DNA from: Candidatus Zambryskibacteria bacterium RIFOXYC1_FULL_39_10
GTDB lineage: Bacteria > Patescibacteriota > Minisyncoccia > Phycocordibacterales > WO2-35-19
Assembly: GCA_001824275.1 (NCBI GenBank)
Contig: MHWW01000011.1
Coordinates: 1-34,748 of the forward strand
Length of the DNA: 34,748 nt
Direction of reading: 5' to 3'
The notes under the pieces are model-generated. The model searched no databases and had not been told where the DNA came from. It saw only the letters and a list, made by a program, of their open reading frames with translations. Shown here piece by piece: positions 1-34,748 of this stretch. The translations under genes and the position numbers were made by a program. Numbering within the stretch: position 1 is the stretch's first letter; each line of letters opens with the position of its first letter.

Positions 1-2
1 CC

Positions 3-443
3 CGCGACATCGACCTCTCTACTGACGAGCTTTCAATCAAAGGTAAGGGTGGTAAAGTGCGAGTAGTTTTCATTTCTGACTATGCCAAGAAGATTTTGAA
101 AGAATATTTAGCCAAAAGAAAAGATTTGGACGATGCCCTATTTATTCAAATCTCAAAAAATGGCAAATCGATGGAAAAAAGAGGTAAAGGCCTGTCTCTG
201 ACTCGCAGGTCAGTTGAAAGGATTGTCAAAGAATGCACCATCAAAGCCGGAATTTCCAAAAGAGTCACTCCCCACACCATGCGCCACCTTTTTGCTACCG
301 ACCTCCTCTCAAATGGCGCTGACCTCCGCTCCGTCCAAGCCCTTCTCGGCCATGCCAACATAGGCACTACCCAAATCTACACCCACGTCACCGACAAACA
401 CTTGCGTGATATTCATAAAAAGTTCCATAATAGGAAGACATGA
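3..443 (+). CDS. Tyrosine recombinase XerC/XerD-like, C-terminal part (5' end outside window)
   Basis: Frame is open from base 3; catalytic motifs HTMRHLFATDLL and LGHANIGTTQIYTHV. Confidence 0.93.
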   Translation, partial: RDIDLSTDELSIKGKGGKVRVVFISDYAKKILKEYLAKRKDLDDALFIQISKNGKSMEKRGKGLSLTRRSVERIVKECTIKAGISKRVTPHTMRHLFATDLLSNGADLRSVQALLGHANIGTTQIYTHVTDKHLRDIHKKFHNRKT

Positions 444-1297
444 AAATTATATCTTGGAATGTAAACGGATTGCGGGCGGTGCATAAGAAGGGGCTATTTT
501 TACCGATGATAGAGAAATACCAGCCAGATATTATTTGTTTACAAGAAATTAAATTAGGAAAAGATCCCGCCCGCCTCGCAAGCGAGAGCGTTGCGGGCGG
601 GCAAAACGAACTTGATTTGAAGGATTATGAAGAATATTGGAATCCAGCTGAAAAAGCCGGTTATAGTGGCACCGCGATTTTTGTAAAGAGAGATAAGAAT
701 TTGAAGGTATTGAGCACCCCTCTTGGCTTCCCTACTGAAATTATTAAAAAATACAAAATAGAGGGAGATACTTATGGTGATCCAAACAAAGAAGGCCGAG
801 TTTTAACAGTAGAATTTGATTCGCCAGCTGGCGAATTTTACCTAGTTACCGTCTACACTCCAAATTCCAAACAAGATTTGAGCCGTTTAAAACTTCGTCA
901 TGAAAAATGGGATAAAGCTTTTTTGGAATATATGAAATTACTTGAAAAATCGAAGCCGGTGATCTTTTGTGGAGATTTGAATGTTGCTCATACCGAAGAT
1001 GATTTGGCCAATCCCAAACAAAATAAGGGTGAACACGGATTTACAGATGAAGAACGTGAAGGTATAGACAATATAATCAAAGCTGGATTTATCGACACAT
1101 TCCGTCATTTTACCAAAGGCAACGGCCATTATACTTGGTGGACTCATTGGGCAAACGCAAGAGAGAGAAATGTGGGCTGGAGGATTGATTACTTTTTTGT
1201 AAATAAAGAATTTTTGCCTAAAATCAAAACATCAAGCATTTTGCCGGATGTTTTGGGATCGGACCACTGCCCTATTTCTTTAGAAATCAAAAATTAG
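440..1297 (+). CDS. xth: Exodeoxyribonuclease III / AP endonuclease
   Basis: MKIISWNVNGLRA, LQEIK, GDLNVAHTEDDL, WRIDYFFV, LGSDHCPISLEI motifs of the EEP/ExoIII family; contains an in-frame palindromic insert. Confidence 0.95.
   Translation: MKIISWNVNGLRAVHKKGLFLPMIEKYQPDIICLQEIKLGKDPARLASESVAGGQNELDLKDYEEYWNPAEKAGYSGTAIFVKRDKNLKVLSTPLGFPTEIIKKYKIEGDTYGDPNKEGRVLTVEFDSPAGEFYLVTVYTPNSKQDLSRLKLRHEKWDKAFLEYMKLLEKSKPVIFCGDLNVAHTEDDLANPKQNKGEHGFTDEEREGIDNIIKAGFIDTFRHFTKGNGHYTWWTHWANARERNVGWRIDYFFVNKEFLPKIKTSSILPDVLGSDHCPISLEIKN
566..601. repeat. In-frame palindromic element, copy 1 (CCCGCCCGC-CTCGC-AA-GCGAG-AGCGTT-GCGGGCGGG)
   Basis: 9-bp outer and 5-bp inner stems read directly; near-identical to 13002-13039. 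Confidence 0.9.
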
Positions 1298-1300
1298 AGC

Positions 1301-1528
1301 TTACATTGGCTGATTAGGAGTTTTGGGAGCACACATACCCTCGCAGCATTTGCAGTTTTTACCATGAGTGAACAATTCCGCTAAAGCGGAAATACCGATC
1401 AAAGCATAAACTGCCGTAGCCAAACCAGCTGGCATATAATTGCCCATGCCCCAACCTAACACTTCTAAACCCCAATTCAAAGCACCAACAACGACAAGAA
1501 TCCAAACCACCACATGAAGTCCCTTCAT
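1301..1528 (-). CDS. DUF378-like small membrane protein
   Basis: MKGLHVVVWILVVVGALNWGLEVLGW pattern typical of DUF378; Cys-rich C-terminus. Confidence 0.7.
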   Translation of the reverse strand: MKGLHVVVWILVVVGALNWGLEVLGWGMGNYMPAGLATAVYALIGISALAELFTHGKNCKCCEGMCAPKTPNQPM

Positions 1529-1587
1529 TTTTATTTTAAATTACTTTTAATGTATTTATTATAGCAAATTTTTATTTATTTTTTTCT

Positions 1588-1627
1588 CTCCCCTCTCCTG
1601 CATCTAGGAGAGGGGCTGGGGGTGAGG
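1588..1627. repeat. GC-rich palindromic intergenic repeat (CCCCTCTCCT...AGGAGAGGGG...GGGTGAGG)
   Basis: Shares a 27-nt identical block with 25610-25636 and a GGGGTGAGGTTTT end. Confidence 0.8.
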
Positions 1628-2016
1628 TTTTTGGCCATAACAAAACCACCAAGATGCGGTGGAGGATTTTCGCACGACATGGTGGTTTGTAAACTAACGG
1701 GACAAAGAGCAATCCCAGCCCTAGTCTTGTATCCAAAAGATTAGCTACAAAATTAGGGCCAGGAATGAAAGGTAGATTTCGTCAAGAAGCGCATTCATAA
1801 GAAATCGTATGATATTCCATTTTTAAAATTAAAAATAGTGAGAATATATATAACCTATTCTTATGTCTGACCAAATCATCTTTCAATCCGATGCATCGGA
1901 TTACAAAGAACAAATGCTAATGAATATGTTCGATTAAAAAATATTAGCTGTCTGATATAGATTTTATGTCTTTTAAAAACAATGTAAAGGACAAAAAGTG
2001 GATAACTCCCCTAGTT

Positions 2017-3525
2017 TTATTGGACAAAATGTTTTCCTCTAATTTTTTTAATCATTTTTTCCTCTTCTTTATCCTTTTTTTTCTTACCACTCTCCCCTAG
2101 TTCCTTCAATTCTTTATCAGACATTTTTGATAATTCAATTGTCCTTTTATTTAAATATTCCTCGGTGTTCAGATTTGGATCCTCCAAAACCTCTTCCATC
2201 AAGGCATTTAATATTTGACCGATCATAGGCCCAGGCGAAATATCAAGAAGGCTCATAATCCCCTTCCCATCAATTTTAAGCATCCCAACAGATATCGGGT
2301 CTCGCATCACCTCTTCAATCATTGATTGATACTTTCTTAACCTATACGGACTTTCTTTGGGGCGCCCTGTACCAATACGGTCGCACATGCGCATATCTAT
2401 TAAATCCCAGACATTTTCCTTGCCAACATTGGCTATGAGTCGTCTGACGGCTGAATGTGTAATTTGCTCAGTGTCTGAGAAAAACATATGCCAACGCACC
2501 AAATTAGTGACCTTATCTATTGTTTCACGTGAAAACTTCAGTCTTTCAAGTATTTTTTTGGTTACATGTGAACCCACCACTTCATGGCCATAAAAAGTCC
2601 ACATTTTGGTCTCATCTGACCATCTTCTGGTTCTTGGCTTAGCTATATCGTGTAATAGAGCTGAAAGTCTCACATGTAACGGATAATTCTTGTCTGCTGA
2701 GTGCTGGACCGTTTTGAGTAGGTGGTTCCAGACATCATATGAATGAGCCTGATTTTGTTCCACGTCAAACGATTCTTCAAGTTCTGGAACAATATAATGC
2801 AAAAGACCCAATTTTCTTAATAAAAACAGGCCTCCACTTGGGTTTGGCGACATTATTATCTTTATAAATTCATCTTTTATCCTTTCGCTTGATACTTCTC
2901 CCAAAATTTCCCTATTTTCTAGTATTGATTTTTCGGTATCTGAGTCAAGAGGGAACCCGAGTTGCACATGAAACCGGACTGCCCTGAGTATCCTAAGCCC
3001 ATCTTCAAAAAATCTATCCTTTGGCTCTCCAACTGTTTTTATTACACCTCTTGCCAAATCTGCCACGCCCCCATACGGATCAACCATTTCTCCGGTTTCG
3101 GCATCATAAGCAATAGCGTTTATCGTGAAATCGCGCCTTTTTAAATCATCCAGTATACTTTTACTGAATTCCACCATGTCGGGCCTTCTATGGTCAGAAT
3201 ATGAGCTTTCAATGCGGTATGGAGTCACTTCTATTATGTCTAGAGAATGGTCTCCATCAGCCTCATCGGCTGATCCGCCGGGGAGGCGGACAACTCCCAC
3301 AGTACCAAAATCATTCTCGTAGAAAGTCTTGGGGAATAGAGGGATTATCTGTTCAGGAAGGGCATTGGTGGTTATATCCCAATCTTTGGGTTTTCGCCCC
3401 ATAAATAAATCTCTGACACAGCCACCAACCAGGTACGCTTCAAAACCGGCATCCTTGAGCGCTTTGGTTACATGGGAAACTTCTTCCGGTATTTTGAATT
3501 TTTCTATTTTAGCTTTGTGAGACAT
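2017..3525 (-). CDS. cca: CCA tRNA nucleotidyltransferase / poly(A) polymerase family
   Basis: LVGGCVRDLFMGRKPKDWDITTNA, RRDFTINAIAYD, HD-type LLHDIAKP; start reset to MSHKAKIEKF because the longer ORF reads through two tRNA genes. Confidence 0.92.
   Translation of the reverse strand: MSHKAKIEKFKIPEEVSHVTKALKDAGFEAYLVGGCVRDLFMGRKPKDWDITTNALPEQIIPLFPKTFYENDFGTVGVVRLPGGSADEADGDHSLDIIEVTPYRIESSYSDHRRPDMVEFSKSILDDLKRRDFTINAIAYDAETGEMVDPYGGVADLARGVIKTVGEPKDRFFEDGLRILRAVRFHVQLGFPLDSDTEKSILENREILGEVSSERIKDEFIKIIMSPNPSGGLFLLRKLGLLHYIVPELEESFDVEQNQAHSYDVWNHLLKTVQHSADKNYPLHVRLSALLHDIAKPRTRRWSDETKMWTFYGHEVVGSHVTKKILERLKFSRETIDKVTNLVRWHMFFSDTEQITHSAVRRLIANVGKENVWDLIDMRMCDRIGTGRPKESPYRLRKYQSMIEEVMRDPISVGMLKIDGKGIMSLLDISPGPMIGQILNALMEEVLEDPNLNTEEYLNKRTIELSKMSDKELKELGESGKKKKDKEEEKMIKKIRGKHFVQ
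3256..3290. repeat. Two abutting hairpins inside cca
   Basis: ATCAGCC/GGCTGAT (3256-3274) and TCCGCC/GGCGGA (3274-3290) arms, in frame. Confidence 0.75.
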
Positions 3526-3535
3526 GACAATATAG

Positions 3536-3608
3536 TGCGCCCGGCAAGAGTCGAACTCGCAACCTTTTGGTTCGAAGCCAAACGCTCTATCCATTGAGCT
3601 ACGGGCGC
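3536..3608 (-). tRNA. tRNA-Arg(UCG), no encoded CCA
   Basis: Cloverleaf: acceptor GCGCCCG/CGGGCGC, anticodon loop CTTCGAA, T arm GTTCGAC. Confidence 0.93.
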
Positions 3609-3682
3609 ATAGGGAAATAATAACACAAAAGGAGAAAATTTGGTGCTTGCACCGCGAAGCTCCCGAAAATGCAAAAGCGGAG

Positions 3683-3756
3683 TGGTGCGGCCAGGGAGAA
3701 TCGAACTCCCATCTCATCCTTGGCAAGGACGTGTCATACCATTAAACTATGGCCGC
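3683..3756 (-). tRNA. tRNA-Gly(GCC), CCA encoded
   Basis: Acceptor GCGGCCA/TGGCCGC, anticodon loop TTGCCAA, 3' ACCA. Confidence 0.93.
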
Positions 3757-3998
3757 AATGTTAATAATTTAGCACAAAAATAATTTTTTACAAAACAGAA
3801 AAACAGATATTTCATTTTTGTGTTTTGAATATAAAATTTGTCCTAAAAATGTTAAAATGTCTTTGTGGTGTAGTTGGCCTTAGTTTTCAACAAAACTGGG
3901 GATAACTAAGGGGACAGTGTGTATAAGTCAAGGTCATTAAAAATATAATATGGCTCAAAATAAGGATTTTTGAAAAGTCAAAGACTTTTTAAGTTTTT

Positions 3999-4391
3999 AT
4001 GGCAAAACATAATGAAACTGGTGAAATAGGGGAGGGTATCGCAACAAATTACCTTACAAAAAAAGGCTACGATTTGATTTGTCGAAATTACAGGAGGAAG
4101 TGGGGTGAAATAGATATAATAATGGAAAAAGACAAAGTCCTTCATTTCGTAGAGGTAAAGACCGTTAGTCGTAGAAGCTACGGGGGGAGATTTGAGCAAG
4201 AGATAAACAATTACCGGCCAGAGGACAATATGCACCCCTGGAAGCTTAAAAGGCTCCAGAGGGCAGTCCAAACCTACTTGCTGGAGAAATATAAGTCAGA
4301 CCCAATTTGGCAATTTGATTTGGCTTGTGTTTTCCTCGATCAGGAGAGGCGAGTAGCCAAAGTTAGATTTATGGAAAATATAATTTTGTGA
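3999..4391 (+). CDS. UPF0102 / YraN family nuclease-like protein
   Basis: NETGEIGEGIATNYLTKKGYDLICRNYRRKWGEIDIIMEKDKVLHFVEVKTV. Confidence 0.9.
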   Translation: MAKHNETGEIGEGIATNYLTKKGYDLICRNYRRKWGEIDIIMEKDKVLHFVEVKTVSRRSYGGRFEQEINNYRPEDNMHPWKLKRLQRAVQTYLLEKYKSDPIWQFDLACVFLDQERRVAKVRFMENIIL

Positions 4392-4405
4392 TAAGCTATA
4401 GTTCA

Positions 4406-4450
4406 TAACTCCCCCTGCCCTTTCTTATAATTAAGAGGGGGTGGAAAGGG
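4406..4450. repeat. GC-rich intergenic element with interleaved complementary arms (pseudoknot-capable)
   Basis: CCCCCT(4411)/AGGGGG(4436) interleaved with CCCTTTC(4418)/GAAAGGG(4444). Confidence 0.6.
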
Positions 4451-4458
4451 AGAGAAAC

Positions 4459-4529
4459 CGGAGTGTAGTATAGTGGTAGTATAAATGCTTTGGGAGCATT
4501 AGGTCCGAGTTCGATTCTCGGCACTCCGA
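4459..4529 (+). tRNA. tRNA-Pro(UGG), no encoded CCA
   Basis: Acceptor CGGAGTG/CACTCCG, anticodon loop TTTGGGA, T loop GTTCGATTC. Confidence 0.92.
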
Positions 4530-4533
4530 AGAA

Positions 4534-4833
4534 ATGTCTTCAAAATTTAAACGCAAAATAGAGGATTTTGTCTGCGAGAAATGTGGGCTACAAGTAAAAG
4601 GCGATGGTTTTACCAATCATTGCCCTAAATGCCTGTATTCAAAACATGTTGATATTTTCCCTGGTGACCGCTCTGAAGATTGTGATGGCTTAATGGCGCC
4701 CATATCTGCTGAAGAAAATGGGGGAGAATGGTCTGTCATTCACAAATGCCAGAAGTGCCAAAAACTCCAAAAAAACAAAATCTCCAAAGAAGATGATTTT
4801 GATAAGGTGGTAGAAATCTCTCAAGGAAAATAA
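4534..4833 (+). CDS. RNHCP domain protein
   Basis: FVCEKCG...FTNHCPKCLYSKHVD...GDR..DCDGLMAPI zinc-finger-like pattern. Confidence 0.85.
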   Translation: MSSKFKRKIEDFVCEKCGLQVKGDGFTNHCPKCLYSKHVDIFPGDRSEDCDGLMAPISAEENGGEWSVIHKCQKCQKLQKNKISKEDDFDKVVEISQGK

Positions 4834-4837
4834 AATA

Positions 4838-4872
4838 AGTCCGCCAAAGGTCTTACGACACAATGGCGGACT
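4838..4872 (-). terminator. Hairpin between convergent genes, possible terminator of the minus-strand gene
   Basis: AGTCCGCCA/TGGCGGACT 9-bp stem followed on the minus strand by TTATTTTATTT. Confidence 0.6.
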
Positions 4873-4895
4873 GGGGTTATAGGAATGTTCTGTGC

Positions 4896-6020
4896 TCAGA
4901 AAAGCCAGTTATAGAAGGACTTTAGAAGTTCCCCAGCCTTCCAAGGACCCAAAATAAGAACGGCGATCGCGATGTAAGTGCCGAGAATCCAGGCAAGAAC
5001 ATCCGAAAACTTCTTGGGCCACCACTGAGTTTTCTTGATATCGTCACTGTTCCAACCAATCAGATTGAACGGCTCCAAGAGGACCCCAGGAGAATACTTG
5101 TAAACAGAGATAATCTCTTCCTCCACGGTGGTCGTCTCGGCGATTTTGAGTTTAATCTGTTCCTCCATCGTAATTGTGCCGTCGACGATTTGGAGATGTG
5201 GCTTGAGCCAGTTTGGCACTGCTCCGAGAAACCCTTTGATACGAGCCGGCTTTTTTCCTTTGTATTTACCGACTAAATGCAACCTAGCATTGATGATGTG
5301 GTGTACATGTCGAACAAGGAAACGAGATCGTCTGACTTCCCCTTGTCTCGCAGTCGTATGCGTATTGCGTTCGCCGAAAGGTTTGGATCCGTCGAAAGTG
5401 TGCGTTTCAGTGGTCTCTCCACTCAATATCTCCATTGAGGCTTTCTGATGAAAGTAATGATACCGGCAAACATCATCTGCCGTCCACTCAACAAGACCGA
5501 TAAATTCGGCCTCGACGAGTTCTTGAAGCCAGAAAGCGAAAACTCGAAGAAGTCGTTCAATGCCAAGACCGACTTCGGCTTTGAGTTCAGCCAGAAGCAC
5601 TGAAACTTCTTTGGAGGCCCGAATGTATGAGAGTTCCAGAATGGGGGCGTTGCCGATAGTGGGCATCTCTTTTTCAAGATTTTCCCAAATCTTATCGGTT
5701 TCCTCCTCTTGGTTTGTCTTAGCGCTCACAATCACCGAATATCGAACTGCCTGTTTTAGGCAATCACGAAATTCACCGTGACGATTTTTGAAAAGGTTCA
5801 GATCTTTGCCGTAGGCATTGAAGATCTGTTCCTTAGCTGGAACAGGACTGTCGACCAAAGCAAGAAGGGCTGACTCAGCCCTCAAACTTTCACCAATTTT
5901 CACCAATGAGGCAGGCAGTTCTTGAAAGAACCTCTCCTGTGGTCGTGATACTGTCCCATATTCTCTGCCTTTCAATTCCACGAACGTTTGATCCGATGGA
6001 ATCACAGTCGCTGTGGTCAT
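4896..6020 (-). CDS. Hypothetical protein, 374 aa, C-terminal transmembrane segment
   Basis: Long ORF with AGGAG Shine-Dalgarno before ATG; visibly more GC-rich than neighbours; no family recognised. Confidence 0.75.
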   Translation of the reverse strand: MTTATVIPSDQTFVELKGREYGTVSRPQERFFQELPASLVKIGESLRAESALLALVDSPVPAKEQIFNAYGKDLNLFKNRHGEFRDCLKQAVRYSVIVSAKTNQEEETDKIWENLEKEMPTIGNAPILELSYIRASKEVSVLLAELKAEVGLGIERLLRVFAFWLQELVEAEFIGLVEWTADDVCRYHYFHQKASMEILSGETTETHTFDGSKPFGERNTHTTARQGEVRRSRFLVRHVHHIINARLHLVGKYKGKKPARIKGFLGAVPNWLKPHLQIVDGTITMEEQIKLKIAETTTVEEEIISVYKYSPGVLLEPFNLIGWNSDDIKKTQWWPKKFSDVLAWILGTYIAIAVLILGPWKAGELLKSFYNWLF

Positions 6021-6189
6021 ATTTAGTCTCCTATAATGAACTTGGACCTAAGTCCGTACTGGCCATAAACTAACACCATGAATTTTATTTGTCAATATCT
6101 CCGTAATGGTTCAATACCTTGGACGCAAGTAAGGTAGAATCGTCATATATGGCATACACAAAAATCAATAGAGACAGAGTTTAAAAAAC

Positions 6190-6228
6190 TTGACACAATA
6201 CACCAAAAGTATATACTTATTATATACT
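6190..6228 (+). promoter_or_regulatory. Promoter (TTGACA-N16-TATACT) overlapped by an inverted repeat operator
   Basis: TTGACA 6190-6195, TATACT 6212-6217, inverted arms AGTATATA 6208-6215 and TATATACT 6221-6228. Confidence 0.7.
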
Positions 6229-6243
6229 AGCTAATTTAATATT

Positions 6244-6438
6244 ATGACCACTCAAGTTATTTTCAAAATAGATAAAAAAATGAAAGATGCGGCTCAAGCC
6301 AAAGCCAAAAAAGAAGGGATCTCTCTGGCTGATTTGTTTAAATCCGTTACTCAATCTTATCTTAATGGCACCATTGGAATTGGTCTCGTTTTTAAAGAAC
6401 CAAGCACAAAAATACTAAATATTCATAGGCGCTCATAG
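6244..6438 (+). CDS. Small ribbon-helix-helix / RelB-like antitoxin-type protein
   Basis: MTTQVIFKIDKKMKDAAQAKAKKEGISLADLFKSVTQSYLNG resembles the RelB/DinJ N-terminus. Confidence 0.65.
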   Translation: MTTQVIFKIDKKMKDAAQAKAKKEGISLADLFKSVTQSYLNGTIGIGLVFKEPSTKILNIHRRS

Positions 6439-6516
6439 TGAGTTATTTGGGTAAAATTGCTCCGATAGTTATTTTTTGTTAATATTCTTAAGTGGTTTCA
6501 AACTACCACTCTTGAC

Positions 6517-6590
6517 GCGGGATTAGTTTAGTGGTAAAATGCGAGTTTTCCAAACTTGAGTCGGGGTTTCGATTACCCCATCCCGCACCA
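6517..6590 (+). tRNA. tRNA-Gly(UCC), CCA encoded
   Basis: Acceptor GCGGGAT/ATCCCGC, anticodon loop TTTCCAA, 3' ACCA. Confidence 0.9.
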
Positions 6591-6599
6591 GTGTAATTT

Positions 6600-6671
6600 G
6601 CTGTCGTAGTTCAATGGATAGAACAAGACACTCCTAACGTCTAGATGCAGGTTCGATTCCTGCCGATGGCA
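6600..6671 (+). tRNA. tRNA-Arg(CCU), no encoded CCA
   Basis: Acceptor GCTGTCG/CGATGGC with two G-U pairs, anticodon loop CTCCTAA, T arm GTTCGATTC. Confidence 0.88.
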
Positions 6672-6758
6672 CAATTTGAAGGTTTTAAACACTTTTTGTC
6701 TATAATTAATTATGTGTCGTGCTACTATAAAAAGTAATATTATTAGTTAATCAAAATT

Positions 6759-7271
6759 ATGAAGCAACTTGATCAAAAAGCGGTTTGGTTATTTTTTATA
6801 GGTTCTATTTTTCGATGGGTATTCTTTTTAGTAATGATTAGTTTCTGGTTGTTGTCCTTCAGTGAAGGAGCCGAGCAATCAAGGATCGGAGGAGAGTTTT
6901 CATTTACTATTTTTAATTGGTTATGGGTTATAATTCCCGTTTTCCTTTTACTTTGTTTCTTGTGGGCAAAGCTATCATACCATTTCTATCGTTACGAACT
7001 CACTGATTTAGGTTTTAGGAAGGAATATGGAGTTATTTACAAGAAATATGTAACTATTCCTTATGATCGAATACAAAATGTTGATATTTACAGAGGGATA
7101 TTGGCTAGGATACTTGGTTTATCTGATCTTAACATCCAAACTGCGGGTAGTAGTGCTGGGGTGATGACAGGGGAAGGAAGATTGCCAGGTATTTCAAAAG
7201 AAACAGCTGAATATCTCAGAGACGAGCTCATCCTAAAAACCAGACAGTCTAAAGTTGGCCAAGGATTGTAA
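6759..7271 (+). CDS. PH domain-containing (bPH2/DUF304-like) membrane protein
   Basis: Two TM segments then YRYELTDLGFRKEYGVIYKKYVTIPYDRIQNVDIYRGILARILGLSDLNIQTAG. Confidence 0.85.
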   Translation: MKQLDQKAVWLFFIGSIFRWVFFLVMISFWLLSFSEGAEQSRIGGEFSFTIFNWLWVIIPVFLLLCFLWAKLSYHFYRYELTDLGFRKEYGVIYKKYVTIPYDRIQNVDIYRGILARILGLSDLNIQTAGSSAGVMTGEGRLPGISKETAEYLRDELILKTRQSKVGQGL

Positions 7272-7289
7272 TTAAATAACAATATAAAT

Positions 7290-7315
7290 CAAAAATCCCC
7301 GGAAGGGGATTTTTG
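7290..7315. terminator. Bidirectional Rho-independent terminator
   Basis: CAAAAATCCCC-GGAA-GGGGATTTTTG between convergent genes. Confidence 0.9.
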
Positions 7316-7341
7316 ATAAGTGAGAACAAATTCTTTCTACT

Positions 7342-7370
7342 AGATGCTAACTACTTGCTACTAACTACTA
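7342..7370 (-). repeat. Stop-codon-associated AGTAGCAAGTAGTTAGCATCT repeat, copy A
   Basis: Sense strand after the HU gene: TAGTAGTTAGTAGCAAGTAGTTAGCATCT. Confidence 0.75.
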
Positions 7371-7640
7371 CTTGACAGCATCTTTCAAAGCCTTAGCGGC
7401 TCGGAATTTAGGGACTCTCATAGCGGCTACTTGGACTGATTCGCCAGTACGAGGGTTGCGGGCAGTTCGAGCGGCGCGAGATTTGGTTGAAAATATACCA
7501 AGTCCAGCAACGGATACTTCGCCACCACTTTTTAGTGTGCGGACGATTCCGTCAATCATAAGTTCAACTACTTCTTCAGCTTGAACCTTGGTGCCACCAA
7601 TTTTTTCATGAACGGCATTTGCTAAATCTGCTTTATTCAT
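7368..7640 (-). CDS. HU family DNA-binding protein
   Basis: MNKADLANAVHEKIGGTKVQAEEVVELMIDGIVRTLKSGGEVSVAGLGIFSTKSRAARTARNPRTGE. Confidence 0.95.
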   Translation of the reverse strand: MNKADLANAVHEKIGGTKVQAEEVVELMIDGIVRTLKSGGEVSVAGLGIFSTKSRAARTARNPRTGESVQVAAMRVPKFRAAKALKDAVK

Positions 7641-7802
7641 TTTTTTAAAATTAATAGTTTTTATAATTTCTCGACCCTGCCCAACGACAGGCAGACCTCC
7701 ATTATTTCCTCCATTTACAAGTATATATTTAAAAGCCTTTTTGGCAATACCTTGACTATATACCTGTGGATATGTAAAAAGAAGCACCTCTTCAAATAAA
7801 AT

Positions 7803-8330
7803 TTAATTACTTACACAATAATTTGTTCGAGCCGAAGGTGTGTACGAACTATGATAACTATCGTAGCCACTTGAAAGGCAGTTATTCAAAGTGTTAGTAT
7901 CAGCAGTTGAAGGATTTTCTAAATTGGCCCATAAAGTATAATAATTTGTGCCCGCTCCAACCATATAACCAGTTCTAACTCCATTAGAAGAAATTTGCCC
8001 AGATGGATCAATAAATACACTCGAGGAAACACCATTATCAACTAACCCTTGAGCGACCGCTCCTGCCGAACCAGAATAGCCAGAATAATTGAACCACCCC
8101 CAACCACCTGATCCATATGCTGTCCCTATACAATTTTGTCTCACAATATATGTGTCACATTTAGCGAAATATAGCTCCATGGCTATTTGCACTTGTTTAA
8201 GATCCATTTTTCTTTTAACATCTCTAGCCCTCGCTCTTGATTGACCAATACCTGCCAAAACTATTGAGGAAAGAATACCAATAATAGCAATAACAACAAG
8301 AAGCTCTATTAGGGTAAAGCCTTTTTTCAT
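7803..8330 (-). CDS. Type IV pilin / pseudopilin with prepilin cleavage motif
   Basis: MKKGFTLIELLVVIAIIGILSSIVLAGIGQSRARARDVKRKMDLKQVQIAMELYF. Confidence 0.92.
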   Translation of the reverse strand: MKKGFTLIELLVVIAIIGILSSIVLAGIGQSRARARDVKRKMDLKQVQIAMELYFAKCDTYIVRQNCIGTAYGSGGWGWFNYSGYSGSAGAVAQGLVDNGVSSSVFIDPSGQISSNGVRTGYMVGAGTNYYTLWANLENPSTADTNTLNNCLSSGYDSYHSSYTPSARTNYCVSN

Positions 8331-8392
8331 ATTCGTATTTTACCACCACACTTCACAAAAAAGACAATAAGTGTGGATAGATATTTTTATAC

Positions 8393-8737
8393 TTATGAAA
8401 TTTTAGAGACTAGACGAGAAAATGTTTCCGGTTTGGAAGCGGCAATTTCAGAAAGCATCTTACGATTTAAATCTATATTTAATTTTTTGAGAGAACCAAT
8501 AAATTTGCTGTATGAAAGACCCTTTTCGTGCAAGATCGAGTTTAAGCGGACATTCCACAATCGGCGGAAATCTCCTTTTTTATCTCGGCGATGAGCAAAG
8601 GCATAAGTACCAGCGTGAGCGATAGCTTCATAAGCCTGTTTCTCTTTGGTGGAACGACCAAAACGGTAGCCTTTGACTTGCTTCAATACATTCCTTCTTG
8701 TTTTTAGAGCGTTAACACCTTTTTTAACTCGTGACAT
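8393..8737 (-). CDS. rplT: 50S ribosomal protein L20
   Basis: VLKQVKGYRFGRSTKEKQAYEAIAHAGTYAFAHRRDKKGDFRRLWNVRLN. Confidence 0.97.
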   Translation of the reverse strand: MSRVKKGVNALKTRRNVLKQVKGYRFGRSTKEKQAYEAIAHAGTYAFAHRRDKKGDFRRLWNVRLNSILHEKGLSYSKFIGSLKKLNIDLNRKMLSEIAASKPETFSRLVSKIS

Positions 8738-8740
8738 AAA

Positions 8741-8926
8741 TTATTGATTATTTAAATATCTACCTCTATTTTTGTTAGTCATTTGAATTGCGACTGGACG
8801 ACGTTTTTTAAGCGTTGTGTTGGTTCGATTTTTAGCATTAAAATGATTCTGGCCAGTTTTTCTGGTCATCAGTTTTCCATTCTTAGTTACTTTAATGCGT
8901 TTTGAATATGATTTGTTTGTTTTCAT
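8741..8926 (-). CDS. rpmI: 50S ribosomal protein L35
   Basis: MKTNKSYSKRIKVTKNGKLMTRKTGQNHFNAKNRTNTTLKKRR; in-frame upstream ATG at 8944 is an alternative start. Confidence 0.92.
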   Translation of the reverse strand: MKTNKSYSKRIKVTKNGKLMTRKTGQNHFNAKNRTNTTLKKRRPVAIQMTNKNRGRYLNNQ

Positions 8927-8973
8927 ATGATTTAGCGAAATCATGTCGTGCGATACGTCGATTAGAGCACGAC
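8927..8973 (-). promoter_or_regulatory. Two abutting hairpins between infC and rpmI
   Basis: GTCGTGC/GCACGAC (8973-8945) directly followed by ATGATTT-CGCT-AAATCAT (8944-8927), then the rpmI ATG. Confidence 0.65.
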
Positions 8974-8977
8974 CATA

Positions 8978-9490
8978 CTATTTTGCACGTTCTATCATTG
9001 CTGTCAAGCCCTTAGGGCTTTTTTTGGGTTCCTCGGCTATTTTAAAATCCTCAGGAATAAGTTTAAACACTCTATCAAGTCTCTCCTTCAAAAAAGCTTC
9101 GTTCATGTATTTGGTTCTACCGGGCAAAAATAAATCAATCTTGACTCGATGCCCCTCTCTGATCCATTCGGCCGCTTTTTTGGCCTTAAGATTGAGATCG
9201 TGATCGCCAGTACCCACCTTTATTTGCAGGCTTTTTATCTCTACTGTATGAGTCTTAGCCTTAATAATCTTTTGCTTTTTGTTTTCGGTATACAAAAACT
9301 TCCCGTAATCTGTAATCTTGGCAATAGGAGGGACGGCGTTTGGTGAAATTTCAACCAAATCCAGCCCAAGTTCTAGGGCTTTCCTTAGTGCGTCTCGAGT
9401 TAGAGTTACGCCAAAATTTTCTCCCTCTGGACCTATCAGGCGAACATTTTCTGCCCTAATGAAGTTATTGATCCTGTGTTTAATAGCCAA
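8978..9490 (-). CDS. infC: Translation initiation factor IF-3
   Basis: RLIGPEGENFGV, LGLDLVEISPNAVPPIAKITDYGKFLY, KIKxxxGDHDLNLKAKKA; non-ATG start (TTG or adjacent ATT). Confidence 0.96.
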   Translation of the reverse strand: MAIKHRINNFIRAENVRLIGPEGENFGVTLTRDALRKALELGLDLVEISPNAVPPIAKITDYGKFLYTENKKQKIIKAKTHTVEIKSLQIKVGTGDHDLNLKAKKAAEWIREGHRVKIDLFLPGRTKYMNEAFLKERLDRVFKLIPEDFKIAEEPKKSPKGLTAMIERAK

Positions 9491-9553
9491 AATTATAAAT
9501 TATTTTCTAACAAGAGTAGTATAGCATGTATCTCCAGATATATCTAACGGGGG

Positions 9554-10642
9554 TTAGAAAGGATTTTTGGCACCTCGGATTTCAAAATGGAGGTGGGCTC
9601 CGGTCACTTTGCCAGATTTACCAACTGTACCTATGACCTCTCCTTGTTCCACCGAATCTCCGACAGAAACATAATTTTGACTATTGTGAGAATAGAGAGT
9701 TTGAGTTCCGTTCTTATGTTTTATAACAATATAATTTCCATAACCACCGTTCCAACCACCAATCCTGCTGATAATAACTTCTCCGCCAGCTGAAGCAAGT
9801 ATTGATGTACCGACTGGCGCAGCGATATCAATAGCATTATGTCCATGGAGCCCTTGACTCCTTTTACCACCAGCAACTGGTCTAATATAATAACCGCTAT
9901 AATCTTTGGTTGAAGAGCTACCAGCAGAAACATATGAACCTGTTGAAGGGGTCGCCAAGACTTCTCCGTCGGGCACTATAACTGTCACACCCAGAGTCAA
10001 ACTATCTCCCTTACTGATGTTATTATAAGCCAATATTTCACTCTCATCAGCTTTATACTTTTTGGCCAAAGAAGCGATGGTGTCACCTTTTACTACCACA
10101 TGTTTAACACCAGAAATCGGCAAAATCACCAAGGTGTCTCCAACTTTTAGTGTATTTGAAGAAAGGTCGTTGCCCCATTTTATGGTATTCACAGTCACAT
10201 TAAACATTTCGGCTATTTGAGAAAGAGTGTCTCCTTCACGAACAACATAAATACTAATCTGGTCGCTAGTTGGTTTTGATGAAAGTTCTGAAGTTCCCAA
10301 AGGGCCCGCATTTGAAACTAAAGCACTACCTTCTACTGTTGGCGTGGTAGAAGTTTGGCTTAACGGAGTATTCACCGCGACAAGCAAAGCCATGTTTTGG
10401 ATATTTTTGCCTGAAAGTAGGTTTTCTTTTTCAGAACCGCCAAAAAACATATTATTCAAAATTCCTACCAGACCAGCTGATACCGAAATTGGCAATAGCA
10501 AAATAACCAAAACCAAAAATAGTTTTTTTGGATTAAGAAAAGATTTTAGATTACTATTTCGCCCGATTCTACTTAGAAAATAACGCTTTTTTGAATCAGG
10601 GTCATGAGGTGTGGTTAAAATAAGCCTAGGGTTAATGATAAT
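9554..10642 (-). CDS. LysM (x2) + M23 family metallopeptidase; start codon uncertain
   Basis: VREGDTLSQIAEMFNVTVNTIKWGNDL, VVKGDTIASLAKKY, HGHNAIDIAAPVGTSILA, HLHFEIRGAKNPF; frame open upstream to TGA at 10643-10645. Confidence 0.9.
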   Translation of the reverse strand: MIINPRLILTTPHDPDSKKRYFLSRIGRNSNLKSFLNPKKLFLVLVILLLPISVSAGLVGILNNMFFGGSEKENLLSGKNIQNMALLVAVNTPLSQTSTTPTVEGSALVSNAGPLGTSELSSKPTSDQISIYVVREGDTLSQIAEMFNVTVNTIKWGNDLSSNTLKVGDTLVILPISGVKHVVVKGDTIASLAKKYKADESEILAYNNISKGDSLTLGVTVIVPDGEVLATPSTGSYVSAGSSSTKDYSGYYIRPVAGGKRSQGLHGHNAIDIAAPVGTSILASAGGEVIISRIGGWNGGYGNYIVIKHKNGTQTLYSHNSQNYVSVGDSVEQGEVIGTVGKSGKVTGAHLHFEIRGAKNPF

Positions 10643-10793
10643 TCAAGATTTTCTTTAAAAAATGGCTAAAAATAAGCCTTTTTCAGAAACTCAGTATCCT
10701 TTGAACACGCTTAAAATTGTAGCAAAAACAGCCCTTTTAGCAACTTGTTTTTTATAAAGATGTGGATTGTAAATTTTCTGATAAGATAGATAG

Positions 10794-12779
10794 GTGGAAG
10801 AAAAAAATAAATTTTTTGAATTAAATGAGGCGCAGAGGAAGGCGGTAGAAGCTACCGAGGGGCCACTTCTGGTGCTTGCCGGAGCAGGAGCGGGTAAAAC
10901 CAAAACAATTACCTACCGAATTTTAAATTTAATTCAAAAGGGAGTGGCTCCTGAAAATATTTTGGCCGTAACTTTTACCAACAAAGCCGCCAAAGAGATG
11001 GGTGAGAGGATTACCAAACTTTTAGGAGATACCGCGGAGATTAATAGACCAATTTCAATCAAAGGTAAGCCATTTGTTGCCACTTTCCACGGATTGGGAG
11101 CCTATATTATAAAAGAAAATTTTAGAGAAGCGGGAGTTAAAAAATATTTTAGTATCTATGATAGGGATGATTCAAAAAGGATTGTTAAAGCTTCGCTTGT
11201 CAAAAACGGTTATGACCCAAAACAGTTTGAACCGGGGAAAATTCTAGGCATTATCTCTCGAGAAAAAGGCAATTTCGTATCTGTAGAGGAGTATTCGCAA
11301 AAAGCCGGCGGTGAATATTTTGGTGGCATTGTCTTCAAAGTCTGGCAGGATTATGAAATTGATTTGAGGAAAGAAAATGCATTGGACTTCGATGACTTAC
11401 TCTTAGTTTCAGCCAAACTTTTACAAAAAGAAGAAATAAGGAAATTTTATTCTGAAAAATGGAAATACATTCATATAGATGAGTACCAAGATACCAATAA
11501 GGTGCAGTACCAGATCGCTGAAGCCATCGCGAGGGAGCATCAAAATATTTGCGCCGTGGGCGATGTAGACCAAAATATTTACACTTGGCGCAATGCCAGT
11601 ATCAAAAATATTTTGCATTTTGAAAAAGATTACAAAAATTCTCAATTGGTAGTCTTGGAAGAAAATTATCGCTCTACCAAAACCATTTTGGAGGTAGCCA
11701 ACAGAATAATTGAAAAAAATAAATTAAGAATGGAGAGGAAGCTTGTCACCCAAAATGCCGAGGGTGACAAGGTGGGGATTTTTGAAGCGCTTACCGAAAA
11801 CCATGAAGCGGTATTTGTGGTGGAAAAAATCAAAGAATTGCAAAAAAATGGTGTGCCACTTTCGGAAATTGCGGTCTTATACAGGGCCAACTTCCAATCT
11901 CGAGTTTTGGAAGAAGAGTTTCTGTCTAAAAATGTACCCTATCAAGTGCTCGGCACCAGATTTTTTGAAAGAAAAGAAGTCAAAGATATTTTGGCATTTG
12001 TGAGGTTTTGTTTAAACCCTGATAGTATTTCTGATTTGAAAAGGATTATAAATGTCCCTCCACGAGGGATAGGCAAAACCACTTTGCTAAAAATCGTAGA
12101 AGGTAAAGAAGATTCACTGCCCGCGGCAATGAAAATAAAAATGGGTAATTTCAGAGTACTTCTGCGTCGAATCAAAAATTTTGCTTTGGGGAACCCGCCT
12201 TCAAAAACAATTTTGTATATTGCCGAAGAAGTGGGTTTAAATAAAAATCTAGAAAAGTCTGAAGAGGGAACTGAGAGAATAGAAAATATTAAAGAGCTCG
12301 CCGCCCTCGCTAGCCGTTATGACAAATTGTTTGCTCCAAATGATATCGAAATTGGCGGCAATAGTTGGGAGGAGGGGATACAAAAATTGCTTGAAGACAC
12401 TTCTTTAGCATCAGACCAAGATGGTGATAAGGAGGAGAAGGATGGTGCAAGACTTATGACTGTACACGCAAGCAAAGGGCTTGAATTCTCTTATGTTTTT
12501 ATTACTGGTTTAGAAGAAGGGCTTTTCCCTCACGACCGAAATAACGACGAAAATGTAAGCGACGAAGAAGCCGAGGAAGAGCGCCGACTTTTTTATGTCG
12601 CCATCACCCGCGCCAAGAAAAAACTTTTCCTCTCTTACGCCCAGAGTCGCACTATTTTTGGCAATCGGGGCTCCAATATTCCTTCTGAATTTGTTTTGGA
12701 AATCCCTGACGAATTTTTGGAGCACGAGTTTCTTGACTACACCCCAAAACACAAACCTCTTTTACACATTGAGTTTTAA
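10794..12779 (+). CDS. UvrD/PcrA family ATP-dependent DNA helicase (GTG start)
   Basis: LNEAQRKAVEATEGPLLVLAGAGAGKTKTI, VTFTNKAAKEM, DEYQDTN, LEENYRST, VTRAKK-type motif VAITRAKKKLFL. Confidence 0.96.
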   Translation: MEEKNKFFELNEAQRKAVEATEGPLLVLAGAGAGKTKTITYRILNLIQKGVAPENILAVTFTNKAAKEMGERITKLLGDTAEINRPISIKGKPFVATFHGLGAYIIKENFREAGVKKYFSIYDRDDSKRIVKASLVKNGYDPKQFEPGKILGIISREKGNFVSVEEYSQKAGGEYFGGIVFKVWQDYEIDLRKENALDFDDLLLVSAKLLQKEEIRKFYSEKWKYIHIDEYQDTNKVQYQIAEAIAREHQNICAVGDVDQNIYTWRNASIKNILHFEKDYKNSQLVVLEENYRSTKTILEVANRIIEKNKLRMERKLVTQNAEGDKVGIFEALTENHEAVFVVEKIKELQKNGVPLSEIAVLYRANFQSRVLEEEFLSKNVPYQVLGTRFFERKEVKDILAFVRFCLNPDSISDLKRIINVPPRGIGKTTLLKIVEGKEDSLPAAMKIKMGNFRVLLRRIKNFALGNPPSKTILYIAEEVGLNKNLEKSEEGTERIENIKELAALASRYDKLFAPNDIEIGGNSWEEGIQKLLEDTSLASDQDGDKEEKDGARLMTVHASKGLEFSYVFITGLEEGLFPHDRNNDENVSDEEAEEERRLFYVAITRAKKKLFLSYAQSRTIFGNRGSNIPSEFVLEIPDEFLEHEFLDYTPKHKPLLHIEF

Positions 12780-12793
12780 TGTAATATTAAAAA

Positions 12794-13672
12794 ATGACAA
12801 ACATTTTGAAAAAAAGTTTAGGGCAAAATTTTTTGAAAGATAAAGGCATTTTGAAAAAAATTGCTGATTTTGCACAGATTGAAAAAGAAGACACTGTGGT
12901 AGAGGTGGGCCCAGGGGAGGGAACACTGACCGAGCTGCTTCTTGAGAGAGCAAAAAAGGTAATAGCGGTAGAAAAAGATGATAGAATGGTGGAGTTTTTG
13001 ACCCGCCCGCCTCGCATACGCGAGAGCGTTGCGGGCGGGAAGAAAAATTTTATAGATAATAAGCTAGAGGTAATTGCTGGAGACATTTTAAATATTGACC
13101 TAAAAATATTTCCCAAAAACTATATCCTTGTTGGCAACATCCCATATTACATAACTGGCGCTTTGTTTAAAAAAACTTTGGAGTCTAAAAATCCTCCAAA
13201 ATCCTTAACTTTTGTTGTTCAAAAAGAAGTAGCGGAGAGGATTATGGGCTCCCACTTCGCTAAAGCTTCGCGGGACAAGAAAGAAAGTATTTTGAGTATT
13301 TCAATAAAAGTTTATGGCACACCTGAATTTGGTGGGGTGATAAAAGCTGGCAGTTTTAATCCCAAACCAAAAGTTGATTCAGCTATTCTATCGGTGAGAA
13401 ATATAAGTAAAGTGAGGTTTGAGAACGTTCAAGAACAAGATTTTTTTGAAATTTTAAAAGCGGGTTTTGCACACAAAAGAAAGCTGCTTATAAAAAACCT
13501 TATTTCTAGCCCTAGAAACACACCTAGGGCTACCCTGTGTAATTTAGAGACGATACTTAGGATTTTTAAGAAATGTGGAATTTCAGAGAAAGCTCGGGCT
13601 GAAGATTTGAAAGTTGAAGATTGGTTCGCTATGACCAGAGAATTGTTAATCAGTAGTGAATTTTTGCATTAA
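12794..13672 (+). CDS. rsmA: 16S rRNA (adenine1518-N6/1519-N6)-dimethyltransferase
   Basis: KKSLGQNFLKDKGILKKI, VVEVGPGEGTLTELL, LVGNIPYYITGAL, VQKEVAERI, PKPKVDSAIL; contains in-frame palindromic insert. Confidence 0.95.
   Translation: MTNILKKSLGQNFLKDKGILKKIADFAQIEKEDTVVEVGPGEGTLTELLLERAKKVIAVEKDDRMVEFLTRPPRIRESVAGGKKNFIDNKLEVIAGDILNIDLKIFPKNYILVGNIPYYITGALFKKTLESKNPPKSLTFVVQKEVAERIMGSHFAKASRDKKESILSISIKVYGTPEFGGVIKAGSFNPKPKVDSAILSVRNISKVRFENVQEQDFFEILKAGFAHKRKLLIKNLISSPRNTPRATLCNLETILRIFKKCGISEKARAEDLKVEDWFAMTRELLISSEFLH
13002..13039. repeat. In-frame palindromic element, copy 2 (CCCGCCCGC-CTCGC-ATAC-GCGAG-AGCGTT-GCGGGCGGG)
   Basis: Same outer and inner arms as 566-601. Confidence 0.9.
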
Positions 13673-13715
13673 AATAAATTTTATGCACAAAGTGCAATGC
13701 AAAAATCTACTACTG
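13651..13715. repeat. Large imperfect inverted repeat with nested hairpins spanning the rsmA stop codon
   Basis: CAGTAGTGAATTTTTGCATT vs reverse complement CAGTAGTAGATTTTTGCATT (18/20); inner TGCAC-AAA-GTGCA. Confidence 0.75.
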
Positions 13716-13717
13716 GG

Positions 13718-13735
13718 TGTTATAATTATAATGTG
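13718..13735 (+). promoter_or_regulatory. Extended -10 promoter TGtTATAAT ahead of the T4SS-like operon
   Basis: TGTTATAAT 13718-13726; GTG start candidate 7 nt after the -10 box. Confidence 0.55.
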
Positions 13736-14584
13736 ATTTTGCCGAGCAAAAAGGTTTTAAGCGTTTTTATAATAACAGCCGCTTTGGTAGTGGCAATAAT
13801 TATTGCTTTCGGCAAAGACAAGAGTAGCACCGCTATCAACTTTGCTAGCGATTTGATTGCCGGAGAAAAATTAACTATTCCTGAAAACCAAAATTGGCAG
13901 GACGAATTGACTAATGTGGTGCCGAGCACTAATCAAGTGGCAACTAAGGAGGATCTTTCAGAAAATGGAGTCACAGACACAGTAGCCACAACTTTAATTT
14001 CAAACTATATCGCCCTGAAACAAAATGGCTCATTAACTGGGGAATCGGCTCAAAAACTTATAGATCAAACCATAGAATATGTAGAAAAAAACAGTAGCCA
14101 AACTGCTCTGATTTCGGAGTCAGGACTTAATATTGTCTCTGACAATGGCAAAACCTCTATTTCACAATATGGAGAAAATTTGGGAATGATTTTTAAAACC
14201 AATAAACCCAAAGTAGTGAGGAATGAAATGGAAATTATAACCCAGATTGTAGAATCAAAGGACTCTAATAAAATGAGTGATTTGAACACCATCATTGCTG
14301 TCTATGAAAAAATATTAGCTGAATTAATAAAAATGCCAGTACCAAAAACTTTTGTTAAAGCACATTTGGATATGACTAATGGAGTTAAGGGTATGATTAT
14401 GGCCCTCACAGAAATTAAAACTGTGTTAAGTGACCCCGTTAAAAGCCTCTCGGCAATGGAGTTATATCAAGAAGGATCAACAATATTCATTCAAGCCAAA
14501 CAGGCCACCAATATCTTCATTATTCAAAATAATATTGTTTATAAACAAGGAACTGGTGGCTACTACCTGTTATATGGCATATAA
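13733..14584 (+). CDS. Hypothetical membrane-anchored protein, first gene of the T4SS-like cluster
   Basis: ORF 13697-14584 in the track; GTG at 13733 preferred; N-terminal TM VLSVFIITAALVVAIIIAFG. Confidence 0.7.
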   Translation: MILPSKKVLSVFIITAALVVAIIIAFGKDKSSTAINFASDLIAGEKLTIPENQNWQDELTNVVPSTNQVATKEDLSENGVTDTVATTLISNYIALKQNGSLTGESAQKLIDQTIEYVEKNSSQTALISESGLNIVSDNGKTSISQYGENLGMIFKTNKPKVVRNEMEIITQIVESKDSNKMSDLNTIIAVYEKILAELIKMPVPKTFVKAHLDMTNGVKGMIMALTEIKTVLSDPVKSLSAMELYQEGSTIFIQAKQATNIFIIQNNIVYKQGTGGYYLLYGI

Positions 14585-14589
14585 TTAAT

Positions 14590-15783
14590 ATGAAAATTAT
14601 GAATAACTTATTCAAAAAAACTCTCACTTTTGTTTTAATAACAAGTTTTGTTTTCTCACCTGCTTTCGCAATACCCGCCATGGCCCAATGGGTTGTTTGG
14701 GATCCAGGGAATTTTGTTCCAAACACTGTTACCTCTGTAAATACTACAATTTCTGCAGGATCGGACGTTGGTCAAACAATGAAAGAGTATGGTCTTGATG
14801 CTATAGCGGGAATAATCGCAAATTTAATTATTGAAAGAATGTCGGCTAGCACCGTTAAATGGATAAATAGCGGTTTCAAAGGTAAACCAGCCTATGTAAC
14901 TGATCCAACAGCATACTTTTCAAATATTGGGGACGGTATAGCTGGCCAGTTTATATTTTCAAATCCAAATTTAAATTTTCTTTGTGGTCCTATGTCGGCT
15001 AAAATAAAACTTGCCCTCGCAAACAACTACACGAGAAACGGGGAAGGAGCGTGGCGATGTACTTTAACCGGTGTGATAGACAATGTTGATGATTTTATGA
15101 ATGATTTTGAACAAGGTGGCTGGGACGGATTCTTTTTGCTTACTCAAGAACAACAAAACAACCCGGTCGGCGCTTACATTCAAGCCGAAGGAGAATTAGC
15201 GAGACAAATTGCCTCAAAAGTTGGTGAAAAAGATAAAGAACTTTCTTGGGGTGGTGGTTTTATGAGTCAAAAGGAGTGTATTGAAACTGGACCGGCAATT
15301 AGCGTTCCAATATACGATGCATCAGGCAAGGAAATTGGTTCAAAGCCGGCCGAAGGACCTTGTTTGAAAGAAGTAACTGTCACTCCAGGTGATACTATTT
15401 CGAATCAATTAAACAAACAACTTGGAATGGGGAACGAGAGGTTGGCGGTAGCAGATGAAATAAATGAGATAGTAAGTGCTCTTCTAAACAAACTGGCTTC
15501 AACCATCGTTGGTGGGATAGGTAAGGGCTTAAGGAGTTTAAGCAGTCCTGACCCTGTAAGCGGTAACGAAAAGTTTAACGAGCAACTATCAAGTCAAACA
15601 ACAGTGGTTGATTATTTCTGTGTTACTGATGTTAATAACCCAAATTATAATCCAAACATTAAGTGTGGTACACCAGATACTTCAGTTTTGGACACACCCC
15701 CACCAGATTTGGATTACAATCTTGACTCCGGTAAACCAGTTTATGATCCCGGTTATCCCGGTCAGTCAACATCAAATCCTTAA
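14590..15783 (+). CDS. Hypothetical secreted/periplasmic protein in the T4SS-like cluster
   Basis: Signal peptide MKIMNNLFKKTLTFVLITSFVFSPAFAIPAMAQ; Cys-containing body; position upstream of the TrbL/VirB6-like gene. Confidence 0.75.
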   Translation: MKIMNNLFKKTLTFVLITSFVFSPAFAIPAMAQWVVWDPGNFVPNTVTSVNTTISAGSDVGQTMKEYGLDAIAGIIANLIIERMSASTVKWINSGFKGKPAYVTDPTAYFSNIGDGIAGQFIFSNPNLNFLCGPMSAKIKLALANNYTRNGEGAWRCTLTGVIDNVDDFMNDFEQGGWDGFFLLTQEQQNNPVGAYIQAEGELARQIASKVGEKDKELSWGGGFMSQKECIETGPAISVPIYDASGKEIGSKPAEGPCLKEVTVTPGDTISNQLNKQLGMGNERLAVADEINEIVSALLNKLASTIVGGIGKGLRSLSSPDPVSGNEKFNEQLSSQTTVVDYFCVTDVNNPNYNPNIKCGTPDTSVLDTPPPDLDYNLDSGKPVYDPGYPGQSTSNP

Positions 15784-15795
15784 AAGAGTTCCTGG

Positions 15796-17895
15796 TTGAA
15801 AAATAAAATGACTAAAAAATTTCTTACATTTGGAATATTGCTTATCGTCCTAACTGGAATTTTACTTCCAAATATTGCGTTTGGGGAAGAGGAACTAGAT
15901 GAATTGGCGCAAATATTGTCTACCGTAAATCCTGTAGCGGCTGTAACCGCTAAAGCATCTGCTGACGGACTTTTTTCACCTGTAGAATATTTTTTTGATG
16001 GTTTTTTTAAGATTATAGGTCATTTTCTAATGACGATTTCCTCTTTTATATTAATAATATCTGGAAAAATATTTGATTCGGTTGTGGAATTTACCGTTAT
16101 TGATATGGGTAAAAATATAGGTGATCCTAAGGGGGTGGGTGGGGGAATCACTGCGGCTTGGGCCACACTGCGAGATATTGCAAATATGTGTTTTATATTC
16201 GTCCTGCTTTTTGCCGCATTCAAAAACATGTTTCAGTATAATATCAACAATTTCGGCGCCACAATAAAAAATATAATTATTGTCGCTTTGCTTATAAACT
16301 TCAGTCTCTTCTTTTCAAAAGTAGTGATCGACGCCTCAAATATAGTCTCGGTGGGTTTTTATAAATCGATAGCAACTGCAAATACAAATACTTACGAACT
16401 ATCGGGAACACTCACTGGAACGAAAGAAAATTTTGGTTTTACTGGAATTTCTGGTGGTTACCTGAGGATGCTAGGGCTTCAAACTTTTTTTGGTGCTGAA
16501 ATTTTAGACAAAGTAAATGACCCGGTCAAAATACTGACGCTTGGAGTTGTCAGTTCAATCTTTATGCTTGTCACTGCAACCATACTTTTAATAGCTGGCA
16601 TAATGTTTGCTGCTCGTTTTATTATTCTTATTTTCTTAATGATTCTCTCACCCCTTGCCCTAATAGCCTATATAATACCGGGGCAAGAAAAACAATTTAA
16701 TAGCTGGAAAGATTCTTTAATCAGCCAGTCATTTTTTGCCCCATTATTTTTTGCTTTGACTTGGGTGGTATTTAAGGTTGGTAGTTCTTTGCTTACCGCT
16801 GTCGATAAAAATTCCACATGGACAGATTTAATCACTAAGGCTGATAGCGGTGCCATAAACTTATTACTCTTTTACATTCTGATAACCGGTTTCTCCATCG
16901 CCGCCCTTGTACTTTCCAAACAAATGGCAACAAGTGGCGCCACCGGCGGAGCTTTCAAAGCTATCAGTGGAGGCGTGGGCACTGCCGCAATTGGTGGCGC
17001 CGCTTTGGCAGGAAGAAATACGATTGGTAGAGCCTCTAGTTTAGTTTCGGAAAAATATAGGGACACATTGTCTAAGAATGCATTGGGTAGGAGCACACTG
17101 TGGTTAGCAAACAAGGGCAAACAGAGCAGTTTTGACGCAAGAGCCGTTGGCGATACCAAACTAATGAAATCTATCGGGGCTGACAAATACACTAACGATA
17201 TGTTGGGTGCTGCCGGAAAAGCAGGTGGTAAGGGTGGATTTGCAAAAGTTATTGAAGAAAAAGCAAAGGCCAAAGCTGCATATGCTAAAGATGTTTATGG
17301 ACAAACAGATTTTGAAAAAGATGAAGCTAAAAAACGCCAAACGGATTACGATATTGAAAAAGCCGGGGAAGAAAAGAAAATTAAACAGAGAAGATTAGAT
17401 AAAGTCGCTGAAAAAATTGCTGACGCAAGAACTCCAGAAGAAACAGAGAAGGCGGAGGCCTATCGAGAATATGTTAATAAAATTAACAAGAAAAATATCT
17501 TTGATGATAAGGAATACTCTGATGAATTTAAAAATAAAGATATTGTTAAAGAATACGAAAAATATTCTAAAGCTGGAGAAAAAAGACAAGAAGAATTTGC
17601 CAAGAGGTTGGATAAGACAGCAAACATACTTACTACCGCAGGCGCAATTGTTGGCGGCGTAGTTGGTGGATTGGCTGGAGGATTGCCTGGTATAGCAATC
17701 GGGAGTGGTGTAGGAGCTGGTTTGGGAAGCACAAACAAAGCTGCATCAAAAAAAATAAGATTGGAATCGAAGGGGCCATCAAAGGAAAAGAAATTAGCTG
17801 ACATTATTTCTAAGGAATTTACCGAAACTACAACCTCAGAAACACCAGCTACTCCACCACCTGCGCCAACTCCCCCAACAACTCCTAGCCCATAA
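15796..17895 (+). CDS. TrbL/VirB6-like polytopic membrane protein with long charged C-terminal tail
   Basis: Multiple TM helices, FAARFIILIFLMILSPLALIAYIIPGQEKQFNSWKDSLISQSFFAPLFFALTW, then Lys/Glu-rich tail; ATG at 15808 is an alternative start. Confidence 0.8.
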   Translation: MKNKMTKKFLTFGILLIVLTGILLPNIAFGEEELDELAQILSTVNPVAAVTAKASADGLFSPVEYFFDGFFKIIGHFLMTISSFILIISGKIFDSVVEFTVIDMGKNIGDPKGVGGGITAAWATLRDIANMCFIFVLLFAAFKNMFQYNINNFGATIKNIIIVALLINFSLFFSKVVIDASNIVSVGFYKSIATANTNTYELSGTLTGTKENFGFTGISGGYLRMLGLQTFFGAEILDKVNDPVKILTLGVVSSIFMLVTATILLIAGIMFAARFIILIFLMILSPLALIAYIIPGQEKQFNSWKDSLISQSFFAPLFFALTWVVFKVGSSLLTAVDKNSTWTDLITKADSGAINLLLFYILITGFSIAALVLSKQMATSGATGGAFKAISGGVGTAAIGGAALAGRNTIGRASSLVSEKYRDTLSKNALGRSTLWLANKGKQSSFDARAVGDTKLMKSIGADKYTNDMLGAAGKAGGKGGFAKVIEEKAKAKAAYAKDVYGQTDFEKDEAKKRQTDYDIEKAGEEKKIKQRRLDKVAEKIADARTPEETEKAEAYREYVNKINKKNIFDDKEYSDEFKNKDIVKEYEKYSKAGEKRQEEFAKRLDKTANILTTAGAIVGGVVGGLAGGLPGIAIGSGVGAGLGSTNKAASKKIRLESKGPSKEKKLADIISKEFTETTTSETPATPPPAPTPPTTPSP

Positions 17896-17897
17896 TT

Positions 17898-18431
17898 ATG
17901 GATTACAAAGACACAATAAAAGAAAGATTGAATCTTTTATCTTCTGAATTGAAGAGTTTTGTGTTGAACGAAAATTGGAGAAAAGATGCAGAAAATACAG
18001 GCAAGAAATATAATTTAAATGAAGAAAAATACGCCTCATTAGAAAATGAAATATTTTTTGTTTTGCTATGTTTTGAACCAAAGAGTGATTTTGTTGAAAA
18101 TATTAAAAGAGAATTAGAAATTGATTCAAATATGGCTGGATGGATTGCCGAAGATGTAAATAAAAATATTTTTAGTCAAGTAGAAAAAGAGATTGACCAA
18201 ATGTGGGCAAGCGGAAGCACTGATGTGGAAAGGGAAACAGAGACAAGCGAAGAAAAAAACACCAACAACATTGGGCAATCGTTTGAGGAGATTATATTGA
18301 ATCAAGCGAGGGCGATGCAACCCGCCCGCGAAGCCATTCCACCTGAGAATTTGCCTATAGAAAATAGTGAGCCTAGAGCCATTCATAATTATATAAAAAA
18401 CAATGACCCCTACAGAGAGCCGGTGGAATGA
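17898..18431 (+). CDS. Hypothetical cytosolic protein in the T4SS-like cluster
   Basis: ORF in operon spacing with neighbours; no recognisable family. Confidence 0.65.
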   Translation: MDYKDTIKERLNLLSSELKSFVLNENWRKDAENTGKKYNLNEEKYASLENEIFFVLLCFEPKSDFVENIKRELEIDSNMAGWIAEDVNKNIFSQVEKEIDQMWASGSTDVERETETSEEKNTNNIGQSFEEIILNQARAMQPAREAIPPENLPIENSEPRAIHNYIKNNDPYREPVE

Positions 18432-18865
18432 TGTATTAGGGGAAATGTATTATGTATTATGGAAGAAACAAAAAAGATAGAATCGTTTTATGATTTGAAT
18501 GCGTGGAAGGAAAGCCATAAATTAGCAATTATGATATATAAAATTACCAAACAATTTCCAAGGGATGAAATTTTCGGATTAACTTCTCAGATAAGACGAG
18601 CCACAGTCTCTATATCATCAAATATCGCAGAGGGTTTTAGTAGAAACTCACACAAAGAAAAATTAAATTTCTACTCGATAGCACTTGGTTCTCTCACTGA
18701 AACACAGAATCAGCTTTTAATTTCGAGAGATGTTAGTTATATTGGTAGTAATATTTTCAAAAATATCTGGGATCAGACGATTATTGTAAGCAAACTCTGT
18801 AACGGATTGATCAAGAAAATGAGATCTTTTAACCATAATACATAATACTTACCCCATAATTCATT
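18430..18865. mobile_element. Candidate IVS-like element: S23-type ORF bracketed by inverted repeats
   Basis: GTATTATGTATTATGG (18447-18462) and CCATAATACATAATAC (18833-18848) perfect 16-bp IR; imperfect extension through AGGGG/CCCC. Confidence 0.6.
18459..18845 (+). CDS. Four-helix-bundle protein (23S rRNA intervening-sequence protein / S23 family)
   Basis: FYDLNAWKESHKLAIMIYKITKQFPRDEIFGLTSQIRRATVSISSNIAEGFSRNSHKEKLNFYSIALGSLTETQNQLL. Confidence 0.93.
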   Translation: MEETKKIESFYDLNAWKESHKLAIMIYKITKQFPRDEIFGLTSQIRRATVSISSNIAEGFSRNSHKEKLNFYSIALGSLTETQNQLLISRDVSYIGSNIFKNIWDQTIIVSKLCNGLIKKMRSFNHNT

Positions 18866-18869
18866 TTTT

Positions 18870-19295
18870 ATGCGTTTTCAAATACCACAATTTATAGATG
18901 TCGAAGATAAAATATTTGGGCCGCTTACCCTCAAGCAGTTTATTTATGTTGCGGGAGGTATAAGTATTGCTGTAGTCGGAGTAGTATTCTTCGGCCTTTT
19001 CTTTGGACTCCTCCTCGCTTCACCTATTGTGATTTTAGCTTTTGCTTTAGCATTTTATAGAATAAACAACCGCCCTTTCGTTCACACTCTTGAATCCGCT
19101 TTCAAATACGCCACCAAAGATAAGCTTTATATTTGGCGAAAAGATGAGACTGAGAAGCCTGCAGAAGAATCTGCTGGAGGGAAGTATAGCTCGCTTGTAG
19201 TACCAAACTTGTCAGAAAGTAAGCTCAAAGATATGAACTGGGAGCTAGATGTGAAGAAAAAAGAAAATGAAATCTTAGAAAAAAGTAGCAAGTAG
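18870..19295 (+). CDS. PrgI family protein
   Basis: RFQIPQFIDVEDKIFGPLTLKQFIYVAGG, two TMs, ...FYRINNRPFVHTLESAFKYATKDKLYIWRK. Confidence 0.85.
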   Translation: MRFQIPQFIDVEDKIFGPLTLKQFIYVAGGISIAVVGVVFFGLFFGLLLASPIVILAFALAFYRINNRPFVHTLESAFKYATKDKLYIWRKDETEKPAEESAGGKYSSLVVPNLSESKLKDMNWELDVKKKENEILEKSSK

Positions 19296-19304
19296 GAAGC
19301 ATCT
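19284..19304 (+). repeat. Stop-codon-associated repeat, copy B
   Basis: AGTAGCAAGTAGGAAGCATCT overlapping the PrgI stop codon. Confidence 0.75.
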
Positions 19305-19320
19305 GGGTTAAAATGTATTT

Positions 19321-19941
19321 ATGAAAAATGCGACGCAAGAATTTGTGCCAATAGATGATGTGCGAGATGGCATCGTTATATTAAAAGATGGGAGTATGCG
19401 AGGCATCCTCATGGCTTCTTCTATAAACTTTGCCTTAAAATCAGATGATGAGAGGCAGGCGATACTTTTACAGTTTCAAGATTTTTTAAATTCTTTAGAT
19501 TTTTCTATTCAAATATTGGCTCAATCTAGACGACTCGATATCAGGCCTTATATTGCCTTGCTCGAAGGGCGATACAAAGAGCAAACAAACGACTTGATGA
19601 AAATCCAAATTGAACAATATATATCCTTTATTAAGGGTTTTACCGAATCTACCAATATTATGACCAAAAATTTCTTTGTCGTTATCCCTTATGATTCAGC
19701 TATCATATCATCCAAAAGCAGTTTGCCATTTGGTTTGGGCGGTAAAGAAAAAACAAAAGAATCAAAAGAGGAGGATTTTGAAGAAAAGAAAAACCAATTG
19801 GAACAAAGAATGGGGGTGGTAGAGCAGGGGCTCGTGCGGTGCGGCGTCCGAGTAGCAAAATTGGGGACTGACGAGGTGGTCGAGTTGTTTTATAAAATAT
19901 TTAATCCAGGAGAATCGGAAAAACCCATTAAGATACAGTAG
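19321..19941 (+). CDS. TraC/VirB4 N-terminal-domain-like protein
   Basis: FVPIDDVRDGIVILKDGSMRGILMASSINFALKSDDERQAILLQFQDFLNSLDFSIQILAQSRRLDIRPY. Confidence 0.75.
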   Translation: MKNATQEFVPIDDVRDGIVILKDGSMRGILMASSINFALKSDDERQAILLQFQDFLNSLDFSIQILAQSRRLDIRPYIALLEGRYKEQTNDLMKIQIEQYISFIKGFTESTNIMTKNFFVVIPYDSAIISSKSSLPFGLGGKEKTKESKEEDFEEKKNQLEQRMGVVEQGLVRCGVRVAKLGTDEVVELFYKIFNPGESEKPIKIQ

Positions 19942-19957
19942 TTAGTAGTTAGCATTG
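19937..19957 (+). repeat. Stop-codon-associated repeat, copy D
   Basis: AGTAGTTAGTAGTTAGCATTG overlapping the TAG stop of the TraC-like gene. Confidence 0.65.
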
Positions 19958-20036
19958 AGTAGTTAGGAACAAAATGAAAATAAAAAAAATAAAAAACCTT
20001 ACTACTTACTACTTATTCCTTACTACTATTTAAAAT

Positions 20037-21839
20037 ATGTTTGATTTTTTTACAAAAAAGAAAAAAGAGGAAGCATCAATTTCCATTTTACCAAAAGGAC
20101 TTACCGAAAGTTCCGAATTAGAATTGCGTGATATTTTGGCGCCGAGCGCCCTCAAAGTAAATACCAAAGAGTTAAATTTGGGTGAAAAGGTGGTGCGAAG
20201 TTTTTTCGTCATTTCTTATCCAAGATTTTTAACTGAAGATTGGTTTTCGCCGATTATCAATATGGATAAAATGTTTGATGTTTCTATTTTTATCCACCCA
20301 CTTGAAACCGCCAAAATACTTCGCAGTTTCCAAAAAAAAGTGGCCGAAGTCCAAAGCCAAATCAGAAGCAGGGAAGAGAAGGGTTTGGTGCGTGACCCAA
20401 TGCTTGATACCGCTTATCAAGATTTGGAAAATTTGCGTGACCAACTCCAGCAAGCGCAAGAAAAAATGTTTGAAGTCGGGCTTTATATTTCGGTTTATGC
20501 CGACAACAGCGACGAACTAGACAAAGTGGAGTCTGAGATAAAATCAGTGATGGAATCCAAACTTGTTTATGTCAAACCCGCCCTCTTCCAACAAGAACAG
20601 GGCTTCCGCAGTATTTTACCCATCGCCAAAGACGAGCTCGCTGTTCATTCAAAAATAAATTCTTCACCACTTTCAAGCCTATTTCCATTTATTTCTTTTG
20701 ATCTTACATCTGACAAAGGTATTTTGTACGGCATAAACCGCCACAACTCATCACTCGTTTTGTTTGACCGATTTTCGTTAGAAAACTATAACTCTGTAAC
20801 CTTTGCCAAGGCCGGTGCCGGCAAATCTTACAATATCAAACTCGAAATCCTTAGGACTCTTATGTTTGATACTGAAGTCATCGTGATCGACCCAGAAAAT
20901 GAATATGAATACATGGCCGAAGCGGTAGGTGGGCGATATTTTAATATTTCTCTAAATTCCGATCACCACATCAATCCTTTTGAACTGCCCGTCCCAGCTG
21001 AAGATGAATCAGCCGCGAGTGTCTTACGATCGCAAATAATTAATTTGGTTGGTTTATTTAGAATTATGATGGGTGGCCTATCGGCTGAAGAAGATGCGAT
21101 TATTGACCGAGCCATCACCGAAACTTATGCGCTCAAAGACATCACCGTTGATTCAGATTTTAAAAATGTTGAGCCACCATTACTTTCAGATTTTGAATTG
21201 GTGCTATCAGGTATGGAGGGTGGGGAGTCCCTAGCCCAAAGATTGTCAAAATATACCAAAGGTACTTGGTCAAACTTTATAAACCGCCCTTCAAATATTG
21301 ATATCAACAAAAAGTTTGTAGTTTTCTCTATCAGAGATATGGAGGACGAATTGAAGCCAGTGGCGATGTATATTGTCACCCATTATATTTGGAACGCTAT
21401 CCGTCGGGAACTCAAGAAAAGGTTACTAGTAATTGACGAGGCCTGGTGGATGATGAAATCTGAAGACACCGCTTCGTTCCTCCTCTCTTTAGCAAAAAGA
21501 GGCAGGAAATACTATTTGGGAATGGCGACCATCACTCAAGATGTCGACGACTTTTTGAAGTCTCCTTATGGCACACCGATTATAAGCAACTCCTCTATTC
21601 AAATACTCCTCAAACAATCCCCGACTGTGGTTGATCGCTTGCAGGAGGTATTTAATCTAACAAATGAAGAAAAGTATTTACTTCTTGAATCAGGGGTGGG
21701 GGAGGGCATATTCTTCGCCGGACTAAAGCATGTGGCTATCAAAATAATTTCTTCTTACACCGAGGAGCAAATCATCACCACCGACCCTTCTCAGATTTTA
21801 GCGATGAAGAAGGCAAAAAAGGAAAATAACACCCCCTAA
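20037..21839 (+). CDS. VirB4/TraC-like T4SS ATPase
   Basis: Walker A FAKAGAGKSYNIK, Walker B RLLVIDEAWWMM, VIDPENEYEYMAEAVGG, SNSSIQILLKQSP. Confidence 0.93.
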   Translation: MFDFFTKKKKEEASISILPKGLTESSELELRDILAPSALKVNTKELNLGEKVVRSFFVISYPRFLTEDWFSPIINMDKMFDVSIFIHPLETAKILRSFQKKVAEVQSQIRSREEKGLVRDPMLDTAYQDLENLRDQLQQAQEKMFEVGLYISVYADNSDELDKVESEIKSVMESKLVYVKPALFQQEQGFRSILPIAKDELAVHSKINSSPLSSLFPFISFDLTSDKGILYGINRHNSSLVLFDRFSLENYNSVTFAKAGAGKSYNIKLEILRTLMFDTEVIVIDPENEYEYMAEAVGGRYFNISLNSDHHINPFELPVPAEDESAASVLRSQIINLVGLFRIMMGGLSAEEDAIIDRAITETYALKDITVDSDFKNVEPPLLSDFELVLSGMEGGESLAQRLSKYTKGTWSNFINRPSNIDINKKFVVFSIRDMEDELKPVAMYIVTHYIWNAIRRELKKRLLVIDEAWWMMKSEDTASFLLSLAKRGRKYYLGMATITQDVDDFLKSPYGTPIISNSSIQILLKQSPTVVDRLQEVFNLTNEEKYLLLESGVGEGIFFAGLKHVAIKIISSYTEEQIITTDPSQILAMKKAKKENNTP

Positions 21840-21905
21840 CCCCCTCTTATATTAAGAGGGGGTGTTCGGATTTCCCCTTTAAGGTAAGGGGGATAAAGGG
21901 GGTTA
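21837..21905. repeat. GC-rich two-hairpin palindromic element overlapping the virB4-like stop codon
   Basis: Outer TAACCCCCT/AGGGGGTTA; inner CCCCCTCTTA-TAT-TAAGAGGGGG. Confidence 0.85.
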
Positions 21906-21932
21906 TGTAATAGAGATGTTATAATATAATTC

Positions 21933-22373
21933 ATGGACGAAACCACTCCACAAAATCAAAATACTCGGGAGCCACTCCGAAGACCTGTGAGGCAGATTCC
22001 AGAACAACAGACAGAAAAAAGAGAGAGGATAAAAAAATGGATGGCGGTCTGCCTTATAACAGTTGCTGTATGTGTTGATTTGGCGCAGGCCCTACTGACT
22101 GCAGTAGCGATTGGTGCGGTCCTCGGCCCAGTCATATCAGCCGTGGCTTGGTTTGGATTTTGGGTTTGGTTTATGATTTTGGGCGTTTCTTTTGTTTCTA
22201 ACCCCAAAAAACTATTGTCGATGGGTGGTGCTGGTATAATAGAGATAATTCCAGTCTTTGGCGCCTTGCCTGCCTTCACCGCTGGAGTTGCAGCCACAGT
22301 TTTTATAACAATGGCTGAAGATAAAGGTGGTATAATAAGTAAAGCGGCAGGAGCATTGCAAGGAAAAATATAA
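21933..22373 (+). CDS. Hypothetical polytopic membrane protein
   Basis: Several hydrophobic segments; co-directional in the T4SS-like cluster. Confidence 0.7.
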   Translation: MDETTPQNQNTREPLRRPVRQIPEQQTEKRERIKKWMAVCLITVAVCVDLAQALLTAVAIGAVLGPVISAVAWFGFWVWFMILGVSFVSNPKKLLSMGGAGIIEIIPVFGALPAFTAGVAATVFITMAEDKGGIISKAAGALQGKI

Positions 22374-22375
22374 AA

Positions 22376-23392
22376 ATGTTTAGTAAATATAAATTTTTTT
22401 TAATAATAGGTGCGATTTTAGTGGTTTTGCCTACAATTTCTTTTTTGCCTTGGCAGACAGGTGCCCAAACTATAAATATTCCTTTTGCCCTCTCAAATGA
22501 ACTAAATGTGGCAATATCTCCGACCTATCCTAGCCCAAATGAAAATGTTTTTGTGACCTTAACCCTTTATACCGATGACTTGAACTCGGCCGATATCACT
22601 TGGTACCAAAATGGTAAAAATGTTTTGAGTGGTAAAGGGGAGACAAAATTTAATTTTAAGACGGGCAATATCGGAGAAGAAACAAAAATTGAAATCAAAA
22701 TTACGCTCCTTAGTGGCGTCTCTTTTTCAAAGGATTTTACTTTGAATCCAGCCGGCGTAGATCTAGTTTGGGAAGCAAACTCGTATGTACCGCCATTTTA
22801 TAAAGGTAAAGCCTTGCACTCGAGGCAAGGAGTCATCAAAATTGTCGCCACTCCGGATTTTGTTAAAAATGGCAAAAGAGTTTTGCCTCAAAATTTAGTA
22901 TATGAGTGGTCAAATGATGTCGAAGTTTATCAAAGTCAAAGTGGCTATGGTAAAAATGTCATTGTTTTAAGCGGCTCAATACTTGGTAAAAATGAAAGTA
23001 TAGAAGTTTTGGTGACTGACCCAGTAAATAATCTCGTCGCCCGGAAGTTTATTGATATCGTTCCTGTTAATCCGGAAATAGTATTTTATGAAAATAGTCC
23101 ATATTATGGCCACATTTTTGATTCGGCGATTACCAACTCCTTCAATTTAAAAACTGGCGAGGTGCAAGTTTTGGCCGCACCTTTTTACTTTACTAAAAAC
23201 GATAGTGGTTTGCTAAAATATGAATGGCAATTAAATGGCCAGTCGGTGCCAAACCTTTTTGGCTCTAGAACTGCGGTGTTCAAAAAACCTGAAGATAAAA
23301 CTGGTAGGTCTACAATTTCTTTGCGAGTTGAAAATGCCAATAGGATTTTACAGCAAGCTGACGGCAAATTAACAATAAATTTTGAAGATTAA
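22376..23392 (+). CDS. Hypothetical extracytoplasmic protein with Ig/PKD-like repeats
   Basis: N-terminal TM/signal; repeated beta-domain patterns ADITWYQNGKNVLSGKG, KYEWQLNGQSV. Confidence 0.65.
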   Translation: MFSKYKFFLIIGAILVVLPTISFLPWQTGAQTINIPFALSNELNVAISPTYPSPNENVFVTLTLYTDDLNSADITWYQNGKNVLSGKGETKFNFKTGNIGEETKIEIKITLLSGVSFSKDFTLNPAGVDLVWEANSYVPPFYKGKALHSRQGVIKIVATPDFVKNGKRVLPQNLVYEWSNDVEVYQSQSGYGKNVIVLSGSILGKNESIEVLVTDPVNNLVARKFIDIVPVNPEIVFYENSPYYGHIFDSAITNSFNLKTGEVQVLAAPFYFTKNDSGLLKYEWQLNGQSVPNLFGSRTAVFKKPEDKTGRSTISLRVENANRILQQADGKLTINFED

Positions 23393-23393
23393 T

Positions 23394-24284
23394 ATGACAA
23401 AAAAAATAGGAATATTTATAATACTTGCAACACTTTTATTACCAACGATGGTTGTTTTGGCTCAAGAAACCGATCTTTCCTATACAGTTTTGGCGCCTTT
23501 GCCTGGAGTTGGGGACAGTGACGGCAAAACAACTTTAGAAACATACGTTCCAGCTATTTTTAAACTTGCTATAGGCCTATCAGCAGTCGCGGCGGTTTTG
23601 ATGATTGTTTTAGGCGGTTTCCAATATATTTCATCTGACGCTCTTATGAAAAAGAATGAAGGGAGGGAGAGAATTAAAAATGCGGTGTTTGGTTTAGTTT
23701 TGGTTATCTCGGCTTGGCTCATCCTCAACACCATCAACCCAAACCTTTTAAATATAAATTTAAACATTGATTCAATTAGTACAACTGCTGTTGATGGGGG
23801 AAAATTATTAGCCGATGACGGTAGTGAGGTTTATCCTGGTAAATATTCAGTCAATGTAAATGGAACTCCTGTTTACTACAATGACTGCAATACTTGCACC
23901 TCATTAACATCTTTAGGAATAACAACAAAAAATGCGGGCTCTAATCCGCTGGTAGATGGCGGTTTAGCAGCTAAATTAGCTATTTTTGATGCGGAAATAA
24001 AATCCAGCGGAGTTTCTTGGATTGTAACTGAAGCATATCCACCAACCGTCAACCATAAAGCAGAATGTCACAGATTCGGTACTTGTATTGATGCTAGACC
24101 CACAAATCAAACAGCAGGAAACATAAATGGGTTTATGTCAGCAGCACAAAAAGCTGGATTAAGAGCAGTATATGAAGTTAAAACCCAAGCAGAAAAAGAT
24201 ACCTTAATTAAAAACGGGGTGACAGGTAATATAATTGTCGTATCATGGGTTACTGGCCCTCATTTCTCCGTTTACAAAAATTAA
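23394..24284 (+). CDS. VirB2/TrbC-like pilin N-terminus fused to a possible M15/VanY-like C-terminal domain
   Basis: Signal peptide + two TMs (TTLETYVPAIFKLAIGLSAVAAVLMIVLGGFQYISSDAL...RIKNAVFGLVLVISAWLILNTINP); C-terminal HRFGTCIDA and GPHFSVY motifs. Confidence 0.75.
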   Translation: MTKKIGIFIILATLLLPTMVVLAQETDLSYTVLAPLPGVGDSDGKTTLETYVPAIFKLAIGLSAVAAVLMIVLGGFQYISSDALMKKNEGRERIKNAVFGLVLVISAWLILNTINPNLLNINLNIDSISTTAVDGGKLLADDGSEVYPGKYSVNVNGTPVYYNDCNTCTSLTSLGITTKNAGSNPLVDGGLAAKLAIFDAEIKSSGVSWIVTEAYPPTVNHKAECHRFGTCIDARPTNQTAGNINGFMSAAQKAGLRAVYEVKTQAEKDTLIKNGVTGNIIVVSWVTGPHFSVYKN

Positions 24285-24286
24285 AA

Positions 24287-25546
24287 ATGACAAAGAAAAT
24301 ATTATTAATAATAGGAATACTGATTGTTATCGGAATAGCGGTTTTTATGATTTTCTTTTCTGCACCCGCAACAGAAACAGGGGAGAGTAGAGTGGGATTT
24401 TCAATTAGGGATTATTTACCATTTGGTAACAGTGATAATACTTCAAATAATGCAAGCACTACTGATCAAAACAATAATGGGAATCAGGACGATAATATAG
24501 TAACTACTTTATCAAATCAGCCAATACAAGAGCTCAGGAAGATTTCAAACGAACCTGTAGCAGGTGCAATTGTATTTAATATCGGCACCACCAGCGTAGT
24601 GAGGTTTGTAGAGAAGGGCACTGGTAATGTTTATGAAGCGCGCTCTGATTCAAATCAAATTCTGAGACTCACCAACACCACTATTCCTAAAATTGTCCGA
24701 GCTTTTTGGTTGCCAAGCGGTTCCGGATTTTTGGCCCAAACTTTGATGGCAGAAAATGAAATTATCGAAACCAATTTTGTAAAATTAAACAAAAACCAAG
24801 CCAGCTCCACTGTAGAAAGCCTCACTCCATACAGCACCACTATTGGTAAATTACCAACTGATATAAAAGAAATAACAATCAAGCCAGACGGTTCCAAAAT
24901 TTTTTACTACACTGTGAGTAATTCCGTTTCTAATTGGTATGTCTCTAACCCTGATGGTACGAATAGTAGCTTGGTCGCCTCTAACCCATTAACTGAGTGG
25001 TTACCAAAATGGATTGCAGGAAATGTAGTGATGATGCAAAACAAAGGCAGTTCCAAAAGTCTCGGCTACACCTATTCATTTGATGTCTCTACCAAAAATT
25101 TTAAAAAAGTTGGTACAGGAGCGGCTGGCATTTCTTCCAATCCCAACTCCGACGGCTCTTTGAGTCTTATATCAAATGGCGGTTCTTTGCCTAAATTATT
25201 TTTAGTTGATAATAAAGAAACCACCATAACAGCAGTGAGCGAATACACTTTGGCAGAAAAGTGTGTGTGGTTTAAAGAAAAGAGTCCTAGCGTCCTCTGT
25301 GCCGTGCCATATGACGTACCAAGAGGTGATTACCCTGATGTATGGTACAAAGGGCTCGTTTCAACTTATGACGACATTAAAAGGATTGATTTGACCCTTA
25401 ACACTTCCTCAGATGTCGCTAATCTTTATGGTTTATCTGACGAACAAATTGATGTAGTTGATATAAGCCTCTCTCCAGACGAAACTCACCTCATCTTCCG
25501 CAACAAAATTGATGGGTATTTGTGGCTTTTGAGGATAGAGGAATAA
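24287..25546 (+). CDS. Hypothetical membrane-anchored protein, possible beta-propeller
   Basis: MTKKILLIIGILIVIGIAVFMIFFS anchor, then repeated strand-rich blocks (e.g. ITIKPDGSKIFYYTVS, ISLSPDETHLIFRN). Confidence 0.7.
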   Translation: MTKKILLIIGILIVIGIAVFMIFFSAPATETGESRVGFSIRDYLPFGNSDNTSNNASTTDQNNNGNQDDNIVTTLSNQPIQELRKISNEPVAGAIVFNIGTTSVVRFVEKGTGNVYEARSDSNQILRLTNTTIPKIVRAFWLPSGSGFLAQTLMAENEIIETNFVKLNKNQASSTVESLTPYSTTIGKLPTDIKEITIKPDGSKIFYYTVSNSVSNWYVSNPDGTNSSLVASNPLTEWLPKWIAGNVVMMQNKGSSKSLGYTYSFDVSTKNFKKVGTGAAGISSNPNSDGSLSLISNGGSLPKLFLVDNKETTITAVSEYTLAEKCVWFKEKSPSVLCAVPYDVPRGDYPDVWYKGLVSTYDDIKRIDLTLNTSSDVANLYGLSDEQIDVVDISLSPDETHLIFRNKIDGYLWLLRIEE

Positions 25547-25696
25547 CCTCATCCCGACTGGATAAATCCAGTCTGCCCTCCCCCTAGAAGCAGGGGAAGG
25601 GCTGCATTTCTCCCCTCTCCTGCATCTAGGAGAGGGTCGTTCGCCGTAAGGCGAACGGGGTGAGGTTTTGAAGGAGCGAAGTATTTAGTGAGGTTA
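25544..25696. repeat. Composite palindromic element spanning both convergent stop codons
   Basis: Outer TAACCTCA (25544) / TGAGGTTA (ending 25696); inner hairpins including CCCTCTCCT...AGGAGAGGG and CGTTCGCC-GTAA-GGCGAACG. Confidence 0.85.
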
Positions 25697-26425
25697 AGAA
25701 ACTTTTGCCATCTGTCTCCTTACATAAACATCTTGAGCAATGCCGGCTAGGTTGCTAACCAACCAATAGAGCGCCACAATGGAAGCAATCTTCCAAGATA
25801 TAAAAAATACAACTAATGGCATCGTATACTTCATCTGTTTGGTCATCATTTTAGCAAAATCTTCCTTGCCCACTGGGGTTACAGCAGTGGCGGGCTTGTT
25901 TTTATTATCTATATCTTTAGACGCCAAATGCATCTGCCAGAAGCTTGTGGCTGCGGCCAATAATGCCAAAACAACACTTTTTTGAGATACATCAAACATC
26001 CCCAAGAAAATCATTGATACAGATTCAGGCACTTTTACAAATGAATAGAGTAAATCAGTGTGTATACTTGGCAAACCTGATTGAAAAAATATGTAATAAA
26101 GAGAAAAAATGATTGGAATCTGAATAAGAACAGTCAAAATGCTTGAAAATGGGTTGATTTTGTTAACTCTATAAAACTCCATGGTTTTAACTGCTTGTTC
26201 TTGTTTGTCTTTATATTTATCCTTGATCGCATTCAGTTCTCCTTCTTTCTCTTTCATCCTTGCTTGTGTGACCGTCGCCTTTTTTGAAAGGGGATAGAGG
26301 ACTAACTTTACCAAAAGAGTCAAAATAACTGTTGCAATGCCGGCATCTACCCAACTAATATTCAAAAGAAGGATTAAAATATTATAAAGTGGTGTATATA
26401 TGATCGTTTTGAAAAAAGCTATCAT
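25694..26425 (-). CDS. yidC: Membrane protein insertase YidC/Oxa1
   Basis: YNILILLLNISWVDAGIATVILTLLVKLVLYPLSKKATVTQARMKE, next to rnpA-rpmH. Confidence 0.94.
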   Translation of the reverse strand: MIAFFKTIIYTPLYNILILLLNISWVDAGIATVILTLLVKLVLYPLSKKATVTQARMKEKEGELNAIKDKYKDKQEQAVKTMEFYRVNKINPFSSILTVLIQIPIIFSLYYIFFQSGLPSIHTDLLYSFVKVPESVSMIFLGMFDVSQKSVVLALLAAATSFWQMHLASKDIDNKNKPATAVTPVGKEDFAKMMTKQMKYTMPLVVFFISWKIASIVALYWLVSNLAGIAQDVYVRRQMAKVS

Positions 26426-26437
26426 TATTATTTGTTA

Positions 26438-26779
26438 TTATTTTATTAATCCCGCCTCTTTTAACACTTGTTCAAGATTTTTACTTGTTTCCTCGCTATC
26501 TTTTGGTACTTCTCTGAACGAAAAGACTGCTAATATCTCTGGTTTAATTTCAGAAAGATAGTTTTGGAGTAATCTGTAACCTGTTCGTCTGAGCTTATTT
26601 CTCATTACTGCCTTTTTTGCCACCTTTTTTGATATTGAGAAGCAAAAACGGCTGTTTCTGTTCGTCGGCTCTGTTTTGGACACAAATCTTAACAAAAAAA
26701 GCTTATTTCTAAAGACTTTAGCCTTGTTTTGCAACAAAGAAAACATTTTTCTAGGAATCCTTCTGTTTTGAGGAAGCAT
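26438..26779 (-). CDS. rnpA: Ribonuclease P protein component
   Basis: RFCFSISKKVAKKAVMRNKLRRTGYRLLQ; between yidC and rpmH. Confidence 0.93.
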   Translation of the reverse strand: MLPQNRRIPRKMFSLLQNKAKVFRNKLFLLRFVSKTEPTNRNSRFCFSISKKVAKKAVMRNKLRRTGYRLLQNYLSEIKPEILAVFSFREVPKDSEETSKNLEQVLKEAGLIK

Positions 26780-26786
26780 GGGTAAT

Positions 26787-26921
26787 TTATACCGCTATTT
26801 TTTGGCGACCCTTTCTTCGGCGACTTTTAAGCACTTTTAGCCCGCCCACACTCTTGCTGCGTTTTAAAAAACCGTGAGCCTTTGCTCTTTTTCTTTTTTT
26901 GGGTTGGTATGTGATTGACAT
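26787..26921 (-). CDS. rpmH: 50S ribosomal protein L34 (44 aa, below the ORF-track cutoff)
   Basis: MSITYQPKKRKRAKAHGFLKRSKSVGGLKVLKSRRRKGRQKIAV. Confidence 0.96.
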   Translation of the reverse strand: MSITYQPKKRKRAKAHGFLKRSKSVGGLKVLKSRRRKGRQKIAV

Positions 26922-27053
26922 TTTATTAAATTCTGTGGACCTTATAAATCCTGCCTTGCCAGTAGGTGGATTCTGTTCTATTAATTCTTATTCACAGATT
27001 ATAAACATATTTGATGATAATTACAAGTTCCATTAAAAAAATTTGAATATATA
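26922..27053. other. Probable oriC region (rpmH-dnaA intergenic)
   Basis: rpmH/dnaA flanks, perfect DnaA box TTATTCACA at 26988-26996, AT-rich. Confidence 0.55.
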
Positions 27054-27062
27054 ATGGGACGC

Positions 27063-28406
27063 ATGGACACCAAAGAACTCTGGAACAACATTCTACCAGA
27101 AATAGAATCGTCAGTTTCAAAAGCAAACTTTGCCACTTGGTTTAAAGATACCAAGATCTCCGGTTTTGAAGATGGGGTGGTTTACCTTAGTGTCCCAAAC
27201 ACTTTTGTACAAGAGTGGCTTCTAAAAAAATTTCATCAACTTATCCTGAAACTGCTCAGACAATCTTCGGAATCAATCCATCGACTAGAATATGTAATTA
27301 AAGAAGAGAGTAAACAAAAAAACCAATACATTCCCACCAAAACCTGTTCTCCCACTAGGGAATTGCCTCTTTCTGAACACTATATAAACAAAGACGATAA
27401 TTTAAATCCTCGCTACACATTTGAATCGTTTGTGGTGGGCCCTTTCAACGAGCTTGCCCATGCGGCAGCCCAAGCAGTAATCAAAAACTTAGGCGTCGCC
27501 TATAATCCATTTTTCATATATGGCAACACAGGGCATGGCAAAACTCATTTGATTCAAGCCATCGGTAACGCTGTCAAAGCGGTTGATCCATCAAAGAAAA
27601 TTTTTTACCTTACTTCCGAAAAATTTCAGAATGATTTTGTCTCTTCGATGCTTGCCAACAACATCAATCAGTTTAAAGACAAGTATAGAAAATACGACAT
27701 GCTTATAATGGATGATATCCAGTTTCTCTCCGGTAAAGAAAAAACTCAAGAAGAACTCTTCCATTTGTTTAATACAATGAAAGACAGTAATAAACACATA
27801 GTTTTCTCTAGCGATAAACACCCAAATTTCATTACCGGTTTGGAAGATAGGTTAAAATCAAGATTTGCTGCTGGTATGGTGATTGATATCCCTGCTCCAG
27901 ACCACGAATCAAGAGTGGCTATTATAAAATCAAAATGCTCAAGTATAAATTTGTTTTTAGATGATGAAATCATTGATTATTTGGCTGATTCAATAAAAGG
28001 GAATATTAGAGATTTGGAGGGAGTTATAAACCTAATTGTCTGCCAAACTGAAACCAAAAATAAAACTTTGATTTTAAACGAAGTTAAGGATTTGGTAAAA
28101 AACAGTATAAAACAAAAGAAATTACTTTCTTACAAAGAAGTAGTTAAAATAATCTCTGATTTTTATAAAATTAGTGAAGAAATTATTTATGAAAAAACCC
28201 GAAAGAAAGAAGTTATCAAACCAAGGCAAGTAATAATGTATATTTTGAGAGAAGATTTTTGTATTTCTTACCCATCAATAGGGGAGAAGTTGGGTGGTAG
28301 AGATCATACTACCGTTATCCACTCTTGTGAAAAAATTAAAAAAGATATTCAGGTTGATGAGCTTCTTTCAAAAGAAATACGAGAAATCAGGTCGATGATT
28401 GGTTAA
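27063..28406 (+). CDS. dnaA: Chromosomal replication initiator protein DnaA
   Basis: FIYGNTGHGKTHLIQAIGN, MLIMDDIQFLSGKEKTQEELFHLFN, GGRDHTTVIHSCEKI; ATG at 27063 preferred to 27054. Confidence 0.97.
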   Translation: MDTKELWNNILPEIESSVSKANFATWFKDTKISGFEDGVVYLSVPNTFVQEWLLKKFHQLILKLLRQSSESIHRLEYVIKEESKQKNQYIPTKTCSPTRELPLSEHYINKDDNLNPRYTFESFVVGPFNELAHAAAQAVIKNLGVAYNPFFIYGNTGHGKTHLIQAIGNAVKAVDPSKKIFYLTSEKFQNDFVSSMLANNINQFKDKYRKYDMLIMDDIQFLSGKEKTQEELFHLFNTMKDSNKHIVFSSDKHPNFITGLEDRLKSRFAAGMVIDIPAPDHESRVAIIKSKCSSINLFLDDEIIDYLADSIKGNIRDLEGVINLIVCQTETKNKTLILNEVKDLVKNSIKQKKLLSYKEVVKIISDFYKISEEIIYEKTRKKEVIKPRQVIMYILREDFCISYPSIGEKLGGRDHTTVIHSCEKIKKDIQVDELLSKEIREIRSMIG

Positions 28407-28610
28407 TTAGTTGTTGATAAGATGTTAGTTAGTTGTGATAAAAATGTTTTTAAAAAGTTTATAAGTGTTTAAGATTCAAATTATCATTTTAATATCCACA
28501 TATAATAAATTATTTAATTAAATTAATATGTTTAAAACAAAGGTTAAAAAAAGTAATCCCCAAATTCACCTCTATATATTCTAGGTCCTATTAATTTAAA
28601 TAAAACTAAA

Positions 28611-29711
28611 ATGAAATTAGAATGTAACAAAAACAAAATAGAGTCCGCTATCCAAAAAACAGCTAGATTAGCTAATAAACACCTTACACTCCCAGTTTTG
28701 GCTTGTGTATATTTAGATGCCACAACATCAAACAAACTTATTATAAAAGCTACTAACTTAGATATTGGCCTAGAAGTTGAAGTAAAAATTAAGACTATAG
28801 AAAGTGGAGTAGTAGCAGTCCCAGCAAATGTATTATTGGGAGTATTATCATCAATTAAAGACGATAATCTGGTTATAGAAACAAAAGATAATAATTTAAA
28901 AATAACCGCAAACAAAAATTCAGTTGTTATTAAATGCTTGCCACACGAGGACTTCCCAACTATTCCAAGATTAGAAAATTTAAAATCAATAAAAATTAAA
29001 TCAAATGATTTAATTTTGGGATTTAAATCAGTGTGGTATAGCGCCTCAAACTCAAATATCAAACCCGAACTATCAAGCGTGTATATTTATAAAAATGATA
29101 GTTCATTAGTTTTTGTTTCTACTGATTCATTCCGTTTGGCTGAGAAGAAAATAAACACTAAAGTGCCTGATGATTTTCCTCAAACTCTTATTCCTTATAA
29201 AAATGTCATAGAAATAATTAAGTTGTTTGAAGATTATAAAGATGAGATTGAAGTGATTTTTGATAAAAACCAGATGGCGTTTAAGGTAGACGATATGTAT
29301 TTAGTATCGCGGCTTATTGATGGTTCATTCCCAGATTATAAGCAAATTATTCCCAAGACATACAATACTGCCGCTACTGTCTTAAAAAATGATTTAATAA
29401 ATTCAATCAAAACCTCAAATATTTTTTCAGATGCTCTTAATAAAATAAAATTAAAAGTTGATGTTAAAAATAAGACATTAAACATAGAGTCAAAAAATAA
29501 CGATGTTGGAGAATCCCAGGAATATATAAGCGCCAACACATCAGGTGAAAATGTTGAACTAAACTTCAATAGTAAGTATATAAATGATTGTATGCAATCT
29601 ATTTCATCCGATTCATTAGTTTTGGACTTTGGTGGCGTCGGTAAACCACTTGCTATCAGTGGGGCAACTGATAAAAGTTTTCTTTATATTGTGATGCCTA
29701 TGAATAGGTAA
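28611..29711 (+). CDS. dnaN: DNA polymerase III beta subunit
   Basis: MKLECNKNKIESAIQKTARLANKHLTLPVL, STDSFRLAEKK, LYIVMPMNR C-terminus. Confidence 0.96.
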   Translation: MKLECNKNKIESAIQKTARLANKHLTLPVLACVYLDATTSNKLIIKATNLDIGLEVEVKIKTIESGVVAVPANVLLGVLSSIKDDNLVIETKDNNLKITANKNSVVIKCLPHEDFPTIPRLENLKSIKIKSNDLILGFKSVWYSASNSNIKPELSSVYIYKNDSSLVFVSTDSFRLAEKKINTKVPDDFPQTLIPYKNVIEIIKLFEDYKDEIEVIFDKNQMAFKVDDMYLVSRLIDGSFPDYKQIIPKTYNTAATVLKNDLINSIKTSNIFSDALNKIKLKVDVKNKTLNIESKNNDVGESQEYISANTSGENVELNFNSKYINDCMQSISSDSLVLDFGGVGKPLAISGATDKSFLYIVMPMNR

Positions 29712-29716
29712 TAAAA

Positions 29717-29965
29717 ATGAACAGTATCGCAGGGTTTTTACAGAAATTTTTAAATCTTGAAAAAGATAATAACACCAAATTACTATTAATTTTGGATGCT
29801 ATAAAACAAAAAACTGGTTTAGAATTAACGAAAGAGATTTTAGAAATAAAAGGCGAAACTCTAAAAGTAAATTGTAATCCAGTTTTTAGAAACGAAATTT
29901 TTATGCACAAGTCTGAAATAGAAGACTTGTTAAAAAACTCAAAAATATATTTAAAAATTATATAA
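29717..29965 (+). CDS. Small protein, possible DUF721/DciA-like KH domain
   Basis: EIKGETLKVNCNPVFRNEIFMHKSEIEDLLKN pattern; 5 nt downstream of dnaN. Confidence 0.6.
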   Translation: MNSIAGFLQKFLNLEKDNNTKLLLILDAIKQKTGLELTKEILEIKGETLKVNCNPVFRNEIFMHKSEIEDLLKNSKIYLKII

Positions 29966-30047
29966 CTCACCCCCAACCCCTCTCTTACAACAAGAGAGGG
30001 GATTCGAAAACCTCCTCTTAACTATAAGAGGAGGTAGGAGGAGTTAT
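29962..30047. repeat. GC-rich two-hairpin palindromic element spanning both convergent stop codons
   Basis: Outer ATAACTC/GAGTTAT; inner CCCCTCTCTT-ACAAC-AAGAGAGGGG and CCTCCTCTTA-ACTA-TAAGAGGAGG. Confidence 0.88.
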
Positions 30048-32155
30048 GGATTGAAAGGCAGATCTTGCCACAAGTTGTGGTCTTGGGCCCAAATGCGTAC
30101 GCCATACTCCCAGCGCTCAAATTGAGCGTCTCCTGCGGGATTAGAGGGGTACTCTCCTCGCGGATCGTCTTTATTCACCCAGTTTAATATTGAATGAACA
30201 CCACCAATCACTGTTGTGTTGTTATTTTCAAAACTCCCTCCTTGCCAGATACCTTGTAAAACTGGTTTTATTTGAGTTTTGTCTTCAATTAAAGGTTCCT
30301 CAAATTGTTCATCAGGTAATTTAGCCAAAGCCTGATCCATAAAAGCTCGCCACAGTGGTGCCACGATAAAACCCGCAACCTTCTTTTCCATCGGAGTGTT
30401 ATCGTTGTTGCCCGCCCAAGCACCTACAGCAATACTTGGGGTATACCCAACTATCCAAGCATCTTTATAATTGTTGGTCGTACCGGTTTTGACCGCCACA
30501 TCTCTACTTGGAAAATGAAGAGCAGATGTTTGTCCATATGATGGAGCTCTTGCATCGTTATCAGAAAGAATGCTTGTAATTTTTAAAGCAATTTCTTTGT
30601 CCAGCACTTGAGTATTTTTAACCTCTTTTTTTTCTAAGACATCACCATTTTTATTTTTTATTTCTATAACCGAACCAATATTGGTTTTGACTCCATTGTT
30701 GGCAAAAACTCCATAAGCCCCAGTTATTTCGAGGGGAGTGACCTCGCCACCTCCCAAAACAAGAGTTAACCCATAATCACCTTTATTGCTTAATGATTCA
30801 AGACCCATATCTCTTGCTAATCTTATAGATTCACTAAGACCTGCCAAATACAAAACTTTGACCGACGGCACGTTTATAGATTGAGCCAATGCGCTTCGCA
30901 AAGTGATTGGTCCTCTAAAAATACCGTCGTAATTTTCGGGTGAGTAACAACCATTTTCCATTGTTAAATTGTTTGGCGCACAATTGGTAGAAAATTGAGT
31001 TTTTAAATCAAAAAGCACTGTTTCTGGAGTGTAGCCCTTGGTAAATGCTTTTGCATAAACAAATGGTTTGATGGTGGAACCCGGCTGTCTTTTGGCCAAA
31101 GTTACATTAAAAGCACCATCAATCTCTTCATCAAAATAGTCTCTTGAGCCAACCATAGTGAGTATCTCCCCATTTCTTGGATCTATTGCCACCAATGCAG
31201 TATTTTCGGCATTGAAGTTTTTCTTATTTGTTAGAGCGTAATCAAGAGCGATTTTTTCACCAATTGATTGCAAATCATAGTCTAGTGTAGTCGTCACTCG
31301 TAAGCCCCCACTATTGATAGCTTCTTCTCCATATTTATTTTTAATATAATCGATTACATAGAAAACAAAATGAGGGGCTTTGATACTAGAGTCGCCCTTT
31401 GCGACAAAATTAACTTTCTCTAAAATAGCCGAATCGTATTCTTCTTGAGTTATAAATTCACTTCTAAGCATTTCTCTAAGAACAAGATTTTTTCTTTCTT
31501 CCAATCGTTCTTTATTCTTACCATACGGAGAATAGAAAGTGGGTGCTTTAGGCAAAGCGGCCAAATAAGCCGCCTCACTGAGTGATACTTCAGAAGAGGA
31601 CTTACCAAAAAATGCCTGACTTGCTTCCTCAACCCCATAAATTACTCCTCCGTAGGGTATCTCATTTAGATACATTGAAAGTATTTCATCCTTGGGCATC
31701 ACCTGTTCTAATTTGACCGCTATGACCCACTCCTTAAGCTTCCTGGAAATAAGTTTCTCTGAAGTTAGTAATGAATTTTTTACAACTTGTTGGGTAATGG
31801 TTGAGCCCCCCTGAGAAAAGTCTAATGATAAAATATTTACCAAAGTTGCTCTGATAAAAGCTGTTGGTTTGACCCCTATGTGACTATAAAATTCCTTATC
31901 TTCAATGGCGATAGTAGCATTTTTTATATGCCTAGATATTTGTTCAATAGGCACAATGCTCCTCCTTACATCGCCTCCTGTGTCATAGAGCAAAATTTCC
32001 CCAGTTCGGTCGTAGATTTTGGTTGATTCGCTTACCCGTCTTTCCCTAATTGATTCTGAAGTAGGTACTTTAAAAGAACTAACCCAAAAGAGCATTATGG
32101 CGCCTATAACCAAAAAGACTGATATAAAAAGCATTAATAAGTTCTTTTTTAACAT
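30044..32155 (-). CDS. Class A penicillin-binding protein (PBP1A family)
   Basis: ATIAIEDKEFYSHIGVKPTAFIRA, GGSTITQQVVKN, KRQPGSTIKPFVYAKAF, VKTGTTNNYKDAWIVGYTP. Confidence 0.96.
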   Translation of the reverse strand: MLKKNLLMLFISVFLVIGAIMLFWVSSFKVPTSESIRERRVSESTKIYDRTGEILLYDTGGDVRRSIVPIEQISRHIKNATIAIEDKEFYSHIGVKPTAFIRATLVNILSLDFSQGGSTITQQVVKNSLLTSEKLISRKLKEWVIAVKLEQVMPKDEILSMYLNEIPYGGVIYGVEEASQAFFGKSSSEVSLSEAAYLAALPKAPTFYSPYGKNKERLEERKNLVLREMLRSEFITQEEYDSAILEKVNFVAKGDSSIKAPHFVFYVIDYIKNKYGEEAINSGGLRVTTTLDYDLQSIGEKIALDYALTNKKNFNAENTALVAIDPRNGEILTMVGSRDYFDEEIDGAFNVTLAKRQPGSTIKPFVYAKAFTKGYTPETVLFDLKTQFSTNCAPNNLTMENGCYSPENYDGIFRGPITLRSALAQSINVPSVKVLYLAGLSESIRLARDMGLESLSNKGDYGLTLVLGGGEVTPLEITGAYGVFANNGVKTNIGSVIEIKNKNGDVLEKKEVKNTQVLDKEIALKITSILSDNDARAPSYGQTSALHFPSRDVAVKTGTTNNYKDAWIVGYTPSIAVGAWAGNNDNTPMEKKVAGFIVAPLWRAFMDQALAKLPDEQFEEPLIEDKTQIKPVLQGIWQGGSFENNNTTVIGGVHSILNWVNKDDPRGEYPSNPAGDAQFERWEYGVRIWAQDHNLWQDLPFNP

Positions 32156-32200
32156 ATATATATATTATGCCAAAATTCGAAATTATGGTAGCATTTTTAT

Positions 32201-33427
32201 ATGTTTGGCACTAATAAACCAAAAATAATAACTGATGAGGATATAATAGAGGAAATTTTGACACGGGGGGTAGAAAAGGTATACCCCAATAAGGCTGCAT
32301 TTAAGGAAGTTTTGATGTCGGGCAAAGAGATTAGGCTTTATTATGGAATTGACCCAACGGGCAGTACTTTACATCTTGGTCATCTGGTCCAACTTCTTAA
32401 ATTAAGAAAGTTTCAAGATCTTGGTCATGAAGTCATTATTTTGATTGGTGATTTTACGGCGCAAATTGGAGATCCCACAGATAAACAAGCAACCAGAAAA
32501 CCTCTTACTCATCAACAAGTTTTGGAGAATGCAAAAGGATATAAAAAACAGATTAGTAAGATTTTGGATTTAGGAAAATCAAATATTCGTTTTGTCCACA
32601 ACGAAAAATGGACAAATAAACTCACACCAGAAGATCTTCTAGAACTAGCTTCTCATTTTACGGTTTCAAACCTGCTTACTAGGGATATGTTTCAGGAAAG
32701 AATTAAAGCGGGTCGAGAAGTTTATGTTCATGAATTTCTTTACCCCATTTTTCAGGCATATGATGCTGTGACAATGGAGGTTGATTTGCAGATTGGGGGT
32801 AACGATCAAATGTTTAATATGCTCGCTGGTCGTGATTTGATGAAAAGAAAAAAGAACAAAGAAATGTTTGTTTTAACTACAAAATTATTAATAGACCCAA
32901 CTGGTAAAAAAATGGGGAAAACCGAAGATAATATGATAACCCTAAATGACTCAGCCAATGACATGTTTGGTAAAGTAATGAGCTGGCCTGACAGCATGAT
33001 TTCTTTGGGTTTTGAAATGGTCACCAATATTTCTGATGAAGAAATTAAATCAATACAATCAGAATTTGAAACCGGAAAATCAAATCCAAAAGAATACAAA
33101 ATAACCTTAGCAAAAGAGATTGTTAAAATATGTCATGGGAAAGAAGCAGCTCAAAAAGCCGCGGAGACGTTTATAAACACTTTTAGTAAAGGGGAGTTTC
33201 CAGAGGATGCACAAATTATAAATGTTTCAAAAGAAGAAAAAATAATGGATATTTTGGTAGAAAAAAAAGTTGTTGAATCGAAATCTGAATTTAGGCGCTT
33301 GGTTGAAGCGGGAGCCGTCTCAGATTACCCAGACAAAAAAATAAATGACCCAAACGAGACAGTAGGGGAAGGAGAGAGAAAAATCAAAATAGGCAAAAAA
33401 ACTTTTGTTGTTTTAAAATCAAGTTAA
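32201..33427 (+). CDS. tyrS: Tyrosyl-tRNA synthetase
   Basis: YYGIDPTGSTLHLGHLVQL, GDFTAQIGDPTDK, QIGGNDQMFNMLAGRDL, KMGKTEDN, S4 domain. Confidence 0.96.
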   Translation: MFGTNKPKIITDEDIIEEILTRGVEKVYPNKAAFKEVLMSGKEIRLYYGIDPTGSTLHLGHLVQLLKLRKFQDLGHEVIILIGDFTAQIGDPTDKQATRKPLTHQQVLENAKGYKKQISKILDLGKSNIRFVHNEKWTNKLTPEDLLELASHFTVSNLLTRDMFQERIKAGREVYVHEFLYPIFQAYDAVTMEVDLQIGGNDQMFNMLAGRDLMKRKKNKEMFVLTTKLLIDPTGKKMGKTEDNMITLNDSANDMFGKVMSWPDSMISLGFEMVTNISDEEIKSIQSEFETGKSNPKEYKITLAKEIVKICHGKEAAQKAAETFINTFSKGEFPEDAQIINVSKEEKIMDILVEKKVVESKSEFRRLVEAGAVSDYPDKKINDPNETVGEGERKIKIGKKTFVVLKSS

Positions 33428-33457
33428 ACAAAAAACTCCCCAAGGAGTTTTTTGTTT
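33426..33457. terminator. Bidirectional Rho-independent terminator
   Basis: AAACAAAAAACTCC-CCAA-GGAGTTTTTTGTTT, overlapping the tyrS stop. Confidence 0.92.
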
Positions 33458-33459
33458 AG

Positions 33460-33594
33460 TTACATTACTTCCTCATCATCTTCGTCATCATCAGTCTCGG
33501 GAACTTTCTCAATCGGTAACCCATTTTCATCCAATTCCTCTTCTACTTCTTCTACTTCTTCATCACCTAACAAATCTTTATCTTCATCACCCAT
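33460..33594 (-). CDS. Small highly acidic protein (44 aa)
   Basis: MGDEDKDLLGDEEVEEVEEELDENGLPIEKVPETDDDEDDEEVM; below the ORF-track cutoff. Confidence 0.6.
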   Translation of the reverse strand: MGDEDKDLLGDEEVEEVEEELDENGLPIEKVPETDDDEDDEEVM

Positions 33595-33674
33595 GTTATA
33601 AAAATTATTTTTAATTTCTGATTAATTAATCAGATGAGTAATTTTTATCATACCTAAAATTTTTTGCAACAGCT

Positions 33675-34166
33675 TTAGACAAGCTTTTCTGTGGATAGTG
33701 AAATTGCAGAACAAGTGAGGGCAATGGCGATAGCGTCATATTCATCATCGTGTCGTTTACCAGGTTCCAGTTTTATTAATTTTTCTACCATATTAATAAC
33801 TTGTTTTTTATCACTTTTACCATAACCCGTGACGGCCAATTTAATCTGGTTTGGGTTGTATTCTTTTATTAAAACTCCACTTCTTTCAGCTTCAAGTAAT
33901 ATTACTCCCCGCGCCTCTGCTACTTGTAGAGCAGTTTTTTTGTTTTTGCTCCAAAGTAGTGTTTCAATAGCGATTTTGTTTGGCTCGTATTTATTGATTG
34001 TTGCTTTTATTTTTTCTCCCAAAGCCAAAAGCCTTTTTGAATGTTCAAGTTTGGCATCAGTTTCAAAACATTCTGAATGAATCAAATTTTCTCCTCTATT
34101 TGTTTTTTCAACAACAGCAATACCAATTCTCCCGTACCCAGGATCAATGCCTAAAATTCTAGACAC
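33675..34166 (-). CDS. ruvC: Holliday junction resolvase RuvC
   Basis: RILGIDPGYGRIGIAVVE, AIETLLWSKNKKTALQVAEARGVIL, GKSDKKQVINMV, DEYDAIAIALT; GTG start preferred. Confidence 0.94.
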   Translation of the reverse strand: MSRILGIDPGYGRIGIAVVEKTNRGENLIHSECFETDAKLEHSKRLLALGEKIKATINKYEPNKIAIETLLWSKNKKTALQVAEARGVILLEAERSGVLIKEYNPNQIKLAVTGYGKSDKKQVINMVEKLIKLEPGKRHDDEYDAIAIALTCSAISLSTEKLV

Positions 34167-34167
34167 T

Positions 34168-34188
34168 AGATGCTGACTACTGGCTACT
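34168..34188 (-). repeat. Stop-codon-associated repeat, copy C
   Basis: Sense strand AGTAGCCAGTAGTCAGCATCT a few nt after the yebC TAA. Confidence 0.75.
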
Positions 34189-34191
34189 TTT

Positions 34192-34734
34192 TTATTCTGC
34201 ATTGGTGAAAACTTCTTGGACTTCATCATTTTCTTCAAGTTCTTCTATTAATGCGTCCAGTTTTTGCCCATCTTCATCTGAGATTTGGGCAGCGTTTTTG
34301 GGGTTCCAACCCCCACCATTCTGAGGGGGATTTTTTTCAAAAGCCCAAGCCGCCGATCCAGGAACTGCAAGCTCAAAACCGTTTTTTGAAAGAATGTGTT
34401 TTACTTCAGCGGCCGCTTTGTTTCGGTTCTCTGTCAAAGCTTCAATCATCAAAGCGCAACCACCCGGCCCGTAAGCTTCATAGGTTATTTGTTCCATTTC
34501 ACCAGCTTCTCCACCAATTCCTTTTTTGATTGCTCTATCAATATTGTCGCTCGGCACATTGGCTTCTTTGGCTTTTTCGATTGCCGCTCTGAGGCCGGGA
34601 GAGTTCACATCCCCTTTAGCTTTTTTAGATTCCACGGCAATAAAACGCACCAACTTACCAAATATTTTACTTTTTTGGCCATCAGTGACCGCCTTTTTAT
34701 TTTTTATTTTTGACCATTTATTATGTCCGGACAT
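34192..34734 (-). CDS. YebC/PmpR family protein, compact form
   Basis: MSGHNKWSKIKNKKAVTDGQKSKIFGKLVRFI, NVPSDNIDRAIKKG, YEAYGPGG, LTENRNKAAAEVKHILSKNG. Confidence 0.95.
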   Translation of the reverse strand: MSGHNKWSKIKNKKAVTDGQKSKIFGKLVRFIAVESKKAKGDVNSPGLRAAIEKAKEANVPSDNIDRAIKKGIGGEAGEMEQITYEAYGPGGCALMIEALTENRNKAAAEVKHILSKNGFELAVPGSAAWAFEKNPPQNGGGWNPKNAAQISDEDGQKLDALIEELEENDEVQEVFTNAE

Positions 34735-34748
34735 GGCAGTAATATAAC

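Follow-up and report, generated by a model that had tools for sequence, protein, structure and literature searches.

The window analysed here is the first 34,748 bases of contig C11 (67,476 bp), part of a 744-kb, AT-rich assembly of 25 contigs. It contains one short palindrome in two unrelated housekeeping genes, xth and rsmA, where it is read in frame with the host gene. What this sequence is, how it entered the two genes, and whether its DNA or its peptide has been conserved are the questions raised by the locus. The evidence presented below indicates that the 36/38-nt sequence is very probably a non-autonomous mobile palindrome of the Rickettsia-palindromic-element or intragenic-REP kind, present in Patescibacteria. 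The features concerned are as follows.

440 to 1297, + strand: xth, exonuclease III / AP endonuclease, host gene (Pfam PF03372, E 1.5e-30; PDB 5cfe, E 3.5e-71)
566 to 601, + strand: 36-nt palindrome copy in xth, read PARLASESVAGG (exact match; exactly these 12 residues are missing in six relatives)
12794 to 13672, + strand: rsmA, 16S rRNA adenine dimethyltransferase, host gene (Pfam PF00398, E 1.7e-43; PDB RsmA 6ifs, E 5e-39)
13002 to 13039, + strand: 38-nt palindrome copy in rsmA, read (a)CC... = TRPPRIRESVAGG (exact match; not in the rsmA of relatives)

The palindrome and its copies

The 36-nt copy in xth is CCCGCCCGCCTCGC-AA-GCGAGAGCGTTGCGGGCGGG and the 38-nt copy in rsmA is CCCGCCCGCCTCGC-ATAC-GCGAGAGCGTTGCGGGCGGG, with both matching exactly, and the sole difference between the two forms is the loop, in which ATAC replaces AA. 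The sequence is an imperfect palindrome with an outer stem of 9 bp (CCCGCCCGC/GCGGGCGGG) followed by a short inner stem, and the two stems are set apart by AGCGTT, which is present on one side only. The two-arm pattern had no matches in 100 dinucleotide shuffles of the window. In xth, the element is read (D)PARLASESVAGG, and in rsmA, it is read TRPPRIRESVAGG. The preliminary description of this DNA had reported identical arms with loops ATAC and AA at these positions, a right half read in the same frame (ESVAGG) in both proteins, and a left half read in differing frames; the coordinates, letters, and translations were all exact. The rsmA sequence had also been called a second copy, which is correct, but the pair in the window is not the full set. 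The whole genome contains 8 copies, comprising 7 perfect ones (4 of 36 nt and 3 of 38 nt) and a degenerate 36-nt copy on contig C23. Seven of the eight are located inside ORFs, namely, those of xth, rsmA, DNA polymerase III alpha (dnaE), RNase R, a NifS-type cysteine desulfurase, a TraD/TraG-like ATPase, and an unnamed ORF, and one is intergenic.

When a public genome collection was scanned for exact matches to the 20-nt half arm, 12 further stretches were retrieved, mostly from Patescibacteria of different groups (Zambryskibacteria, Liptonbacteria, Beckwithbacteria, and Levyibacteriota). The half arm was also found in one Desulfobacterales and one deltaproteobacterial metagenome-assembled genome (MAG), which may reflect mis-binning. 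Both the other Patescibacteria and these two MAGs contain the 36-mer in identical form. It was present in 3 of the 392 genomes sampled from the class and in 4 of 60 relatives, with few copies (1 to 8) per genome. Hosts elsewhere and in relatives include polA, gyrB, tsaD, clpB, a MiaB-like radical-SAM enzyme gene, a D-Ala-D-Ala carboxypeptidase-like gene, and a FemAB-like gene, and a related 36-mer is hosted by an ImpB/MucB-family DNA polymerase. Related elements having the same outer stem with a different interior also exist. The host genes are unrelated to one another, and the nucleotide identity of the copies extends to synonymous sites. All of the genomes are MAGs or drafts, read in part, and coding status was assigned from open frames and HMM matches. 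A phage or plasmid origin was rejected, since the half arm had no matches in viral_contigs and the 36-mer had none in plasmids or phages. Genes of DNA synthesis and repair recur among the hosts (xth, dnaE, polA, gyrB, and a DinB-type polymerase), an apparent echo of intragenic REPs (PMC3733652).

Several non-coding occurrences were also recorded. Three copies of the family occupy the place of the D-loop in isolated 5' halves of tRNAs (L047, ~3638-3720; L050, ~1570-1650; L108, ~1470-1560), which adjoin intact tRNAs (L047 and L108) or a GIY-YIG gene (L050). A functional tRNA hairpin was rejected for these copies, which sit in 5' halves; ARAGORN and Rfam make no call on the interrupted genes. Two non-coding copies are directly upstream of small GIY-YIG nuclease genes (PF01541; L050, 1341-1628; L106, 1297-1665). 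A 39-mer, CCCGCCCGCAGGAGGGG..., was rejected as a family member; it has the termini in common but is a longer, different intergenic repeat. The 39-nt palindrome CCCGCCCGCAGGAGGGGTCTGGGGAGGAATGCGGGCGGG (L094, L095, L096, and others) is a piece of a longer intergenic repeat that is widespread across the phylum and often occurs as two inverted copies ~2.1 kb apart with ordinary genes between them.

Insertion sites, reading frame, and probable frame rescue

In six relatives, four of them of the same genus, the residues that flank the xth element are directly joined, and the insertion is exactly 36 nt. Empty sites in congeners lack exactly 12 residues in xth, 12 in nifS, and 13 in RNase R, which indicates that the element is inserted DNA. 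No target-site duplication, the mark of MITEs of the DDE-transposase type, was present at these three sites. In nifS, a 36-nt element occupies the identical place in this genome and in genome G006 with differing interiors (PARLASESVAGG versus PARHASQGDAGG), and it is missing in seven other members of the genus and family. Most relatives also have no element in RNase R, but in G007 the exact position is occupied by a different palindrome, CCCACTTCGCAGAAGCTTCGCGGG. Different palindromes thus enter at one and the same site, which parallels published observations on RPE-4, -6, and -7 of Rickettsia (PMC3767692) and on recB of two Xanthomonas species, where different REPs share about one site (PMC3733652). 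Judged by flanks, 12 of 23 copies follow the target preference R^GA(A). Solvent exposure, a criterion for Rickettsia elements, was considered through alignments: the xth insertion is at or beside a 12-residue gap in the alignment to solved exonuclease III structures (5cfe), and the rsmA insertion falls within a poorly aligned, gap-containing stretch relative to solved RsmA (6ifs).

These data bear on the proposal that nucleotide rather than protein sequence is what the xth and rsmA segments share. The preliminary description had named as counterevidence an absence of copies elsewhere, with both segments aligning to ancestral protein loops; instead, copies occur elsewhere and the sites are empty in relatives. 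The proposal thus stands in the sense of an inserted repeat. Conservation of a DNA or RNA structure after insertion is not supported, and the diverged copies do not preserve the hairpin. Three diverged coding copies were available, all with substitutions, and two have uncompensated changes in the outer stem. In the C23 copy, outer-stem positions 3 and 9 are both changed synonymously, which leaves a wobble at one of them and a mismatch at the other; in the L044 copy, an uncompensated change in the stem is accompanied by changes in the interior; and the L043 copy has a single change outside the outer stem. Within these small numbers, there is no sign of selection on the hairpin after insertion.

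The reading frame of the element is under strong constraint. All 14 readable coding 36-mers, at 13 distinct sites, have a single orientation, start at codon position 1, and read PAR...AGG (the PARLASESVAGG type). This fixed reading is not forced by stop codons because the 36-mer has none in any of its six frames, as is often the case by chance for a GC-rich 36-mer. Target preference as the sole cause was also rejected as insufficient: among RGAA sites in coding DNA on either strand, 36.5% are in the sense orientation and phase 0, compared with the 14 of 14 observed, and the probability of finding 13 of 13 sites in one frame is near 2e-6 even when this bias is allowed for. Selection after insertion would be the natural reading of the fixed frame: the PARLASESVAGG peptide is neutral, composed of small residues, and Cys-free, whereas most of the other five readings are strongly basic, more hydrophobic, or Cys-containing. 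In a test of length that took in the family and its same-stem relatives and left out the 39-mer intergenic repeat, lengths divisible by 3 were found in 16 coding and 6 non-coding copies and other lengths in 2 and 11, respectively (Fisher p = 0.0016). The 2 coding exceptions are both rescued 38-mers, described below. This distribution argues that insertion is blind to frame and that the survivors have been filtered.

The 38-nt copies show how the differing left-half frame arose. The rsmA copy is 2 nt longer and came in at a different codon phase, and this alone makes its left half read differently. The changed frame is thus a by-product of the 38-nt length, and the suggested tolerance of either frame was not borne out, with the coding 36-mers invariant and both coding 38-mers exiting via ESVAGG. 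The RNase R sequence is GAC A-(38-mer)-GA GAC T AGA AAA; without the 38-mer, it becomes GAC AGA GAC TAG (Asp Arg Asp stop; DRD-stop), and relatives have Asp Arg Asp Arg Lys Lys (DRDRKK). Likewise, rsmA without the 38-mer becomes TTG AAA GAA AAA TTT TAT AGA TAA, read (F)LKEKFYR-stop, and relatives have L K(G/D/E)KF or near variants with several more codons after. A model in which the 38-mer enters after an A and one extra base (T) is added just downstream was compared in both genes with a plain 39-nt insertion. In RNase R, 12 to 15 of 18 flank positions matched those of relatives under the former and 7 to 12 of 18 under the latter; in rsmA, the values were 8 to 11 and 7 to 8 of 12. The 38-plus-1 model was the better one against each relative compared. 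The stretch concerned in rsmA is the following.

13040 to 13052, + strand: rsmA stretch AAGAAAAATTTTA with the putative compensating extra T (relatives AAA-TTT/TTC; codon-level comparison, in which the 38-plus-1 model fits better)

In addition, rsmA has a net gain of only 9 residues because ~12 nt was lost near the insertion, and the gene did not reach its present state in one clean step. The comparisons strongly indicate that both coding 38-mers went in out of frame and that one extra base downstream then rescued each gene, although the flanks are AT-rich and of low complexity. Judged from these frames, which are open only with the 38-mer in place, the element must be translated with its host gene rather than skipped.

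Other palindromes of the genus and a candidate mobilizing enzyme

The element is not the only palindrome within xth and rsmA, where three more were found.

819 to 836, + strand: perfect palindrome in xth, ATTCGCCAGCTGGCGAAT, surrounding the lineage-specific residues SPAG
13250 to 13275, + strand: second palindrome family in rsmA, TCCCACTTCGCTAAAGCTTCGCGGGA, read SHFAKASRDK; the same sequence is in frame in nifS of this genome
13505 to 13532, + strand: third rsmA palindrome, TCTAGCCCTAGAAACACACCTAGGGCTA, a hairpin within a lineage-specific insertion

Relatives bear different inserts at the rsmA loop of 13250 to 13275. The rsmA genes of G001 to G005 (L060, L061, L063, L064, and L066) contain differing in-frame palindromes, so that nearly every species of the genus has its own, and the loop before KESILSIS and the C-terminal region form a hotspot of hairpin insertion. 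In an indel survey of G000 against G003, a hairpin score of >= 8 was reached in 7 of 74 insertions versus 14 of 740 control windows, an enrichment that is real but modest, the score being crude. Intergenic-type palindromes of 25 to 28 nt, such as CCCCTCACCTTGCGAAGGTGAGGGG, occur at 1587-1614 and 25609-25636 of the window and in L013 to L030, and they are found in many versions, in which a change in one arm goes with a change in the other. Short, low-complexity repeats of the CTACTAGATGCTAACTACTTGCTACT type are present in inverted orientation at 7337-7369 and 19937-19966 of the window. A gene for a 23S rRNA intervening-sequence (IVS) protein (PF05635, E 3.5e-36; ORF 18459-18845) is situated between ORFs, with 32-nt inverted repeats on either side (18431-18462 and 18833-18864) that are 84% complementary; the whole (18431-18864) looks as if an IVS-type cassette had moved out of rRNA.

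Genes of the Y1_Tnp family (PF01797) number 5 in this genome, and there is at least 1 in every other genus member sampled and in 42 of 60 relatives. Many of those encoding ~220 to 250 residues, the size of RAYTs, have flanking palindromes. The palindrome TGTCAAGGTTGAACCTTGACA beside the G003 RAYT on contig C1 is in frame in three other G003 genes, including rsmA (VSRFNLDT), and this repeat also flanks a RAYT of G004 and sits in the G004 rsmA. Similarly, TGTCAAAGGCGCCCTTTGACA, beside the G003 RAYT on C2, is in frame in two genes, including rsmA. For these sister palindromes, RAYT-like genes and apparent coding insertions are linked directly in sequence. No Y1 transposase or RAYT was found beside CCCGCCCGC copies, and none of the RAYTs of 11 genomes is flanked by the CCCGCCCGC palindrome. 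In this genome, two Y1 transposases of IS200 size are preceded by a hairpin whose outer stem, CCCGCCC...GGGCGGG, is that of the element. The E. coli TnpA-REP cuts a CT dinucleotide (PMC8266576), and CT is among the C^Y sequences to which the R^G junction of the element corresponds on the opposite strand; this is a lead only. Because such genes are present here and are associated with other in-frame palindromes of the genus, the enzyme mobilizing the CCCGCCCGC family is probably an HUH/Y1 transposase that acts on a single-stranded hairpin.

Explanation and comparison with known elements

In the account that we consider very probable, the palindrome would insert as DNA with a preference for R^GA(A), leaving no visible target-site duplication and taking no account of reading frame, all of which the empty sites and flank counts show or strongly indicate. 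The enzyme involved would probably be of the HUH/Y1 type, working on the hairpin in single-stranded form. The element would be transcribed and translated with its host gene, adding 12 to 13 residues in an indel-tolerant place, and the survivors would be frame-keeping copies read as the neutral, linker-like PARLASESVAGG. The 38-nt variant appears to have broken the frame in rsmA and RNase R, each apparently rescued by one extra base just downstream. Weighing against this account are the absence of a Y1 transposase beside CCCGCCCGC copies, the low copy number, the unclean history of rsmA, the AT-rich flanks, and its basis in MAG sequences.

It is unlikely that the element is what is left of an IS200-like insertion sequence end and not a REP-like repeat. 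The hairpin upstream of the two IS200-size transposases shares the outer stem, and its local alignment to the element is matched by shuffles at just 0.6 to 0.8%. However, this likeness is limited to the outer stem, which drives the alignment, and the 36-mer-containing genomes G006, G008, and G012 show RAYT-size matches only, with none of IS200 size. It is more improbable that selection acted on the peptide itself, as a functional 12-residue module spread as protein with the palindrome being secondary. The invariant orientation and frame of the coding 36-mers would fit such a module, as would two other interiors that encode the similar PARHASQG(D/E)AGG. Identical DNA is nevertheless found in intergenic regions and tRNA remnants, the left half of the 38-mer encodes another peptide, and the hosts are unrelated genes whose copies are identical even at synonymous sites.

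We give very little credence to palindromes being produced locally by template switching at replication forks, without a mobile family. Many different palindromes do occur at the same loops within the genus, but identical 36-mers in unrelated genes and distant genomes cannot be local products, and the palindromes that flank RAYTs recur in genes. Least credible of all is removal of the element from RNA or its skipping by the ribosome, as with an intron or a byp-like bypass, to give a protein without the element. The element is hairpin-forming, GC-rich, and found in essential genes, and bypass elements of similar size are known from fungal mitochondria and phage T4. However, removing either coding 38-mer leads to stops within a few codons, and the single stop-free frame kept by all coding 36-mers would not be needed if they were skipped. 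Splicing and bypass were therefore rejected, the frames of rsmA and RNase R needing the element.

With the mobile palindrome as the preferred explanation, a broader reading may be offered, which we regard as possible rather than probable. In Patescibacteria, REP-like palindromes moved by Y1/HUH enzymes may be a routine source of new protein loops, with several families re-entering the same core-gene loops. Those that succeed, the CCCGCCCGC 36-mer among them, may have been shaped so that their commonest reading is a harmless linker. If true, this would let selfish DNA occupy a nearly all-coding genome. Selfish palindromes in working genes have been seen mainly as a peculiarity of Rickettsia, plus scattered intragenic REPs, and no report of coding palindromes in Patescibacteria was found in open-access papers. 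The same habit is seen here in another reduced-genome group. The element involved is very short, its frame rule can be tested, frameshifts have apparently been rescued, and for sister palindromes there is a transposase family that probably moves them. Two questions are thereby made testable: what mobilizes coding palindromes, and whether the loops of streamlined bacteria evolve through them. For annotation, the stretches PARLASESVAGG, SHFAKASRDK, and VSRLNLDT should be regarded as inserted repeats and not as conserved motifs.

The closest known systems are the Rickettsia palindromic elements RPE-1 to RPE-7 (Ogata et al. 2000, 2002; PMC3767692; reviewed in PMC10969869). Like these, the element appears to be palindromic selfish DNA that is in frame in unrelated housekeeping genes and translated; several families exist, different families occur at one site of orthologues, and dnaE is a host. 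It also occurs in several copies at unrelated loci (8 copies in unrelated genes) and lies in ORFs without breaking the frame while being absent from orthologues. In contrast to RPEs, it is 36 to 38 nt rather than about 100 to 150 nt (PMC3767692), a separation made by length. It also belongs to another phylum and has one fixed 12-residue reading, and in two copies an additional base beyond the element has apparently restored the frame.

Intragenic REPs with GTAG/CGTC are likewise short (20 to 40 bp), GC-rich, imperfect palindromes in genes, with different REPs near the same site of orthologues and recurring DNA synthesis and repair hosts (PMC3733652). The element agrees with the description of REPs as GC-rich palindromes of 20 to 50 nt, often with a bulge (PMC8266576). 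However, instead of a GTAG/CGTC tetranucleotide at one end, it has just the R^GA(A) preference (12 of 23 copies), and instead of a high copy number with mainly intergenic locations, 7 of 8 copies are in ORFs. A linked RAYT flanked by the same palindrome is a feature of other palindromes of the genus and not of CCCGCCCGC. As with RAYT/TnpA-REP enzymes and their cognate REPs (PMC2817692, PMC8266576), Y1 HUH genes with flanking palindromes are present in the genome and genus, cognate palindromes of the genus are also in frame in genes, and the C^Y equivalent of R^G includes the CT of TnpA-REP; the difference is that no examined RAYT has the CCCGCCCGC palindrome.

The byp elements of mitochondrial translational bypassing are also short GC-rich hairpin inserts in genes. 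The present element resembles them in this respect, but it is apparently needed in translation to keep the frame, and the frame does not stay open once it is removed, as the early stops in rsmA and RNase R indicate. The element thus behaves like an RPE and an intragenic REP, yet it lies outside both definitions.

Follow-up and report, generated by a model that had tools for sequence, protein, structure and literature searches.

A VirB2-like pilin module fused to a predicted Hedgehog/DD-peptidase-fold domain beside virB4 in Patescibacteria

The gene at 23394-24284 on the forward strand fuses a VirB2-like membrane module to a C-terminal domain with a predicted Hedgehog/DD-peptidase fold. It occupies a conserved slot in a T4SS operon, the candidate active site is conserved among homologues, and the C-terminal module has been exchanged between close relatives. 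We lean, by a modest degree, towards reading the product as a wall-opening T4SS subunit in which a VirB2-like membrane module carries a Hedgehog-type zinc peptidase. By the window we mean the whole stretch of DNA analysed, 34,748 nucleotides in length.

The fusion gene and its operon

The open reading frame starts at ATG and encodes 296 amino acids, of which residues 1-125 form a pilin module made up of a signal peptide and a two-TM T4SS_pilin domain. By hydropathy the signal peptide spans approximately residues 1-23, ending between VVLA and QE; the TM stretches, at about 50-78 and 93-117, are separated by the basic loop KKNEGRERIK. PF18895 (T4SS_pilin) matches residues 46-114 with an E-value of 3.8e-12 and 46.6 bits against a cut-off of 26.6, and the layout of that family (signal peptide, two TM helices, small intervening loop) is present. 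Hydropathy and PF18895 therefore agree with the signal peptide and two-TM pilin layout that an earlier note had read from this sequence, although the TrbC/VirB2 Pfam family itself gave no significant match to the fusion protein (E 0.75). The Mbov_0395 pilin-like conjugal transfer family of NCBIfam also matched, below its threshold. Under the positive-inside rule basic loops face the cytoplasm, and for this reason the loop is probably cytoplasmic and everything beyond residue ~118 probably outside. The pilin and peptidase halves are separated by a variable linker (about 121-160), and pLDDT is below 50 over the first 16 modelled residues of this linker. The features of the fusion gene and its surroundings, all on the forward strand, are as follows.

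15796..17895 (+): polytopic membrane protein of 699 aa, putatively VirB6-like, judged by its length, its TM content and where it lies; Pfam finds no significant T4SS match
18870..19295 (+): PrgI/VirB3-like protein (PF12666)
19321..19941 (+): putative TrsD-like partner of VirB4, from weak TraC_F_IV similarity and position
20037..21839 (+): VirB4/TraG-type ATPase (PF19044, E 4e-26)
21933..22373 (+): small membrane protein, conserved in many relatives in the interval from virB4 to the gene for the Ig-like protein
22376..23392 (+): secreted protein of 338 aa with weak Ig-like similarity, directly upstream of the fusion gene
23394..24284 (+): fusion gene, T4SS pilin-like module plus Hedgehog/DD-peptidase-fold domain (ORF, profile, predicted fold)
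23394..23462 (+): predicted Sec-type signal peptide, residues 1-23 (hydropathy)
23529..23735 (+): T4SS_pilin domain PF18895, residues 46-114, two TM helices and basic loop (profile, hydropathy)
23841..24281 (+): C-terminal Hedgehog/DD-peptidase-fold domain, about residues 150-296 (profile, predicted structure, alignment)
24287..25546 (+): downstream gene of 419 aa with an N-terminal TM segment, adjoining the fusion in most loci

With virB4, prgI and other such neighbours, the fusion gene lies inside a T4SS operon. The small membrane protein and the secreted Ig-like protein (21933-23392) are kept in most relatives and are possible unrecognised T4SS parts. Also inside the operon, at 18459-18845 (+), is a four-helix-bundle protein of the 23S rRNA intervening-sequence type (PF05635, E 3.5e-36), with homologues near prgI in loci L238, L239, L250 and L253. 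The operon abuts an apparent replication-origin region at 25694-29711, in which yidC, rnpA, dnaA and dnaN were recognised by eye; a T4SS beside the replication-origin region has been reported for Patescibacteria (PMC12102498).

The genome is small (0.74 Mb, 98% complete), and its named relatives, mostly Paceibacteria/Parcubacteria, point to a Patescibacterium. In the window's virB4 operon no PF18895 match other than the fusion was found. On another contig of the same genome, at least seven short pilin-like genes, each with two TM segments, stand in tandem (G000 contig 9, 23675-26150; L152:5619-8316). No T4SS operon match was found in the 14 kb examined there, and this array probably encodes the structural pilins. 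Neither SLT nor CHAP, the classical VirB1 domains, was found in the genome, and neither matches the fusion protein itself, which is thus not a VirB1 member. Other possible wall hydrolases are an NlpC/P60 protein on contig 5 and a LysM-M23 protein in the window, and the window also encodes a peptidoglycan synthase at 30044-32155.

Fold of the C-terminal domain

No Pfam family matched the C-terminal domain, the VanY-type M15 families PF02557, PF08291 and PF13539 included. We aligned 33 homologues of this part, mostly 25-45% identical to the window protein, which we refer to as class 1. Searched against the PDB, the 33-sequence profile had significant matches to Hedgehog signalling domains only, the best being Sonic hedgehog (Shh) at E 5.5e-5; a 13-sequence profile likewise found Hedgehog (E 1.4e-4). 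The profile alignment sets TEAYPP..H...CH..GTC.D...YE of class 1 opposite TEGWDE..H....LHYEGRAVD...YE of Shh. An AlphaFold2 model built from the 33-row alignment has a mean pLDDT of 87 (core 95-98), and in a Foldseek search of the PDB the best 37 matches were all Hedgehog, with 3d1m on top (E 2.9e-4, probability 1.00), followed by the peptidoglycan enzymes MepA, Ply500, VanXY, VanY and LdcB. TM-scores are moderate, ~0.45-0.54 across ~98 columns. Profile and predicted structure agree on a Hedgehog/DD-peptidase (LAS) fold, with scores typical of a distant relative.

This supports in part the earlier proposal of an M15/LAS-type, VanY-like peptidase. The LAS-type fold stands, on profile and model; a plain M15/VanY assignment is rejected, since Pfam finds no such match and Hedgehog comes first in both the profile and the fold search of the PDB. 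Nor is the domain Hedgehog or bacterial Hedgehog (bacHh) proper, because most of the Hedgehog calcium ligands are missing and PF01085 (HH_signal) matches neither the window protein, nor the 13 profile members, nor the rest of the genome. We therefore place it within the Hedgehog/DD-peptidase fold superfamily. Two Cys pairs, C165/C168 and C225/C231, are conserved in the domain.

Predicted active site

The zinc ligands of Shh are H141, D148 and H183, its presumed base is E177, and H135 and H181 stack beside the site (PMC6027127, PMC8052667). Profile and direct alignment equate H221 of the fusion protein with Shh H135, H226 with H141, D233 with D148, E261 with E177 and E213 with E127, and the predicted site comprises H221, H226, D233, E261 and H290. 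All 33 class-1 homologues keep E213, H221, D233 and E261; of these, E261, aligned with Shh E177, is the putative base. Position 226 is H in 30 members and Q in the other three, so that the H-x6-D metal-ligand pair is largely preserved, and position 290 is H in 30/33. Among the calcium residues of Shh (E90, E91, D96, E127, D130, D132), the only one with a conserved equivalent in the aligned part is E127 (E213); the equivalents of D130 and D132 are not conserved, and the Hedgehog calcium site is mostly absent from the family.

The candidate third zinc ligand depends on how the tail is aligned. In the window protein and most members the tail reads H290-F-S292, with S at 292 in 25/33; five members have H-x-H and two S-x-H, and more distant relatives have HLHV. 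Position 292 corresponds to the second His of H-x-H in those distant relatives, in a second C-terminal family described below, and in Shh. H290, within GPHFSVY, may be equivalent to Shh H181 rather than to the ligand H183, in which case the ligand position would be Ser. With a two-residue shift of the strand, which lays HFSV on HCSV of Shh, H290 would be the ligand, as in VanX, where the His of an H-F-S motif is a ligand.

Both motifs quoted in the earlier note, HRFGTCID (H226, D233) and GPHFSVY (H290), are present in the protein. Of its two His and one Asp, H226 and D233 align with zinc ligands of Shh; H290 is likewise conserved, in an ambiguous register, with S292 in place of the second His of HxH in most members. 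A chance motif is rejected given conservation across 33 homologues and the support of the model. The earlier note had named the lack of a LAS fold or of metal ligands as fatal to its reading; the fold is predicted and candidate ligand residues are conserved.

A conserved slot with an exchangeable C-terminal module

Within the order, 38 of 399 genomes were found to carry a class-1 domain; across the phylum 10 of 342 do, with some matches outside the class. The loci examined contain 34 different class-1 ORFs. A pilin domain was recognised in 30 of them, in L009, L035 and L108 the N-termini are pilin-like or TM-bearing by eye, and the remaining one, L107, is a broken gene. Outside the order, too, class-1 domains are mostly found behind a pilin domain. 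L246 and L252 have the domain on a pilin-like protein whose N-terminal half has no detectable similarity to that of the window, and no VirB4 match was found in the stretches examined there. A decayed class-1 copy, broken by four stop codons, is present at L107:1432-1782 (-) in genome G202. No relative was found among viral contigs.

Comparison of related T4SS loci, a check proposed in the earlier note, revealed a conserved position beside virB4. In 14 of 20 related loci virB4 is followed, after the TM protein where one is present, by the Ig-like protein and then the pilin fusion; the homologue of the 419-aa protein mostly comes next in those 14, and the Ig-like gene is immediately 5' of the fusion in 15 of the 20. 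An assembly chimaera is rejected, as tens of genomes have the same pilin-plus-domain ORF in an unchanged gene order.

In four relatives of the same genus the pilin half is 60-65% identical and the gene sits in the same slot, while the C-terminal half has no detectable similarity. The C-terminal part of these four belongs to a conserved family of its own, class 2, with the sequence pattern C..C..ITGGTE..H..HG...VDL...HWHV and the residue pattern E..H..H(x7)D..HWH. Class 2 is present in 67 of 299 genomes of the order and was not found in the window's own genome. A comparison of the two classes by hhalign gave no match, and class-2 profiles matched nothing in the PDB; an AlphaFold model of class 2 (pLDDT 85) had Hedgehog as its best match, insignificantly (E 0.2, probability 0.82). 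Class 2 is accordingly rejected as a plain homologue of class 1, although the model suggests that the two may share a common fold. In a VirB4 tree the window groups with three class-2 members of the same genus with support of 100/99; because the branch order inside this group is unresolved, one or two switches of class, in either direction, are possible.

The earlier note considered a pilin with its own wall-cutting domain to be unusual. In Patescibacteria it is instead a recurrent architecture with several types of wall hydrolase, and a one-off fusion is rejected. Pfam searches of 163 long pilin-like ORFs found SLT (6), VanY (4), NlpC/P60 (2) and M15_4 (2), and Amidase_2, C39_2, M15_3, SLT_3, Glucosaminidase and 3D once each, with some proteins counted twice; because the ORFs were picked by length and partly by class-1 matches, these counts are not frequencies. 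At L112:274-1737 (+), in genome G488 of the same class, a 487-aa triple fusion joins, from N- to C-terminus, VanY (PF02557, E 3.9e-39), a pilin domain (PF18895, E 8e-4, below the cut-off) and a Hedgehog domain (PF01085, E 1.6e-5, over the cut-off). Its Hedgehog-type domain (HYQGLAVD...VESAHTHC) is closer to Shh than is the window protein, and H221, H226, D233 and E261 align with it as they do with Shh. PF18895 was also seen in very large ORFs of 3354 aa (G990 contig 10) and 3090 aa (G899 contig 12), and beside a CARDB domain in a 1239-aa ORF at L219:3375-7091.

Proposed function and alternatives

If the product is indeed a wall-opening subunit, Sec would export it and its signal peptide would then be removed. 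The two TM helices would span the cytoplasmic membrane, the basic loop on its inner side and the C-terminal domain outside, facing the peptidoglycan. There it could bind metal and cleave stem peptides, at DD- or LD-type bonds, where the T4SS assembles, and so do the job that VirB1 does in other systems. The protein might end up as a membrane anchor, or in a filament (perhaps at the tip) of the short pilins whose genes lie elsewhere in the genome, and the wall concerned might be the cell's own or that of a host. The strongest argument for wall cutting as the purpose is that one T4SS membrane module is repeatedly paired with chemically different hydrolases. On the other side, the NlpC/P60 or LysM-M23 proteins could serve the T4SS instead, a regular VirB2-type filament could hardly accommodate a folded domain of ~140 residues that follows the second TM helix, and the third zinc ligand is uncertain, with S292 in most members and Q226 in three.

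Two of the alternatives are forms of this best explanation and differ in what the pilin module does. The better of them, to which we would give a little less than an even chance, is a membrane-anchored VirB1-like enzyme in which the PF18895 part only anchors the protein and docks it to the T4SS, without ever polymerising, and the enzyme works like the SLT/CHAP proteins that are tethered to the membrane in Gram-positive conjugation systems. The lone PF18895 match in the virB4 operon, with at least seven short pilin-like genes on another contig, fits such an anchor, as do the single fusion gene kept beside virB4 in 14 relatives and the many unrelated kinds of C-terminal domain that are tolerated. 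Yet a generic TM anchor would not be expected to have the conserved sequence of the T4SS_pilin family, and this module is a complete domain of that kind.

The other form is more tentative. As a tip or minor pilin, the protein would sit at the tip of the T4SS pilus and cut or grip the wall of a host, and exchange of its enzyme half would reflect differing host walls. In favour of this, a pilin domain is joined to an extracellular enzyme that can be exchanged, members of the phylum are thought to live on other cells, and the enzyme half changes while the locus stays the same; moreover, Southlakia epibionticum requires its T4SS pilin genes for epibiotic growth (PMC10633639). However, a subunit with so bulky a domain would need to be extracted from the membrane, and no sign of export past the membrane was found. 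In an extended version, which we offer as speculation of much the same standing, the pilin-like subunit would bear an exchangeable wall-cutting cartridge, displayed at the tip of the machine or pilus and matched to the wall of the epibiont's host; the cartridges would be the Hedgehog-type domain, the second LAS-like family, VanY, SLT, amidase and others.

It is rather unlikely that the domain is a non-catalytic binder, a pseudo-enzyme that has lost a zinc ligand (S292) and binds peptidoglycan or a host surface. HFS does stand in place of HxH in most members, Q226 occurs in three, and catalysis by Hedgehog itself is disputed (PMC6027127). Against this, H221 and the general base E261 are invariant in 33/33, all HFS members included; the HFS motif is itself strongly conserved, with a His at 290 or 292 in nearly every member; and the likeness to the VanX motif would leave a ligand in place. 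Least probable of all is a precursor from which the C-terminal domain is cut after export, so that an ordinary short pilin remains and the peptidase is released as a secreted enzyme: the linker between the halves is variable, but its alignment contains no conserved cleavage motif.

Relation to known systems

Taken separately, the components are familiar: the pilin domain, the T4SS and Hedgehog-fold enzymes of bacteria have all been described before. We found no report of a pilin-Hedgehog fusion in the literature, searched mainly in open-access main texts. The VirB2-like pilins of Patescibacteria described in PMC12102498 have the same PF18895 domain, belong to the same phylum and lie beside virB4. 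These pilins form arrays and most VirB2-bearing Patescibacteria genomes are without VirB1, from which Quinonero-Coronel et al. inferred that no VirB1 is needed (PMC12102498); C-terminal hydrolase fusions are not mentioned in the portions of the main text at hand. A fused hydrolase is an alternative to that inference. Hydrolases of the VirB1/PrgK/TrsG type would likely do the same job, local opening of peptidoglycan for the T4SS, but they consist of SLT and/or CHAP domains separate from the pilin, whereas here a LAS-type domain is fused to the pilin module. A conserved pilin-hydrolase fusion beside virB4 would fill the VirB1 gap with a single testable gene, in a phylum where T4SS genes are essential for epibiotic growth in one genetically tested member (PMC10633639).

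The bacHh proteins, an M15A subgroup, resemble the fusion in that the fold is the C-terminal part of a larger protein with N-terminal TM segments in some species, and in both bacHh and class 1 the zinc-site His/Asp and the equivalents of H135 and E177 are conserved (PMC6027127, PMC8052667). By contrast, bacHh is more than 50% identical to Shh and has all calcium and zinc ligands, whereas class 1 is ~20% identical and is missing most calcium ligands. Class 1 further differs in a ~22-residue insertion before the last strand, the HFS tail, the two Cys pairs and the pilin fusion, and the sections of PMC6027127 and PMC8052667 consulted contained no T4SS link for bacHh. A distant Hedgehog-fold branch tied to an envelope machine would bear on the bacterial background of the Hedgehog domain. 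VanY, VanX, Ply500 and MepA have the fold class and the HxxxxxxD motif in common with class 1; the structure search placed them after Hedgehog, and the profile search did not recover them. Class 1 has no E-x-x-H base like that of VanX and VanY; its putative base E261 lies in a YE motif, as in Hedgehog.
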